Positions 1 to 64,000 of a stretch of 64,000 bases of DNA are shown in pieces. Source of the DNA: Cryomorphaceae bacterium (lineage in GTDB: Bacteria > Bacteroidota > Bacteroidia > Flavobacteriales_D > Sanyastnellaceae); NCBI GenBank assembly GCA_016124575.1, contig WGNM01000020.1, positions 1 through 64,000 on the forward strand. Reading direction: 5' to 3'. A model generated the notes under the pieces. It searched no databases. It was not told the DNA's origin and worked only from the letters and a program-made list of their open reading frames with translations. Position 1 is the stretch's first letter, and each line of letters begins with the position of its first letter. Made by a program: the position numbers and the translations under genes.

Positions 1-126
1 TACGCAAAAACATTTGGTGGATTCCTCGTAAGAATGGCGTCAAAACTCGCCGCCATTGCTGTGCTTCAGAAAGTTAACATCGAGAAAGGAAGGCCTTTAA
101 ACCACATCAAGCATGCTTGGAGTTAA
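1..126 (+). CDS. C-terminal end of a transposase, probably IS982 family (partial)
   Basis: Frame 1 is open from the window edge to the TAA at 124-126 and gives 41 residues. They contain KTFGGFLVRMASKLAAIAVL followed by a short basic tail. A hydrophobic helix after a K-x-F/L-x-G-F-x-x-R motif, then a basic end, is how I remember Bacteroidota IS982-type transposases finishing. The catalytic DDE residues lie outside the window, so the family call rests on this tail alone. I could not recognise a terminal inverted repeat in the roughly 100 bases after the stop. An intact element to the left or a relic are both possible. An IS5-type transposase is the main alternative. Confidence 0.55.
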   Translation, partial: YAKTFGGFLVRMASKLAAIAVLQKVNIEKGRPLNHIKHAWS

Positions 127-231
127 TAGCACAACGCGTTAGTAGATATCTTTTCATATTGTAGCTAATAAGATTCGCGTGAAATTACGATTAAAATTGA
201 AGTGATAAAAGCTGATGGAATGTCTGGCAAA

Positions 232-1281
232 CTATGACTTCATAGACAAGCTGCCGCATAGGTAAAACAACATCCTAGCTCCAACATTGCCATTCCAATC
301 ATCATCGCCCGGTGCAACTTCTACCAAATCAAAACCTATCAATTCTCTGCCCGATTTTCGTATCTGAGAAATCAGGTATGTTGCTTCTTCAAACCATAAT
401 CCGCCGGGAACGGGTGTTCCTGTGTTCGGACATAAAGTAGGGTCTAGTCCGTCTATATCAAAACTGATGTGCACTTTTTGAGGCAGCCGACTCACGATTT
501 CGTTGCAGATTTGTTTCCAATTCTCACCTTCAAACAGCCTGCGGCGCAGTTGATTGCTGCTGTAAATCGCTATGCGATCGTCGCTCTCTTTTACGACGTT
601 GGCTTCTTGCTCACAGAAATCTCTGATGCCAACAGAAACCAATGATTTCAATTGTGGAATTGACAGCGCATTGTACATGATCGAGGCATGACTGTATGTA
701 AAGCCTTCATAGGCAATTCTCAAATCCATGTGCGCATCGATATGTAAAATACCGTATTCATCATGGCGCTTGCCCTGTGCTCTAAGGTATCCAAGCGGTG
801 TGCTGTGATCTCCTCCTACCAACCCTACCTGCTTGCCTTGGTTCAACCAATATGTACACGTATCTTCTACCCACTGATTCATTTCTTCGCAAGCGGCATT
901 GATTTCAGCGTGAAGCATTTTTGCTTTTGGGTCGTTGTTCACGTCAATTCCTTCTTCGAACATCGCAATGATGACTTCTGCCTTTTGGCGAAGCATTTCT
1001 GATTTCTCGCCTAAATCGGTTGGGATATCAATCATGGCAATGCCCCGTTTCCACAACTCTGGGAAATCTTCATGGTGCAAATCAACCTGAAAACTCGCGT
1101 CGAAAATGTGCGCCGGACCGAGCGCTGCGCCGCTGCCGTAGCTCACTGTTACTTCCCATGGCACAGGTATAAGAACAATGTCCGACTCTTCCGCAGTAAA
1201 AGGCAATCCGTAAACGTTGCTCTCCTTTAGTCCTGCTCCATTCGGGTCGAACTGTGCAATCTTGATTTCTTTAGCATTCAT
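232..1281 (-). CDS. Arginase/agmatinase-family ureohydrolase
   Basis: Binuclear-manganese hydrolase of the arginase, agmatinase and formimidoylglutamase superfamily, cytoplasmic, about 349 residues. The metal-binding signatures are present in order: GGDHS near residues 156-160, DAHMDL near 182-187, and SFDIDGLDP near 273-281, followed by a conserved GFDLVEVAP. The substrate cannot be fixed from sequence: arginine, agmatine or formimidoylglutamate are all possible, and in Bacteroidota this type is often labelled formimidoylglutamase or arginase. The open frame extends 12 codons upstream. I chose the ATG at 1281 because a TTTG/TATCTTTA promoter sits immediately before it and the upstream residues look non-coding. 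There are no operon partners on either side. Confidence 0.85.
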   Translation of the reverse strand: MNAKEIKIAQFDPNGAGLKESNVYGLPFTAEESDIVLIPVPWEVTVSYGSGAALGPAHIFDASFQVDLHHEDFPELWKRGIAMIDIPTDLGEKSEMLRQKAEVIIAMFEEGIDVNNDPKAKMLHAEINAACEEMNQWVEDTCTYWLNQGKQVGLVGGDHSTPLGYLRAQGKRHDEYGILHIDAHMDLRIAYEGFTYSHASIMYNALSIPQLKSLVSVGIRDFCEQEANVVKESDDRIAIYSSNQLRRRLFEGENWKQICNEIVSRLPQKVHISFDIDGLDPTLCPNTGTPVPGGLWFEEATYLISQIRKSGRELIGFDLVEVAPGDDDWNGNVGARMLFYLCGSLSMKS

Positions 1282-1285
1282 GCGG

Positions 1286-1318
1286 TAAAGATACACCACG
1301 GTGCTGCCAGCTTCCAAA
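1286..1318 (-). promoter_or_regulatory. Bacteroidota-type promoter for the ureohydrolase gene
   Basis: On the minus strand TTTG (1318-1315) is followed after 21 bases by TATCTTTA (1293-1286), one mismatch from the consensus TAnnTTTG. Only four bases separate the box from the ATG at 1281, so the transcript would start at or next to the start codon. Confidence 0.55.
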
Positions 1319-1342
1319 CATCAAATCCCAAAACTCAACGAC

Positions 1343-1367
1343 AAAAAAAGAACACCCGAAGGTGTTC
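1343..1367 (-). terminator. Rho-independent terminator after the 35-residue gene
   Basis: GAACACC and GGTGTTC pair in a 7-bp stem around a CGAA tetraloop (1350-1367). On the minus strand it is followed by seven T (1349-1343). It begins seven bases after the stop of the small gene at 1374, which supports that gene being a real transcription unit. Confidence 0.8.
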
Positions 1368-1373
1368 CTGTTT

Positions 1374-1481
1374 TCAATCGTATTTAGGCTTTTTATCGCG
1401 CTTCTCAGCTCGTTTCTCTTTGTCTGATTTAGCTGGCTCTTTCTTGACTAGCTTCTTCTGTTTGTCTTGTCCTTTTGCCAT
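1374..1481 (-). CDS. Small lysine-rich basic protein (35 aa)
   Basis: A 35-codon frame from ATG at 1481 to TGA at 1374. The product starts MAKGQDKQKK and is about 43% Lys plus Arg with several Glu and Asp, so it is a highly charged, probably disordered peptide without membrane segment or signal peptide. Short proteins starting MAKGQ(D/E)xKK with this composition recur in Bacteroidota and are left as hypothetical. Function is unknown. Nucleic-acid or ribosome association would fit the composition but is inference. A strong terminator directly follows the stop. It is well separated from both neighbours and looks monocistronic. Confidence 0.6.
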   Translation of the reverse strand: MAKGQDKQKKLVKKEPAKSDKEKRAEKRDKKPKYD

Positions 1482-1689
1482 GATAATCTGTTTTTAATGA
1501 ATACTCTGTGATCCGTCGCAATGACCGCATTCGCTGCCATTGCTAAATTTGGAATACGATCCGAATTTCGTCCAAAATATAAAACGTTCAGCAATCCAAG
1601 CGAAAAATGATTTGAGAATGATATTTTCGATGTTGTTCAATCCATATTAATACATTGCACTCGGCTGACAGCCTTGAAACCATTTAGTC

Positions 1690-2037
1690 ATGAAATTATT
1701 TCTTTTGATCGCTTTTGGTGTGGCTTTTTCTTCATGTCAATCGCATAAATCTGTCGCACCAACGCCTGCTACTTTTATTTTACTCTTAGCAGATGGGTAC
1801 GACGGAAGCTACCTCGAAAAGAATTATCTGTCAGATGGGTTTGTTGAGGCCAAGCGCGGCAATCGGACAACGAATCAATACCGCGTAATATTCAATACTG
1901 CAGATGTTGATGCTTTGAAAAACAAGCTTTCTTCCGATCCTATCATTATTGAATTAACATCCGAAGACTCGGCCCCTTCCAACGGAACCAATGTCGGTCA
2001 TTCTACTTCGAAACCTGAAATCAAGCATAAACAATGA
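1690..2037 (+). CDS. Small lipoprotein of unknown function (115 aa)
   Basis: The N-terminus has a short basic start, a hydrophobic stretch and a lipobox-like FSSC at residues 13-16, so it should be lipidated and sent to the periplasm or outer membrane. The rest is a small soluble domain with no family I recognise. The sequence around residues 40-90 looks like an alternating alpha/beta fold and the last 25 residues are polar and probably unstructured. The stop codon overlaps the start of the next gene (ATGA at 2034-2037), so the two are translationally coupled. A partner or accessory role for the large secreted protein is inferred from that coupling only. Confidence 0.65.
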   Translation: MKLFLLIAFGVAFSSCQSHKSVAPTPATFILLLADGYDGSYLEKNYLSDGFVEAKRGNRTTNQYRVIFNTADVDALKNKLSSDPIIIELTSEDSAPSNGTNVGHSTSKPEIKHKQ

Positions 2038-5000
2038 AACAAATCCTGATCATCGGGCTGCTGTTTGCTTCTTTTGCAACTTTGGCTCAATCTGAAAAAG
2101 CTACGATCAAGAGTACTCCTGAGTTCACAGTTGAAGTGACTCAAGCGATATACCTTGGTAAAACGCAGCCCATGAGAAACATCGCGATAGACCCTGCTCG
2201 TCGCGATGCAAAAATGAACGAAGCTCGGAAAATGAAGCAAAAACCTGCAAACTTTAAAGGTCGTCAGGGCTCCAACGCTATCTTTCCGGAAAAAGAATTC
2301 AACGGCCCAGACCCACTGCGTCAAATGGGTGGTGGAACTGTGGTAATTGAACCTATCGTAAACATCGACGGCATCGGTGATTTTGGATCTCCGCATGACC
2401 CTACTGGTGAGGTGGGTGAAAACCACTTCTTGCAAGCGGTAAACGTTACCGATGTTGGTGTATACTCCAAAGAAGGTGTCCTTATCGATGAATTTGCCAT
2501 GCAGTCTCTTTGGCAAGGTTTGGGTGTCAACTCTGCCGGCGACCCAATTATCTTGTACGATGAAACAGTAAACCGTTGGCTAGTAACGGAGTTTACTTTT
2601 CCTGCAAACTTGCTTGTAGCAATTTCTGAAACATCCGACCCGCTGGGGAGCTATAACGCTTACAACTTTACTACTCCGCAGTTCCCTGACTACCCGAAGT
2701 ATTCTATCTGGCCCGACTCGTATTTGGTCACTACCAATGAAAATGGAGGGGGAACTCACGTGCAATATTTTATTGATCGCGCAGCAATGTTAAACGGCGA
2801 TGCGAATGTTACAATACAACGTGTTACTGTTGCTGGAAACAACAATTCAGAAGGCGGTTTCTTTGTGTCGACACCAGTAGATTGGGACGGTACACTGCTT
2901 CCTAACACGAACCCAACAGTGCTTTCTCTAGACGACTCGTCATGGGGTGCTGCTGCAAACGATGGTATCAGAATCATTACTTTCGATGTAGATTTTGCAA
3001 ACTCTGCAAATACCGATGTGTCTGAGATTTTTGTTGAGACAACACCTTACGACAGCTACCCATGCTCGGCGAGTGGATTTGGATTTCAATGTGTGCCGCA
3101 GTTAGGCGGAGGCGGATTGGATGCCATTCCTGAAGTGATCATGAATGTCCCGAAATACAGAAACTTCGGTGATCATGAATCAATGGTGTGCTGCTTTGTT
3201 ACCGATGTTACGAATGGTGGAAACTTGTCTGGTATTCGTTGGATTGAATTTCAAAAATCTGGCAGCGACGATTGGTCGGTTTATCAAGAAGGCACCTATG
3301 CCCCTGCTGATGGTCTGGATAGATACATGGGCAGCATAGCGATTGATGAGGATGGTAACATTGGCATGGGTTTCAGCGCGAGCAGCGAAGATGTGCATGT
3401 CGGACTGCGTTATACTGGCCGATACGCTTCTGATCCGCTGGGGATGATGACAGTAGAAGAATACCATGTAGTAGATGGATCTACTGGCATTCAGTCTCAA
3501 GGTCGTTATGGAGATTACGCACACATGAGCGTTGATCCTGAAAATGGAAATACGTTTTGGTTCACTTCTGAATACGCACGCAGCGGTGGCTCAGGCGTTG
3601 GCACGCGCATCGTGGCTTTTGAATTGGCACGTGACACGTTCGACCTCGCTGTAACGCACATAATAGCTCCGGTGACTTCGGGTAGCTTAACGGCGAATGA
3701 ATTGCTAACGGTGGAGGTTGAAAATGTTGGACTTGAACCAATGTCGAACTACACTATTTCTTTTGACTTTGAAGGAACTCAAATAGAAATTACACCCATT
3801 GCAGGGCCACTGCTCCCGCAACAAACGTATACGCATACGTTCACGGTTCCTATGGATATGTCTGCTTTTGGACCCTACACGGTTACGGCATACGTTTCTC
3901 ATCCTGATGACACCGCTGAAAACAATGATCAACTGACCAGCGAAATTATTCACCTCCTAAACTACGATGCCGGCATTTCAAGTGCTTCAACTCTTTCTGC
4001 TTGTGGTTCTGAAACTGTTGTGCCTGTGAATATAACCAACGGTGGATTTCAGACAATCACTTCAGGTACATTCAACGTTGTGGTCAATGGAAACCCGGCT
4101 ACAATAGTGCCATGGACAGGTAACCTGGCTTACAATCAAAACGGCACTTTCGATGTTTCAGTTACCAATCTAACAGTTGGTGCCAACACCGTTACGATTG
4201 ATTTCATCAACCCGAACGGACAGCCAGATGATGCTACAGGAAACAACTCAATCACAATTGAAATTGCTGCTTCTGATGCCGGTGGACTGGTTTTGTTTAA
4301 TCTTCACACAGACGATTATCCTGAAGAAACAAGCTGGGAATTAGAAAACGCAGAAGGTACTGTGATTGCTACTGGTGGGGCATATTCTGACACAGATACC
4401 GACCATATCTTAGAGCTTTGTTTGGGACAAGAAGAATGCTTCACTTTCACAATCTTCGATAGCTTTGGAGATGGGATATGCTGTGATTGGGGGGAAGGAT
4501 TTTTTGAATTCACGAATGCTGAGGGTATTGTTTTGGCCAATGGTGGTCAGTTTGGAGATTCGCAAACCATTACATTCTGCAACACCGATTGTCTGCTTGG
4601 AGCATCTTATAACATCGTGCAAGATTCTGGTGCGGGTGATGGCTCAATCATGATCATGGCTGAAAACGGCGTGGGTCCATTTCAATACAGCATCGATGGC
4701 GGAGTGACGTTTCAAACTTCACCTGTATTCAACAACCTAACAGCCGGAAACTACAATTTGGTCATTTCTTCTGGCATAGATGGTTGCACCTACGAAGAAA
4801 CCATAAACCTGACGGTTGGAATAGAGGAGTTGACCAATGGCATTTCTTTGCAAGCGATGCCAAACCCAACCGACGGCTATTTCCAGATTGAACTGTCGGG
4901 CATGCCTGCAGGGGTTCATCAACTCGATTTCGATGTTTACGACAGTCGAGGAGCTCTTGTTCAATCACGAACTATGTCGCGTTATGGAGATGTTTTTACC

Positions 5001-5102
5001 ACGCGAGTTTCATTGATCGCTTACGCAGATGGAATATACTTCATCAAAGTTAGAAGTGAAGAGGTAAATGAACTGCTTCGGATTGTGAAACAAGGAAACT
5101 AA
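2034..5102 (+). CDS. Large secreted protein with T9SS type A sorting domain (1022 aa)
   Basis: Extracellular or surface protein exported by Sec and then by the type IX system. Residues 1-19 form a signal peptide ending in LAQ. The first 530 residues contain a region rich in short beta motifs, which fits a propeller or other beta-rich ectodomain. They are followed by two CARDB/Ig-like stretches near 535-640 and 645-745, and a Cys-rich DxFGDGICCDWGEG segment near 800-830 of a type common in Bacteroidota secreted proteins. The last 80 residues are a sorting domain with PNPTDGYFQIEL, a DSRG turn and GIYFIKV before a basic end. I see no catalytic motif, so adhesin or scaffold is as likely as enzyme. 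Coupled to the upstream lipoprotein and closed by a strong terminator. Confidence 0.8.
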   Translation: MKQILIIGLLFASFATLAQSEKATIKSTPEFTVEVTQAIYLGKTQPMRNIAIDPARRDAKMNEARKMKQKPANFKGRQGSNAIFPEKEFNGPDPLRQMGGGTVVIEPIVNIDGIGDFGSPHDPTGEVGENHFLQAVNVTDVGVYSKEGVLIDEFAMQSLWQGLGVNSAGDPIILYDETVNRWLVTEFTFPANLLVAISETSDPLGSYNAYNFTTPQFPDYPKYSIWPDSYLVTTNENGGGTHVQYFIDRAAMLNGDANVTIQRVTVAGNNNSEGGFFVSTPVDWDGTLLPNTNPTVLSLDDSSWGAAANDGIRIITFDVDFANSANTDVSEIFVETTPYDSYPCSASGFGFQCVPQLGGGGLDAIPEVIMNVPKYRNFGDHESMVCCFVTDVTNGGNLSGIRWIEFQKSGSDDWSVYQEGTYAPADGLDRYMGSIAIDEDGNIGMGFSASSEDVHVGLRYTGRYASDPLGMMTVEEYHVVDGSTGIQSQGRYGDYAHMSVDPENGNTFWFTSEYARSGGSGVGTRIVAFELARDTFDLAVTHIIAPVTSGSLTANELLTVEVENVGLEPMSNYTISFDFEGTQIEITPIAGPLLPQQTYTHTFTVPMDMSAFGPYTVTAYVSHPDDTAENNDQLTSEIIHLLNYDAGISSASTLSACGSETVVPVNITNGGFQTITSGTFNVVVNGNPATIVPWTGNLAYNQNGTFDVSVTNLTVGANTVTIDFINPNGQPDDATGNNSITIEIAASDAGGLVLFNLHTDDYPEETSWELENAEGTVIATGGAYSDTDTDHILELCLGQEECFTFTIFDSFGDGICCDWGEGFFEFTNAEGIVLANGGQFGDSQTITFCNTDCLLGASYNIVQDSGAGDGSIMIMAENGVGPFQYSIDGGVTFQTSPVFNNLTAGNYNLVISSGIDGCTYEETINLTVGIEELTNGISLQAMPNPTDGYFQIELSGMPAGVHQLDFDVYDSRGALVQSRTMSRYGDVFTTRVSLIAYADGIYFIKVRSEEVNELLRIVKQGN

Positions 5103-5112
5103 TATCAATCTT

Positions 5113-5147
5113 AAAAGCCCCGAACAATCGTCTCGGGGCTTTTTTTT
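5113..5147 (+). terminator. Rho-independent terminator after the T9SS cargo gene
   Basis: An 11-bp stem (AAAAGCCCCGA with TCGGGGCTTTT) around a 9-base loop, followed by a run of T. It starts ten bases after the stop at 5102. Confidence 0.9.
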
Positions 5148-5194
5148 GTCTTAGTTTCTATTCTTCAAAATTCGCATTGCACGGCTTTCAAATG

Positions 5195-5202
5195 TATCTT
5201 CG
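5195..5202 (+). promoter_or_regulatory. -7 promoter box of the carbonic anhydrase gene
   Basis: TATCTTCG, one mismatch from TAnnTTTG, placed four bases before the ATG at 5207. A matching TTG lies only 15 bases upstream, which is short for the consensus, so the -33 element is uncertain. Confidence 0.35.
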
Positions 5203-5206
5203 CCTC

Positions 5207-5731
5207 ATGGCTATTATTCTACCTGTAAAAGATAAATCTCCACGCTTGGGCAACGATTGTTGGCTTGCTCCTAATGCGACGATTGTTGGCAACGTTGACG
5301 CTGGCGACAATTGCACGTTTTGGTTCAATTCTGTTGTAAGAGGTGATGTGCATAGCATCAGGATGGGCAACAGAGTGAACGTTCAAGACGGCGCTGTGAT
5401 TCACTGCACCTATTTGAAAGCTGCTACGGTTATTGGAAACGATGTGTCTATTGGTCACAATGCGCTAGTGCACGGCTGTACCATACATGATCATGTGCTC
5501 ATTGGCATGGGTTCCATTGTGATGGATGGCTGTGTGGTTGAGTCAGGAAGCATCATCGCTGCTGGGGCTGTATTGCTCGAAGGCACGCATGTAGAAGCTG
5601 GAAGCATATACGCGGGTGTGCCAGCAAAAAAGGTAAAAAGCATCGATGTCGACAGCAGCATTGATCGTCTGCAAACCTTGGCTTCAAACTATGTGATGTA
5701 CTCTTCTTGGTTTAAAGAAGAACCATTCTAA
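5207..5731 (+). CDS. Gamma carbonic anhydrase-family hexapeptide-repeat protein
   Basis: Left-handed beta-helix protein of 174 residues in the YrdA/CaiE/gamma-carbonic-anhydrase family. The hexapeptide repeats run from about residue 15 to 150. Zinc-ligand-type histidines occur in VIHC, SIGHNALVHGC and neighbouring turns, and the conserved RGD stands in VVRGDVHSIRMGNR. The family includes true carbonic anhydrases and proteins with no measured activity, so the reaction is only inferred. The open frame extends ten codons upstream. I chose the ATG that gives MAIILPVKDK, because homologues begin near there and a promoter box lies just before it. The 3' end overlaps the convergent murI stop by four bases. 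Confidence 0.85.
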   Translation: MAIILPVKDKSPRLGNDCWLAPNATIVGNVDAGDNCTFWFNSVVRGDVHSIRMGNRVNVQDGAVIHCTYLKAATVIGNDVSIGHNALVHGCTIHDHVLIGMGSIVMDGCVVESGSIIAAGAVLLEGTHVEAGSIYAGVPAKKVKSIDVDSSIDRLQTLASNYVMYSSWFKEEPF

Positions 5732-6546
5732 CCTAAGCTCCTATTGTCCCAAATGCGCGATTCTGTTAGCTCCAACTTTTCTTTAAAAAATAGTCGTGTG
5801 CTCTTCTCAAAGGCCTCAGTGTAATCCGATACCATGAATCGGTGAGATGAAGAAGATGCGTCGTTGAGCATGGCTTTCTCCGTCAATAGTTGCTCTACTT
5901 CTTCTGCAACTAGCAATGTAGAATCCAATATCTCAACGGGGTTTTTGTAATACGATGCTACTTCTTTTCGGATCAATGGATAGTGCGTACAACCCAGAAT
6001 CAATGCGTCGATACCGCGCAATGCCGTTTTATCTAAATATGAATGTATGACGGTGCGACTGATCATGTTGTTTACGAAGCCTTCTTCAATCATTGGTGCG
6101 AGCAATGGCGTGGCAAGAGACGCAACTTTTATCGACTTGTCGGCCTTTTGTATACGCCGCGGATAAACACGTGATTCGATGGTGCCTTTTGTGCCTATCA
6201 CCCCAACTTTGTCTTTGTTGTGATGCTTCACTACATAATCAACAACAGGGTCAATTACATTGACAACAGGAATGTCAGGCCCAACCACTGCAGCAACTGT
6301 AGAATAAGCATGTGACGAGGCGGTATTGCAGGCTATGACGATCATTTTGCAATTGAAAGTCATCAAGTAATGAGCTATGCGGGCCGAATAATGTCGGATC
6401 AGCTCCGGACTTTTGTCGCCATAAGGCATGTGGGCGGTATCCCCGAAATATACGAGAGATTCATTTGGAAGCTTCTTCCTTATTGCATTGGCCACAGTAA
6501 GTCCGCCAATACCTGAATCAAAAATACCTATCGGACGTTTATCCAT
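5728..6546 (-). CDS. murI: Glutamate racemase
   Basis: Converts L-glutamate to D-glutamate for peptidoglycan, in the cytoplasm, 272 residues as usual for the family. The two catalytic cysteines are present in IACNTAS (C73) and GCTHYPL (C186, with H188). The N-terminal GIFDSGIGGLTV carries the catalytic Asp10. It is the last gene of the leftward envelope block after bamA and the two skp-like genes, but the terminator-like hairpin at 6547-6573 ends exactly at its ATG, so it may be controlled separately by attenuation or by structure at the start codon. The start is secure because family members begin right before PIGIFDSG. Confidence 0.95.
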   Translation of the reverse strand: MDKRPIGIFDSGIGGLTVANAIRKKLPNESLVYFGDTAHMPYGDKSPELIRHYSARIAHYLMTFNCKMIVIACNTASSHAYSTVAAVVGPDIPVVNVIDPVVDYVVKHHNKDKVGVIGTKGTIESRVYPRRIQKADKSIKVASLATPLLAPMIEEGFVNNMISRTVIHSYLDKTALRGIDALILGCTHYPLIRKEVASYYKNPVEILDSTLLVAEEVEQLLTEKAMLNDASSSSHRFMVSDYTEAFEKSTRLFFKEKLELTESRIWDNRSLG

Positions 6547-6573
6547 AAAAAAAGGGCAACTTTAAAGTTGCCC
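6547..6573 (-). terminator. Terminator or attenuator hairpin abutting the murI start codon
   Basis: GGGCAACT and AGTTGCCC form an 8-bp stem around TTAA (6573-6554). Seven T then run up to the ATG of murI at 6546. It is also eight bases after the stop of the OmpH-like gene. Such a placement can terminate the skp transcript and also control murI read-through or initiation. Confidence 0.8.
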
Positions 6574-6580
6574 TCCAAAC

Positions 6581-7081
6581 TTACTGAATCCCGAGTTTCT
6601 TTTTCACAAGTTCCATAATATCTTCTCCTCCATTGTACAAAGTAACACCTGTACTTGAGTCGAATATATATGTGAATTGATTTTCAGCGCCTACATCTTC
6701 AATGGCTTTCTTCGCGCGTTCAATCATTGGAGTCAATAGCTCTTCTTCCAATTGTGCAATTGCAGATTGTGCTGTTTGACTAAAGTCTTGCAAACCTTGT
6801 TGCATCTGATTCAATTCTTTCTCTTTCGTTTTACGAATAGCTTCTGGCCACGATTCTGCCTTTGCAAGATAGTCGTCATATTTTGTCTGCATATCTGTCT
6901 GCATGCGGGTCATCTCAGTTTCAAACTGTGCCGCTTGCTCTTCGATTTGCTTTTGAGCTGTTTCTCTCTCGGGCATTGAAAGCAACAAGGCTTGTGAATC
7001 AATGTGTCCGAATTTTTGAGCTAATAATGGGCTTACAGCACCAATCATTAGCAGGAGAATTAAAAGTTTACGCATTTTCAT
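6581..7081 (-). CDS. Skp/OmpH-family periplasmic chaperone
   Basis: A 166-residue periplasmic chaperone of the OmpH/Skp family, which holds unfolded outer-membrane proteins for delivery to BamA. Residues 1-21 are a signal peptide ending in LLAQ. The mature part begins KFGHIDSQALL, followed by a long charged coiled coil (about 40-110) and the C-terminal strand region with YIFDSSTGVTLYNGG. The open frame runs further upstream into the preceding skp gene, but the ATG at 7081 gives a clean signal peptide and lies 13 bases after the upstream stop. It is paired with a second skp-like gene and bamA, the standard arrangement in Bacteroidota. Confidence 0.88.
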   Translation of the reverse strand: MKMRKLLILLLMIGAVSPLLAQKFGHIDSQALLLSMPERETAQKQIEEQAAQFETEMTRMQTDMQTKYDDYLAKAESWPEAIRKTKEKELNQMQQGLQDFSQTAQSAIAQLEEELLTPMIERAKKAIEDVGAENQFTYIFDSSTGVTLYNGGEDIMELVKKKLGIQ

Positions 7082-7094
7082 TTTGTAGATTTCG

Positions 7095-7739
7095 TTATTT
7101 CTTTTGCATTCTATCAGGTTGGGTACCTCCCGCTCCACCGCGGTCGCCTGGCTTTGTTCCTCCCTGAGTTTCTTTTGGCGCTTCTCCTTTTCCACCTTCT
7201 TTGTCTTCAGACTCAATGGTTTCTCCAGGAGTATACCCCATTTTCTTTATTACCTTATCACTTACATCGTGTTTCGGATTGGTGTACAACATATTGCTTT
7301 GGTTGCTCTTGTCGAATACCACCATGTAAGCTCCATCAGATGCTACCTCTTGAATGGATTCATAAATCTTGTCTTGGACAGGCTTGATAAGCTCTGTGCG
7401 CTTCTTGAATAACTCGCCTTCAACACCAAATTTCTGCTTCTGCATCTCTTGGGCTTCTCTGCGTTTGTCTTTTATCTCCGACTCCCTGCGTCCGCGCATC
7501 TCTTCTGTTAAAAGCACTTTCTCAGCTTGAAAAGCTTGCTCTAGCTGACGAATAGATTCGTATTTCGCTTCAATTTCTGTTTGCCATGAGGCCGACAATC
7601 GATTGAGTTCAGCTTGCGCCTCACTAAATTCTGGCATATGACGTAGAATGTAATCTGTATCGACATACGCGAATTTCTGCGCGCTGCCAGCAATTGTGAG
7701 AATTGCTAAAAAGACAAAAGTTAAAATACTGTTCTTCAT
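7095..7739 (-). CDS. Skp/OmpH-family periplasmic chaperone, longer paralogue
   Basis: Second OmpH/Skp chaperone, 214 residues. Signal peptide 1-20 ending GSAQ, then KFAYVDTDYILRHMPE, a long coiled coil at about 40-125 rich in Glu, Lys and Gln, and the MVVFDKSN-MLYTNP core strand. Unlike its neighbour it carries a low-complexity tail of about 45 residues rich in Gly, Glu, Lys and Pro, which is unusual and probably disordered. It lies 46 bases after bamA and 13 bases before the shorter paralogue, so the three are very likely co-transcribed. Role: chaperoning outer-membrane proteins towards the BAM machine. Confidence 0.88.
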   Translation of the reverse strand: MKNSILTFVFLAILTIAGSAQKFAYVDTDYILRHMPEFSEAQAELNRLSASWQTEIEAKYESIRQLEQAFQAEKVLLTEEMRGRRESEIKDKRREAQEMQKQKFGVEGELFKKRTELIKPVQDKIYESIQEVASDGAYMVVFDKSNQSNMLYTNPKHDVSDKVIKKMGYTPGETIESEDKEGGKGEAPKETQGGTKPGDRGGAGGTQPDRMQKK

Positions 7740-7785
7740 TTTTCAATCTTTGCTGGGTAGAGCAAAACGAAATTAAATAATTTCA

Positions 7786-10314
7786 TCACAGCTCACCAAG
7801 GTTCATGCCAATACTAAAATGGAATTGTCCGCGGGCCATCGTTGGGGCTTCTGGAATGTCGTCAAAGCGCCATCCATAGTCAAGTCCGAGCAACCCGAAC
7901 ATAGGCAAATAAATTCGTAAACCAACTCCTCCAGAACGCTTAACGTCAAAAGGATTGAAATCGCGTACATCGCTCCATGTTCTTCCTGCCTCAAGGAATG
8001 TCAATGCATAAATTGTTGCACTCGGGTTTGTCGATAGCGGATAGCGCAATTCAACGCTGTACTTCGCTATTGCTGGTGATCCAGAGTTCGGACTAGGATA
8101 TGTAACCGAAAGATCATCGTATCCGCGTAGGTTCACAATCTCACGTCCGTCAAGCAAGAACCCAGATAAGAAAACACCACCCAAGTAATAGCGCTCAAAG
8201 GGCGACAACCCAACACTCTTATTGTACATACCTAACATCCCCAAGCCCATGTTGGCGTTCAAAACCAACCTCCGTGGATTTTCTTCTGAGCTGCGTGTAA
8301 GCGGTGTATACCACGAAGCCGTGAATTTCCATTTGTGGTACTCCACCCACTTGAATCGCTCCTGCTCTGTGGCGTTTTCGTAATCTTTACTATTGAACAA
8401 TGAATACGGAGGCGTAAGTTTCGCCGTAAACTTGATGTTCGACCCCCAAGTCGGGAAAATAGGATCGCTCACTGAGTTACGTTGCAGCGACCACGACAAT
8501 GCAAGGTTGTTCGATTTCCCATCGGAGAATGAGAAGAAGGTCTGAAAGTTTTGAAGCGTAAAATGCTGATAGCTCAAAGAGGCATACATCAAGAACCAGT
8601 CATCAGGTCGTTTCCAACGCTGACCCAATCCGATACTTCCTCCATTAATAACCAATTCCTGACGAAGTGGATTCGGCTCGCCGTCTATGATTCTTTTTTG
8701 TCCGTTAGATTGAATAGATCTCCACAATCCAAACGACAATGAGTTCGGCTTTTTACCTCCCAACCACGGCTCAGTGAATGAAAAGTTGTAGCTCTGGAAA
8801 AATGATCCGTTCGTTTGCGCACGTATTGATAGCTGCTGTCCATCTCCTGATGGAATCGGAGTCCACGCCCCTTTCTTGAACATTTTCTTCAGTGAGAAAT
8901 TCGTAAAGCTCAAACCAAGTGTTCCGACTACGCGACCACCACCCCATCCTCCTGAAAGCTCAATTTGATCTGAAGGCTTCTCTTCTACGACATATTCGAT
9001 GTCGACTGTGCCATTCTCAGGGTTTTGGGTGGGATTGATTTGGAATGCCTCGGGATTGAAATAGTTCAATCGCGCCAACTCCCGCTGTGTGCGAATGATG
9101 TCTGTTCGTGAAAACAAATCACCCGGACGGGTTATAATCTCCCGATAGATAACATGGTCGTTCGTTTTGGTGTTACCCGTCACTTTAACCTTTCCAATGC
9201 GGAACTGCTTCCCTTCAACAATGCGAATCTCAATGTCGATGCTATCGTTCTCTACCAACAACTCAACAGGAATGGCCTGAAACATCAAATACCCGTCGTC
9301 TTGGTACAATGAGTTAACATCGACACCTTTTTGGTTCATGAACAAGCGGGTCTCGAGGTTTTCTAAGTTGTAAATATCCCCACTCTTGATTTTTAAAATT
9401 GAGTCAAGTTGTGTAGATCTGTACTTCGTATTTCCCGAAAACGTGATGTTGCGGAAGTAAAATTTATTTCCTTCATCAACGGTAATATCAATTCCTATTC
9501 TCCCAACTCCAGTTTTATAAATGCTATCACCTGTAATAATCGCATCTCGGTAACCGGCTTTGTTGTATTTGGCGAGAATGTTCTTTTTATCGTCTTCGTA
9601 GTTCTGATCGATGAACTTAGAACTTTTGAAAACCCTCCACCAGCGCTTTTGTTTGGTTTCTTTGAATGACCGTCTGAGCTTTGCTTCTTTCAGTTTTTCA
9701 ACTCCAATGAAATTGATATGATCGATCTTCACACGCGGACCTTGGTTGATCTTCATGACCAAGGAAACACTGTTCTCCACAAGCGGGTCTACAACGGTTT
9801 CCATTTCGACCTGAACGTCGTAGTGTCCTTTATCGATATAGTAATCGAGAATCTTCGCTTTGGTATTGGCCAGCAAATTTTCATTCACAATCTTACCTCG
9901 CATCAAAGAGATCTTCTCTTTCAAATTCTCCCTTTCAGAGCGCTTGATACCAGTAAAGGAATACTTCGACAATCGGGGCATTTCTTCAACATCGATAACC
10001 AAATAGATATCCTCACCACGCGTTTCTGCGGCATAAATGGCTATGTCTGCGAAAAGTTGCTGATCCCATAAGGTTTTCACAGCTTTCGTGATTTCATCGC
10101 CTGGGATATTGATGCGGTCGCCAACCTGCAATCCGCTAAAAAGTTTTACCGCCTGTACATCGGTAAAAGCAGCACCGGTAACAGTAATTCCTGCAATTCT
10201 GTACTCACGTGGATTGCTGTAGTCGATTGTTTTCCCCAGCTTGGTGGGCTGAGCAAACGCAACCAGTGCAAAAAGCATTGTGCATATCGTCAATAGCAGT
10301 TTCATAGTCTTCAT
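7786..10314 (-). CDS. bamA: Outer membrane protein assembly factor BamA
   Basis: Omp85-family insertase that folds beta-barrels into the outer membrane, 842 residues. The signal peptide ends near residue 22 (VAFAQ). Several POTRA domains follow up to about residue 450, and the rest is the barrel. The C-terminal part has the family SGGVGLRIYLPMFGLLGLDYGWRF, written here in two parts: SGGVGLRIYLPMFG, then LLGLDYGWRF. The chain ends FHFSIGMNLGEL. A TTG three bases upstream could also start the frame, but the ATG at 10314 is preferred. It is four codons from uppS upstream and close to the two skp genes downstream, giving an envelope assembly operon. Confidence 0.95.
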   Translation of the reverse strand: MKTMKLLLTICTMLFALVAFAQPTKLGKTIDYSNPREYRIAGITVTGAAFTDVQAVKLFSGLQVGDRINIPGDEITKAVKTLWDQQLFADIAIYAAETRGEDIYLVIDVEEMPRLSKYSFTGIKRSERENLKEKISLMRGKIVNENLLANTKAKILDYYIDKGHYDVQVEMETVVDPLVENSVSLVMKINQGPRVKIDHINFIGVEKLKEAKLRRSFKETKQKRWWRVFKSSKFIDQNYEDDKKNILAKYNKAGYRDAIITGDSIYKTGVGRIGIDITVDEGNKFYFRNITFSGNTKYRSTQLDSILKIKSGDIYNLENLETRLFMNQKGVDVNSLYQDDGYLMFQAIPVELLVENDSIDIEIRIVEGKQFRIGKVKVTGNTKTNDHVIYREIITRPGDLFSRTDIIRTQRELARLNYFNPEAFQINPTQNPENGTVDIEYVVEEKPSDQIELSGGWGGGRVVGTLGLSFTNFSLKKMFKKGAWTPIPSGDGQQLSIRAQTNGSFFQSYNFSFTEPWLGGKKPNSLSFGLWRSIQSNGQKRIIDGEPNPLRQELVINGGSIGLGQRWKRPDDWFLMYASLSYQHFTLQNFQTFFSFSDGKSNNLALSWSLQRNSVSDPIFPTWGSNIKFTAKLTPPYSLFNSKDYENATEQERFKWVEYHKWKFTASWYTPLTRSSEENPRRLVLNANMGLGMLGMYNKSVGLSPFERYYLGGVFLSGFLLDGREIVNLRGYDDLSVTYPSPNSGSPAIAKYSVELRYPLSTNPSATIYALTFLEAGRTWSDVRDFNPFDVKRSGGVGLRIYLPMFGLLGLDYGWRFDDIPEAPTMARGQFHFSIGMNLGEL

Positions 10315-10321
10315 CAATTAC

Positions 10322-11044
10322 CTACTGTTCGGCTGTTTTACCAAATCGTCGTTGTCGCTTCTGAAACTCTTTGATGGCTTCTTGAAAATCTACTTCCCGA
10401 AAGTCTGGCCAATATTTTTTCATAAAATACAACTCTGCATAAGCGATTTGCCATAGCAAAAAGTTACTTACTCGTTGCTCACCGCTTGTCCGAATTACAA
10501 GCTCAGGGTCTGGAATATCTTTGGTAGATAGGTGTTCAGAAATCAACTTCTCGGTTACCTCTTTGGGATCAATGCCCGACGATACGATCGACTTGACTGC
10601 TTCTATTATCTCCCACCGGGCACTGTACGAAAGCGCCAAAATGAGATTGATCCCTGTGTTTTTTGCAGTGCTTGTAATGGCCGCTTTCAACTCATCACGG
10701 CAGCTGTCAGGCAAATCGTCGATGGCACCAATGGCGCGAAGGCGGACGTTGTTTTTGTCTAAATCTTGAACTTCGCGGACAATCGTTTGAACCAGTAGAT
10801 CCATCAAAGCTTCTACTTCTTGCTTTGGTCGATTCCAGTTCTCTGTGGAAAAGGCATAAAGGGTTAGGTATCTTACACCCAGTTCGGTTGCGGCTTTTAA
10901 GGCTGCACGGACAGCTTCAACACCATGCAAATGTCCAAATACACGTTCATGACCTTTTTCACGCGCCCAACGGCCGTTTCCATCCATTATGATGGCTACG
11001 TGTGCTGGTACGTTGTTCTGGTCGATATCCGAAATATCTGTCAT
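10322..11044 (-). CDS. uppS: Isoprenyl (undecaprenyl) diphosphate synthase
   Basis: Cis-prenyltransferase making the C55 lipid carrier for peptidoglycan and glycan assembly, about 240 residues, at the cytoplasmic membrane. The signature IIMDGNGRWAR holds the catalytic Asp near residue 21. FSTENWNRP and the C-terminal IRTSGEQRVSNFLLWQ and AYAELYF motifs are all present. A frame extension of 15 codons upstream exists, but the ATG at 11044 matches family starts. A perfect TACATTTG box lies upstream at 11143-11136, so the gene probably heads the uppS-bamA-skp-skp transcript while also following porG. Confidence 0.95.
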   Translation of the reverse strand: MTDISDIDQNNVPAHVAIIMDGNGRWAREKGHERVFGHLHGVEAVRAALKAATELGVRYLTLYAFSTENWNRPKQEVEALMDLLVQTIVREVQDLDKNNVRLRAIGAIDDLPDSCRDELKAAITSTAKNTGINLILALSYSARWEIIEAVKSIVSSGIDPKEVTEKLISEHLSTKDIPDPELVIRTSGEQRVSNFLLWQIAYAELYFMKKYWPDFREVDFQEAIKEFQKRQRRFGKTAEQ

Positions 11045-11135
11045 TTGCTTGTTTCCAATTAACCATGCTTCAACGGAAAAAACGTCCATTTATTCCTGTC
11101 AAAGAAAAAGGAGTTCAATCTGAAGTTTTGGAGGG

Positions 11136-11143
11136 CAAATGTA
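11136..11143 (-). promoter_or_regulatory. -7 promoter box upstream of uppS
   Basis: TACATTTG on the minus strand is an exact match to TAnnTTTG, about 90 bases before the uppS ATG. No TTG is found at 17-22 bases upstream, so only the -7 element is supported. Confidence 0.4.
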
Positions 11144-11167
11144 CCCCAAAAAAAGTGATTGGAAAAA

Positions 11168-11998
11168 CTATTGATTCCAACAGGTAGTTGGCGCCTTACC
11201 AAGGCGGATAGACAAGGTTACCGTGGAGAAATTGTACCAGTCTTTTCGGCCTGCATCTCCGCGCGAAAAACCAGCATTGGATGTTGTTCCGTCTTCACCA
11301 CGAAGACTGCGATCGGCAAGCAAGGCTGAGAGCACTCCGTTTTCTTCCGACAAAACAGCTGGCGAAACATACTTTCCACTGACATCATCGAGGTAATCGG
11401 TGTATGTTTTTCGCATTCCCCATTCAAAGCTTACCGCAACAATCGAAAAAAGATTGATTTTTAATCCGGCGCCAAAAGGCCAAGAAATGCCATTCAAAGC
11501 ATAAAAATCGCCCCCTTCTGTGGTGCCCTGACCTTCTGTGCCTAATGGCTGCAACTCATAATATTTCCCTTGATACTGCGCTTGCGGCTTGTGCTTGTAA
11601 TAGGCTAAGCCGAGGAATAAATAGGGCGAAATGGGATATTTCGGATTTCCAATTTGATAATTGAAAAAGTTAAGCTCCGCAGTCACAGCGCCTTCCATGA
11701 TTTCATTCTTGAAAGACAAATTACGATTGACCATCCATGCGTCTGAACTTTCTGCATCACTGGCCTGTATTGAGCCATATGTAAACGACCCTTTGATGGT
11801 CCATCTGCGCGATAAGTTGCTACGGCACATCAACCCAACAGCTAACTTTTTTTCGCCTCCAAAATGCTTGTATGGGTTGAGGTCACCAATGTAATATGCC
11901 GTGCCTCCAACAATGCCAAACTCATGACTTTGTTCGAACTTCTTTTGTGAGAACATCGACAACGGAAGTAACAGAAAGAGGATTAAAAAGCGCATCAT
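11168..11998 (-). CDS. porG: PorG-like outer-membrane protein (DUF6089), T9SS component
   Basis: A 276-residue outer-membrane beta-barrel protein of the DUF6089 family. Signal peptide 1-17 (ends MFSQ), then the hallmark EFGIVGGTAYYIGDLNP near residues 25-42. Alternating amphipathic strands follow, ending in VTLSIRLGKAP. PorG of Porphyromonas gingivalis is needed for T9SS secretion and its gene also lies next to uppS, bamA and two ompH genes. The family and the shared gene order are the basis for the name. The role here is inferred. It links the secretion system to the BAM assembly cluster in one block. Confidence 0.82.
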   Translation of the reverse strand: MMRFLILFLLLPLSMFSQKKFEQSHEFGIVGGTAYYIGDLNPYKHFGGEKKLAVGLMCRSNLSRRWTIKGSFTYGSIQASDAESSDAWMVNRNLSFKNEIMEGAVTAELNFFNYQIGNPKYPISPYLFLGLAYYKHKPQAQYQGKYYELQPLGTEGQGTTEGGDFYALNGISWPFGAGLKINLFSIVAVSFEWGMRKTYTDYLDDVSGKYVSPAVLSEENGVLSALLADRSLRGEDGTTSNAGFSRGDAGRKDWYNFSTVTLSIRLGKAPTTCWNQ

Positions 11999-12045
11999 TG
12001 AAGTGATTTAGCTGCCTTGTTAACGTAGAAACTTCAAAAGTGTTG

Positions 12046-12053
12046 CAAAGATA
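12046..12053 (-). promoter_or_regulatory. -7 promoter box upstream of porG
   Basis: TATCTTTG on the minus strand is the optimal Bacteroidota -7 sequence, between the nadK stop (12064) and the porG start (11998). The nearest upstream TTG is 24 bases away, slightly long. Confidence 0.45.
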
Positions 12054-12063
12054 AGTGTTTCAA

Positions 12064-12939
12064 TTAGTTCCTGCGATCAATTCCCCACATCATCTTGTTT
12101 CGAATGGTTTGGAAAAAATGCTGATGCTCGAGGTTGAGCAAGGTGATTTTAAAGGGGGCATTCGACAACACAACATCTACTGAACCAGGTAAAGCAAACG
12201 ATCGCGAATCCAATGTCAGCAGATATTCAGATGACCTGCCATCGGCCCGCAACCTTACTTGTTTGTTGTTGGGCAAAACCAATGGACGAACATTCAAATT
12301 GTGTGGGGCAATGGGTGTCATTATGATGTTCTCCGAATCGGGTGTCACAATCGGTCCACCGCAGCTCAACGAGTAGGCTGTTGAACCAGTTGGCGTTGCC
12401 ACAATCAATCCATCTGCCCAATAAGTATTGATGAACTTATTCTCCAAATATGCATGCACAGTTACCATCGACGCATCGTCTTTCTTGTGAATGGTGACTT
12501 CGTTGAGTGCAAATGGAAACTCTCCTAGATCTATGCCTTCGGCGTAAATCTGAATCAGACTGCGGTTGTCGGCAACAACGCGACCCTCATTTACTGCCTT
12601 GAGAGCTGTCTCTATGTCTTCAGTAGAAACGTTTGAAAGAAAACCAAGCCGACCGGTATTGACACCCAAAATAGGGATTCCAGAATCACGCACCATGGTT
12701 ACTGTGTCGAGCAAAGTGCCATCGCCACCAATGGAAATAAGCAAATCACACCCAATCAGGTCGTTGTGAAATTCGAATGTCTTGAAATCGGCATCAACAG
12801 CCGGACGAGTATGCAGGAATTCAAGAAATTTTTTGAAAAAAATGATCTCATGACCTTGGTCAATAAGCACTTTCACCAACTCCCGAATGGAATGGTCAAA
12901 CTCCTCCGTAAACTGTCGTCCGTAAACTGCAACTTTCAT
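12064..12939 (-). CDS. nadK: NAD kinase
   Basis: Phosphorylates NAD to NADP in the cytoplasm, 291 residues. The catalytic and nucleotide motif GGDGTLLDT is at 71-79, the NE dipeptide in FALNEVTIHK and the ligand-binding ADGLIVATPTGSTAYSLS follow in the expected order. It lies 27 bases after the CBS-domain gene, with which it probably shares a transcript, a pairing commonly seen in Bacteroidota. A TAACTTCG box five bases before the ATG could also give it its own start. Confidence 0.95.
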   Translation of the reverse strand: MKVAVYGRQFTEEFDHSIRELVKVLIDQGHEIIFFKKFLEFLHTRPAVDADFKTFEFHNDLIGCDLLISIGGDGTLLDTVTMVRDSGIPILGVNTGRLGFLSNVSTEDIETALKAVNEGRVVADNRSLIQIYAEGIDLGEFPFALNEVTIHKKDDASMVTVHAYLENKFINTYWADGLIVATPTGSTAYSLSCGGPIVTPDSENIIMTPIAPHNLNVRPLVLPNNKQVRLRADGRSSEYLLTLDSRSFALPGSVDVVLSNAPFKITLLNLEHQHFFQTIRNKMMWGIDRRN

Positions 12940-12966
12940 CGCAACGAAGTTAGTACAATTAAACGA

Positions 12967-13623
12967 TCAGATATTCAGATAGCGCATGAGTTCATCATAC
13001 CTTCTGCGCAAGTCGTCTTCGAAGGTTGGTGCATCAAAAAATGCTTTGATGACGTAGTCGAAACGTTGCAAAGTTTGAACAATGGCTGTAATTTCGGTTT
13101 TGTTGATCTTCAGTGAAACCTGAATTCTCCGACTGTCGTCGATATTGGTAATCGATGCGCTCAGCACTTTGGCATCGTTCTCTTCAATGAGCCGTGCCAA
13201 AGTAGCGAGTGAATAGTCAATGTCGTTCATTTCGAGGACGATGATTGAGCCTTCGGCGCGAACAGATTGCATCTCTGCGAAATATTCTACCAAACTCTGC
13301 AAGCTGATCTCACCTTTGTACACACTCTCTCCGTCGGCAACAGGAAGTGTTGTTAATTTAAAATCGGCAAAAATCTCGATTACCTCATACACGTGCTGGT
13401 GCGGATGAACACGGTGATCGAGCAAAGGCACGTCTTTCAAACGTGTTATATCGGCATCGAAAGAAAGTAAACCATTCTCTTCTACCAATCCCAAAAGTTT
13501 GTTGCCATCAAGAACAGCAAGATGCGACACCTTCCAATCTTCCATGTACTGCAAAGCAGTGTCTACGGTATCTTCCGCGATCAGCGTTGGAAGGTCTTGC
13601 GAAATTATTTTTTCTACGTTCAA
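12967..13623 (-). CDS. CBS-domain protein (218 aa)
   Basis: Soluble cytoplasmic protein with a pair of CBS domains in residues 1-125 (SQDLPTLIAEDTVDTALQ and the DHRVHPHQHVYEV repeat), then an ACT-like region at about 140-200 with IVLEMNDIDYSLATLARL. CBS pairs usually bind adenine nucleotides. Which ligand is bound here is unknown. It stands at the head of the leftward nadK-porG-uppS-bamA block and diverges from pdxJ across a 109-base gap with a palindromic promoter region. Conserved position next to nadK suggests a link to adenylate or NAD status, which is inference. Confidence 0.8.
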   Translation of the reverse strand: MNVEKIISQDLPTLIAEDTVDTALQYMEDWKVSHLAVLDGNKLLGLVEENGLLSFDADITRLKDVPLLDHRVHPHQHVYEVIEIFADFKLTTLPVADGESVYKGEISLQSLVEYFAEMQSVRAEGSIIVLEMNDIDYSLATLARLIEENDAKVLSASITNIDDSRRIQVSLKINKTEITAIVQTLQRFDYVIKAFFDAPTFEDDLRRRYDELMRYLNI

Positions 13624-13632
13624 ATGATCTGA

Positions 13633-13662
13633 TTTTGTGCTCGCCTAAGAAGCGTACTTTTG
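13633..13662 (+). promoter_or_regulatory. Promoter for pdxJ inside a divergent palindromic region
   Basis: TTTTG (13633-13637), 17 bases, then TACTTTTG (13655-13662), an exact -7 match. A second exact box, TAACTTTG, lies at 13672-13679. TACTTTT and AAAAGTA (13655-13661 and 13667-13673) form an inverted repeat, so a near-identical box (TACTTTTA) faces the CBS gene. Confidence 0.5.
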
Positions 13663-13732
13663 CTGTAAAAGTAACTTTGTTTAGACGTTATACATTTTTA
13701 AGACGTCCAAAGTTCGAACAAGTTGTTCAGGA

Positions 13733-14464
13733 ATGAAAAATAATCGTGTTTCGCTTTCGGTAAACATCAACAAAATTGCCACGATTCGCAATGCTCGTGG
13801 TGGAAATGTCCCGGATGTTTTATTAGCCGCCCAACGCATTGAGTCGTTCGGTGCTCAAGGAATTACAGTGCACCCGCGCCCTGATGAAAGGCACATCACA
13901 TACTCCGATGTGTATAATTTGAGCAAAATTGTGACCACTGAATTCAATGTTGAGGGTTATCCTTCGCCAGATTTTTTGAAGATGGTTGAAGATGTAAAAC
14001 CACACCAAGTTACCCTTGTTCCTGATCCGCCAGGGGTTCTGACTAGCAATGCTGGGTGGGACACTTTGACACATGCTTCGTTCCTGAAAGATGTTATTGC
14101 ACAGCTTAAAGCAGGCGGCATGCGCACCAGTGTATTCGTCGATACAGATTTGAAAATGATTGATGGAGCTGTCGAAATCGGAGCTGACCGTATTGAGTTA
14201 TACACCGAATCGTACGCTGTGAACTTTCATAACGACAAAGCAGCAGCGGTTCAACCGTTCTCGCTAGCAGCAGCGCATGGCGCTGGATTGGGACTAAAAA
14301 TAAATGCTGGTCATGATTTAGATCTTGCGAATTTGAAGTTCTTCGCTGCGTCAATTCCTGAGCTGGTGGAGGTTTCTATTGGACATGCATTGATAAGTGA
14401 TGCGTTGTATTACGGACTTGAAAACACGGTGCAGATGTATCTGCGCCAGTTACACGAAGCATGA
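13733..14464 (+). CDS. pdxJ: Pyridoxine 5'-phosphate synthase
   Basis: Condenses 1-deoxyxylulose 5-phosphate with 3-amino-2-oxopropyl phosphate, the last ring-closing step of the DXP-dependent vitamin B6 pathway. TIM barrel of 243 residues. N-terminal [16 protein letters not shown], the catalytic [11 protein letters not shown] (His47, Arg49), and the phosphate-binding LKINAGHDL and [12 protein letters not shown] near the C-terminus are all present. It is coupled to the following hydrolase gene by an ATGA overlap at 14461-14464. Confidence 0.95.
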
Positions 14465-15225
14465 AATTAAGTTTTAAGGCTCAAGGAGATGGCCGACCCC
14501 TAGTAATCCTTCACGGACTATTCGGTTCTGGCGATAACTGGCAAACCATGGCCAATCGCTTTGCGGCAGATTTTAAAGTTTACCTTGTTGATCAGAGAAA
14601 TCACGGACACTCAGCGCATACCCCTGACCATTCTTATCGCCTTATGGCGGATGACCTCTTGGAATTCTTCGAAGAACATGAGATTAAGGATGCGGTGCTT
14701 CTCGGACATTCAATGGGTGGTAAGACGGCCATGTTGTTCGCCTCAGAAAACAGTTACTTGCTCGATAAACTGGTTGTTGCCGATATTGCCCCAAAACAAT
14801 ACCCTCCTCATCACCAGCACATTCTCGCGGCGTTGAATAGTGTAGATTTTCAAACCATGAATACGCGAAAGCTCGTGGAAGCACAGTTGAGAACCATTCT
14901 GACTGATGACGACACGATCTTCTTCATGCTGAAGAACTTGTATTGGAAAACCCCAGGTCAACTCGATTGGCGATTCAATGTCTCTGTGCTTTCAAAAACC
15001 ATTGCAGATATAACTGATGACGGCGGACAGCAAATATGTCTGGTCGATACGCTTTTTGTCCGTGGATTGAATTCAAATTACATTACTGACGAAGATCAGA
15101 TTTACCTCGATCATTACTTTCCTCACAACCAACTTTCTAGTATTGACGGGGCTGGACACTGGCTTCACGCCGAAGCGCCAGACAAATTTTTCGAAATCGT
15201 TCATGGATTTTTAATCGGTGCTTAA
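14461..15225 (+). CDS. Alpha/beta hydrolase (YbfF-like esterase)
   Basis: Cytoplasmic serine hydrolase of 254 residues. The oxyanion region [10 protein letters not shown] is at 18-27, the nucleophile elbow GHSMGG has Ser84, an acidic residue lies in the second half, and the catalytic His is in GAGHW near 239. The VDQRNHGHS motif at 43-51 is typical of the YbfF group of short-chain esterases. The natural substrate is unknown. It overlaps pdxJ by four bases, so it is translated from the same message. No terminator is visible after it. Confidence 0.85.
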
Positions 15226-15258
15226 CGGGGAAAAGCAACCTTTTGTCGAAAATTTCGT

Positions 15259-15266
15259 ATTTTTGT
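15259..15266 (+). promoter_or_regulatory. -7 promoter box of the cytochrome c peroxidase gene
   Basis: TATTTTTG, an exact TAnnTTTG match, about 40 bases before the start. A TTTTG is present only 13 bases upstream, shorter than consensus. Confidence 0.4.
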
Positions 15267-15305
15267 GAGTAACTAAACAACAACCTTTTACGAAAAATAC
15301 ACTTT

Positions 15306-16670
15306 ATGATGAATTTGATCTCTCGGTTTGTCCTTTTATCTGTTGTCGCTGGAAGCGTACTTACAGGTTGTAAAAAAGACAAACCTGAAGACCAGATCAC
15401 ACAAGCTGTGAATCTGGATGCAGAATTGAGAAACGTGTTGGAGAGCGCCTCGAACGGCGAAGGGATGAACTTTTTCATCTTACCAGAAAGTCATCAATAC
15501 AGTTTGATTCCTCAAGATCCTTTAAACCCCATTAACTCTGCCAAGGTAGAATTAGGGAAATTGCTTTTCCATGAAACGGGAATAGGATTGGCTCCGAAAT
15601 ATGACGACATGGGAACAGCTACATATTCATGTGCTTCATGTCACCATGCTCAAGCTGGCTTCCAAGCAAATCTGCGTCAAGGTATTGCTGAAGGTGGTAT
15701 TGGATTTGGAATGGCGGGTGAAGGCCGACAGGCGCATCCTGCTTACCCATTAGACAGTCTTGACACACAGCCAATTCGCACGCCATCGGCAATGAACGGT
15801 GCTTACCAGCAGGTAACATTGTGGAATGGCCAGTTTGGTGGAGTTGGAATGAACGTCGGTACAGAAGGTCAGTGGACACCAGGCACCCCGAAGTTTGTTA
15901 ATAATTTTGGTCATGAAGGATTGGAGACACAGGCCATTGCTGGTTTATCAGTACACCGTATGGTTGTTGATGAGCAAGTGTGTGCTGAAATCAACATGTA
16001 CGAAGACCTTTTTAATATCGCTTTCCCAACATGGCCGCAAGCTACGCGCTACACAGTGCGCACTGCTGGAATGGCTATTGCCGCTTATGAGCGTACCATG
16101 TTATCGAACCAAGCTCCTTGGCAGGATTATCTTCGCGGCAATTACGCCTCGATGACAGACAGCGAAAAGCGTGGTGCCATTTTGTTTTTCAGCAAAGCTG
16201 AATGTAACAAATGCCACAACGGTCCTGCTCTTAACGACATGGCGTTCTATGCTTTAGGAATGAATGACTTGAACGGACCTGGCATTGTAAACGGACCGAC
16301 ACAAGATTTAGGTCGCGGAGGTTTTACACAGAACCCAGAAGACAACTTCAAATTCAAAGTACCGCAATTGTATAACTTGAAAGACTCTCCATTCTTCGGT
16401 CACGGAGGAAACTTCACGAGCGTTAGAGAAGTTGTAGAATACAAAAATGCTGGTGTTCCGCAGAACGCTATGGTTGCAGGATCTCAACTAGCGGCTGATT
16501 TTCATCCTCTTGGATTGACCGAGAATGAGATTACCGACTTGGTGAACTTCATTGAAAACGCCTTGTATGATGCCAACCTCATGCGTTATGTGCCGGATGC
16601 ACTTCCTTCTGGAAACTGTTTCCCTAACAACGATGCTATCAGTATCATCGATCAGGGATGTGAATTGTAA
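15306..16670 (+). CDS. Lipoprotein di-haem cytochrome c peroxidase / MauG-like protein
   Basis: Periplasmic or surface-anchored c-type cytochrome of 454 residues. The lipobox LTGC places the lipidated Cys at residue 22. Two haem c motifs occur: CASCH at about 109-113 and CNKCH at about 300-304, the arrangement of di-haem cytochrome c peroxidases, which reduce hydrogen peroxide with electrons from small cytochromes. The C-terminal GHGGNFTSVREVVEYKN is family typical. Members of this family also act as MauG-like or other oxidases, so the substrate is not certain. A strong terminator follows within 25 bases. Confidence 0.88.
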   Translation: MMNLISRFVLLSVVAGSVLTGCKKDKPEDQITQAVNLDAELRNVLESASNGEGMNFFILPESHQYSLIPQDPLNPINSAKVELGKLLFHETGIGLAPKYDDMGTATYSCASCHHAQAGFQANLRQGIAEGGIGFGMAGEGRQAHPAYPLDSLDTQPIRTPSAMNGAYQQVTLWNGQFGGVGMNVGTEGQWTPGTPKFVNNFGHEGLETQAIAGLSVHRMVVDEQVCAEINMYEDLFNIAFPTWPQATRYTVRTAGMAIAAYERTMLSNQAPWQDYLRGNYASMTDSEKRGAILFFSKAECNKCHNGPALNDMAFYALGMNDLNGPGIVNGPTQDLGRGGFTQNPEDNFKFKVPQLYNLKDSPFFGHGGNFTSVREVVEYKNAGVPQNAMVAGSQLAADFHPLGLTENEITDLVNFIENALYDANLMRYVPDALPSGNCFPNNDAISIIDQGCEL

Positions 16671-16693
16671 AAATATTGAACTTCTGTTCGTTG

Positions 16694-16720
16694 AAACGTC
16701 TGCCTTGTGCAGACGTTTTT
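16694..16720 (+). terminator. Rho-independent terminator after the cytochrome c peroxidase gene
   Basis: AAACGTCTGC and GCAGACGTTT form a 10-bp stem around CTTGT, ending in T-rich sequence. It lies between the convergent peroxidase and ClC genes. Confidence 0.85.
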
Positions 16721-16723
16721 GTT

Positions 16724-18499
16724 TTACGAAACGTCTACCAGAATCTGACGATAAACAGAGAAAATACGCGACTTGGATACAAAGCCTGCATAGATACCGT
16801 GATCATCAACAACAGGTAGATTCCAAGCACCAGACTCATCGAATTTACGCGCTACCTCTTCCATCCGCTCATTGAGAGAGATGATAGCTGGTGGGACATT
16901 CATCAATGACGTTACACGCACATTGTCGTACATTTCGGTATTGAACATGATCTCCCGAATATCGTCGAGTGTTACTACGCCAACCAATTTTCCATCAGCG
17001 TTAACTACAGGAAACAGATTTCGCTGACTTGACGACACAATTTTAACCAGTTCACGCAAGGTTGCTTGTGGACTTACCGGCTTGAAATTCGTCTCGATCT
17101 CATTTCGCAAGTTCATCAAAGTAAGCACAGTTTGATCTTTGTTGTGCGTAATCAGATCACCACGTTCAGCCAATTCTCGGGTATAAATCGTGTGCTTTGA
17201 GAAAATACGCGAAATGTAGTAGGCTATGGCGGCAGAAATCATCAATGGCACAAACAGATCGTAGCCCCCGGATATTTCTGCGATGAGAAATATGGAAGTG
17301 AGCGGTGCGTGGAGCACACCCGCCATCAAACCCGCCATACCCACCAAGGCGAAGCTACCAACAGGCAAAGCTTGCGTGATGTGCAGTTTATCGATCACCT
17401 TGCCGAAAAGATAGCCCAAGGTTCCGCCCATGAACAACGTTGGGGCGAAAATACCGCCAACTCCACCAGAACCTAGAGTGATCCCCGTTGCTAAAACTTT
17501 TAAGACAAGCAAGCCGGTGAGGAAAAGCAAAATCCACCATCCATCAACTGGCAAATCGTAAAACATCGAGTTTGCGGTAGATTCGCGGATATCGTCTCGA
17601 AGAAAAGCATTCAAAATATCGTATCCCTCACCATACAGCGGTGGAAAAACCAAGACAATGGCCCCCAGAAGTGCACCACCTGTTAACACCCTAGAAACTG
17701 GACTTTTAATGCCTTGAAAAGTGCCACTCACTGAGAGGTATATTTTATTGAAATAGCCTGAGAATACGCCACAGGCGACACCCAGAAGAATGTAAAACGG
17801 TAGGTAACCGAAAGTGAAAGGCTCGGGGTCTTTTATCGACAGTAAAACATCCTCTTCTAAAAAAAGCGAAGCTGTGAGCAAGGCCGATAAAGACGCCATC
17901 AAAAGAGGGACAAGACTGGCCGTAGTGAGGTCAATCATGATAACCTCAACAGCGAAGACAATTGCCGCTACAGGCGCTTTGAACATCGCAGCAAGCGAGC
18001 CTGCAGCAGCGCAGCCTATCAACAAAATCCTCGTTTTATAGTTTTGGTGGAACAGCGCCGCTAAATTCGACCCTATGCCCGCACTTGCCTGCACAGCCGG
18101 CGCCTCCAATCCGGCGCTACCGCCGAAACCAACAGTGAATATACTCGTCACAATTGAAGCGTACATCTGCTGTTTCTTAAGCTGTCCGCTTCGTCTTGAA
18201 ATCGCATACAACGTTGTTGGAATGCCCGGTCCGGGATGTCGGTTCTTCAAAAACCAACGAATAATGAGCAGCGTAAGCGCGATTCCAATCGCTGGATAGA
18301 TGGCGTACAACCAGTTCACCTCATCGAGCGTAAACCAATTCGTCAGCAAGCGTCGCAAACCATATACAGCATTTTTTAAAATTACTGCAACCAAGCCCGC
18401 GGCCATTCCCACGGCCACACTTAAAAGTATGAGAGCATGCTTTCTCTGAAGCGACGCGAGCCAATCTCGGAGCCTATTTAACTGTGCTGCAATCTGCAT
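16724..18499 (-). CDS. ClC-family chloride channel/antiporter with C-terminal CBS pair
   Basis: Inner-membrane protein of 591 residues. The ClC core spans about residues 15-425 with the GPGIP selectivity motif, GSAGLEAPAVQ (the gating glutamate is present, pointing to a proton-coupled exchanger rather than a pure channel) and GSGGVGGIFAPTLFMG. Two CBS domains occupy about 455-585. It is not of the fluoride-specific type, whose motifs differ. An exact TAAGTTTG promoter box ends four bases before the ATG, so the gene seems to be transcribed alone and without a leader, separate from the candidate small RNA upstream. Confidence 0.9.
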   Translation of the reverse strand: MQIAAQLNRLRDWLASLQRKHALILLSVAVGMAAGLVAVILKNAVYGLRRLLTNWFTLDEVNWLYAIYPAIGIALTLLIIRWFLKNRHPGPGIPTTLYAISRRSGQLKKQQMYASIVTSIFTVGFGGSAGLEAPAVQASAGIGSNLAALFHQNYKTRILLIGCAAAGSLAAMFKAPVAAIVFAVEVIMIDLTTASLVPLLMASLSALLTASLFLEEDVLLSIKDPEPFTFGYLPFYILLGVACGVFSGYFNKIYLSVSGTFQGIKSPVSRVLTGGALLGAIVLVFPPLYGEGYDILNAFLRDDIRESTANSMFYDLPVDGWWILLFLTGLLVLKVLATGITLGSGGVGGIFAPTLFMGGTLGYLFGKVIDKLHITQALPVGSFALVGMAGLMAGVLHAPLTSIFLIAEISGGYDLFVPLMISAAIAYYISRIFSKHTIYTRELAERGDLITHNKDQTVLTLMNLRNEIETNFKPVSPQATLRELVKIVSSSQRNLFPVVNADGKLVGVVTLDDIREIMFNTEMYDNVRVTSLMNVPPAIISLNERMEEVARKFDESGAWNLPVVDDHGIYAGFVSKSRIFSVYRQILVDVS

Positions 18500-18503
18500 A
18501 GTG

Positions 18504-18511
18504 CAAACTTA
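18504..18511 (-). promoter_or_regulatory. -7 promoter box abutting the ClC start codon
   Basis: TAAGTTTG on the minus strand, an exact match to TAnnTTTG, four bases before the ATG at 18499. No TTG at the expected -33 distance. Confidence 0.45.
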
Positions 18512-18545
18512 AGCATCGCTTACCCAACATCGCATCAGAACATCA

Positions 18546-18575
18546 ATAAAAAAGCCACCGAACAAGTCGGTGGCT
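18546..18575 (-). terminator. Rho-independent terminator of the candidate small RNA
   Basis: AGCCACCGA and TCGGTGGCT pair over 9 bp around ACAAG. Six T follow on the minus strand (18553-18548). No protein gene ends just upstream of it on that strand. Confidence 0.85.
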
Positions 18576-18661
18576 CCGTCTGCCGATCATCAATTTTGCT
18601 AAAAGTAACCAGGTGGGATAGATATGATGACCAGGCTGCATGGTTTCAACCTTTTTCCAGA
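18546..18661 (-). ncRNA. Candidate small RNA (about 115 nt), unassigned
   Basis: Between the ClC and usp genes the minus strand has an exact -7 box (TACTTTTG, 18673-18666). About 115 bases later comes a strong intrinsic terminator (9-bp stem 18553-18575, then six T). No open frame with a plausible start fits between them. ClC has its own promoter box after the terminator, so this is unlikely to be only its leader. The predicted RNA contains AACCA...UGGUU and other self-complementary parts. I do not recognise it as SRP RNA, 6S RNA, tmRNA or a known riboswitch. The alternative is a transcription attenuator in a long ClC leader. Confidence 0.5.
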
Positions 18662-18665
18662 CATG

Positions 18666-18673
18666 CAAAAGTA
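18666..18673 (-). promoter_or_regulatory. -7 promoter box of the candidate small RNA
   Basis: TACTTTTG on the minus strand, an exact TAnnTTTG match, about five bases before the proposed RNA start. No clear -33 element. Confidence 0.4.
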
Positions 18674-18695
18674 ATTCCTTTGTAACTTGCTGATT

Positions 18696-18735
18696 GTAGG
18701 AGCAATTCCTTAGCATCGACTAGGAATTTTCCTAC
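18696..18735. repeat. Inverted repeat with AATTCCT arms upstream of the usp gene
   Basis: GTAGGA..AATTCCT, an 11-base loop, then AGGAATT.TCCTAC. A further direct AATTCCT occurs at 18673-18679, 31 bases before the copy at 18704. It could be an operator for the usp gene or a structured leader. No T run follows on either strand, so it is not a terminator. Confidence 0.5.
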
Positions 18736-18798
18736 AAAAAATGGCAGTTTGCTATTGAATACCTATTTTCGAAGCGCAAAACCCATCAAGGAACCACG

Positions 18799-19626
18799 AT
18801 GAAAAAAATACTTGTCCCTACCGATTTTACAAAAGTTGGTGAAACAGCTCTTAATCATGCAATTACAGTTGCCAACGTAATAGGCGCTGAAATTCACGTA
18901 TTGCATGTAATTGATAACAAATCGTACATCGCAGAGACACGCGCAAAACTTTTGGCATTGGCTGAAATGACGAAGGCTGAAAAGGGAGTTGACATTCAGA
19001 CAATCGTTCGCATCGGAAGTATTTTTGAAGACATCGATGAAGTTGCTACAGAGCTTGAAGCCAGTTTGATCATCATGGGTACTCATGGTTTGCGCGGCAT
19101 GCAATTTATAACCGGCAGCAGAGCATTGAGAATTGTTACCGATTCTACAGTTCCGTTTATTATTGTGCAAGAGCGTGAGATACGCAATCACGGTTATGAG
19201 AACATTGTTGTTCCATTGGATTTACACCGTGAGACTAAGCAGAAGTTGAGTTTGGTAGCCGATATGGCCAAATATTTCAATAGTAAGGTCCACCTTATTT
19301 CACCGGGAGAAACCGATGAATTCCTTAAAAATCAGTTGGATCGCAACATCGCTTATGCGAGCAAGTTCCTTACAGAGCGAGAAATCAGTTTCACCGTTCA
19401 AAGTACTGAAACCAAAACAAGCGGGTTTGTAAAGGCCATGTTGAACTTCGCATCGTCAATAGATGCTGACCTCATCACGATCATGAACTTCTACGAAAAC
19501 AGTTTGATAGGAATAATTGGCGGAGGTTATGAGCAGCAGGTGATAACCAATGAAACACAGATTCCTGTGCTTTGTCTGAACCCGAAAGACACCTACATCT
19601 TGGGTGGTTCAGTATTTACAACCTGA
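18799..19626 (+). CDS. Tandem universal stress protein (UspA family)
   Basis: Cytoplasmic protein of 275 residues with two Usp domains (about 1-145 and 150-272). The first keeps the ATP-binding pattern G-x2-G-x9-G-S in GTHGLRGMQFITGS near 92-107. In the second the pattern is eroded, so probably only one half binds nucleotide. Usp proteins help survival under starvation, redox or respiratory stress. The partner is unknown. An AAGGA ribosome-binding-like stretch stands at 18788-18792. Upstream DNA carries AATTCCT repeats that could be regulatory. It ends one base before the convergent phosphatase gene. Confidence 0.9.
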   Translation: MKKILVPTDFTKVGETALNHAITVANVIGAEIHVLHVIDNKSYIAETRAKLLALAEMTKAEKGVDIQTIVRIGSIFEDIDEVATELEASLIIMGTHGLRGMQFITGSRALRIVTDSTVPFIIVQEREIRNHGYENIVVPLDLHRETKQKLSLVADMAKYFNSKVHLISPGETDEFLKNQLDRNIAYASKFLTEREISFTVQSTETKTSGFVKAMLNFASSIDADLITIMNFYENSLIGIIGGGYEQQVITNETQIPVLCLNPKDTYILGGSVFTT

Positions 19627-21408
19627 TCAAATTCGAATTCCTAAGACGAGGATATCGTCGACCTGATCATACATTTTTTTCCAGGCGATAAGGCGTTCAT
19701 TGATTTGGATGCCTTGTTCTGCCATGGGCAAATGGCTCAATTCCAACAACAATTCTCTGAACTGCTTCTTCAAGAATTTCTTGCCTTTGGGTCCGCCAAA
19801 TTGGTCAACATATCCGTCGGAGAAGATGTACACCGCATCGCCCTGCTCCAATTGGATGGTGTGGTTTGTAAACTCTCGCTCTCCTTGCATGAAAGAGCCA
19901 ATTGAGAATTTATCGGGATCTATTACGATCATTTCTTTGTTTCGGACAACGTACACAGGGTTGTGAGCACCCGCGTATTCCATTTCAAGCGTTTCGGAAT
20001 CAAACGACAAAAATGCGAGGTCCATGCCATCGGTGAGGTGCATGTCGCGGGCTTCGCTTCTCAAAGTCTCCGATGCTAAGCGATTGAGGTGATTGAGGAC
20101 TTGGGCAGGACGCGTAAAAACCTTTGTTACGTGATTGAGAGCGTTGTAACCTACCAAGCTCATGAAAGCCCCTGGAACGCCGTGTCCGGTGCAATCTACT
20201 GCGGCGACATACTTTTTTCTGCCGCCGTTTTTAAACCAATAGAAATCTCCTGAAACGATGTCTCTTGGTTTGAAAAACACAAACGAATCTGGAAACATTT
20301 CGAGGATGTATTCACGCGTTGGCAGTATCGTTTGTTGTATCCTTTTTGCATAGTTTATAGAGTCTGTCAAATCCTTGTACAGCTCCATAACCCGCTCCTT
20401 CTGGCGTTCGATTTCTTCTTTTTGTTGCACCACCTCGTTGGTACGCTCTTCTACTTTTCGTTCAAGCAGCCGTTCATTGGCAGCAAGATCGTCGCGCATT
20501 TTGAGCAAGGCATATCCAAGTTCGTCATCTTCAGATAGCGGAGAATAGCTTGCTTCGAAATTGCCACCACCCACTTGAGATGAAAACTCGCGTGTCTTCT
20601 TCAGTCCATCAACCAAACGATTGACAGCAAATGCCATGTCTCCAATTTCATCAGATGTCACCGCCACAGTTCCCCGCGGATAGATTCCTTTACCCAGATA
20701 GAGCAGGGTTCGCTTGAGCTCAGAAATGGGTTTTACGATAGATCGCGAAACACTGAATGCAATAAAAATCCCTAAGAACAGTACCACCAGGGCTATGTTT
20801 CCGGCGAAAAGCCGCAAGCGATCGCCCAAGTTGTTCATTTCTTGCGATGAAGTACCAAGGTGCGTGCGCTGGCGCGCAAGCAGACGGATTACGCGAGATT
20901 CAACTTCTGTAGTGCACTTATCAATTCCCTCACCTTCAAGGAAGAGGTAGTCGACTGCCATGATCGAATTCGGATTTGAATAGCTGTCGAAATCAGGTAG
21001 TAGACGTGTTATTTGGTTGTAAACGATGAACAGACGAGAAACAGCATTTTGTAGACTATCCAACGAACGTTGATCAGCGGTATCCCATTCTTTTGCGATG
21101 TAGTCTAACCTCTCCAATTGAAGCGGAACTTTATCGTTCATCAACCTGAGCAGCAACGTCTTTTCCATCACATCCGGACGTGATTGAACAGCAGCCCAGT
21201 GCTTGATCAGTACCCGTGAATACGTCAGTTCGCTACTCAAACTTTCGAGCAGTTCGATACTTGGAGCATATACTTCATCAATTCGAGAGCTTATCTCCCT
21301 GCTTTCACTAAGCGTTTGACGGGTTAGAAAAAACAAGAAAGCCACGGTGATTATAAAAACACCGAAGCCTACGCCTATTTTCCATGGTATGGTAAACCTA
21401 ACGTTCAT
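19627..21408 (-). CDS. HAMP-domain PP2C (SpoIIE/RsbU-type) serine phosphatase
   Basis: Membrane-bound signalling phosphatase of 593 residues. A transmembrane helix at about 9-28, a mostly helical periplasmic sensor region to about 200, a second helix at about 201-222, HAMP at about 222-275, a coiled coil at 310-350, and the phosphatase domain at about 370-593. Metal-binding motifs are present: SGDFYW, AAVDCTGHGVPGAFMS and FSDGYVDQFG. Enzymes of this type dephosphorylate anti-sigma-antagonist proteins or similar regulators. The target is not encoded nearby. It is the last gene of an operon with a TPR protein and a YfiR-like protein, five bases after the former. Confidence 0.9.
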   Translation of the reverse strand: MNVRFTIPWKIGVGFGVFIITVAFLFFLTRQTLSESREISSRIDEVYAPSIELLESLSSELTYSRVLIKHWAAVQSRPDVMEKTLLLRLMNDKVPLQLERLDYIAKEWDTADQRSLDSLQNAVSRLFIVYNQITRLLPDFDSYSNPNSIMAVDYLFLEGEGIDKCTTEVESRVIRLLARQRTHLGTSSQEMNNLGDRLRLFAGNIALVVLFLGIFIAFSVSRSIVKPISELKRTLLYLGKGIYPRGTVAVTSDEIGDMAFAVNRLVDGLKKTREFSSQVGGGNFEASYSPLSEDDELGYALLKMRDDLAANERLLERKVEERTNEVVQQKEEIERQKERVMELYKDLTDSINYAKRIQQTILPTREYILEMFPDSFVFFKPRDIVSGDFYWFKNGGRKKYVAAVDCTGHGVPGAFMSLVGYNALNHVTKVFTRPAQVLNHLNRLASETLRSEARDMHLTDGMDLAFLSFDSETLEMEYAGAHNPVYVVRNKEMIVIDPDKFSIGSFMQGEREFTNHTIQLEQGDAVYIFSDGYVDQFGGPKGKKFLKKQFRELLLELSHLPMAEQGIQINERLIAWKKMYDQVDDILVLGIRI

Positions 21409-21413
21409 CGCTG

Positions 21414-22331
21414 TTATTCACGAATTTCTCCTTCTTTAATTAGGCGTTCCAGTTCAGCTTGGTATTCAGCTGCTTTTTCTTCATCGCTCAAACTTTTGTA
21501 AATCGCTACCAATCCTTTCAATGCAGCCTTCCCTTTCGGATCAGAGGCATGTGCTTTCTGCATGAATGGAAGGGATTTTTTGAACAAAGCAACGCATCGT
21601 TCCTGAATGAGAATCAATTCAAATATTTCAGTGTCGTAATCGATTTTGCGTATGAGACGCACACCTTGATTGTAGAAACCTGATGCCACATTGTAATTCG
21701 ATATGTAATCGTCTGGTCTCAGCGCCAGTGCCATCTCGTAGTATTTCATTCCACGATCGAAGAACACCTCATTTCGGTCGTGATCGTTGCCGTAAATGTT
21801 GTGACATGCTCTAGCCAAGTTGCGGTATAGTTCGACATCACCAGCAGCATAGTTTTTACCCGGGTGCACCAAAGCCTCGGTTTCTTTGTATCGCGCATAA
21901 AAGCGCTCTGGCTCGTTGATGTTTTCGTAGTTCAACGATCGCGACATACGCACAGCATCGTTGTAGTAGCTCGTTGCGAGGAATTCGATGGCCTTGGTAT
22001 TGTTGTCGAGGTATTTTTTCTCGGCATCCATCGCCATTGATTTTTTTATAGCTTCGATGGCAACCTCTCTGTTTTCGGAGTACGGATTGGCCTTCTCAAT
22101 CTGCTTGTATATCTCCTTGAAAATGAAGCCCTTGACGTACCATGTGTACGCATCAGCATTTTCAGAAGGATCGGAAGAAGCTTGAAGAATAAGATCTTTG
22201 GCAGCGGTAAGATCGCCTTCCTGAACGCGCGCGATGGCTTGCGAGGTAGTCGGTAAATTAGGCTGACACCAAGCAGCAACTGATCCCATGAACAGCACTG
22301 CAGTGAGTATGTATGTTAGTTTACTGCCCAT
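21414..22331 (-). CDS. TPR-repeat periplasmic protein
   Basis: 305 residues: a signal peptide at 1-23 (ends WCQ), then helical repeats of TPR type, for example AYTWYVKGFIFKEIY near 60-75 and a run near 190-260 (RGMKYYEMALALRPDDY). Such proteins are docking scaffolds. It overlaps the yfiR-like gene by 16 bases and is followed after five bases by the phosphatase gene, so the three are one unit. A role in passing a periplasmic signal to the phosphatase is inferred from the operon. Confidence 0.8.
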   Translation of the reverse strand: MGSKLTYILTAVLFMGSVAAWCQPNLPTTSQAIARVQEGDLTAAKDLILQASSDPSENADAYTWYVKGFIFKEIYKQIEKANPYSENREVAIEAIKKSMAMDAEKKYLDNNTKAIEFLATSYYNDAVRMSRSLNYENINEPERFYARYKETEALVHPGKNYAAGDVELYRNLARACHNIYGNDHDRNEVFFDRGMKYYEMALALRPDDYISNYNVASGFYNQGVRLIRKIDYDTEIFELILIQERCVALFKKSLPFMQKAHASDPKGKAALKGLVAIYKSLSDEEKAAEYQAELERLIKEGEIRE

Positions 22332-22846
22332 AGCTGAATGCGTGAACCGATGGTGATGTTTTTCTTTTTTGCAACTTCAGGGTTAATGGAATACCGCACC
22401 ATTCCATCAATTGGAACAAAACTAATTGCAGCGCCCTTTTGAAGTGCATCTCTGTTGTTTGCAACTACCAACGTTGGGTCATCACCAATGGCTTTGACAA
22501 CGTTTGGCATTGCTGAAGCAGCAGCACCATCGACATAAATAATATGAAAAAACTGTCCGCTTTGCATTTTTTCCAATCGATGCACTTCGAGTGCTTGACT
22601 GCCGACAGCTTTAGAAGCGTATTTTTCTAGAATTTCTTTGTAGAGGTTATCGTTGCCTACGACACCAATTTTGAATGGGCCTTTTTTTCGATCTTCCGGC
22701 CAGTCGTTGAACGTGGCAAATTGAAACAGGAAATTTGCCTTGGTGATGGCGATGGTATCGGCATCATCAAGCTGTGTGTCGCTCGTCTTTGAAGGGACAA
22801 GCGCCATGCTTAGTAGCGAAAACATAGTCAGTAGGAGGACTTTCAT
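22316..22846 (-). CDS. YfiR/DUF4154-family periplasmic protein
   Basis: About 176 residues with an N-terminal hydrophobic signal (1-18 or so) and the YfiR fold. Family traits are KANFLFQFATFNDWPE near 40, FKIGVVGNDNLYKEI near 60, an RLEKMQSGQFFHIIYVDG region, and IDGMVRYSINPEVAKKKNITIGSRI at the end, quoted here as IDGMVRYSINPE and NITIGSRIQLW. In Pseudomonas YfiR is a periplasmic inhibitor of the diguanylate cyclase YfiN. In Bacteroidota it is often next to SpoIIE-type phosphatases or kinases, as here. The ATG at 22846 gives a clean signal peptide. Six more upstream codons are open. Confidence 0.82.
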   Translation of the reverse strand: MKVLLLTMFSLLSMALVPSKTSDTQLDDADTIAITKANFLFQFATFNDWPEDRKKGPFKIGVVGNDNLYKEILEKYASKAVGSQALEVHRLEKMQSGQFFHIIYVDGAAASAMPNVVKAIGDDPTLVVANNRDALQKGAAISFVPIDGMVRYSINPEVAKKKNITIGSRIQLWAVN

Positions 22847-22896
22847 TCTTTTACCACAGCTCACAAATCGCGCCGTTGTAGCGCATTTACGAAAAT

Positions 22897-22928
22897 AAAA
22901 AGTCCCGGTTTCAAAAACACGGGACTTT
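22897..22928 (-). terminator. Rho-independent terminator after ferritin
   Basis: AAAGTCCCG and CGGGACTTT pair over 9 bp (22899-22907 with 22920-22928) around a 12-base loop. A T-rich tract follows on the minus strand. It separates the ferritin transcript from the YfiR operon. Confidence 0.75.
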
Positions 22929-22961
22929 AATTAGATTATTACGTTCAGGATGTGTATAACC

Positions 22962-23465
22962 TTACTTCGCAGCTTTGGTTCTCAGTGTATTGAGATCACG
23001 ATCGAAGAGGTACATTCCCCCTTTGTCGTTACCAATAAGCGAAAGTTTGTCCATAATCATACGCGCCAAGCCCTCTTCTTCTATCTGTTCAGATACGTAC
23101 CACTGCATGAAGTTGTGGGTAGTGTAATCTTTCTCGCTCAAGCAGATATCGACTACGTTATTGATTTGAGCGGTAACATTTGTCTCGTGATTGAGCAGAT
23201 TTTGAAATACTTCCTGAATCGACTTGAACGTGCGAGGAGGCTGCTTCAATTCAGGAATCAGAGCTTTTCCGCCGCGTTCGTTGACAAAACGCACCAATTT
23301 CAGCATGTGTGCGCGTTCTTCGTCGGAGTGCAAGTAAAGGAAATCGGCAGTTCCGTTTAGTCCTTCAGTTTCTGCCCACGACGCCATAGCAAGGTAAAAC
23401 TGAGATGATTCAGCTTCTACTTTTATTTGATCGTTCAGGGCTTTTTCTATTTTCTTGGTGAGCAT
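22962..23465 (-). CDS. ftnA: Non-haem ferritin
   Basis: Iron-storage protein that forms 24-mer cages, 167 residues. Ferroxidase ligands are visible in the helices: EAESSQFYLAMASW (Glu about 17), SDEERAHMLKLV (Glu and His of the Ex2H motif near 49-53), and NVVDICLSEKDYTTHNFMQWYVSEQIEEE in helices C and D, quoted in parts as CLSEKDYTTHNF and YVSEQIEEE. No haem-binding Met is evident, so it is ferritin rather than bacterioferritin. Single gene with its own promoter box (TACCTTTG) and terminator. The redox gene set around it suggests an oxidative-stress or iron role. Confidence 0.92.
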   Translation of the reverse strand: MLTKKIEKALNDQIKVEAESSQFYLAMASWAETEGLNGTADFLYLHSDEERAHMLKLVRFVNERGGKALIPELKQPPRTFKSIQEVFQNLLNHETNVTAQINNVVDICLSEKDYTTHNFMQWYVSEQIEEEGLARMIMDKLSLIGNDKGGMYLFDRDLNTLRTKAAK

Positions 23466-23497
23466 ATTTCAAATGTTTTATCTGCAACTTTCGTTGT

Positions 23498-23505
23498 CAA
23501 AGGTA
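23498..23505 (-). promoter_or_regulatory. -7 promoter box of the ferritin gene
   Basis: TACCTTTG on the minus strand, an exact TAnnTTTG match, 32 bases before the ATG. TTTG occurs 26 bases upstream, longer than usual. Confidence 0.45.
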
Positions 23506-23537
23506 CAAAAAACGCGTACCGATGGTTGGCACAAATT

Positions 23538-24545
23538 CTAATTCAGCTTGCTAACAAAAGGTAAAAAAGATGACCTTTTGGTGTGAAAGTAAAACTTCAA
23601 TCTGTTCAGAGGTGTCCGCTTGTGCATTGGCAAAAGGTTCGCCACAGCGTGGCGGATGTCGGTGAATTTGAACTCAAACCCGTGTTTGAGTGCCTCCGCA
23701 GGGACCACATTCCTACTTTTCAAAATCAATTCTGCTTCTGTTCCTTTCAGCCGAGCGCCGAGATGAACCAACGCCGTTGGAATGTTTAAGTGGAGGTGGC
23801 GGCCAATGTGTTTGCGCACAGCAGCAAAGAAATCAACCAACGGCAGCGGGTGCGGAGAAGAGGCATTGAAAGTGCCAACCCATTCATCTTCGTAGGCCTT
23901 CAGCACCATGTTGCAAAAGTCGTCTTCATGAATCCACGATACCCGTTGATCGCCCGGACCCCATTTGCCACCCATGCCCAGACAAGCGAAGCGCGCCAAT
24001 TCAGAAAACACTCCCCCCTCGTGACTCAAGAAAAACGCCGTTCTAAACACCAGCTTGCGCGTTGTTGGAAGCGGGATTTCATTGAACGTACTCTCCCAAA
24101 TCTTGCATACTTCGACACTGAAGCCAGAGCCAATTTCGCCATCTTCACCGTTCACTTTTTCACGCGCATCAGCATAAATGGTAGCGCTTGCTAAGTTGAT
24201 CCAACATTTTGGAGGGTGGTGAGCCGCGATAGCCGCGGCACCGAGTGCCAGCGTTGCATTGACACGAGAATCGATGATCTCGACTTTTGCTTTCTCCGTG
24301 TAACGGCAGTTGACAGATTTTCCGACCAGATTGATCAACAAATCAGCACCGTTGATAGCTGAGAACCACGGACCAGCGTGGCGAGCATCCCAATGAATGT
24401 ACTCCACCCCTTGGGCAAAAGCACTTGTCCCACGGGTGAGCACCTTCACATCCGCGCCGCGAGCGCGAAAGAAAGAAATAAGACTGGCACCGATAACACC
24501 TGTGCCACCGGCTAGCACCACTTTTAACGGACTCTTACTTTTCAT
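23538..24545 (-). CDS. TIGR01777-family epimerase (SDR, YfcH-like)
   Basis: NAD(P)-binding short-chain dehydrogenase-like protein of 335 residues. The Rossmann motif AGGTGVIGASLISF is at 12-25. LINLVGKSVNCRYTEKAK and the SWIHEDDF motif (about 210) are family hallmarks, as is the C-terminal DUF1731 part with the NVVPAEALKHGFEF motif near 290-305. Substrate unknown for the family. A TTTCA-N8-TGAAA inverted repeat stands between its start and the upstream membrane-protein gene, and a matching copy lies in front of the GbsR-type regulator gene. This suggests shared control. Confidence 0.88.
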   Translation of the reverse strand: MKSKSPLKVVLAGGTGVIGASLISFFRARGADVKVLTRGTSAFAQGVEYIHWDARHAGPWFSAINGADLLINLVGKSVNCRYTEKAKVEIIDSRVNATLALGAAAIAAHHPPKCWINLASATIYADAREKVNGEDGEIGSGFSVEVCKIWESTFNEIPLPTTRKLVFRTAFFLSHEGGVFSELARFACLGMGGKWGPGDQRVSWIHEDDFCNMVLKAYEDEWVGTFNASSPHPLPLVDFFAAVRKHIGRHLHLNIPTALVHLGARLKGTEAELILKSRNVVPAEALKHGFEFKFTDIRHAVANLLPMHKRTPLNRLKFYFHTKRSSFLPFVSKLN

Positions 24546-24547
24546 AT

Positions 24548-24565
24548 TTTCAATATTTTGTGAAA
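24548..24565. promoter_or_regulatory. Candidate GbsR-type operator at the epimerase start
   Basis: TTTCA-ATATTTTG-TGAAA, perfect 5-bp arms with an 8-base spacer, two bases upstream of the epimerase ATG. It matches the copy at 25475-25494 in arm sequence, spacer length and the TTTG at the spacer end. Confidence 0.45.
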
Positions 24566-24581
24566 CTTCTATATAAAAAAA

Positions 24582-24929
24582 TTAGTTCCTCGTAGCCACT
24601 ACTGGGATAGATAAGCTAAAGACAGCGAGCAGACAAGGGATAAGAATAAAGACAATCCAATTTTCATCGAATCCGCTGTCGAATTGGGTTGTAGTGAAGG
24701 CCAAACCGGCAAAGGTGATGACGGCGATCCAGTAGCCGTATATCATGTTGCGGACAAGCGGTGTAGACTTCTTCGCCTGACGCAGCGTAAATAGATTGAC
24801 AATAATTTGAAGCACTCCGATCAGGAATTGGACGAAAAGGAAGGCGACTAAATTAAATGCACAGAGCATCCAGATGACCATCGCAACACCTTGTATCCAT
24901 AAGGAAGAGGGGAAAAAACCAGTTTTCAT
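24582..24929 (-). CDS. Small four-helix membrane protein, unknown
   Basis: About 115 residues from the ATG at 24929. Hydrophobic segments near 8-28, 30-48, 60-80 and 88-110, separated by a short basic loop (LRQAKKSTPLVRN), so a polytopic inner-membrane protein. I do not recognise the family. It starts five bases after the stop of the GbsR-type regulator, indicating one transcript. The open frame extends 15 codons upstream into the regulator gene, but the later ATG fits the gene spacing. Regulators next to a small membrane protein often act on that protein's function, but nothing specific can be said. Confidence 0.65.
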   Translation of the reverse strand: MKTGFFPSSLWIQGVAMVIWMLCAFNLVAFLFVQFLIGVLQIIVNLFTLRQAKKSTPLVRNMIYGYWIAVITFAGLAFTTTQFDSGFDENWIVFILIPCLLAVFSLSIPVVATRN

Positions 24930-24934
24930 ACATA

Positions 24935-25447
24935 TTATTTTATAAGCACCCGAGCGAGGAGAGAAGTAAACCAATTCTCATCGGCGGTTGCGAGTTTGTT
25001 CAATAATCCATCTACCCTTCCGGCGAAATCCTCGATCTCTTCCATTTGTCCTTTAAACTGGACAATCTCCTTCTTATCACCACTTTCAGGATTTATTTCC
25101 TTCACCTGCGCCAAGGCCGACATGATGGGCTCCAGCTCTCGCTTTCTGCGTTCTTTCGCGATGCGCATGGCCACCTTCCACAAATCTTTTTCGGCCAAGA
25201 AGTACTCACGACGCTCACCCAATTTCACTTTTTTGTCTATCAAACCCCAGTCTATCAGGGCGCGTAGCGACATGTTGGCGTTTCCCCGTGAGATGTTCAG
25301 CTTCTCCATCACATCTTCAGCAGAAATGGGCTCTTGGGTAATCAAAAGGAGGGCGTGTACCTGCGCCATGGTGCGACTTACACCCCAGCTTGAACCGAGT
25401 GACCCCCAGCTATTTATGAATTGTTCTTTTGCTTCGTTGAATTCCAT
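24935..25447 (-). CDS. GbsR/MarR-family transcriptional regulator
   Basis: Winged-helix DNA-binding protein of 170 residues. The HTH region is at about 25-85 with ITQEPISAEDVMEKLNISRG, NANMSLRALIDWGLI and the wing EYFLAEKD. The C-terminal half is a helical dimerisation part ending LLNKLATADENW and beyond. GbsR-type members repress choline or glycine-betaine genes in Bacillus, and Bacteroidota versions control diverse neighbours. A TTG-N19-TATCTTCG promoter precedes the ATG by four bases, and its -33 element is overlapped by a perfect CTTTCA-N8-TGAAAG inverted repeat. Autoregulation is therefore likely. Confidence 0.85.
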   Translation of the reverse strand: MEFNEAKEQFINSWGSLGSSWGVSRTMAQVHALLLITQEPISAEDVMEKLNISRGNANMSLRALIDWGLIDKKVKLGERREYFLAEKDLWKVAMRIAKERRKRELEPIMSALAQVKEINPESGDKKEIVQFKGQMEEIEDFAGRVDGLLNKLATADENWFTSLLARVLIK

Positions 25448-25451
25448 ACCA

Positions 25452-25481
25452 CGAAGATAAAAACAATTCCTGTACTTTCAA
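25452..25481 (-). promoter_or_regulatory. Promoter of the GbsR-type regulator gene
   Basis: On the minus strand TTG (25481-25479), 19 bases, then TATCTTCG (25459-25452), four bases before the ATG at 25447. The -33 part lies inside the inverted repeat at 25475-25494. Confidence 0.55.
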
Positions 25482-25494
25482 TTATTTGTGAAAG
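25475..25494. promoter_or_regulatory. Candidate operator over the regulator promoter
   Basis: CTTTCA-ATTATTTG-TGAAAG, perfect 6-bp arms with an 8-base spacer, covering the -33 element of the regulator promoter. It shares its form with the repeat at 24548-24565. Confidence 0.5.
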
Positions 25495-26514
25495 TTATTT
25501 TTCCGTGAATCGCTTTACGTCGATCTCACGTGGAAGAGGGTGATCATGAAGCAAGAAATCGAGGAGGCAATGCACCGTATGCGCCACTATCAAAACACCT
25601 CTCGTGCCCAAACCATTGCATACATATTGATGCTCACCGATGCTGCCGCATATGGGTTTGCGATCAGGGGTGGTTGGACGGATGCCTGCTTCGTGTTTGA
25701 GGACTTCCAAATCGCCTTGGTAGTTTTCTCTGACTTTTTGAATGAGCTCATCGCGGTGTTGCATCACAGGTCTGTCATCAAAAGGAGGGCGCTCGTAGGT
25801 GGCGCCTAACCTGAAGACACCTGAATGATGCGGCATGAGCCATTTCCCGTTGTTGACGATAGCGTTTCGCACACCCTGAGGAGCTTGCACTGTGAGCACC
25901 TCTCCTTTGTTCGGGATGATCGGGAGATTGGGAAGGTATGATGCTACTGCACCCGAGCAATGAACGATGCGCTTTGCCACAATCTGTTTCCACGAGATGT
26001 GATCGGAGTGGGTAACCACCTCTTCAACATCAAATTGATGGTTGACGAGGGCATTTTTTGCAGACAAGTAATGTTTCATACTTGAAAGGAAAACAGGTAA
26101 GTCGACATACCCACAACCGTTGACCTCACCTATACCATATTGATTGGGAATCTCACTGTGATCGGTAGTCGACTTAATCCACCTTGGATTTCCTGCGACC
26201 GCTTTGGCATTCCAACGATGTTTGAATCCCTCATCGGGCATGATTTTCAGCAGTGGGAGTGAATAAATGAGCTTCACACCGAGGACTTGTTCAGCATCGC
26301 TGAAAAAATCGAGCATGAATTCATGGTGGACATCGGCATTCCAAACATCAACAATGGAGCGAAACGACATCGGGTTGAACATGCCCGCTGCTACAAGGCT
26401 TGCGGCTGAGGCATGATTGTTATCGACTACACACACCGAACATCCGCGCTGTAATGCGCGAAAAGCCAACACCGAACCGGCGAGACCTTGTCCGACGATC
26501 AACAAATCAACCAC
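25495..26514 (-). CDS. FAD-dependent oxidoreductase (DAO family)
   Basis: 339-residue flavoprotein of the D-amino-acid-oxidase/GlpO fold. The N-terminal dinucleotide motif is VGQGLAGSVLAFRAL at 7-21, with VVDNN as the second FAD strand. The C-terminal EAGIRPTTPDRKPICG and NGLGTRGVLIV match the FAD-binding end of DAO members. Substrate unknown: amino acids, sarcosine or a tRNA-modification substrate are possible. The GTG start directly follows the kbl stop with no gap, so it is co-transcribed with kbl. That makes an amine or amino-acid substrate tempting, but it is inference. It has a short interdomain region compared with GlpD-like enzymes. Confidence 0.8.
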   Translation of the reverse strand: MVDLLIVGQGLAGSVLAFRALQRGCSVCVVDNNHASAASLVAAGMFNPMSFRSIVDVWNADVHHEFMLDFFSDAEQVLGVKLIYSLPLLKIMPDEGFKHRWNAKAVAGNPRWIKSTTDHSEIPNQYGIGEVNGCGYVDLPVFLSSMKHYLSAKNALVNHQFDVEEVVTHSDHISWKQIVAKRIVHCSGAVASYLPNLPIIPNKGEVLTVQAPQGVRNAIVNNGKWLMPHHSGVFRLGATYERPPFDDRPVMQHRDELIQKVRENYQGDLEVLKHEAGIRPTTPDRKPICGSIGEHQYVCNGLGTRGVLIVAHTVHCLLDFLLHDHPLPREIDVKRFTEK

Positions 26515-27705
26515 CTACTTGATCACTCCCATTTCTTTGCCCACTTTTTCGAACGCGTTGATAGCCTTGTCGAGGTGCTCGGTTTCGTGCGCTGCGCTGA
26601 TTTGGACACGGATACGCGCCTGATCTTTCGGTACCACAGGGTAGTAGAATCCAATGACATAGATTCCCTCTGCCAAGAGCTTTTCGGCCATTACTTGTGA
26701 AAGACGTGCATCGTAAAGCATGACAGGAACGATGGCCGATTCACCATCTTTAAACTCCAAACCGATGCGTCGCAATCCAGCTTTGAAATGGTTCACATTT
26801 TCTTCCAGCTTATCGCGCAAATCAGTCGTTTCATTCAACAGTTCGAACACCGCAATCGAAGCTCCCACGATGCTTGGCGCGAGGGAGTTTGAGAACAGGT
26901 ACGGACGAGAACGCTGGCGGAGCATCTCAATAATCTCTTTTCTACCGGTCGTAAATCCACCCATGGCGCCTCCAAGGGCTTTGCCTAGCGTACCAGTTAT
27001 TATATCAACTCTACCGAGTACATTTCTCAATTCTATTGAACCGCGACCGGTTTTACCGATGAATCCAGTGGCATGACATTCATCTACCATCACCAAGGCA
27101 TTGTATTTATCGGCCATGTCGCAAATTTTATCGAGTTGGGCCACATAGCCGTCCATTGAGAAGACCCCATCGGTAACAATGATTTTAAAGCGCGCCTCTG
27201 CAGCGGCAATCAGTTGCGCTTCGAGGTCGGCCATATCGTTGTTCGCATAGCGGAAGCGTTTTGCTTTGCACAGGCGGACGCCATCGATGATTGATGCATG
27301 ATTCAACGAGTCGGAAATGATGGCATCTTCTTCACCGAACAAAGGCTCGAACACCCCACCGTTCGCATCGAAAGCTGCAGCGTATAAGATAGTATCTTCC
27401 GTGTGCAAGAAATCAGCAATTTGCTTTTCCAGCGTTTTGTGGATGTCTTGCGTACCGCAGATAAACCGCACCGACGACATACCAAATCCATGGCTATCGA
27501 TCGCATCTTTCGCCGCCTTCATCACTTTTGGGTGAGAAGACAAACCAAGGTAATTATTTGCGCAGAAGTTGATCACTTCTTGTCCGGTGCTTATTTTGAT
27601 CACCGCATCCTGCGGCGATGTGATGATTCTTTCTTTTTTGAAAAGGCCAGCGTTTTCGATGTCTGCCAGTTCTTGCTTTAAAAAATCTTGCAATTTTCCG
27701 TACAT
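26515..27705 (-). CDS. kbl: Glycine C-acetyltransferase (2-amino-3-ketobutyrate CoA ligase)
   Basis: PLP enzyme of about 396 residues that splits 2-amino-3-oxobutyrate to glycine and acetyl-CoA in threonine breakdown, fold-type I aminotransferase class. The start [13 protein letters not shown] is typical. [42 protein letters not shown] and the PLP lysine in [14 protein letters not shown] are all visible. The frame stays open 75 codons upstream through the hexanucleotide repeat, encoding a Pro/Ser-rich stretch. I reject this as N-terminus because Kbl proteins start at MYGKL. No threonine dehydrogenase gene is in the window. The DAO-type oxidoreductase follows without a gap. Confidence 0.92.
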
Positions 27706-27764
27706 GGGGTGATGAGTTTTGGCAAAGATAATGGAAATGTTGGCTTCGGCTTCGAGAACCTCAG

Positions 27765-27841
27765 CCGACGGGGACGGCGACGGGGGCGGCGACGGGGACG
27801 GGGGCGGCGACGGGGACGACGACGGGGGCGGGGGCGGGGAC
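27765..27841. repeat. G-rich hexanucleotide tandem repeat before kbl
   Basis: About 13 imperfect six-base units of form GSGRCG (for example GGGACG, GCGACG, GGGGCG), 77 bases in all, between the ldcA stop and the kbl start. Its GC content is far above the neighbouring DNA. The plus strand has many GGGG runs and could form quadruplexes. The kbl mRNA leader is correspondingly C-rich. Confidence 0.95.
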
Positions 27842-28705
27842 TTATCCGAGGAGGATGGGGTAGTTGTTTGGTTCATGTCCGACGGGGACGATGGCATACG
27901 GAATACCCAGCGGGTTGAGGTGAGAACCAATTATTTCAACGGCATTCTTTCCAAACGGGTTGTCGGCAGAGAAGCCAAATGCTTGGGTGCTATCTCGCAT
28001 GGCAGAAAAGTGGCCGATCAAGACACCAGAAAGTTTGGCGAGAATGCCCGACAATAGCAGATTGTTCATCATGCGATCGAGGTGGTAGAGCATTTCATCG
28101 ATGTCCTCGATCAGCAGCACATCTCCATCTTTGATATCGAGCCAAGGCGAGCCATTCAAAGAATAGAGCACCGACAAATTACCGCCTACGATTCGGGATT
28201 CAGTCCACTTCAACATCCCTGCCGCGTGCAGGAAAGAAGCATTTGAGATACGTCCTTCAAGTATATCGAAACAAGCATCGACGACCGGTGTTGGGGCAGA
28301 AACCAACGTTGTGGCGAGTGGCGCGTGCAAACAAACGCCGCCAAGTTTGAGGATGCCACAATGAAGCGCTGTGATATCGCTGAAACCGATGACCCATTTT
28401 GGAAAATCAACGAGGTGTTGAAAGTCTATGTAGGGCAGCAACCTTCCGGCCCCGTAGCCACCGCGCATGCACCAAATGGCCTTCACCTCATCGTTGTGAA
28501 TCAACCGATTGAATACATCAGCCCGTTGTTTATCGGTACCTGCAAACTGGAAATCGCGGGCCAAGAGCTCATCATCTACAACTACTTTGTACCCTCGAGA
28601 TTCGAGCAAAGTGGTGATTTCATGCACTTGATCAACAGTGGCAAACCGCGAAGGAGCTGCCAGGGCAATGGAGTCGCCAGGTGAAAGAGATTGAGGACGT
28701 TTCAT
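27842..28705 (-). CDS. ldcA: LD-carboxypeptidase (peptidase family S66)
   Basis: 287-residue serine peptidase that trims the terminal D-alanine from tetrapeptides during murein recycling. The motifs are the start [13 protein letters not shown] at 6-18, the gating [15 protein letters not shown] near 80-95, the nucleophile Ser in IGFSD, the Glu of [15 protein letters not shown], and the His in [11 protein letters not shown]. No signal peptide is seen, so cytoplasmic as in E. coli LdcA. A CATGTTTG box lies four bases before the ATG. The 3' end runs into the hexanucleotide repeat. The last codons contain GACGGGGACG, the same sequence as repeat units, which suggests the repeat grew from the gene end. 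Confidence 0.9.
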
Positions 28706-28833
28706 ACTGCAAACATGCGGAAAAGGAACGGTTTAGGAATAAGATGAAAAGATGTTTTCACCCAATTCTAACTCGCTGGCTGATGAGCATTTCTGTTTAT
28801 CATCACGAAATGTGCGCATTTGCCGAAAAGCGG

Positions 28834-28841
28834 TAATTTTG
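28834..28841 (+). promoter_or_regulatory. -7 promoter box of metG
   Basis: TAATTTTG, exact match, 26 bases before the metG ATG. The nearest TTTG is 11 bases upstream, so the -33 element is unclear. Confidence 0.4.
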
Positions 28842-28867
28842 CAACTCATAAAAAAAGTTTGCACGAT

Positions 28868-30931
28868 ATGTCGAAGAAGCGATACATGGTTACCTCTGCC
28901 CTGCCCTATGCGAATGGCCCTTTACACATTGGCCACATCGCTGGCGCCATGCTACCGGCCGACATTTACGTGCGATATTTACGCGCTGCTGGAGAGGATG
29001 TAGCATGGATATGCGGCTCTGATGAGCACGGAGCTGCCATCACCTTGAAAGCAAAAAAGGAAGGGATTTCTCCGAAAGAGGTTGTAGACAGATACCACGT
29101 TTTGATGCGTGATGCCTTTGCTGGTTTCGGCATTTCTTTCGACCATTACGACCGGACATCATCTCCTGAACATCATAAAAACGCGCAAGAGTTCTTTTTG
29201 AAACTGCTTGAAAACGACGCGTTTGAGGTGAAGACAGAACTGCAATATTTCGATACAGAAGCAAAACAATTTTTGGCTGACCGCTATATTACCGGTACTT
29301 GTCCGAAATGCTCGCACGACAAAGCCTACGGCGACCAGTGTGAAAACTGCGGTTCTGCCCTCAGTCCGAACGACCTCATCAACCCGAAATCGGTTCTTAG
29401 TGGCAGCACGCCAAAGTTGAAAGAGACCTCCTTATGGTATTTGCCAATGGGCGACCACGAGGTTTGGTTGCGCGATTACTTGGAGAAAGGAACTTTGGAC
29501 GGCAAGCATCACCACGACGTTAAAGATTGGAAAAAGCATGTCCTTGGCCAATGCAAATCGTGGATTGATGGCGGCTTGCAATCGCGTGCGATGACGCGTG
29601 ACCTCGACTGGGGGGTGCCGGTTCCGCTTGAAGGAGCCGATGGAAAAGTGCTGTATGTATGGCTCGACGCCCCGATTGGGTATATCACCGCAACTAAAAA
29701 TTGGGCTGCTGCGAACGGTAAGAATTGGGAGCAGTATTGGAAGAGTGAAGACACCGAGCTGATACATTTCATAGGCAAAGACAACATCGTTTTTCACTGC
29801 CTCATCTTCCCTATTTTGCTCAAAGCACACGGATCCTACAACCTGCCGTACAACGTGCCAGCCAACGAATTCATGAATTTAGAGGGCGACAAGATATCTA
29901 CATCGCGCAACTGGGCGGTGTGGCTGCATGAATACCTAGAAGAGTTTCCGGGCAAGCAAGACGAGTTGCGATATGTCCTTTGCAGCATTATGCCTGAGCA
30001 AAAAGACAGCGAGTTCACCTGGGGCGATTACAAAGATCGCGTGAACAATGAGTTGGCCGACATTTTGGGCAACTTCATCAACCGCGTGGTGGTGCTTACC
30101 CACAAGTATTTCGACGGCGAGGTTCCTGCCGCAGGTCCGCTCAGCGAGCGGGATGTGAATGTTTTAAATGCCATTGAAGAGATCTCTTCAAACGTAGCTG
30201 AGAGCATCCGTTCATTCCGTTTTAGAGATGCCTTGGCTGAGGCGATGAACCTCGCGCGATTGGGCAACAAATACATGACCGAAGAAGAGCCATGGAAGGT
30301 ATGGAAAACGGATCCAGATCGCGTGAAGACCATCATGCACGTGTGCCTTCAGGTAGCTGCTAATTGTCCGTTTGTACTGCACCCCTTCCTCCCCTTCACT
30401 TCCGAAAAACTAGGCGTCACCTTCGGGGTTGATTATCTCGATTGGGCAAGAGCAGGACGAGAATTGATGAAAGCGGGACAGCGAATTGGTACGTCTGAAA
30501 TACTCTTTACGAAAGTGGATGATGCGTTGGTAGAGAAGCAACAATTGAAGCTTGCGGAAGCAAAAAAGGAGAGTGTGGTAAAAGAGGTAGAACCGATGAA
30601 GGAGTTGATCAGCTTTGAGCAATTCGGCGCCATGGACATCCGCATCGGTGAGATATTAGAAGCTGAGCGCGTACCGAAAACCAAGAAGCTCCTCAAATTA
30701 AAAGTAAACACTGGCGTGGATGTCCGCACCGTTGTTAGCGGCATTGCCGAATCCTACGAGCCAGAGCAAGCTGTCGGTAAGAAAGTCACCATCTTAATAA
30801 ACCTTGCACCGAGAGAAATAAAAGGCATCGTAAGTGAAGGGATGATTTTGATGGCAGAAGACGATGCCGGCGTGTTGAGCTTTGTGAGTCCGGAGCGGGA
30901 TAGCATTGTATCTGGAAACGGCGTTCGGTAG
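28868..30931 (+). CDS. metG: Methionyl-tRNA synthetase with C-terminal tRNA-binding domain
   Basis: Charges tRNA-Met in the cytoplasm, about 687 residues. The HIGH motif is PLHIGHIAG near 17-25, a zinc knuckle CPKC...CENC near 144-160, and the KMSKS loop appears as DKISTSRNW. An anticodon-binding helical domain follows. The last 110 residues are an EMAP/Trbp111-type OB fold (FGAMDIRIGEILEAERVPKTKKLLKLKV, of which FGAMDIRIGEI and KTKKLLKLKV are the key parts), which makes it the long dimeric form. The ATG at 28868 was chosen because homologues begin MSKKRYMVTSALPYANG. The frame is open further upstream. Confidence 0.95.
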   Translation: MSKKRYMVTSALPYANGPLHIGHIAGAMLPADIYVRYLRAAGEDVAWICGSDEHGAAITLKAKKEGISPKEVVDRYHVLMRDAFAGFGISFDHYDRTSSPEHHKNAQEFFLKLLENDAFEVKTELQYFDTEAKQFLADRYITGTCPKCSHDKAYGDQCENCGSALSPNDLINPKSVLSGSTPKLKETSLWYLPMGDHEVWLRDYLEKGTLDGKHHHDVKDWKKHVLGQCKSWIDGGLQSRAMTRDLDWGVPVPLEGADGKVLYVWLDAPIGYITATKNWAAANGKNWEQYWKSEDTELIHFIGKDNIVFHCLIFPILLKAHGSYNLPYNVPANEFMNLEGDKISTSRNWAVWLHEYLEEFPGKQDELRYVLCSIMPEQKDSEFTWGDYKDRVNNELADILGNFINRVVVLTHKYFDGEVPAAGPLSERDVNVLNAIEEISSNVAESIRSFRFRDALAEAMNLARLGNKYMTEEEPWKVWKTDPDRVKTIMHVCLQVAANCPFVLHPFLPFTSEKLGVTFGVDYLDWARAGRELMKAGQRIGTSEILFTKVDDALVEKQQLKLAEAKKESVVKEVEPMKELISFEQFGAMDIRIGEILEAERVPKTKKLLKLKVNTGVDVRTVVSGIAESYEPEQAVGKKVTILINLAPREIKGIVSEGMILMAEDDAGVLSFVSPERDSIVSGNGVR

Positions 30932-30935
30932 ACGT

Positions 30936-32201
30936 CTATTTCTGTTCAACCCATCGGTTGGTATACTCACTTTTTGGATCGTATTGCGCTTGCTGCAGGG
31001 CCGTATTGAATCGACGATTTGGTCGCGGATCATTGCCTACTCCTGCCAGGTACAGCCAGTTGCCATAGTTGTTGGCGACATCGAAATCAACCAGCATACT
31101 TTCGAACCAAGCAGCGCCCAATCGCCAGTCTACACCCATTTCATGCACCAAGAAGCTCGCAACATTTTGCCTGCCCCGATTGCTCATCCACCCTGTTGAC
31201 GAGAGTTCAATCATATTGGCATTAACAAAATCGCACGCCGTTTCTCCCTTGCACCACGACTGAAATTTTGACATATTGAGATCACCAGACGGTTTATCTT
31301 TCAATCCACCCCGCAGAAACATTTTCGCACCGTACTTATCGCACACCAAGCGGAAGTAATCTCTCCAGAGAAGTTCGAAAAACATCCAGTACGAGCCATC
31401 ATTGGCCCCATGCACCGCTTCGTATTCTTTCACCACTTTCATGATTGAACGGGCAGAGATCGCGCCGATGGAAAGCCAAGCAGAAAAACGCGACGAGTAC
31501 TCTCCTATCAGTCCATTTCGCGTTTCCTTATACCGCCCCAATCTTTCTGGCGAAGAACAATAGTGTTGCAAACGAATCCACCCCGCATGTTCGCCACCAC
31601 GAAAATCATCGATGCGCTTAGGATGAGGAACAGGAGCGGCCAAGCCCAATTGCTCCATTGTCGGAACATCGCACCGAGACAACGGCGGTGTTTGAATGTG
31701 TTGGATGCGCGGAATTGGCTGAGGGATATTCAGATTTTTCTCTATTTGAATACGAAATTGGGTAAAGACATTGGGAAGATCAGCGCTATTGAAAGGCAAA
31801 TTATTTGGATCGAGCAAGTAGCCATCAGAGATTTCAGAAACGGGGATATTCTCGCGTATCTTCTTCAAAATCAGCGCTTCTTCTGTTCCTTGGGAAGAAG
31901 AACAAAACACCATTTCTGCTTCGAACTCAGATGTAATTTTCGGTATTGCGTATGAAGGATCGCCCACCAAGACCATCAACTCGCTTCCGATTTCGCGCAA
32001 CCCATTTTGGAGATCCTGAAGCGATTCGAGAAGAAAACGCATGCGGTGAGGCCCCATGCGAGGCACACCCAATTTTGACGTGAACAGCGATTTATTGATA
32101 ATGTAGACAGGAATGACCTCTGAGCTGTTTGCAATGGCAGACGACAGACCAACATTATCGGTCAGACGAAGATCATTGCGGAACCAATAGACAACGCGCA
32201 T
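30936..32201 (-). CDS. Cryptochrome/photolyase, CRY-DASH type
   Basis: FAD-binding blue-light enzyme of 421 residues. The photolyase N-terminal alpha/beta domain (VVYWFRNDLRLTDNVGL) spans about 1-130 and the helical FAD domain follows. Family marks are STGWMSNRGRQNVASFL, the DWRLGAAWFESMLVDFDVANNYGNW region (key parts RLGAAWFE and DFDVANNYGNW), and DPRPNRRFN, the CRY-DASH signature. Such proteins repair cyclobutane dimers in single-stranded DNA or act as photoreceptors. It is the last gene of an operon with an Fe-S photolyase 33 bases upstream. It is convergent with metG with four bases between the stops. Confidence 0.9.
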   Translation of the reverse strand: MRVVYWFRNDLRLTDNVGLSSAIANSSEVIPVYIINKSLFTSKLGVPRMGPHRMRFLLESLQDLQNGLREIGSELMVLVGDPSYAIPKITSEFEAEMVFCSSSQGTEEALILKKIRENIPVSEISDGYLLDPNNLPFNSADLPNVFTQFRIQIEKNLNIPQPIPRIQHIQTPPLSRCDVPTMEQLGLAAPVPHPKRIDDFRGGEHAGWIRLQHYCSSPERLGRYKETRNGLIGEYSSRFSAWLSIGAISARSIMKVVKEYEAVHGANDGSYWMFFELLWRDYFRLVCDKYGAKMFLRGGLKDKPSGDLNMSKFQSWCKGETACDFVNANMIELSSTGWMSNRGRQNVASFLVHEMGVDWRLGAAWFESMLVDFDVANNYGNWLYLAGVGNDPRPNRRFNTALQQAQYDPKSEYTNRWVEQK

Positions 32202-32234
32202 ACTGCAATTACAATTTAGGTAAACAAAAGTTCC

Positions 32235-33758
32235 TCATTTGAGGTTGGCAAGAAACGATTCTGCTCGTGAAAGTATTGACACACGCGTATCTGCATCCAT
32301 TTTATCCCACGTGCGATAAGGCATTGCCATGCGGTGATTGGATTGCAGCTTGTCTCTGTGCTGGTCGATGAAGTTCCAATACAGCGCATTGAACGGACAG
32401 CTATTGGGACCAGTTCGTTGTGCGACATCAAACCTACAGTCTTTGCAATAGTGGCTCATTTTATTGATATAGTTACCCCCAGAAACATAAGGTTTGGTAG
32501 CTATCATGCCACCATCTGCGAACTGGCTCATGCCACGCGTATTGGTGATCTCGACCCATTCAAAAGCATCGATGTAGATACCCAGGTACCAATCATCAAC
32601 CTGATCGGGATCAATTCCAGCAAGCAGAGCGAAATTACCCGTTATCATCAGCCGTTGAATGTGGTGAGCGTAGGCAAATTCAAGCGATTGTGAGATCGCA
32701 TGTTTCAGACAAGCCATGTCTGTTTTACCCGTCCAGAACCATTCAGGCAGAGGCCTGCTGTTCTCAAAAAAGTTTTTAGACGCGAAAGCAGGCATGTTTT
32801 CAAAATACACCCCCCTCATGAACTCGCGCCAGCCAAGGATTTGACGGATGAACCCCTCCGCTTGGGATATTGACACCCTCGAAGAGTCGGCATAGTAGGC
32901 AGCTTCTACCGCCTCAATCACCTCGCGTGGTGATATCAATTTCAAGTTCAAAGAAAACGACAATCGCGAGTGGTATAGCGACCAACCATTGGGCGTCATC
33001 GCATCTTGGAAGTCGCCGAAATACGGCAGACATTCATCGATAAAAAAAGACAACATGCGCAGACCTTCATCGCGTGTTGTGGGCCATAAAAAGTGATTGC
33101 TCGCCACCGAGCCAATGGTTTGAACCCCACATTCGATGAGCATTTGATGGATGTCGGAACAATCCCTGTCGAACATCAGCGGCATGGGGCCCGCATTGTT
33201 GACCGGAAGTTTTTTCCGGTTTTCCGCATCATAGTTCCACTGGCCTCCTTCGGGTGATGCACCGTTCATTAGCACCCCCGTTTTCCGGCGCATGAATCGA
33301 TAAAAATCCTCCATACGGTAGTTCGATCGTTGTTTGAACACCGCTTTGAAGTCTTCTGCACTCGAAAGAAAGTGCTCAGATTCGACGCATTGAGCAGATT
33401 TGAAAGACTTAGAAACCTCAATCAACCGTTCCGACAACCGGTATTCATCGGGCTGTTGGTATTCGAACCGATCACAACCTAGAGTTTCAGCAATTTTAAG
33501 CACTGACGTTCCAACATCCCTGCCGTGCGCAGGATCATTTAACTTCAAGTAGATGATTGAATGCTTGTTTTGACTGAGGTGGTTTGCAAAATGGCGCATC
33601 GCTGCGAAGACGCCAATAACCTTTTGGATGTGATGACGGACATAATCTGTTTCTGATCGGGCCTCGACCATGACATACGTCACATGCTCATTTACCGATT
33701 GGAACCATGAGTGGTGGATATTGAGTTGGTCGCCCAGGATGAGACGTAGCACCTTCAT
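32235..33758 (-). CDS. Iron-sulfur photolyase (FeS-BCP, prokaryotic (6-4) type)
   Basis: 507-residue photolyase of the PhrB-like class. It begins RLILGDQLN, the DUF523-like antenna region of this class, then has the FAD domain with [25 protein letters not shown] and [17 protein letters not shown]. The four cysteines for the 4Fe-4S cluster are present: one in DMACLKHAI and three in [19 protein letters not shown]. PhrB of Agrobacterium repairs (6-4) photoproducts. The activity is inferred from the class. It overlaps the DUF2256 gene by four bases (ATGA), so it is translationally coupled. Confidence 0.9.
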
Positions 33759-33919
33759 TGTTGCAGATTTTGGGGAGAGGGATGCGACTTAGTTTTACGG
33801 CAGCGATCGGAGCAGTGCCTCACATTTTCCCAGTCTCTTTCCCATTTTTTGCGCCAGGAGAAATGTCTTGTGCAGACGACACAGATTTTAGACGGGAGGT
33901 GTTGCTTTTTCACGACCAT
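33755..33919 (-). CDS. DUF2256 zinc-knuckle-like mini-protein (54 aa)
   Basis: The ATG at 33919 opens a 54-codon frame whose TGA overlaps the photolyase start. The product carries [20 protein letters not shown] and then [10 protein letters not shown]. This matches the DUF2256 pattern CxxC-x3-FxWRKKW-x6-V-x2-CSxxC(R), in which four cysteines probably bind zinc. DUF2256 genes lie next to photolyase or cryptochrome genes in many bacteria, as here. Function unknown. It is too short for automated gene calls in many pipelines. DNA binding or an antenna role are guesses. Confidence 0.85.
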
Positions 33920-33964
33920 ACAACATAGGACGACGAAAAAATGTTCAGACAGATCACATGGACC

Positions 33965-35155
33965 TTAACTTTCGCCGAAAAGCGACAAGAAGAGGAGTAG
34001 GTCAGCAGATCCAACGAAGCTATCGCCATCAAAATCACCCAAGCAATTGTTCCCTTCGCACGCCCAGTAGCTAGTAAATTCCAACAAATCAGCAACATTT
34101 ACAGAACCATCACCATTGAAATCAGCGATAAAACTGCAGAATCCACTGCACGTCGCATTCGGGTCATAGTTCACCGCATTTTCGTTCATGCAGCCCATTA
34201 ACCCCATACACGACCCATCGTCGACCAAAGCCAGCGCATTGTAGTTGCAGGCAGAAACATCGGTGCAGCCCGACATTTCAGGATCGAACATATAGGTCCA
34301 TTCACAACCGCCACCTTCCAGAGCGATCACCATCTCGAAAGGTTCACCCGACAGGTTTTCAATGGTGATTGGGTTGTTACCTGAAGCAATTCCTTCGCTA
34401 AGCGAAACGACATTTACACCTAACTGGGTATTGAAATTCACTTGCAGCACCCCAGTATTAGCGACAAAAGGAGCAATGATTTCAGTCACGTATGTCGGCT
34501 GATAAACTTCTGAAATAGAAAATGGAATCGAACCCGCAGCATAGCACATGTATGTGCTGCTCGAAAACACCAAATTATAATTCCCTGGATTCAGGTTTAA
34601 AACAGTGACCACCGAATTGTCTGCATTCATCTCCACTGGCCAGCCATTGTCTCCATTGTCGGCCACAATTGTAGGAAACACATTCCAAAAATCAAGTTCC
34701 GGTGTTGGGAAGACAAGAGTTACCTGACCCGCATCTGATTCACTGCACCAAACACCCTGATCTACAGAAAGTTGAACCACCTCTTCAACAACCAAAGCCG
34801 ATTCAACAATCACCGAACGCACATGAGAAGCCGTGCAGGTAGCAGAAGCGATGTCTGCACCATAGTGAACCAAATATTCGATTGTAAAAGACTGTCCTCC
34901 AGGAGGAATCATGCTCAACTCAACGGCATGTGAGCCAACAAAAAACTCAGGTTCAACCACTTCTACACCATCAACAAACGTCTGCACCACATAGGGCTGC
35001 AATGGATTTTGAGCAAAAACAATGAAAGTCCACACCCCTACTTCAACCCCGCACCCTTGAAAATCTTCACTTTCAGAAAACGAATCAAAGAAATTGCATT
35101 GAGATAGGCCCAGAGCAGGCAAAGAGAAAAATAGAAGAACGACAACGTATTTCAT
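33965..35155 (-). CDS. Secreted protein with DDGSC repeats and dockerin-like EF-hands (396 aa)
   Basis: Signal peptide 1-19 (ends LGLSQC). The body is beta-rich and rich in Val, Thr and acidic residues. Near 300-345 it has GCTDVSACNYNALALVDDGSC and GCMNENAVNYDPNATC, the Cys-bearing repeat that Bacteroidota extracellular proteins often carry near the C-terminus. Then DFNGDGSVNVADLLEF and GDFDGDSFVGSADLLLFLSLFG form two EF-hand-like calcium loops similar to dockerin. I see no typical T9SS sorting tail; the chain ends shortly after the second loop (GES). Function unknown. It is single, 45 bases from the DUF2256 gene. Confidence 0.7.
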   Translation of the reverse strand: MKYVVVLLFFSLPALGLSQCNFFDSFSESEDFQGCGVEVGVWTFIVFAQNPLQPYVVQTFVDGVEVVEPEFFVGSHAVELSMIPPGGQSFTIEYLVHYGADIASATCTASHVRSVIVESALVVEEVVQLSVDQGVWCSESDAGQVTLVFPTPELDFWNVFPTIVADNGDNGWPVEMNADNSVVTVLNLNPGNYNLVFSSSTYMCYAAGSIPFSISEVYQPTYVTEIIAPFVANTGVLQVNFNTQLGVNVVSLSEGIASGNNPITIENLSGEPFEMVIALEGGGCEWTYMFDPEMSGCTDVSACNYNALALVDDGSCMGLMGCMNENAVNYDPNATCSGFCSFIADFNGDGSVNVADLLEFTSYWACEGNNCLGDFDGDSFVGSADLLLFLSLFGES

Positions 35156-35260
35156 GCGATCAAAGGTTGGAATGGTAATGTACGTTTTTTTTATTCAAAA
35201 CGCTCACTTACAGCTCCCTGTGACATGTTCAAAACCAAAAGAAGTACAATATTTATCAGC

Positions 35261-36307
35261 TTACAAATCTGATAGCGGCCTCGGGAACACACCCTTGTCG
35301 ACATCACTTATAAACCCGACAACACCCGACATAAACACCTCTTGATCGTCCCACATCGACAAGTGGCTTCCGTTCGGACAGTAAAGGAACTGTCCGTTTT
35401 GCACCAATTTACTTTGTTCCTCCATCGCCTTCGGATCCATCGTGTCGTATTTTGCCCCGATCATGAGCGTAGGGACATAGATTTCCTTCAAGCGATTTTT
35501 CACATCCCACCTTTCCAATATGCCGCGAATACCGAATTCGCTAGGGCCTTGCATCAGCGTATACACCTCACCGTTTGCGTGTTTCAATGCACGATTTAGT
35601 CCATCGGGCCATTCTTCAAGGCGGCAGACATGTTTTTTGTAGAAGTTCGGTATCAGCAGCTCCATGTAGCGAGGATTTCCAAAATCATTGGCAGCTTCGA
35701 TGGTGCGGATTTCGGCCAGCACCTCTTGGTTGAATTGCGGAGCGAGGACTTCTTGAGCATAGCGGCCGTAATCGGGGGCGCTCGCCATCATGTTACTCAC
35801 AATCAGCGCCTTCATATTTTCTTGGTATTTCAGAGCGTACTCCATACCCAAAATACCCCCCCAAGAGTTTCCAACGATGTAAAAGTTTGAGCTATCGGCC
35901 CCAATTGCTTGGCGCACCTGTTCCACTTCCTCAACAAACCGCTCGGTTGTCCATAAACTGCTATCCGTCGGCTGATCGCTATAGTACGACCCCAGTTGAT
36001 CATATTCATAGAATTCGAATTTCTCGCGCAGGAATGGCAGTTCAAAACACTCCATGTATTCATGCGTCATTGCCGGACCACCGTGCAGCAGCAGCACCTT
36101 TATTTTCGGATTATTCCCAAAACGTTTTGTCCACACTTTAAACTCCCCCACAGGCGTTTCGATAGGGATCATGCGCACACCGGCAGCATCAGAGTTGTCG
36201 TTGTAGTTAAAGTAATCGTTTTGCTCAACCGGAAGATTCACGGGTTCCGGAGTAGTGCAAGAAAACAATGCGGCGCTTAAAATAGCAAGAGAAAAGAATA
36301 GACGCAT
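35261..36307 (-). CDS. Lipoprotein proline iminopeptidase-like alpha/beta hydrolase
   Basis: 348 residues. Signal with lipobox LFSC places the lipidated Cys near residue 17. The oxyanion HGGPAMTHEYMECF is at about 75-88, the nucleophile Ser in GNSWGGILGMEYAL near 150, and His in PNGSHLSMWDD near 320. The HGGP motif and GxSWGG elbow are those of prolyl aminopeptidase (S33). A lipid-anchored periplasmic version is unusual compared with the cytosolic family. The substrate is a short peptide by inference. It begins 36 bases after the response-regulator gene and may belong to that operon. Confidence 0.82.
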   Translation of the reverse strand: MRLFFSLAILSAALFSCTTPEPVNLPVEQNDYFNYNDNSDAAGVRMIPIETPVGEFKVWTKRFGNNPKIKVLLLHGGPAMTHEYMECFELPFLREKFEFYEYDQLGSYYSDQPTDSSLWTTERFVEEVEQVRQAIGADSSNFYIVGNSWGGILGMEYALKYQENMKALIVSNMMASAPDYGRYAQEVLAPQFNQEVLAEIRTIEAANDFGNPRYMELLIPNFYKKHVCRLEEWPDGLNRALKHANGEVYTLMQGPSEFGIRGILERWDVKNRLKEIYVPTLMIGAKYDTMDPKAMEEQSKLVQNGQFLYCPNGSHLSMWDDQEVFMSGVVGFISDVDKGVFPRPLSDL

Positions 36308-36343
36308 ACAATCAATTATCTGTGATTGCGAAATTTAGCATTT

Positions 36344-37000
36344 TCAGAGGAGTTTGTGTTCGATGGCGAATAAAACGAGGCCTACTTTGCTTTTGATTTC
36401 GAATTTTTCGAAGAGTTCTTGTCTGTAATAATCAACCGTTCTCTTTGTAATCCCCATGTTATCAGCTATTTGCTCATAGGTAAGTTCTTCTTTTTGGCAA
36501 ACCAGCTTAAGAAATTGCATTTCACGATCAGTGATTCGGCTTAAAACATCCTCTCTCGACCTTTCTTCTTTGGTTTTGAGTGTTGGGTTCAGGAGCATGG
36601 TACTGTGGACATCCTCATTGTGAAAATACCCTGTTGTGATGATAGCATCTATGGCTGCTTTGAACAAGCTTGGGCGCGCATTCTTCCGAATGAACCCACG
36701 AGCTCCAGCGCGTATTGCTTTGATGAGGGCGTCTTCGGAAGCATCCACGGTAAGTGCAAGTGTTTTGACGGAAGGATATTTCGCAGCAATGGTTTCAATC
36801 GTTTGGAATCCATCTAGAATCGGCATATGAAGGTCGATGATAGCTATATCTGGCAAAGACTCAAATTTAAAATATTGAATCAACTCCTCCCCATTGTCTG
36901 CTTCGAGGGTTACGGTATACCCTTCCATGTTATTGATGGATGCTACAATTCCAGCACGGACAATATGGTGATCATCGGCAACGGCTACTGAGTGTTTCAT
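36344..37000 (-). CDS. LuxR/NarL-type response regulator
   Basis: 218 residues. Receiver domain with the phosphoacceptor Asp in DIAIIDLHMPILDG near residue 55, the DD pair in VADDHH at 8-9 and K/T residues in TLALTVDAS and RKNARP. Output is an HTH domain of LuxR type (LSRITDREMQFLKLVCQK, YEQIADNMGITKRTVDYYRQ). It should bind DNA when phosphorylated. The ATG at 37000 overlaps by ATGA with the ancestral, now interrupted, end of the histidine kinase frame (TGA 36999-36997), confirming this start. The cognate kinase is therefore the gene before it. Confidence 0.9.
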   Translation of the reverse strand: MKHSVAVADDHHIVRAGIVASINNMEGYTVTLEADNGEELIQYFKFESLPDIAIIDLHMPILDGFQTIETIAAKYPSVKTLALTVDASEDALIKAIRAGARGFIRKNARPSLFKAAIDAIITTGYFHNEDVHSTMLLNPTLKTKEERSREDVLSRITDREMQFLKLVCQKEELTYEQIADNMGITKRTVDYYRQELFEKFEIKSKVGLVLFAIEHKLL

Positions 37001-37065
37001 GGCTTTATAAATTTCCAAGTGGTACCATTTTCATCGCTTGCGAGCGTGCTATGAATCCCTACCAA
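36997..37065 (-). pseudogene. Stranded 3' part of the histidine kinase after the in-frame TGA
   Basis: In frame with the kinase, codons after TGA read LVGIHSTLASDENGTTWKF and IKP, then a stop overlapping the response-regulator start as ATGA. The GTTWKF matches the G(T/S)T-x-x-F end of HATPase_c domains. It therefore looks like coding sequence split by one nonsense substitution (or a base-calling error), not intergenic DNA. Confidence 0.75.
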
Positions 37066-37755
37066 TCAAGTACGGTGAAAGATGTTTTTGATTCCGCTGC
37101 CAAGGCGTGAATCATCGACATTAAAGCCCTTTCCATTGTCGGACAATATGACTTCAAAAGGTTTAGCCCTCATTGAAACACTAATTAAATCAGCTTGAGC
37201 ATGTTTCATGGCATTTCGAATGACCTCTTGGAATACGCGATACATCATAATTCTTTCTTGTTCTGTAAGTCCATCTTTCTCATCGCGTTGATGAATGTGG
37301 ACAACAAAAGTTCCTAGTTTTTCGAGTCTACTTGCCTCCAAGGTTATTGCTTCAAAGAAATCTAAGTTCTTCCAAAAATCGCTGTTCATGGCGCGACCCA
37401 TTTGGCTTACCTCATCGATTGATAATTCCATCAATCGCAGTATTTCTTGAAAAGCCAGATCATTTTCCATTTCGCCGAAATGCCTCATCAATCCCAACTG
37501 CGCGGCCGTTAGTAACTGGCCTACATTGTCGTGCAATTCTCTCCCAACTTCCGACAACGTATTTTGGATAGCTTCTTTCTGCGCCTTTTCAACTTCAAGC
37601 AATTTTTCTTGTTCAATGCGTTCCTTTTCGGCTTTGTGTTGAAGTTTAGATTTTTGTCCACTCACTAACACCATAAACACCACCGACAGCAAAAGCAAAA
37701 AAGATAGCGACACCATGGCGACTATTAACAGTACATTATCTTCTGTTAAGTTCAT
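37066..37755 (-). CDS. Sensor histidine kinase (HisKA_3), truncated by an in-frame TGA
   Basis: The intact part has 229 residues: a transmembrane helix at about 8-31, a coiled coil to about 65, the H-box with His75 in GRELHDNVGQL, the N-box VFQEVIRNAMKHA, G1 DNGKGF and G2 GSGIKNIFHR, then a TGA at 37066. The same frame after it codes for 22 residues that look like the lost end of the ATPase domain. Without them the domain lacks its last strand and may be inactive or destabilised. A TTG at 37770 could start five residues earlier. The start overlaps the preceding membrane gene by 20 bases, so they are coupled. Confidence 0.78.
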   Translation of the reverse strand: MNLTEDNVLLIVAMVSLSFLLLLSVVFMVLVSGQKSKLQHKAEKERIEQEKLLEVEKAQKEAIQNTLSEVGRELHDNVGQLLTAAQLGLMRHFGEMENDLAFQEILRLMELSIDEVSQMGRAMNSDFWKNLDFFEAITLEASRLEKLGTFVVHIHQRDEKDGLTEQERIMMYRVFQEVIRNAMKHAQADLISVSMRAKPFEVILSDNGKGFNVDDSRLGSGIKNIFHRT

Positions 37756-38383
37756 TACTAGTATTTGCAAAGTGAAGTGAAACGGTAAAAACGACTAATT
37801 GCACGATAAATCCGACGTCATGAATAGAAAGCACCTTGCTCGCTAATATTTTATCGGTTTTCGCCAGATGCACACCCAATCCCAATGCGGGAATATCGCA
37901 CGTTGATAAAAACAAAATCCCCATGCCTGTCCAAAACTCACCAGACCTCAGCAAGGGCCTTTCTGAATTACTACTCAGACCGTAAAGAACAATTAGACAG
38001 TGAATTGCAAAAGTAAATGCTGAAAAAAGTATTAAATGTAACGTGTTGAATTTAGAGACCAACACACAGATTATTAGACAAAGCACCAAACCAGATGCCT
38101 TGAGGGCTATTTTTGACTTTGTGACTTTCATCTTCTTTCCCTGGTGCAGCAGAAATAGAAGCACATGCACAACTACAAAAGCTGCTGCCGCGTAAATCTG
38201 GTAAACAGTGTGATTATCAAGCCCCATTTTCCTAGTTATAAAACCAATCAACTCAACTCCGAATCCCAGAATCAGATAAACACCTAAATATCCAATCCAA
38301 CCCACCCATTTGCTTGGCATGCGCAGCCAGTAAATGAGTGGGATTAGGATTAAAATATTCTTAAGCTCAGATAAAAATGACAT
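37736..38383 (-). CDS. Polytopic membrane protein upstream of the kinase
   Basis: 215 residues with about six or seven hydrophobic segments (near 5-20, 25-45, 60-80, 95-112, 115-133, 145-165, 185-203), basic loops KKMKVTKSKIALK on one side. No conserved enzymatic motif that I recognise. Its 3' end overlaps the histidine kinase gene, and it is 29 bases after the preceding unknown gene. A 7TM-like input module for the small kinase, which lacks a sensor of its own, is a plausible inference. The family is unknown to me. Confidence 0.65.
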   Translation of the reverse strand: MSFLSELKNILILIPLIYWLRMPSKWVGWIGYLGVYLILGFGVELIGFITRKMGLDNHTVYQIYAAAAFVVVHVLLFLLHQGKKMKVTKSKIALKASGLVLCLIICVLVSKFNTLHLILFSAFTFAIHCLIVLYGLSSNSERPLLRSGEFWTGMGILFLSTCDIPALGLGVHLAKTDKILASKVLSIHDVGFIVQLVVFTVSLHFANTSNELNRR

Positions 38384-38412
38384 GAGCGGAAGTTAGGAAA
38401 TCCGCCTGACCT

Positions 38413-39264
38413 TTAGAATCTAACATGGTCACATAAAGGCGGACATAGATTTCCGTAGTCAATAGCTCTGCCTTGAAAGTAAGTCAAAACAACAGCACTA
38501 CCGACATTGAGTTCGTCTGTCAGAGAGTTCAAATTATCTAGGCCACCTATGTGCATCGCTTTGGAGTGATAATAGCCATTGGCACCATTAACTCTAACCC
38601 TTGTAGCACCATTGATAACGAAGGACGTGTAATCTGAAATTATTAAATATGGTCTTTTGCCAATTAAAGGGTTGGCCCTTTCCAATGCAACAACTTCTTT
38701 TTCCCATGGGAATAGAACTATTCTTGCATCCTCATGGGGATGCACGTCCTGAAAATTCGGTGTAGCAGGATTGATTGGCGCGCGATGTCTCTGAACAATC
38801 GAAAAATAATCGCTAGCATACTTCCAAGGCGAGGTACTGGCAGATATGGCATGGGTGCGTTCTGACGCTCCATTGTAGTTGACCATTGTACTAATTTCTT
38901 CAAACTCAAATTGCGGCTCTATTCTCTGGCCATTCGAAGGAATAAGAATGTTGTTATCGACACCTTCAACTATATCATTTTCAACACCGAAAACACTTAA
39001 TCCAGTTTTCACTTTTAGGTCTGCGTCCAAACCGATAAAAAAAGCAATTACAGCTTTTTCGGAAGAAATGTGTAAATCTTTTAGTCTTTGAATCACATGA
39101 GCTTTAAAAATGTCCCAAGGCACGAGAATTTTGCTGCCCATGGGTTGGTTGGACACTTTTTCTCTGAACAATCTTTGAAAGTTCGACACCCCATTCATGT
39201 ACTCTACTCTTGAGAGGTCTGGCACGGCCTTGTTCTTATCGTCGGCGCTTAATCTAATTGGCAT
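38413..39264 (-). CDS. Unrecognised soluble protein (283 aa)
   Basis: No signal peptide and no membrane helix. From the ATG at 39264 it starts MPIRLSADDKNKAVPDLS. The middle holds short hydrophobic strands (AVIAFFIGLDADLKVKTGLSVFG) and a Pro/His-rich stretch (NPATPNFQDVHPHEDARIV). The C-terminus is GNLCPPLCDHVRF, with two Cys that could bind metal or form a disulfide. I do not know the family. Placed 29 bases ahead of the membrane-kinase-regulator set and facing away from the gene at 39439, it may be the first gene of that operon. A longer start at 39303 is possible. Confidence 0.6.
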   Translation of the reverse strand: MPIRLSADDKNKAVPDLSRVEYMNGVSNFQRLFREKVSNQPMGSKILVPWDIFKAHVIQRLKDLHISSEKAVIAFFIGLDADLKVKTGLSVFGVENDIVEGVDNNILIPSNGQRIEPQFEFEEISTMVNYNGASERTHAISASTSPWKYASDYFSIVQRHRAPINPATPNFQDVHPHEDARIVLFPWEKEVVALERANPLIGKRPYLIISDYTSFVINGATRVRVNGANGYYHSKAMHIGGLDNLNSLTDELNVGSAVVLTYFQGRAIDYGNLCPPLCDHVRF

Positions 39265-39438
39265 AATAAAAAGATTTATTGGTTTGAGACAAAGTAACCT
39301 CATCCATTAGAAACGGAGCCTGTGAAAAAACACAGGGGGTTACCTGCGCTTACTACCTAGTTGTATATCAGCATGTTGTCATTGCTTTGTGGTGACTAAA
39401 ATAACATCAAGTCATTTTATAACCAAAAACCAATTGTC

Positions 39439-41055
39439 ATGAAAACACTTAGTCTTATCGCTTTGAAAACCCTTCTTTTAATCGCCATTTGCTTGGGATC
39501 TATGTCTGTCTCTTTCGGTCAAGATATACCACGAAGCTCAAAAACAGACGAACCTGTTAAAAACGAATACGAGCGCTATCGCATTGTTTACGATTTCCAA
39601 ACTCAGTCGTTTAGCATGCAGAAACGGACAGCACGCAATAAAAAATGGAAAGACATGGATTCCCGCAAGCTACGTCCAGCCGTTAATAGTTTCATTCATT
39701 TGTCTGTCATCAACTACAACCCTATTCGCGATAACCTAACACTAAAATACAACTTCGAAAACTTGAATTTGGAGGGCTCTCAGGAATTGTTGGCAGCGTT
39801 GACGCGCACACCAGCTGCAGCGACTGAAGACAAAATAGATGAAAACAGTCCCGAAGGTGAAACCCCAAAAATAAAAGATGAAAAGGGAACCCATGGATTA
39901 GATATTATTGTTTCTTCTCAAATTTGTCTTGACCTCAAGAATTTTCTAAACAAAGTGGAATTAGCCGACCCAACTGAATTAGATATCAATAAACCAACAG
40001 CCTACTATGAAATTGCAAAATCTTGGGAAAACCTGACGAAAGGGGATCTCTACTCATTTGCAACAAGTGAGTTCGATGCTTCTAAACTCAACTGTGCTCA
40101 GGTTCTGAAAGATTCTCTGAAAACATACCGTGAAAATATAAAAAAGCTAATCTCCCTTCAACAAGCATACGAGTTGAAGGAGTTGAGCAAGTCTTTCACT
40201 AAAGAACTGGAGGATGCAAAAGCGGCCGCGTTAGCACCTGATCGCAATGTCTTGAAAGCCAAACTTGATAACATGATCGAGGAGAAAACGCTGCTCGCAA
40301 AAGAAAAGGCGAGCAGCAAAGAGTCGTGGGAAAAACTTGCCACCAAACTAACAGGTAAACTCCAGCTAATAGAGGCATCCGACAAGGAAGCGGCGATTAA
40401 AAACTTAGCAGAGAATGGGAAAACCATGGATCAGGCCTATGATCAAATGACGAATTATAGTGCAACCACTTTTGCTCCTATTCAAATGCAAGATTATGAC
40501 CGTATCAACTTAACCTTCCTATCTAAAGACAAACCCCTGAATGCTACTTCTTACAAATTCTACTCAAAAAGTGGATGGAAAATAGATTTTAGCACAGGTT
40601 TCTCGATAAACGGACTGAACAGATCGACCTATTATTACGATGATATACGCAACGAGACCATTGGTGTAGACACCGATGGCAACGACATTGTTGCAAAATT
40701 CGGAACCATTAAGAAAAAGACAGAAGCACCCGATTGGGGAATCGCTATGTTGGCTCATTTGTATCCACGCACCGGAGGGATTGTGCAACCAGCATTCACA
40801 TTTGGTGCGCAGGTAGATAACGACAATGTATCATTCCTCGCAGGCGTCTCCGCACTGTTTGGTCGCGAACAACGACTAGGACTATCTGGAGGTTTTGCAC
40901 TCGGAAGTTCCAATGACTTGAAAGCTGGATACACCGTCGATCAAGAAATCCGCGACGACAACGTTTCTCAGGGAGGTGTCATAAGCGTGGTTGAAGACAC
41001 GCGAGCACTTAGCTATTTCTTGAGTCTATCATACAACCTGGGGGGTGTTAAGTAA
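39439..41055 (+). CDS. Large exported protein with central coiled coil and outer-membrane-like C-terminus (538 aa)
   Basis: Signal peptide about 1-28 (ends SFGQD). Residues 30-210 are mixed. Residues about 235-330 are highly charged and helical (ELKELSKSFTKELEDAK, LLAKEKASSKESW), a probable coiled coil. The last 140 residues consist of alternating amphipathic strands ending LSYFLSLSYNLGGVK, the pattern of an outer-membrane beta-barrel. Family unknown. It lies alone on the plus strand and diverges from the 38413-39264 gene. A large bulged hairpin and an intrinsic terminator follow. Confidence 0.6.
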   Translation: MKTLSLIALKTLLLIAICLGSMSVSFGQDIPRSSKTDEPVKNEYERYRIVYDFQTQSFSMQKRTARNKKWKDMDSRKLRPAVNSFIHLSVINYNPIRDNLTLKYNFENLNLEGSQELLAALTRTPAAATEDKIDENSPEGETPKIKDEKGTHGLDIIVSSQICLDLKNFLNKVELADPTELDINKPTAYYEIAKSWENLTKGDLYSFATSEFDASKLNCAQVLKDSLKTYRENIKKLISLQQAYELKELSKSFTKELEDAKAAALAPDRNVLKAKLDNMIEEKTLLAKEKASSKESWEKLATKLTGKLQLIEASDKEAAIKNLAENGKTMDQAYDQMTNYSATTFAPIQMQDYDRINLTFLSKDKPLNATSYKFYSKSGWKIDFSTGFSINGLNRSTYYYDDIRNETIGVDTDGNDIVAKFGTIKKKTEAPDWGIAMLAHLYPRTGGIVQPAFTFGAQVDNDNVSFLAGVSALFGREQRLGLSGGFALGSSNDLKAGYTVDQEIRDDNVSQGGVISVVEDTRALSYFLSLSYNLGGVK

Positions 41056-41064
41056 TACATCGAC

Positions 41065-41123
41065 AAGCAGTTTATAACCTTTCGGAAGTCTGCTAGAGAG
41101 TCCTACAACAGACTTCACTGCTT
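41065..41123 (+). repeat. Bulged inverted repeat after the 538-residue gene
   Basis: AAGCAGT (41065-41071) and GAAGTCTG (41085-41092) on the left, CAGACTTC (41109-41116) directly followed by ACTGCTT (41117-41123) on the right. Both arm pairs match perfectly, with a 13-base bulge on the left side only. It lies in the 3' untranslated part before the terminator. Possible stability element or small RNA. Confidence 0.55.
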
Positions 41124-41138
41124 CGTAATGCCCCCATC

Positions 41139-41170
41139 GAAACCCCCGCTTGTCGGGGGTTTCCTTTTTT
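41139..41170 (+). terminator. Rho-independent terminator
   Basis: GAAACCCCCG and CGGGGGTTTC pair over 10 bp around CTTGT, then CCTTTTTT. It closes the 39439-41055 transcript. Confidence 0.9.
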
Positions 41171-41178
41171 CATACACC

Positions 41179-41190
41179 TACCGATCGGTA
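41179..41190. promoter_or_regulatory. 12-bp perfect palindrome TACCGATCGGTA
   Basis: Lies ten bases after the terminator and 222 bases before the -33 element of katG. It resembles a compact repressor operator, but its distance from the katG promoter leaves function open. The gap 41171-41411 otherwise holds only AT-rich sequence with no frame I can support. Confidence 0.35.
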
Positions 41191-41411
41191 AAGTCAAAAA
41201 AGAACTTGAAGCCCAATGATTTCTGCATAAAAATTTAAGCTCTGTTTCTTTTAACCACTGTCAATCCTTCCTCAGAAGTACTATAAATCTGCTTCGCATG
41301 ATGTCTGTGCATTTGTCTGCCAATCAGCATTTTGCCAATTACGAAAGTCTATGGTCTTTTGAGTGAAAAAAAATCGATCAATTTTATCTATCAGACAATA
41401 AACATTATCAA

Positions 41412-41442
41412 TTGTATTCATAAGTGATACTGAGTAATTTTG
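41412..41442 (+). promoter_or_regulatory. katG promoter
   Basis: TTG (41412-41414), 20 bases, then TAATTTTG (41435-41442): consensus spacing and an exact -7 box. The start of transcription should fall about 25 bases before the ATG. Confidence 0.65.
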
Positions 41443-41447
41443 AGTAA

Positions 41448-43742
<2,295 letters not shown>

Positions 43743-43764
43743 GATATAACAAGAAAAATGAAGG

Positions 43765-43794
43765 AGGCCGATCAGAAGATCGGCCTTTTTTTTT
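43765..43794 (+). terminator. Rho-independent terminator after katG
   Basis: AGGCCGATC, AGAA loop, GATCGGCCT, followed by a long T run. Stem of 9 bp. Confidence 0.92.
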
Positions 43795-43885
43795 CCACTA
43801 AGCTTAAACTTACGGTTATGTAACAATGGTTACTGAGCAAAGGAGTAAAAAAGCATTTCTTTGACACATAGCATATATTCAGCAT

Positions 43886-45487
43886 ATGAAAACATGGATT
43901 TCGATGCTAACAGGAATGATCCTGTTAAGCTTTTTTACTTCGGCTCAAACAGCGCCTTTTGGAGTTTATCTTGAACCCCTGAACATTCCCGATCTAGGCG
44001 GATTGCAGGCTTATGCATTCGGACAATCAGGCGGAAAATGGCTCATCGTTGGAGGTCGCCTCGATGGATTGCACCGCAGGCAACCCTTTGCTGCATTCGA
44101 CATCGCAGGCAACAACAATCAACTCATTGTGGTAGATCCGGTGGCCCAGCAAAAATGGACCGCACCAACAACATCACTATCCATAGCATTACAAGAGCAA
44201 CTCAGCTCAACCAATATGGAATTTCATCAAGATGGCGACTACCTATATATCATTGGAGGTTATGGTTACAATGCAGCCACCTCGGCAAGAAAAACCTTCG
44301 ACAACCTCACCGCAGTGAAGGTGGATGCCGTAATTGATGCCATTGTTTCTAACGCGTCATTCAGTGAGCACATACGACAGATCAGCGACCCAGAATTTGC
44401 AGTTACTGGCGGACATCTAAAGAAGATAGACGACACATTTTATCTCGTTGGAGGGAATAAATTCGATGGGAACTACAACCCCATGGGGAACCCCACATAC
44501 ACACAAGTATATACCGATGCGATTCGGAAATTCAACTTGGCAGATGACGGAGAGACACTTGCAATAACGCATTTGCCTGCCATTACAGACGCCGAAAACC
44601 TGCACCGCAGAGATTACAACGCCGTGCCTCAGATTCTACCCAATGGCGAGCAAGGAATTACTGCTTTTTCTGGCGTTTTTCAACCCGACGTTAACCTACC
44701 CTTCCTCAACTGCGTAGATATTGATGGCGCAGGATATAGCGTGAACAACGATTTCCAGCAATACTACAACCACTATCATTGTGCAGTTGTGCCGATGTAT
44801 TCAGCTTCACAAAACGAAATGCACAACGTCTTCTTTGGAGGCATCGCACAGTATTACCAAAGCGCCGGCACCTTGGTGCAAGACAACAACGTACCATTTG
44901 TTAACACCATAGCGCGGGTTACGAGAACCGAAGACGGCACCATGTCTGAATACAAACTACCTGTTGAGATGCCAAGTTTGTTGGGTGCGGGAGCCGAATT
45001 TATCGCCGATCTTGACGCGCCATTGTATGCCAACGAAGTTTTCAAACTCGATGATTTCACCGCTGACAGCACCTTGGTTGGATACATTTACGGAGGTATC
45101 AGCAGCACAGCCGCGAACATATTTTTCACCAATACTGGCACCCAAAGCAGCGCGAGCAGTCAGATTTTCAAAGTTTACATCATCATGAACGATGAAGTGG
45201 GCGTAGACGACTTGAATGAACAAAGCGTCAGCAGTTTAAAAATCCAAGTATTTCCGAATCCCAGCGATGGCGAATTCATTGTGAAATTCTACCTCACCCA
45301 ACGGGTGGATGTCCAGCTGTCTCTACACACCCTAGATGGCCAAAAAATTGAAGAGCAAAAAATTGAAAACACCGTTCTTGGCGAGAACACATTCAAAAAA
45401 ACGAATGAGCTGCAGAACGGCGCCTACATCTTGACCCTTCAAACTCCTTATGAAACAACATCTCGAAGGATTGTAATTAAGCGGTAA
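43886..45487 (+). CDS. T9SS cargo protein with kelch-like ectodomain (533 aa)
   Basis: Signal peptide 1-20 (ends TSAQ). The ectodomain of about 430 residues repeats short GG motifs (IVGGRLDG, IIGGYGYN, LVGGNKFDGN, YIYGGISS), like a kelch beta-propeller. The C-terminal sorting domain starts VFPNPSDGEFIV and ends ELQNGAYILTLQ, then a basic SRRIVIKR tail. No enzyme motif. Secreted to the surface by T9SS. Function unknown. It sits between katG, whose terminator precedes it, and cydA. Confidence 0.82.
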   Translation: MKTWISMLTGMILLSFFTSAQTAPFGVYLEPLNIPDLGGLQAYAFGQSGGKWLIVGGRLDGLHRRQPFAAFDIAGNNNQLIVVDPVAQQKWTAPTTSLSIALQEQLSSTNMEFHQDGDYLYIIGGYGYNAATSARKTFDNLTAVKVDAVIDAIVSNASFSEHIRQISDPEFAVTGGHLKKIDDTFYLVGGNKFDGNYNPMGNPTYTQVYTDAIRKFNLADDGETLAITHLPAITDAENLHRRDYNAVPQILPNGEQGITAFSGVFQPDVNLPFLNCVDIDGAGYSVNNDFQQYYNHYHCAVVPMYSASQNEMHNVFFGGIAQYYQSAGTLVQDNNVPFVNTIARVTRTEDGTMSEYKLPVEMPSLLGAGAEFIADLDAPLYANEVFKLDDFTADSTLVGYIYGGISSTAANIFFTNTGTQSSASSQIFKVYIIMNDEVGVDDLNEQSVSSLKIQVFPNPSDGEFIVKFYLTQRVDVQLSLHTLDGQKIEEQKIENTVLGENTFKKTNELQNGAYILTLQTPYETTSRRIVIKR

Positions 45488-45507
45488 TTTAACACCAACT
45501 CGACGCA

Positions 45508-45515
45508 TAAATTTG
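45508..45515 (+). promoter_or_regulatory. -7 promoter box of cydA
   Basis: TAAATTTG, exact TAnnTTTG match, 39 bases before the cydA ATG. No clear -33 element. Confidence 0.4.
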
Positions 45516-45554
45516 TTAGGACATTCAACACAACACTTAATTTAGTAGAAAAAA

Positions 45555-46937
45555 ATGGAGATCGAGATTTTAGCCCGTCTGCAATTCGCGTTCACCATTG
45601 CATTTCACTACATCTACCCTCCATTGAGCATCGGATTGGGATTGATCATGGTGATTTTCGAGAGCTTGTACATTCGCACCAAAAATCCCGACTACCATAT
45701 TTTAGCGAAGTTTTGGACTAAAATTTTCGCCCTAACATTTGGAATAGGGGTCGTTACGGGAATCGTAATGGAGTTCGAATTCGGAACCAACTGGGCTGTT
45801 TATTCGAGGTATGTCGGCGATATCTTTGGAAGTGCACTTGCAGCAGAAGGTATTTTTGCATTTGCGCTTGAAAGCGGATTTTTAGGTATTCTTCTTTTTG
45901 GTTGGAACCGTGTCAAACCACTTGTACACCTTATTTCTACTATCGGTGTATTTCTTGGATCCATGTTTTCAGCTGTTTGGATAGTAGTCGCAAATAGCTG
46001 GCAACAAACTCCGGCTGGCTACCACATCGTTGGCACAGGATTCAACGCGCGAGCTGAAATAACAGATTTTTGGGCAATGGTCTTCAATCCATCCAGTGTT
46101 GACCGCCTCACGCATGTCTGGCTCGGAGCATTTCTTTCTGGAGCCTTCCTTGTTATGAGCGTCCATGCATACTACTTGGTGAAAGGTCGACATCTCGACA
46201 TCTCGAAGCGTGCATTTAAAATTGCCTTGGTTGTAGCCACAGTGGTTTCTTTGGGGCAACTATTTACCGGACATCAATCTGCTGATGGGGTGGCGGTCAA
46301 CCAACCAGCGAAATTGGCAGCATTAGAAGGACATTTCGAAGCAAATGCGCCTGCCGACATGTATTTGTTTGGCTATGTAGACAAAGAAAATCAAACCGTG
46401 AATGGGTTGAAAATTCCTGGTGGACTTTCATTCTTGATTTCTAACAACTTCGACACCCCTGTAAAAGGGCTGAATGCCTTTCCAGAAGATGAACGACCTA
46501 GTCAAGTGAACGCCATTTTCCAGTTTTACCACCTCATGGTAATCATCGGCATTTCGCTTATTGGCTTAACCTTATATGCCAGCTATTTGTGGCTTCGAGG
46601 TCGGCTTTTCGACAAACGTTGGTTGTTGTATGTCTTTGTATTCGCCGCCATTTTGCCCCAGATTGCCAATCAAGTTGGATGGTTCGCTGCCGAAATGGGG
46701 CGACAGCCTTGGGTGGTGTATGGTTTACTTCGCACATCTGAGGCTTTTTCGCAATCGGTTTCTGCAAATCAAATCGTATTCTCGCTCGTACTATTCGCCT
46801 TGGTTTACCTGCTGCTTTTTATCTTGTTCATCTATCTATTAAACAAGAAAATCAAACACGGACCCGACGATGGAACAACCAAAACAGACTGGCCTATGAC
46901 AGAGCAAATCAATGTTGCAATTACCAAAAACCACTGA
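45555..46937 (+). CDS. cydA: Cytochrome bd ubiquinol/menaquinol oxidase subunit I
   Basis: 460-residue inner-membrane subunit that binds the b558, b595 and d haems. The N-terminal [22 protein letters not shown] holds haem ligand His18, in two parts LARLQFAF and [11 protein letters not shown]. Other family motifs are GEFEFGTNW-like MEFEFGTNW, and [13 protein letters not shown] near 400. The periplasmic Q-loop is of the short type. Terminal oxidase with high oxygen affinity, useful at low oxygen or under peroxide or nitric oxide stress. cydB follows after one base. Confidence 0.95.
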
Positions 46938-46938
46938 C

Positions 46939-47976
46939 ATGGAAACATTTTTAGGCATCGACTATCCGACGCTGTGGTACTTGGTTGTGGGTGGTCTTTT
47001 TTCAGGTTATGCCATTCTCGATGGATTTGATTTTGGCGCTGGCGCATGGCATTTGTTCTTTAAGCAAGAGAATAGCAGACGCATTGCTTTGAACGCTGTG
47101 GGGCCAGTATGGGATGGCAACGAAGTATGGCTGGTTATTGGGGGAGGTGCCCTTTTCGCAGGATTTCCTGTTGTTTATGCCACACTGTTTTCTTCCATGT
47201 ACATACCCTTCATGCTGTTCCTATTATTTATCATTTTCAGGGCCATCTCCATTGAGTTTAGGAGCAAAGAAGAAATGCTGTGGTGGCGGAAGACATGGGA
47301 CATTGGGTACAGCGTTTCGAGTATCATGCTCGCCTTTTTGCTTGGCGTGGTGTTGGGAAACGTCCTTCAAGGCATAGCTATTGGCGAGAATTATTCATAC
47401 CACGAAAGCGGCTTTTTCGAATTCTTGAACCCCTATTCGCTACTGGTAGGCTTTACGACACTATTTTTATTTATGTCGCATGGCGCCATCTATCTGCTGC
47501 TAAAAACAGAAGGCCGACTGTACGCCAAGCTGACAATTTTTGTCAAACGAAGCATGATACTTTTCATGGTTTCATTCTCTATAACCACCATTTATACCTT
47601 GCTTTATATTCCCCACTTATCGGATGCCTTTCTCAGCAACCCAATACTATTCATCATGCCACTGTTTACATTTCTAGGCATCGCAAATGTCAACCGACTT
47701 GCACACAAGAAAAAATACGGCTGGGCATTCTTTTTCTCATCGCTCACCATAGGTTTCTTGTTATCGTTGGTGGCAATTGAGCTTTACCCGATGTTATTGT
47801 TCTCGACCATCGACCCTGTGTACAGCATCGATATTTACAAAGCAGCTTCTTCAACAAAGTCGCTGAAGACTATGTTGATCATTGTTGCCATCGGGGCGCC
47901 TTTGGTTTTGGCCTATACCCTCTTTGTTTATATGACATTTAGGGGAAAAGTAAAGCTAGACGAGACCAGTTATTAG
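46939..47976 (+). CDS. cydB: Cytochrome bd oxidase subunit II
   Basis: 345-residue inner-membrane partner of CydA. Hallmarks: GYAILDGFDFGAG near 25-37 and GPVWDGNEVWLVIGGGALFAGFP near 55-77, given in parts GPVWDGNEVWL and GGGALFAGFP. About eight hydrophobic helices. The ATG at 46939 follows the cydA stop by one base. The open frame starts nine codons earlier inside cydA, but the later ATG is the family start. Convergent with asd six bases downstream, with no visible terminator between them. No cydX-like small gene seen after it. Confidence 0.95.
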   Translation: METFLGIDYPTLWYLVVGGLFSGYAILDGFDFGAGAWHLFFKQENSRRIALNAVGPVWDGNEVWLVIGGGALFAGFPVVYATLFSSMYIPFMLFLLFIIFRAISIEFRSKEEMLWWRKTWDIGYSVSSIMLAFLLGVVLGNVLQGIAIGENYSYHESGFFEFLNPYSLLVGFTTLFLFMSHGAIYLLLKTEGRLYAKLTIFVKRSMILFMVSFSITTIYTLLYIPHLSDAFLSNPILFIMPLFTFLGIANVNRLAHKKKYGWAFFFSSLTIGFLLSLVAIELYPMLLFSTIDPVYSIDIYKAASSTKSLKTMLIIVAIGAPLVLAYTLFVYMTFRGKVKLDETSY

Positions 47977-47982
47977 CAGTGC

Positions 47983-48984
47983 TTACCACCTACCATTTGC
48001 CAACAAATACTCAGCAATTTGAACCGCATTTGTCGCTGCACCCTTGCGCAGGTTGTCGGACACAATCCACATGTTTAGAGTATTTTCGCGCGTGAAATCA
48101 CGACGAATTCGTCCAACAAACACCTCATCTTTACCAGCAGCATAGAGCGGCATCGGGTACATTTTCAATTCAGGCTGATCTTGCACCCTGATTCCAGGAA
48201 AATTCGCGAGAAGTCGCTTCACCTCATCCACCTCAAAAGCCTTTTCGAACTCCACATTCACCGATTCTGAATGTCCGCCCGTTACCGGCACCCTCACCGC
48301 AGTCGCCACCACATGCACACTCTTATCGCCTAAAATCTTGCACGTCTCATTGGTGAGCTTCATCTCTTCTTTCGTGTAATCGTTGTCGGTAAAAACATCG
48401 CATTGCGGCAAGCAATTGCGATCGATCGGATACGGGTACACCATCTTACCATCGACCCCCTTTCTTTCCATTTCCATTTGATCAATCGCCTCTTTTCCAG
48501 TGCCAGAAACCGATTGATATGTAGAAACGATGACACGCTTGGCACCAAAAGCATCGTGCAGCGGTTTCAGCGTCATCACCAATTGTATGGTAGAGCAGTT
48601 TGGGTTGGCAATGATCAAATCGCTTGCGCCAATTGCAGCACCGTTTACTTCAGGAACGATTAGTTTTTTATCCGCATGCATGCGCCAAGCCGAAGAATTA
48701 TCGATCACAGTGCAGCCTACTTCAGCAAATTTAGGTGCCCACTGCAAACTCGTATCACCCCCAGCACTAAACAGCGCCAGATCAGGCTTTTGTGCAATGG
48801 CCTCCTCCATCGACACCACATTCACATCCGCTTCGTTGAAGCGAACTGTAGAGCCAACAGAACGCTCTGAGGCAACAGGTAACAACATGCTAATGGGAAA
48901 GTTACGTTCTTCCAGCACCTTCAACATCGTTCGTCCCACCATTCCAGTGGCACCTACCACTGCTACTTTTATCGAATTTTTCAT
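47983..48984 (-). CDS. asd: Aspartate-semialdehyde dehydrogenase
   Basis: Reduces aspartyl phosphate to the semialdehyde for lysine, threonine and methionine synthesis and diaminopimelate for peptidoglycan, in the cytoplasm, 333 residues. NADP-binding AVVGATGMVGRTM near 8-20, catalytic Cys in IIANPNCSTIQLV near 130, QSVSGTGKEAIDQ, and catalytic His in AVRVPVTGGHSESV near 240. The frame is open 40 codons upstream, but those are AT-rich and cross the promoter box, so the ATG at 48984 is used. Single gene. Confidence 0.94.
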   Translation of the reverse strand: MKNSIKVAVVGATGMVGRTMLKVLEERNFPISMLLPVASERSVGSTVRFNEADVNVVSMEEAIAQKPDLALFSAGGDTSLQWAPKFAEVGCTVIDNSSAWRMHADKKLIVPEVNGAAIGASDLIIANPNCSTIQLVMTLKPLHDAFGAKRVIVSTYQSVSGTGKEAIDQMEMERKGVDGKMVYPYPIDRNCLPQCDVFTDNDYTKEEMKLTNETCKILGDKSVHVVATAVRVPVTGGHSESVNVEFEKAFEVDEVKRLLANFPGIRVQDQPELKMYPMPLYAAGKDEVFVGRIRRDFTRENTLNMWIVSDNLRKGAATNAVQIAEYLLANGRW

Positions 48985-49020
48985 TGCTGCAAACCTTTGA
49001 ATGTTAATCTTTGAGCAACG

Positions 49021-49028
49021 CAAAAGTA
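49021..49028 (-). promoter_or_regulatory. -7 promoter box of asd
   Basis: TACTTTTG on the minus strand, exact match, 36 bases before the asd ATG. AT-rich DNA upstream. No clear TTG at the right distance. Confidence 0.45.
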
Positions 49029-50229
49029 TTATATAAATATTGGAGATCTTCGATAAAGTCTCTATTACAATACTTATCAGTTGTGGTTTCTCACATAAAA
49101 ACACTCACTTTTTCCGAATAGTTGTTTAGAATTTTCAAAAATATTTGCAATTTTTTTCTGAAAAATGATCAAATAATTCCTAAACTTGTAAAGAAAATAT
49201 TTACGTGTGTACTCATTGTATTTACACATGTACATATTTGACCAACAAAAAAAGCCAACCTTTCGGCTGACTTTTTTTTTAATTGTCATGCTACGTTACT
49301 GGACTTTTTTAACCTTGGGAAGGGTATCCATAACTTGATAGCTTTAAGAGGTGGTTTAGGATAAATATATCCCTTACCGCCTCTTTTTTTCATCCGTCTG
49401 CAAAAGACGGCTTCCTCTAAAACACCATTCCTAATTCTCAGGGTGTCGCTGAGATAAATAATGACCTTTGTCATAATTTTAATCGGGGTTTAATTCGAGT
49501 AGACAGGCTAGACCCCTAGTTTAATTACCTGTCTATTTGACACATTGGTCAACCTCTTTTGATCTACATCATATCTTCTTCATTTTCGTTAACGTACTTC
49601 AATAAAATTGTCTCAATCATATTTGTGAAACTACTAGCTTTAGCAACAAGTTTCAGTTTAGCTTATAGTCTCGGAGGCATCCAAATAGTAGTGTTCTTTT
49701 TACTTCCATAAGGCTATAATTCGATGACCATCGTAAAAGTAGGTATAGCCTTCAAATTCCCGGGCAGTTTAAATTACATTTTTATTCACATAGCCACATC
49801 ATTATCAACACTAAAAAACTGACCACCCGTTCTAATACTAAATGTTGAGCATAATTGACATAACAGTTGTTAATTCCAGTAGGCTTTGTCCTGCTTGCTT
49901 CATTACTTTTTCAGGCTAAATTCCATCTCGAAGCTTTTGGTTCATTTTCTTAATTATTGACCTATCAACATTTCTTCTTTACCTGATTGCATCAACTTCA
50001 GCTTGAATCTCTTCATCTTCTGGGTTGATGGGTCTGTGACATAGTAAAACACGAACCATTGTTTTCCTTCATGCATTTGCGTTGGATAGCATCGTAAATG
50101 CAGGATTACAGAGAAATTCACAATATTGCTGTCCCGATTATTAATGTAATGTCAAGAAAACGCGGAATACTGGGAGGTGTAGACGTTTTCCTAACAAAAA
50201 CATTAACTTTAGCCACCATTCAGGAAGCC
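49029..50229. other. 1.2-kb region without a convincing gene, with several inverted repeats
   Basis: AT-rich sequence between asd and the lamin-tail protein gene. It holds a two-way terminator-like hairpin at 49246-49280, a terminator-like hairpin at 49348-49390, CCGTCT/AGACGG at about 49394-49410, AGACAGG/CCTGTCT at 49501-49534 and a 9-bp repeat AAGGCTATA/TATAGCCTT at 49710-49752. A 62-codon minus frame (49286-49474) and short stretches that read like decayed protein (minus, about 49700-49768, YFYDGHRIIALWK) are present but I cannot support them as genes. It may be a degraded gene or insertion. Confidence 0.6.
49348..49390 (+). terminator. Terminator-like hairpin in the gene-free region
   Basis: GAGGTGG and CCGCCTC form a 7-bp stem (one GU pair) around a 22-base loop, followed by seven T. 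No plus-strand gene ends upstream of it. Confidence 0.45.
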
Positions 50230-53200
50230 ATGCACACGATAAAACATATACTGCTACTACTTTTCGTTTTTCCGTTATCGCTGTTCGCGGATGCGCAGGT
50301 AAACGACGATTTTTCGGATGCCGATTTCACAAACAACCCTACGTGGAGTGGGACAGACGCCTTGTATGTGGTGAATGGCAGCGGACAAGTGCAGTCTAAC
50401 GATGTAGATGCTGGACAAGCTTTTCTTACCACACCTTTGGTGGATGGTGATTTGAGTGGAAAAGAGTGGCAGGTTTGGTTGAAACAAAGTTTTGCAGGAT
50501 CAGCCAATAACAACAGTCGCTATTACCTCAGCTCGCAAATTGTTGACCTCACCTTTAGTGGCGTGCAAAGCATTGGCGCGAATGGATACTTTTTGCATTT
50601 GGGCGAGGCAGGGTCGAACGACGCCGTGCGTTTGTATAGAGACGATAATACGGGCGACATCCCCACATTGATATTGAGTGCTGCAGAAGCAGGCATTGCA
50701 GGCTCATTCGAAATCCGCGTGAAAGTTACACGTGATGCCATTGGCAACTGGAGTTTGGCCGTTGACTACTCTGGCGGCTCCGCTTTTGTAACAGAAGGGA
50801 CAGGTTTTGATGACACATATTCTACCGGACAGTTTTTGGGAATAGTGAATACCTATACCGCATCAAACGCCGACAATTTTTATTTTGACGACGTGTATTA
50901 TGGCTCACCGGTGGTAGACAACACACCACCCGAGGTAACCTCTTTGGTGGTAATTGACGGAAATACCCTGCAAGTATCGTATTCAGAAAACGTACTTGGG
51001 GCCGATGTGGTGACCAACTACAATGTCGCTGGCATTGGCAATCCAAACAGTATCTCCGGATCGGGTAGCCTGTACACATTAAACTTCACTGTTGGTTTTC
51101 CGCCGAATATCGAGCAGGAGATCACCATTGAAGGCATAGCTGATTTAGCGGGAAACCTCATTAGCCAAGTCACCCTTCCTTTTACATACATCGCTGGTTC
51201 ATCCGCCGCGCAAGGCGACATCGTAATCAACGAAATACTGGCAGACCCGACACCTGTTGTTGGATTGCCTGAATCGGAATTTGTGGAGCTGTACAATACC
51301 ACCTCAGCCCCTATAAACCTTGGCGGCTGGCAATTTATCAATACCACCACAGCGAAGACCCTTCCCAACTTCAATCTGCCTGCTGACGGATACGTGATTT
51401 TGTGCGACGAGGGTGATTTGGCCTTGTTTGAAGCGTTCGACAACGTGATCGGTATACCGAGTTTTACTGCACTATCGAACACAGCGGATAGTTTGACGCT
51501 AACAACAGCCGCGGGTATTGTTGTAGACATTGTTTCGTACACCGATGATTGGTATGGATCATCGCAATTTGCAGAAGGCGGGGTCACTTTGGAGCGTATC
51601 AACCACTTTGCAGGATGTTCAGGTTTCTCGAACTGGAGTGCATCGCAGTCGTTTCTTGGCGGCACACCTGGCGAAGAGAACAGTATTTTTAGTGACAGTC
51701 CGGATTTGGTTGCCCCGCAACCCCTCGGTTTTTACTACCCCGACATGCAAAGTGTCGTTTTAACATTCAATGAAGCACTGAATAGCGACCTCAGCATCCT
51801 CACCATTACTATTAGTCCTGACCTTGGATTGCTCGGGACAGCCCTTTTGAATAGCGGTACAGAGCTAGCATTGTATTTTGGCAATGCTTATGAAATTGGA
51901 CAATCATACCAGATAGAGATTAGCGGCATAGAAGACTGCTCGGGCAACGGCAATGGATTTGTTTTGCAGCAAACCCTTTTGCGCGGATCAGCGCCCGTTG
52001 TTGGAGATCTCATCATCAATGAAATCATGGCCGATCCCGATGCTGAAGTCCCCTCGCCGAATTCAGAATACATCGAATTGTACAACAAAAGCGACCACTT
52101 GATAGAGTTGACAGGCGTCGGATTGAACAGCGGCATTGTAAGCGAGGCCGCGTTGATAGAGCCTGGCGGGTATCACGTGCTCACCAGCGAAGGCGGGTTG
52201 GTGGATTTCATTTTTTACGACAACGTAACCGGAATAGCATCCTTTCCTGGGCTAACCAATAGTGGCGCCACCATTACCCTTTATGACCCTCAAGGTGGCA
52301 CCTTGGATGTTGTGAGCTACGACATCGAGTGGTACGGAGATCCCGACAAAGACGACGGCGGTTACAGTTTGGAGCTAATCGACCCCAACGACCCGTGTAG
52401 TGACCGCAGCAACTGGACTGCCAGCAACGCACAAACAGGCGCCACGGCAGGTGCTGCGAACTCCGTTTTGGATATTACGCCAGATACTGCAGCCCCTGAA
52501 CTAGAATTGATATTGGTAACCGAAGTCGACATCCTCGATTTCTATTTCAACGAACCCATTGATGAAGCCACACTCCCACTGATAGACATCACACTCGGAT
52601 TCAATGACGGCAGCACATTTGAGACCTTGAACTACAGCGTTCAAGACATCACCGTAGTTGATTTAAACCATGTCCGCATGCAATTCGACGGAGCCTTTTC
52701 AGCAGGACCAATTTACCAATGCCAGTTGCAATTTGTTGGAGACTGTTGGGGCAATGAGAGTGGTATTTTGAGCGGACAATTTGCGGTTCCAGAAACAGCA
52801 GAGCCTGGCGACATCGTGATCAACGAAATATTGTTTGACCCGTTTGTAGGAGGTGTAGACTTCGTCGAAGTGTACAACCGCTCGGGGAAGAACATCAGCC
52901 TAGAAGGCTGGAAGTTGGGCGATGAGCAAGATGGAGAGCCTGGCAATTACGACAACCTCATCGACATCCCCTTTGTGGTTTATCCGGGTGAGTATTTGGT
53001 GTTTGCGACATCCATAACAGGCGTTACCGGATTTTACCCCTCAGCTCGGCTTGAGCGGATTCAAAAAGTGGATGCCTTGCCATCGTATGGGAACACCTCT
53101 GGCGTAGTTGTTTTGGCTGACAGCACCTTCCAGATCAGTGATCGATTTGCCTATCAAGACGACATGCACTACCCACTTTTAGACGATACAGAAGGCGTGT

Positions 53201-53643
53201 CTCTTGAGCGGTTGGATGCGAATCGCACCACACAGGACCGCACAAATTGGCATTCAGCGAGCGGACAAGTAGGCTTTTCGACACCCGGTTTTGAGAATAG
53301 CCAGTACAACCCCAGTGAAGCAGGCGCCGATTTTGCTTGTAGTCCGCCAGTTTTCTCACCCGACAACGACGGTTATGAAGACCAGTGCATTATCACATAC
53401 ACATTGGATCAATTGGGATATACAGGATCGATAACCGTGTATGACGATTCAGGACGACTTATTCAACGCATCGTAAAGAACGAATTGCTTGGATTGGAGG
53501 GCACAGTGAGTTGGGATGGATTTGACAGCAACCGACAAAAATCGCCGATTGGGCCATACATAATTGTTTTGGAAGCCTTTACCATAGAAGGCACCGTGTT
53601 GGTAAAAAAGGCAGTAACCACATTGGGCACCGCGTTGAATTAA
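50230..53643 (+). CDS. Large surface protein with three lamin-tail domains and CHU_C-like C-terminus (1137 aa)
   Basis: The signal peptide is 1-22 of the frame that starts MHTIKHILLLLF at 50230. The 44 open codons before this are not used. A concanavalin-like region occupies about 25-215. Three lamin-tail (LTD) domains follow, each starting with V/I-I-N-E-I-(L/M)-x-D-P (near 340, 605, 865), separated by Ig-like stretches beginning DNTPPEVTSL or DTAAPELEL. The end has SPDNDGYEDQCIITYTL then a FlgD-Ig-like GPYIIVLEAF, the gliding-motility CHU_C/SprB-type C-terminus. Exported and probably surface bound. No enzymatic motif. Family known in Bacteroidota, function not defined. Confidence 0.85.
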   Translation: MHTIKHILLLLFVFPLSLFADAQVNDDFSDADFTNNPTWSGTDALYVVNGSGQVQSNDVDAGQAFLTTPLVDGDLSGKEWQVWLKQSFAGSANNNSRYYLSSQIVDLTFSGVQSIGANGYFLHLGEAGSNDAVRLYRDDNTGDIPTLILSAAEAGIAGSFEIRVKVTRDAIGNWSLAVDYSGGSAFVTEGTGFDDTYSTGQFLGIVNTYTASNADNFYFDDVYYGSPVVDNTPPEVTSLVVIDGNTLQVSYSENVLGADVVTNYNVAGIGNPNSISGSGSLYTLNFTVGFPPNIEQEITIEGIADLAGNLISQVTLPFTYIAGSSAAQGDIVINEILADPTPVVGLPESEFVELYNTTSAPINLGGWQFINTTTAKTLPNFNLPADGYVILCDEGDLALFEAFDNVIGIPSFTALSNTADSLTLTTAAGIVVDIVSYTDDWYGSSQFAEGGVTLERINHFAGCSGFSNWSASQSFLGGTPGEENSIFSDSPDLVAPQPLGFYYPDMQSVVLTFNEALNSDLSILTITISPDLGLLGTALLNSGTELALYFGNAYEIGQSYQIEISGIEDCSGNGNGFVLQQTLLRGSAPVVGDLIINEIMADPDAEVPSPNSEYIELYNKSDHLIELTGVGLNSGIVSEAALIEPGGYHVLTSEGGLVDFIFYDNVTGIASFPGLTNSGATITLYDPQGGTLDVVSYDIEWYGDPDKDDGGYSLELIDPNDPCSDRSNWTASNAQTGATAGAANSVLDITPDTAAPELELILVTEVDILDFYFNEPIDEATLPLIDITLGFNDGSTFETLNYSVQDITVVDLNHVRMQFDGAFSAGPIYQCQLQFVGDCWGNESGILSGQFAVPETAEPGDIVINEILFDPFVGGVDFVEVYNRSGKNISLEGWKLGDEQDGEPGNYDNLIDIPFVVYPGEYLVFATSITGVTGFYPSARLERIQKVDALPSYGNTSGVVVLADSTFQISDRFAYQDDMHYPLLDDTEGVSLERLDANRTTQDRTNWHSASGQVGFSTPGFENSQYNPSEAGADFACSPPVFSPDNDGYEDQCIITYTLDQLGYTGSITVYDDSGRLIQRIVKNELLGLEGTVSWDGFDSNRQKSPIGPYIIVLEAFTIEGTVLVKKAVTTLGTALN

Positions 53644-53664
53644 GCGTTAGAAATCCGAACTTTG
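53635..53664 (+). promoter_or_regulatory. Candidate promoter of the DUF4271 gene
   Basis: TTG (53635-53637), 19 bases, then GAACTTTG (53657-53664), one mismatch in TAnnTTTG, four bases before the ATG at 53669. The -33 element overlaps the end of the preceding gene. Confidence 0.4.
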
Positions 53665-53668
53665 CTGC

Positions 53669-54358
53669 ATGGAGTCTGGATACACCCCCTTATTGCGTCA
53701 CATAGATCGCTTGTATGAACCGTGGATGTTTTGGGTGTTTTTGCTCCTGCTCTTGTCGTTCACATTCGTCCGCTTTCAAACCCCCTCCTTCCTTGCACTG
53801 CTTCGCAACCTCATAGTGAACTACCGTTTGGCGCGGCAAGAGATATCGACATCTGAGTATCCGGGAGGACGCGAGTGGTTGATTATGTGGATACCCTCGA
53901 TGCTGAGCATCAGTTTGTTTCTTTATCTTTTCATTATCTCTTCGACACATTTTGTTATCGATGCAGGTTTGGCCTTGTACCTAAAGATTAGCCTTGCTGT
54001 ATCGCTCATGTACCTCATCAAGTTCATGGTTATGTCGGCCGCTTCAACCCTAAGTTTAAAAACCGACCTCATGCGTGAGTACCGCGCCAACACCATCTTG
54101 ATACTCGTGGTATCGGCATTGGTTTTGGCGCCACTTTCAATTGGCGCTTCTTTGAGCATTGGTGCCGTTCCAAGAGGCATATGGATAGCTGGCGTCAGCC
54201 TTTTCGGACTGCTTTACCTCATTCGCTTGTTTCGTGGCAGCATAGCCGTCTTACAACAGGGTGTACAATTCTACTATATTATTTTGTATCTTTGCGCCCT
54301 CGAATTCTTACCCCTCTTGTTAGTGGTGAAGGCGTGGATGGGCATGTATCAAGCGTAG
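53669..54358 (+). CDS. DUF4271 inner-membrane protein
   Basis: 229 residues with hydrophobic segments at about 18-35, 72-92, 100-122, 140-160, 170-187 and 200-222, joined by short loops. Family DUF4271 members are placed directly before the uroporphyrinogen-III synthase gene in Bacteroidota, as here. Function unknown. The long basic stretch NLIVNYRLARQEIS lies on the cytoplasmic side. It may have its own promoter, as the preceding lamin-tail gene ends 25 bases earlier. A second promoter-like box for hemD occurs inside its 3' part. Confidence 0.8.
   Translation: MESGYTPLLRHIDRLYEPWMFWVFLLLLLSFTFVRFQTPSFLALLRNLIVNYRLARQEISTSEYPGGREWLIMWIPSMLSISLFLYLFIISSTHFVIDAGLALYLKISLAVSLMYLIKFMVMSAASTLSLKTDLMREYRANTILILVVSALVLAPLSIGASLSIGAVPRGIWIAGVSLFGLLYLIRLFRGSIAVLQQGVQFYYIILYLCALEFLPLLLVVKAWMGMYQA
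54287..54294 (+). promoter_or_regulatory. -7 promoter box inside the DUF4271 gene, for hemD
   Basis: TATCTTTG, the optimal box, about 100 bases before hemD. AT-rich upstream, no clear TTG at 19-21 bases. Confidence 0.35.
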
Positions 54359-54395
54359 GAAGTAAGAAACGAGGAAGCCTCCTAACAGGACTATT

Positions 54396-55142
54396 ATGGC
54401 TGAAAAAGTACGAACTATTCTTATCTCACAACCGAAGCCTGCGACTGATAAATCGCCTTATTACGATTTAGCGAAAAAGCACAGCTTGAAGATTGATTTT
54501 AGGCCTTTCATTCACGTGGAGCCTGTTTCTTCGCAGGAATTTCGACAACAACGGGTGAATATATTGGAGCATGGCGCGGTAATATTCACTTCTCGCAATG
54601 CGGTGGATCACTTTTTCCGCATGTGTCAAGAGATGAGATTAACGGTGCCTGACACCATGAAGTACTTTTGTATTTCTGAGTCGACTGCGTATTACCTACA
54701 GAAGTACGTTGTTTTCAGAAAGCGCAAGATTTTCCACGGCACCTTGAAATTTGCTGATTTGATGGATTCTATCAAGAAGCACAAGCAAGAAAAGTTTTTG
54801 TTACCATCATCGGATCTTCTGAAGCCCTCTATTCCGCAATTATTGGAAGACAATAAGATTGAATACTCGAGAGCTACCATGTACCGCACTGTTTGTAGTG
54901 ATTTATCTGATTTATCAGATGTATTCTACGACATGTTGGTATTTTTCTCACCGAGTGGAATTGAGTCGTTGTTCAAGAATTTCCCTGATTTCGAGCAAAA
55001 CAACACACGCATTGCCTGTTTTGGTCCGACCACTGTTCAAGCGGCTGAAGAAGCAGGATTGAAAGTGAACGTTAGTGCACCGAATCCGAAAGCGCCATCG
55101 ATGACCATGGCCATTGAGAATTACATTCTTGGAAAAGACTAA
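54396..55142 (+). CDS. hemD: Uroporphyrinogen-III synthase
   Basis: Closes the tetrapyrrole ring in haem synthesis, 248 residues. The family has few invariant motifs. Here ILISQPKPATDKSPYYDLAKK at the start (in parts ILISQPKP and YYDLAKK), IFTSRNAVDHFF near 60-72 (the I-x-T-S-x-N/G-A motif), FFSPSGIESLFKNFP near 185-200 and CFGPTTVQAAEEAGLKV near 212-230 all match. Position after DUF4271 and before rnpA is the usual Bacteroidota arrangement. The 3' end overlaps the rnpA start. Identification is by motifs plus context. Confidence 0.85.
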   Translation: MAEKVRTILISQPKPATDKSPYYDLAKKHSLKIDFRPFIHVEPVSSQEFRQQRVNILEHGAVIFTSRNAVDHFFRMCQEMRLTVPDTMKYFCISESTAYYLQKYVVFRKRKIFHGTLKFADLMDSIKKHKQEKFLLPSSDLLKPSIPQLLEDNKIEYSRATMYRTVCSDLSDLSDVFYDMLVFFSPSGIESLFKNFPDFEQNNTRIACFGPTTVQAAEEAGLKVNVSAPNPKAPSMTMAIENYILGKD

Positions 55143-55599
55143 AGAAATTCCAGAGTCGAACAAAAAGTCTCTGGGATTTACAAAAGAGGAACGCCTGTAT
55201 CACCGCAGGATCTTGGAGAACGTGTTTCAAACAGGGACACCCATCAAAGATTACCCCTTTATTTTATTGCATTTGAAAACGCCGCTGTTCACTACGTATC
55301 CAGCGCAATGTGCTGTTACAGCTAGCAAACGCAATTTCAAGCGCGCGGTAGATAGGAACCGCATAAAACGATTGATGCGTGAAGCTTGGCGCGTGCAGAA
55401 AAGCAAGGTATACGAGGCGCTTCAATCAAAAGAAGAGCAGCGCGCCATTGTTATTATGTATGTTGGTAAAGAGCTACCTGAATTTGCGCTCGTTTCACGT
55501 AAAATAACTTCTTTGGTCAATCGTTTAAAAGAAGATATCGTTACTTTACGTGTACCGACTCCCTTACCAGACAAAAAAGATGAAGAATCTACGTCATAA
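55129..55599 (+). CDS. rnpA: Ribonuclease P protein component
   Basis: Protein subunit of the tRNA 5'-processing enzyme, about 156 residues. The RNA-binding core FTKEERLYHRRILENVFQTG at the start and the RNR motif KRAVDRNRIKRLMREAWR near 75 are clear. No ATG exists in frame before the core. The start must be a TTG: I use 55129 (with GAGAA eight bases ahead), and 55114 is an alternative. The gene overlaps hemD by 14 bases at the 5' end and the S41 protease gene by 20 at the 3' end. The last 15 residues are low-complexity and encoded by the overlap. Confidence 0.88.
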   Translation: MEKTKEIPESNKKSLGFTKEERLYHRRILENVFQTGTPIKDYPFILLHLKTPLFTTYPAQCAVTASKRNFKRAVDRNRIKRLMREAWRVQKSKVYEALQSKEEQRAIVIMYVGKELPEFALVSRKITSLVNRLKEDIVTLRVPTPLPDKKDEESTS

Positions 55600-57229
55600 A
55601 CTCCTTTTACTAGCGCTGCCAGTGGCCGTTCTATTTACCGCTTTTACTGCTGCAGATGAGTATTTTGAGATCTCAAAAAATCTTGAAATCTTCACCAATC
55701 TGTACAAAGAGCTCAACATCTATTATGTTGACGAGACAGAGCCAGGATCATTGATGAAAGAGGGCATTGACGCCATGTTGAAGTCGCTCGATCCGTATAC
55801 CGTATACTATCCGGAATCGAAGATTGAAGACTATCAGTTCATGACTACCGGACAATACGGTGGAATTGGAGCGTTGATTAATACCGTTGATGGTAAAATA
55901 ACCATAGTTGAGCCGTATAAAGGCTACGCCGCGCAAACGGCAGGATTGAAGGCCGGTGATGCAGTGTTGAGCATTGATGGCAAGGTACTAGATGGGAAAA
56001 ATCAGGATGAAATAAGTGAACTGCTGAAAGGACAGCCGGGGACATTCGTTAAAATTGCTGTTGAACGTGAGGGTGAAAATGCCCCTATTGTTTTCGACGT
56101 AGAACGCCAAGAAGTAAAGATACCAGACGTCCCTTATTACGGGATGCTTGATGAACAAACGGGATATGTGCAGCTTCGCAGCTTTACCAAAACGGCCAGC
56201 ATGGAAGTCCGCAAAGCCATTGTTGAACTGCGCGATCAAAAAGGCATGACGCAATTGATCTTCGACTTACGAGGAAACGGCGGTGGACTGTTGCGAGAGG
56301 CAGTGAACATAGTAAACTTTTTTGTCCCTAAAGGCGAAGAGATCGTGAGTACCCGAGGCAAAATAGACGAGTGGAACAAAAAACACGTAGCACTTGACGA
56401 ACCACTTGCGGCCAACCTCCCTCTTATCGTTTTGGTTGACCAAGGGTCTGCATCAGCGTCGGAAATCGTTTCTGGGGCGCTGCAAGATTTAGACAGAGCG
56501 GTAGTTGTAGGAAAGACAACCTTCGGAAAAGGACTTGTGCAACAAACCAAAGACTTGAGCTACAACACCAAATTAAAGCTTACGGTAGCCAAATACTACA
56601 TCCCAAGTGGACGTTGCATTCAGAAGCTTGATTACTCGCATCGCGATGCCATAAACGGAGTTGACGCCGTTCCTGATAGTTTGATTAAACCTTTCAAAAC
56701 TGCCAATGGCCGCACCGTTTATGACGGCCGCGGCATCACGCCAGATGTAGATGTGGAGCAAGAAGAGTTGAGCAACATATTAAATGGGCTGTTGTCTAAC
56801 AACATCATTTTCAAATACGCCACCAGCTACGCACAAAAACACCAAGAAATTCCTGAACCTGAAAAGTTTGACCTCGGCACACAGTACGACGACTTTGTGC
56901 AATATGCCATGTCGAAAGATTTCTCGTATAACACGGGCACCGAAGCCATTCTGAAAGAACTCAAGCAGATGGCTGAGGCTGAACGTTACTATCAAGGAGC
57001 TGAAGAAGCGTTTGCAAATTTGGAAGCCAGCATCTCACCAGAACGCTCACGTGACCTTGTAAAGTTCAGAGAGCAGATTGAGTACACCCTTGAAGAAGAG
57101 ATCATTAGCAGGTATTACTACCAAGAAGGCGCCATCCGCTATGCACTAGCGAACGACCCTTTTGTTGCTGAAGCCATCGACATCTTCAAGAATCGTTATA
57201 GCGGAATTCTTGCTGGCACCGATAAATAG
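55580..57229 (+). CDS. C-terminal processing peptidase (S41 family, PDZ)
   Basis: 549 residues. Signal peptide or N-anchor at about 1-24 (LLALPVAVLFTAFTAADE), an N-terminal helical region, PDZ domain near 85-160 (GGIGALI, GLKAGDAVLSIDG), and the protease domain with catalytic Ser in DQGSASASEIVSGAL and Lys in GKTTFGKGLVQQ. A C-terminal helical part of about 150 residues follows. Periplasmic protease of CtpA/Prc type that removes or degrades tails of exported proteins. The ATG at 55580 was preferred over 55550 because it starts just before the signal. It overlaps rnpA by 20 bases. Confidence 0.9.
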   Translation: MKNLRHKLLLLALPVAVLFTAFTAADEYFEISKNLEIFTNLYKELNIYYVDETEPGSLMKEGIDAMLKSLDPYTVYYPESKIEDYQFMTTGQYGGIGALINTVDGKITIVEPYKGYAAQTAGLKAGDAVLSIDGKVLDGKNQDEISELLKGQPGTFVKIAVEREGENAPIVFDVERQEVKIPDVPYYGMLDEQTGYVQLRSFTKTASMEVRKAIVELRDQKGMTQLIFDLRGNGGGLLREAVNIVNFFVPKGEEIVSTRGKIDEWNKKHVALDEPLAANLPLIVLVDQGSASASEIVSGALQDLDRAVVVGKTTFGKGLVQQTKDLSYNTKLKLTVAKYYIPSGRCIQKLDYSHRDAINGVDAVPDSLIKPFKTANGRTVYDGRGITPDVDVEQEELSNILNGLLSNNIIFKYATSYAQKHQEIPEPEKFDLGTQYDDFVQYAMSKDFSYNTGTEAILKELKQMAEAERYYQGAEEAFANLEASISPERSRDLVKFREQIEYTLEEEIISRYYYQEGAIRYALANDPFVAEAIDIFKNRYSGILAGTDK

Positions 57230-57235
57230 TTTCTC

Positions 57236-58834
57236 GTGGTATTTCTCGATAAGGCAGTAAACTACCTTTACATCATTGGGCTTGTCCTCATGGCCGTTGG
57301 ATTATCATTTTCCAATTGGCTGATGAGTTTCTCGTCGTTTTGGTTGTTGGGCTGTTGGGCCATTGATCAGGCCATCATTACCCGACAAGAACGTCGCGAG
57401 CGGTGGCAAAAAGCCTTGCGAAATCCGTGGTTTTATCTACTACTTAGTGTTTACCTCTTGCACGTAGTATGGATGGTCAGCACCGAGCACATTGACTCAG
57501 GTATGCGTGACCTGCGCATAAAGCTTCCCTTATTGCTGTTTCCCGTTCTTCTTTTCACCTTTAGAGAACTGAGTAACACAGCCTATAAATACCTCTTCAC
57601 ATTTCTTGCACTTGGCGCGGGTGCAGCGGCGTTGGCATGCTTAATGATCCCCGCAGGGCTGTGGAATAGACCTTACGACAACGTCCGCGAAATTTCAGTA
57701 TTCATATCCCACATCCGCTTTAGCATACTGCTCGTTTTTTGTACCGCTTACCTCCTGCCACTAGTGCGAAAGCAGCCCCTGTGGGTTTTGGTCATCGGTA
57801 TATACGGTGTGTTTTTATGGACATTGGAGTCGGTAACAGGGTTTATGCTTTTGCTCGTTGTCTTTATCTTGTATTTGTTACATGCCAAGCAGTTTGGGAT
57901 GTCTAACAAGTTGCGAAAGATTGGCATCGGCCTTTTTGCCCTATTTACACTTACCATTACTCTATTGATCACCATTTTGGTGCAAGACTATTTCAGGGTC
58001 AACCCAGACGAAGAGATTGTTTTAGAGGCCACACCATCTGGAGAGTTGTACTCGCACAACATGGATAGCCACTTACGAGAAAACGGACATTACATTTGGC
58101 GGAACATTGCTTGGGGAGAGTTGACATCCAGCTGGAACCTGCGCAGCGATATGTCTTTCGATGGTTTGGATGGCCGCGGACAAGTCCTTAGCATCACAGC
58201 CATTCGATACCTCACTTCACTAGGTTATAGAAAAGATGCAACTGGCGTGACTGCTTTAAGTGATGACGATGTTGCCAACATAGAACGAGGAGTGACCTCG
58301 ATTTTAGAGTTTCAGCACAGCGGCATGCGAAGACGCATGGATAAGATACTTTTCGAGGTAGACAACTATTTGAACGGTGGAAACCCTAGCGGGAATAGCA
58401 TCTTTCAGCGACTTGAGTTTTGGAGAGCATCTCAGCACATCATAGCTGAACACCCCCTCGTTGGTGTTGGCACCGGCGATGTAAATGCTGCAATGGAGGG
58501 TGCCTACGAAGAAATTGAAACGCAGTTATTGCCCATCTTCCGACTTCGACCGCACAACCAATACCTTACTTTTTGGGTGGCATTTGGCATTGCAGGTCCC
58601 ATTATTTTGCTTGCGCTTGTTTTGTTGCCATTTTTGAACAAGCACCACTACCGCGGTTATTTGTTCACCGTTTTCATCGTCTTGATATCTCTATCATTCA
58701 TCACAGAAGACAGCTTGGAGACTCAGGCAGGCGTTACTTTTTTCTCGTTTTTCGCCGCCCTTTTTACCGGACAATCGACTAATAATTATCTCAGCAATTT
58801 GTTCAAGACCTCTTCAGCAGAAAAAGGCAACTGA
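57236..58834 (+). CDS. O-antigen ligase-like membrane protein (Wzy_C family)
   Basis: 532 residues with about ten hydrophobic segments and a large extracytoplasmic loop near 260-430 containing SHNMDSHLRENGHYIWRN and the WRASQHIIAEHPLVGVGTGD motif characteristic of Wzy/WaaL ligases and polymerases. FRLRPHNQYLTFWVAFG near 430-447 is the second family motif with the catalytic-type His. It should join or polymerise lipid-linked glycan chains. Whether ligase or polymerase cannot be decided. Its start is a GTG at 57236, six bases after the protease stop. The 3' end overlaps the convergent glycosyltransferase by 49 bases. Confidence 0.8.
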   Translation: MVFLDKAVNYLYIIGLVLMAVGLSFSNWLMSFSSFWLLGCWAIDQAIITRQERRERWQKALRNPWFYLLLSVYLLHVVWMVSTEHIDSGMRDLRIKLPLLLFPVLLFTFRELSNTAYKYLFTFLALGAGAAALACLMIPAGLWNRPYDNVREISVFISHIRFSILLVFCTAYLLPLVRKQPLWVLVIGIYGVFLWTLESVTGFMLLLVVFILYLLHAKQFGMSNKLRKIGIGLFALFTLTITLLITILVQDYFRVNPDEEIVLEATPSGELYSHNMDSHLRENGHYIWRNIAWGELTSSWNLRSDMSFDGLDGRGQVLSITAIRYLTSLGYRKDATGVTALSDDDVANIERGVTSILEFQHSGMRRRMDKILFEVDNYLNGGNPSGNSIFQRLEFWRASQHIIAEHPLVGVGTGDVNAAMEGAYEEIETQLLPIFRLRPHNQYLTFWVAFGIAGPIILLALVLLPFLNKHHYRGYLFTVFIVLISLSFITEDSLETQAGVTFFSFFAALFTGQSTNNYLSNLFKTSSAEKGN

Positions 58835-59757
58835 CCATTTTCGGGGTGTTGAGAAGCGACCAAATACCTTGCTTTTGGTCCGATCGGTTGCCACCTGCGT
58901 GGGTATATCGGCCGTTTTGGCGAATACAATCCAACAGCATTTATTCCAAGGGCTGCAGCGATGTGCAGCGGGCCAGTAGACGCCGCCACAACAGCATCAA
59001 CAGTACCAATAGCCTGCATCAGTTCACCGAGTGATAGTTTACCCGTGAGGTCGGTTACCAGTTCCCAAGGGAAATCTTCTCCGATTGCAACACGTTCGCG
59101 TTCAGTTCCTGATATGGCAACCGCGAATCCCCTTTCAACCAGCAGCGCAGCAAGTTCGCCATACGACCGAGCGGGCCATTCGAGGGCGCTGCCATGCGAT
59201 TTTGGGTGAAGGATGACCTTTTTATCTGCCTTCAAAAACGATTGCGCAACCTCTGCATGGCAAGGCGAAACATGCAAATCGTACATATTGCCAATCTCAT
59301 CCAAACGCCATTCAGACTTCAACCCCAGAGCGCTCAGCATCTTCAAATTGTATTGTGCCTCGTGCAGATCTTCCTTCTTACGTGAAAACCACAGCCGGTG
59401 CGACACCTTAAAAAACGTGTGCCAACGTCGACCTGTGGCTACCCTTATTTTAATTTTCGCTGCATAAGCTGCACGTACGACATCTTTCGCCGGGAACACC
59501 AAAAAAACGGCATCCGCGCTGTTAGCGCGAAGAAGATTTGCAGCGGCAGCATCATTGTCTTTCACCGCATCCCAATCAAGGAAATGGTCTACTGCACCGC
59601 ACGCCTCGATGACCGGTTTCGTGTATGCTTTGCCTAGGAAACTGATTTTCACATGCGGGAGCAAGTGTTTCAGCGCAACAGCAAGCGGGAGGGTCAGAAT
59701 CACATCGCCGATGCCATCGGTACGTGTGATGAGCACATGATTGACCTGCTTATTCAT
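58786..59757 (-). CDS. Glycosyltransferase family 9 (heptosyltransferase-like)
   Basis: 323 residues, GT-B fold. ITRTDGIGDVILTLPLAVALK near 10-30 (parts TDGIGDVILTLP) is the acceptor-side N-terminus, GRRWHTFFKVSHRLWF follows, and the donor-binding C-terminal domain has ILHPKSHGSALEWPARSYGEL and VAASTGPLHIAAALGINAVGLYSPKRPIYPRRW, of which AASTGPLHIAAALG is the GT9 hallmark. It likely adds heptose or a related sugar to lipopolysaccharide core. It overlaps the GT2 gene by eight bases (59750-59757) and so is translated together with it. Confidence 0.88.
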   Translation of the reverse strand: MNKQVNHVLITRTDGIGDVILTLPLAVALKHLLPHVKISFLGKAYTKPVIEACGAVDHFLDWDAVKDNDAAAANLLRANSADAVFLVFPAKDVVRAAYAAKIKIRVATGRRWHTFFKVSHRLWFSRKKEDLHEAQYNLKMLSALGLKSEWRLDEIGNMYDLHVSPCHAEVAQSFLKADKKVILHPKSHGSALEWPARSYGELAALLVERGFAVAISGTERERVAIGEDFPWELVTDLTGKLSLGELMQAIGTVDAVVAASTGPLHIAAALGINAVGLYSPKRPIYPRRWQPIGPKARYLVASQHPENGQLPFSAEEVLNKLLR

Positions 59758-60502
59758 TGTGCAAATGCTTAAGTTTCGCGTATTTCCGCCACGTTGCGTA
59801 TGCGCTCAATCGCGCGATGGTGAAGCCCGCTTTTCCATCTAAAAACCCACGTTTTAAGACCAAGTTTTTAATGTATTGGAATATCACTTTCCCAATGACC
59901 AGCGGCCATGAAACATTTTTTCCACGTTCAAAAAGTTCTTTTGAGGCAATGTTTGAGAAATACTCGATTTGTTTCAGGTGATCTTCACGCGTATAGTAGG
60001 AGTAGTGTAGAATATCACCTTTCAAGTGCCCGGATGTCCCGTTGTTTGTCAGCTCAAACTTATCATGTGGATTGACACCACCCCATTCACCGCAACCCTT
60101 TATGAACAAACGCATTTTGGTGTCTGGATACCAGCCCGAGTGATGAATAAACGTACCACAATAATTTGTAAGTCGGTTCATTGAGTAGCCAGAAACACCC
60201 TTTTCAGCGGTTATCGCTGCGCGGATGTTGGAGGCAAGTTCCTCATCTACAGCCTCATCGGCATCAAGCGACAGCACCCATTTGCACGTTGCCAATTGCC
60301 AAGCCCTATTCTTCTGTTGGATGTGTCCGTCGAACGCATGCTGAACAAACCGGGCGCCGAAAGACAGCGCGATTTCCTTTGTTTTATCCACAGAATACGA
60401 GTCCAGCACCACAATTTCGTGTGCCAGATCACTCACTGATGCCAGGCACCGCGCGAGGTTTCGTTCTTCATTGTATGTGATGACTACGACCGAGAGGTCC
60501 AT
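59750..60502 (-). CDS. Glycosyltransferase family 2
   Basis: 250 residues, GT-A fold of the WaaE/KdtX type (LPS core beta-glucosyltransferase-like). Starts LSVVVITYNEERNLARCLAS at 3-22, nucleotide-sugar site with VLDSYSVDKT, and LSLDADEAVDEELAS as the DxD (near 82-88). A YSMNRLTNYCGTFIHHSGWYPDTKMRLF stretch (key parts FIHHSGWYPD and MRLF) fits the WaaE group. The last 60 residues include a hydrophobic patch. It opens the leftward two-gene glycan operon with the GT9 gene, convergent with the O-antigen-ligase gene. Confidence 0.88.
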   Translation of the reverse strand: MDLSVVVITYNEERNLARCLASVSDLAHEIVVLDSYSVDKTKEIALSFGARFVQHAFDGHIQQKNRAWQLATCKWVLSLDADEAVDEELASNIRAAITAEKGVSGYSMNRLTNYCGTFIHHSGWYPDTKMRLFIKGCGEWGGVNPHDKFELTNNGTSGHLKGDILHYSYYTREDHLKQIEYFSNIASKELFERGKNVSWPLVIGKVIFQYIKNLVLKRGFLDGKAGFTIARLSAYATWRKYAKLKHLHNE

Positions 60503-60567
60503 ATCAAAAAGTTAGTGCAAGGTACAACGAATGGCGAAAGTTCGTGGAATAGTGTTGATAAACTCTG

Positions 60568-60597
60568 TTGTTCGCCTACTTCAAAGTGCTAATTTTG
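60568..60597 (+). promoter_or_regulatory. purD promoter
   Basis: TTG (60568-60570), 19 bases, then TAATTTTG (60590-60597), exact -7 box, with the ATG 18 bases further on. Confidence 0.6.
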
Positions 60598-60614
60598 CAA
60601 CAAATCATCACAAA

Positions 60615-61901
60615 ATGAATGTGCTAGTATTGGGTTCAGGTGGAAGAGAGCACGCACTCGCCTGGAAACTGTCCCAAAGTTCGAATTTACAAAACCTATA
60701 TGTCGCCCCTGGCAATGCCGGGACAGCTGGCTTAGCGGTGAATGCACCCATCGACCCTATGGATTTTGATGCCGTAGGTGCTTATGTTTTAGAGCACGCC
60801 ATCAACATCGTTGTCGTTGGCCCTGAGGCGCCCTTGGTTGCTGGCATTGTAGATCACTTTTCGACGAAACCAGAGTTTTCGAAAGTTACCTTTATCGGTC
60901 CATCTGCCAAAGGAGCTCAGTTAGAAGGAAGCAAAGAATTCGCCAAGCGATTCATGCAGCGCCATCAGATACCTACTGCGCGCTATGAGAGTTTCACCAA
61001 GACTAACGTTGCCGATGCGGCAGCCTTTTTAAAGACCTTGAAGCCACCATACGTCATCAAAGCCGACGGACTAGCTGCTGGTAAGGGCGTGATTATCACC
61101 CGCGATTATCAGGAAGCCATTGATACTGTGAACGACATGATTTTGAGTTCAGCCTTTGGCAAAGCTGGGAGTACAGTTGTGATTGAAGAATTTATGGACG
61201 GCATTGAAGTATCGATGTTCGCCATTACCGACGGGGAATCGTTCAAGATTTTACCAGAGGCGAAAGACTACAAGCGCATTGGAGAAGGTGATAGCGGTCC
61301 AAACACAGGCGGTATGGGAGCCATATCTCCGGTAGCGTTCGTGAACGCCGAGTTCATGGAGAAAGTGAAAAACCAGATCATCATCCCAACAGTTAAAGGT
61401 TTACATATCGAGAAAATTAATTACAAGGGATTTCTCTTTTTTGGCTTGATGAAAGTCCAAGGCGACCCTTTTGTAGTTGAATACAACTGCCGACTAGGAG
61501 ACCCAGAATCGGAGGTTATCATACCCCGCATTAAATCAGACCTTTTGCATTTCTTTGAAGGCATCGCCAGCGGCACCTTGTCTGAATGTGACCTAGAATT
61601 AGACGATCGGTTTGCCACAACAGTTATTGTAGCTTCAGGAGGATATCCGGATGCCTATGAAAAGGGCAAGAAAATCGCGTTACCACGTCAGAGCGACAGT
61701 ATCGTTTTTCATGCTGGAACCATAGAAGTGGATGGCGAGTTGCAAACCAATGGCGGACGTGTTTTGGCGGTTACGTCGATGGGAGCAGATATGGATGAAG
61801 CATTGGAGCGCAGCTACAGCACAATAGAGTCGACAGAATTCGACGGGATGTACTACAGAAAAGATATAGGTTTCGACCTCAGAAAAGCGGTAAAGAGTTA
61901 G
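60615..61901 (+). CDS. purD: Phosphoribosylamine-glycine ligase (GAR synthetase)
   Basis: Second step of purine synthesis, ATP-grasp ligase of about 428 residues, cytoplasmic. N-terminal VLVLGSGGREHALAWKL at 4-20, the ATP-grasp region with YVIKADGLAAGKGVIIT near 140-156, GPNTGGMGAISP near 225-236, and EYNCRLGDPESEVI near 285 all present. The frame is open 28 codons upstream, but the ATG at 60615 fits the family and follows the promoter by 18 bases. It is convergent with the small DUF6341-like gene, overlapping it by four bases. Confidence 0.95.
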   Translation: MNVLVLGSGGREHALAWKLSQSSNLQNLYVAPGNAGTAGLAVNAPIDPMDFDAVGAYVLEHAINIVVVGPEAPLVAGIVDHFSTKPEFSKVTFIGPSAKGAQLEGSKEFAKRFMQRHQIPTARYESFTKTNVADAAAFLKTLKPPYVIKADGLAAGKGVIITRDYQEAIDTVNDMILSSAFGKAGSTVVIEEFMDGIEVSMFAITDGESFKILPEAKDYKRIGEGDSGPNTGGMGAISPVAFVNAEFMEKVKNQIIIPTVKGLHIEKINYKGFLFFGLMKVQGDPFVVEYNCRLGDPESEVIIPRIKSDLLHFFEGIASGTLSECDLELDDRFATTVIVASGGYPDAYEKGKKIALPRQSDSIVFHAGTIEVDGELQTNGGRVLAVTSMGADMDEALERSYSTIESTEFDGMYYRKDIGFDLRKAVKS

Positions 61902-62086
61902 GCTATTTTGCCTTCTTTTTCAGCTTGCTTGTTGTAGCTCGATTGCATTTTCAACCAAACAAACAAGCCAACGAAGCCGCCAACAATTACAGCCCAGTTG
62001 AACATATTGCTAATTGGCATGAGTACAGATTCGAAAGTAGACTCAAGAAAAACTCCGATTGGTTCAATTATTTCTTGTAGGTTCAT
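61898..62086 (-). CDS. Small single-pass membrane protein, DUF6341-like (62 aa)
   Basis: 62 residues with one hydrophobic helix near 27-45 (WAVIVGGFVGLFVWLKM) and a hydrophilic Lys- and Glu-rich end. The layout (IEPIGVFLESTFESVLMP, then N-x-x-N-W-x-(I/V)-x-x-x-G-F-x-x-x-F-x-W-x-K) resembles DUF6341 proteins, which in Flavobacteriia sit beside purD and a DUF6427 gene, as here. Function unknown. It diverges from the DUF6427 gene and meets purD tail to tail. Confidence 0.7.
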   Translation of the reverse strand: MNLQEIIEPIGVFLESTFESVLMPISNMFNWAVIVGGFVGLFVWLKMQSSYNKQAEKEGKIA

Positions 62087-62103
62087 TGCGCGTTGAATTT
62101 TGA

Positions 62104-62111
62104 CAAAATTA
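62104..62111 (-). promoter_or_regulatory. -7 promoter box of the DUF6341-like gene
   Basis: TAATTTTG on the minus strand, exact match, 17 bases before the ATG at 62086. The gap to the divergent DUF6427 gene also holds TAATTTTT on the plus strand at 62144-62151. Confidence 0.4.
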
Positions 62112-62163
62112 GGTAAACCACATTAAATGCGACGAACATACGCTAATTTTTATCGACTCTAGC

Positions 62164-63132
62164 ATGTTGTCATTACTTCGATCGAACCAACCCATTGCAT
62201 GGTTAATATTGCCCATGACCGCTGTGCTACTTTGGTTTCTCGACTATTCTTTCGGCACTCCGTTCGTGGAGAATTCAACGGCCAGTAGTTTGATAGCACA
62301 TACTTTTTCGCTTCGACTGCCTATTTGGACACATTGGCCATTGATATTTTTGAATGCTGCACTCGTAAATTACCTTTTGTCGCAACATGAACTGCAACCA
62401 CAGCGAAACAACTTCGCGGGATGGCTCATGCTCGTTCTATTTTGGCTCGCCCCTCCGTCAGTAACCGTGAGTGCCGTGCTTCTGGCCATGCCTTTTTTTA
62501 CATTCAGCTTAACCATCTTGTTGAGCGTGTACAGACAAAACGATGCTGGGGCTGCTTATTTCAATGCTGCATTTCTAGCATCTGTGGGGTCATTGTTTTT
62601 GACAAACGGGGCCATATCATTGCTTCTGATATTATTGTCGCTGTTATACACCCGCACCCCGAATTGGCGTGAGATTACCCTATTAATTCTGGGCACCGCT
62701 TTTCCACCATTGCTGTTCCTGGCTATTTCTTATTTGGCCGATAGTGAAGTTATGTTTCACAGTTTGGGTGCGGCGGCGGTTGAGCTTCCCGGACTAACAT
62801 TGTTGCTCGTTGTATCGATCGGCGCCCTCACCACCGTTGGTTTGCTGAAATTGCTGGGCACATTTGCTACCTCGAGTAACAAATCGAAAAATTCCAAAGC
62901 AGTGTTGATGATCAATGTGATTGGATTCATAATCGGTGCCGGTATGCTCTATCCATCTTCTGCACTCGATGCACTTTACCTCTCGTTTCTGCCTACCGTG
63001 CTTTTCATTCAGGCCATCTTTACTGCGCAAAAAAAGTATTTGTGGCATGATTTGCTTTTTGCTGCCTTCGTAGCTTTCGCCATTTGGTATTGGGTAACAG
63101 TGATTAATGTACCAATGGTTGCACCCCAGTAG
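62164..63132 (+). CDS. DUF6427-like polytopic membrane protein
   Basis: 322 residues, about nine or ten hydrophobic helices, few charged loops. It begins MLSLLRSNQPIAWLILPMTA, as DUF6427 members often do (short basic start, then a helix). The neighbouring purD and DUF6341-like genes fit the Flavobacteriia context of that family. Function unknown. The start is 12 bases after a TAATTTTT element, so the leader is short. No terminator follows. The next gene starts 101 bases downstream. Confidence 0.72.
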   Translation: MLSLLRSNQPIAWLILPMTAVLLWFLDYSFGTPFVENSTASSLIAHTFSLRLPIWTHWPLIFLNAALVNYLLSQHELQPQRNNFAGWLMLVLFWLAPPSVTVSAVLLAMPFFTFSLTILLSVYRQNDAGAAYFNAAFLASVGSLFLTNGAISLLLILLSLLYTRTPNWREITLLILGTAFPPLLFLAISYLADSEVMFHSLGAAAVELPGLTLLLVVSIGALTTVGLLKLLGTFATSSNKSKNSKAVLMINVIGFIIGAGMLYPSSALDALYLSFLPTVLFIQAIFTAQKKYLWHDLLFAAFVAFAIWYWVTVINVPMVAPQ

Positions 63133-63233
63133 GATTTAGCTTACAAAATTCATATCGGTAGTACCGACAAACCGCGCCTTCATGGTTCACGTAATAGGAC
63201 ACATCTCAATATGAGGTGCCTAAACGTAAAACG

Positions 63234-64000
63234 ATGAAACGAATAATTAACACCCTACAGATTCTAAGCCTGCTCTTCGGATTCAGTATTGCTGCTTCTT
63301 CGCAGGTTATGCTTTTTCCTGTAACACCAGAAAATGGAATTCCTGAATCTCAGAACCTGGATTTTTCAGATAACAACTATCTCCCTGATTTAGGTTCACA
63401 GCCATCGGCCGTTGTTGCCGACAATGTCGCTCACACAACCATGTCGGGCGATTGGTTTGACCCTTCAATTTGGGATTGTGGGTGTATTCCCTTTGGTTCG
63501 TATGACATTTTTATTGAGAGCGGACATTCAGTGACCTTGGGCTTCAACAACCAGATTGTGAATCTCAGCATTGCCAATGGCGCAACACTTTCATGTTCTG
63601 AAGACATCAGCTACATGATCATTGTGAACGGCGATTGGGACAATCACGGTGAATTCAACGCCGGTAAAAGTCTGGTAAGCTTCGTAGGAAGCGAGTTGCA
63701 GCAAATAAGCGGCCTTTCTACATTTTACGACATCAATTTCCAGGGGAATCATACCATTGAAATACTTGGAAATGTAAATGTAGAGTCGAAGATGTATCTC
63801 AGCGATGCGACGGTGATAACAAACGACCGACTAATTTTAGCGAGCAAGGGAATAAATGACACAGCAAGTTTGGCTCCTGTATTAAGCGGCTCAATTGTCG
63901 GAAAAATAGGCGTGGAACGCGATGTAAATGCTGCATACAACGGATGGATCACCCTCGGATCACCATATCTAGATGCCATAGTAGAAGACTGGGATGATGA
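63234..64000 (+). CDS. Secreted surface protein, N-terminal part (partial at window end)
   Basis: Open from the ATG at 63234 to the window edge, 255 residues visible. Signal peptide about 1-23 (ends SSQ). Then VTPENGIPESQNLDFSDN, a GDWFDPSIWDCGCIPFGSYDIFI region with two Cys, and repeated beta strands (GHSVTLGF, NGDWDNHGEF, GNHTIEILGNVNV) that look like the right-handed beta-helix or head region of T9SS cargo. The motifs DPSIWDxG and FxxGxHTIEILGNV are common in such proteins. The C-terminal sorting domain, if present, is outside the window. Confidence 0.7.
   Translation, partial: MKRIINTLQILSLLFGFSIAASSQVMLFPVTPENGIPESQNLDFSDNNYLPDLGSQPSAVVADNVAHTTMSGDWFDPSIWDCGCIPFGSYDIFIESGHSVTLGFNNQIVNLSIANGATLSCSEDISYMIIVNGDWDNHGEFNAGKSLVSFVGSELQQISGLSTFYDINFQGNHTIEILGNVNVESKMYLSDATVITNDRLILASKGINDTASLAPVLSGSIVGKIGVERDVNAAYNGWITLGSPYLDAIVEDWDD

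Follow-up and report, generated by a model that had tools for sequence, protein, structure and literature searches.

Two-component systems of the NarL/LuxR type with HisKA_3 kinases include those of LiaS and DesK, and VraS and DevS, both of which were linked to the present locus by sequence match, belong to the same type. The gene pair described here, which lies within a stretch of DNA of 64,000 nucleotides (analysed in full and referred to as the window), resembles these systems in its kinase-regulator order and in its domains, with HisKA_3 and HATPase_c in the kinase and Response_reg and GerE in the regulator. It differs from these systems in that the kinase is without the C-terminal part of its ATPase domain, owing to an in-frame stop codon. 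The best relative of solved structure is VraS (4gt8), which was matched by phmmer over residues 175-244 (E value of 9.6e-7) in a search that matched three distinct sequences. The second kind of described locus with which this one can be compared is the nonsense-interrupted gene, a candidate young pseudogene. The two are alike in having one in-frame stop, a homologous continuation and intact relatives, and the present case is set apart by having only a single lesion, which is located near the 3' end. Our preferred reading is that this is the kinase of a NarL/LuxR-type pair, which has probably acquired one real and recent nonsense codon, located 22 codons ahead of the original stop.

The interrupted kinase frame and its gene cassette

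All the features described here lie on the minus strand, where the frame of the kinase opens at ATG 37755, with TTG 37770 being the first possible start, and runs for 229 codons up to an in-frame TGA at 37066-37068, giving an open reading frame at 37066-37755 whose last residues are GSGIKNIFHRT. The same frame continues for 22 codons, LVGIHSTLASDENGTTWKFIKP, and then reaches TGA 36999-36997. This orphaned kinase 3' end and original stop (36997-37065), assigned by a profile of homologue tails and by a structural model, overlap the ATG of the regulator gene at 37000-36998 in the sequence ATGA. The earlier note had placed the stop, the 22-codon continuation and this overlap exactly. The regulator gene itself (36344-37000) is intact and encodes a receiver with a LuxR-type (GerE) output domain, with Pfam scores of 79.6 bits for Response_reg and 40.3 bits for GerE. 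No second stop or frame break was seen in the kinase or the regulator frame, and it is for this reason that we infer the nonsense change to be recent.

The kinase open reading frame has an N-terminal hydrophobic stretch, as judged by eye, and matches to both HisKA_3 and HATPase_c. On the protein, HisKA_3 scored 21.5 bits, which is under the cut-off of 24, and a six-frame search gave 24.8 bits, above the cut-off. The HATPase_c match scored 26.7 bits (cut-off of 26.4) and covers profile positions 5-55 of 111. Seven HisKA_3 matches were found in the genome that carries the locus (G000), and the other six lie in frames that pass the same point (G2 box) and proceed to the usual C terminus, as judged by eye.

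Two further genes lie upstream. The first encodes a 215-aa hydrophobic protein and overlaps the kinase open reading frame (37736-38383), and the second encodes a 296-aa protein (38413-39303); neither has a Pfam match, at thresholds of 0.001 and 0.01, respectively. Matches to the kinase at an E value of 1e-10 were found in 28 of 60 genomes searched, its own among them. In a search of 399 genomes of the order, sampled evenly from a larger group, only 3 reached an E value of 1e-28. These three are the genome itself, G041 (42% identity) and G123 (32%). In G041, the closest relative, the four genes have a matching order and the kinase is full length. The regulators are 57% identical over 220 columns, and the hydrophobic protein and the 296-aa protein both have counterparts at the same places (BLASTP E values of 5e-18 and 2e-8, respectively). 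In G123, the second closest relative, the gene order also matches and the kinase is again full length. Here, the hydrophobic protein shares only a 34-residue match with its counterpart (E value of 2e-6), and the 296-aa protein is not significantly similar to the protein at the same place (E value of 0.015, BLASTP), so that within the G123 cassette relatedness is shown only for the kinase and for that short match in the hydrophobic protein. The four-gene cassette at 36344-39303, with its relatives L003 and L112, may be an undescribed sensory module.

The post-stop tail and the loss of the ATPase C terminus

The open tail had been taken by the earlier note as the mark of a formerly continuous gene. 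At least 22 open codons follow 1731 of the 5178 stop triplets in the window when both strands and all frames are counted (33%). An open run of this size is therefore common by chance, and its length alone proves nothing. The same claim stands on homology. When scored with a profile of homologue C termini, the tail reached 10.2 bits and ranked first among the 2449 stretches in the window that follow a stop and are 15 codons or longer, the runner-up scoring 6.3 bits; with only 22 residues to score, the tail leads by a modest margin. This profile was built from 110 homologues and excluded the row from the window, although that row had been part of the underlying alignment. Judged by its likeness to homologous C termini, the tail is a true remnant of the kinase. 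In the read-through frame, the HATPase_c match grows only from profile positions 5-55 to 5-56, and phmmer aligns VraS no further than residue 244, so the homology of the tail rests on the alignment of homologues.

The 110 homologues comprise 80 sequences from a genome-contig search and 30 located matches from the 60-genome and 399-genome searches, matches of the 60-genome search that had no assigned locus being left out. All of them run past the column of the TGA, the shortest tail beyond it being 21 residues long. This supports the earlier claim that the kinase gene was once continuous and underwent a single nonsense change, and orthologues ending naturally at HRT were looked for and were absent from this set. 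The residue at the column is Arg in G041 and Gln in G123, and across the 110 homologues it is variable (21 E, 19 K, 17 R, 15 A, 9 D, 8 Q and 21 others); hence, no special residue is expected there. Stops occur within two of the homologue rows, L004 and L081, both of which were retained. The one in L004 sits immediately before the kinase ATG and hence is no lesion. The homologous stretch of L081 contains two stops.

The position of the stop within the fold was assessed with an AlphaFold2 model of the read-through kinase, in which the TGA was shown as W (40 sequences; mean pLDDT of 89 and pTM of 0.61). In this model, the last helix spans residues 220-231 and is followed by strands at 235-241 and 244-251. 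The stop, residue 230, falls within the last helix, so truncation there would remove both C-terminal strands of the ATPase sheet. The model thereby agrees with the earlier placement of the stop inside the ATPase domain. The Pfam match breaks off halfway, at profile position 55 of 111, and is almost equally short in the read-through frame. The product would be a protein of 229 residues in which the last ATPase helix is cut short and two strands of the sheet are absent. In such a truncated kinase, ATP-dependent autophosphorylation would be lost or strongly reduced, and the intact regulator, presumably uncoupled from its kinase, would be left unphosphorylated or would be phosphorylated by another donor.

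It is also conceivable, if improbable, that the truncated protein is functional, acting as a phosphatase without kinase activity or in partnership with another kinase. The short form retains the dimer helices and the sequence HDNVGQ, which we take to be the phosphoacceptor/phosphatase motif. The motifs known as the H box, the N box and the G1 box all precede the stop, and an alignment of 40 sequences shows no variation in its His, Asn and DNGKGF columns. The regulator downstream is, as noted above, intact. On the other hand, a natural short form of the kinase is unsupported by any of the 110 homologues, and the absence of the two sheet strands in the model should destabilise the domain.

Real mutation or assembly error

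An erroneous base in the assembly would be indistinguishable from a nonsense mutation, and a gene that is intact in the living cell is an explanation to which we give a minor but real share of the probability. A lone in-frame stop in two genes that are otherwise unbroken is what such an error would leave, and the genome assembly is a draft in 61 contigs. Its listed completeness of 100 and contamination of 0 argue against this, and substitution errors are rare in short-read assemblies. Among the matches listed for this genome, an internal stop occurs, apart from that of the kinase, only in prfB. This control is weak, because the list is small, some of its entries are short and the query for the kinase ends at the stop. 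A further point against the nonsense reading is that the closest relative of the kinase is only 42% identical.

A genome of the same genus, G001 (85% complete), contains a contig of 3942 bases (C196) that terminates inside the regulator gene, and the kinase was not found in this genome by protein or DNA search. The regulator fragment (L114:1498-1716, at the contig end) differs from the regulator described here by 17 synonymous and 9 non-synonymous codons out of 73, the stop included. For the neighbouring hydrolase, the same comparison gave 126 synonymous and 27 non-synonymous differences in the first 330 codons, aligned without gaps. Five of the nine replacements in the regulator fragment fall within eight codons of the helix-turn-helix, and the differences elsewhere are mostly synonymous. 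Such clustering could point to relaxed constraint or to poor assembly in this region and is too slight to use.

If the nonsense codon is real, the locus represents a strain or species in which a sensor cassette has lost or is losing its kinase and retains an intact regulator, as might plausibly happen on the way to the decay of a two-component system. For annotation, caution is advisable, and the kinase should be flagged as interrupted.

UGA decoding and read-through

The earlier note had listed programmed read-through as an option next to a sequencing error and a recent null, and among these three it is the least supported. Read-through of the UGA to give a small amount of full-length kinase seems to us very unlikely. 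As read-through would have it, the frame after the stop remains open and retains homology to intact kinases, but an open tail is equally to be expected from a nonsense codon of recent origin, and the kinases of G041 and G123 have no stop at this position. Furthermore, no signal for an RNA element past the stop was obtained: the 63 nt starting with the kinase stop fold no better than shuffled sequences, with a z score of -0.26 and 71 of 200 shuffles folding equally well or better.

UGA is an ordinary stop in the window, as had been noted earlier, with TGA terminating 10 of 49 greedily chosen open reading frames of at least 120 aa, the split kinase being counted. The RF2 gene prfB is present in the genome above the cut-off, which speaks further against read-through, and it contains one in-frame TGA, which we presume to be the known programmed frameshift site. 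With TGA ending these frames and prfB being present, a genome-wide reassignment of UGA was rejected, in line with the earlier view that a changed code is unlikely, and the kinase stop leaves the genetic code untouched.

The machinery for other ways of decoding UGA was likewise not detected. SelA had no match in the genome, with a model that detects SelA in only 4 of 14 control genomes, and SelB gave only a match below the cut-off, as it did in 12 of the 14 controls. Selenocysteine at the kinase UGA was rejected on these grounds. The tRNA survey found at least 44 Rfam tRNA places in the genome, 150 of 247 first-look candidates having been scored, and ARAGORN, run on stretches covering all 44 places, named 42 tRNAs, none of which has a UCA anticodon. 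A UCA suppressor tRNA was rejected on the basis of these 42 anticodons. The two places that received no ARAGORN call were inspected by eye: in one, the anticodon loop is interrupted by an insertion, and the other is under the gathering score and looks degenerate.

A combined scheme can also be imagined, in which the short form acts as a kinase-dead, phosphatase-type partner of the regulator, occasional UGA read-through yields a low level of active kinase and the stop thereby sets the balance between kinase and phosphatase; we regard this as a long shot. The locus is best read as a simple nonsense interruption and most likely reflects ordinary loss of function or a base-call error and no new decoding trick.

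Elsewhere in the same genome, tRNA-like places occur in clusters on the minus strand of two contigs, with seven on C47 (L142; 13 kb) and four on C10 (L152; 15 kb) at a spacing of 0.4-3 kb. Some of these have rare A34 anticodons (ATC, ACA, AAC and AAT), and one carries an insertion and a small hairpin in the anticodon loop, as judged by eye. These clusters possibly belong to a phage, to another mobile element or to a foreign contig.
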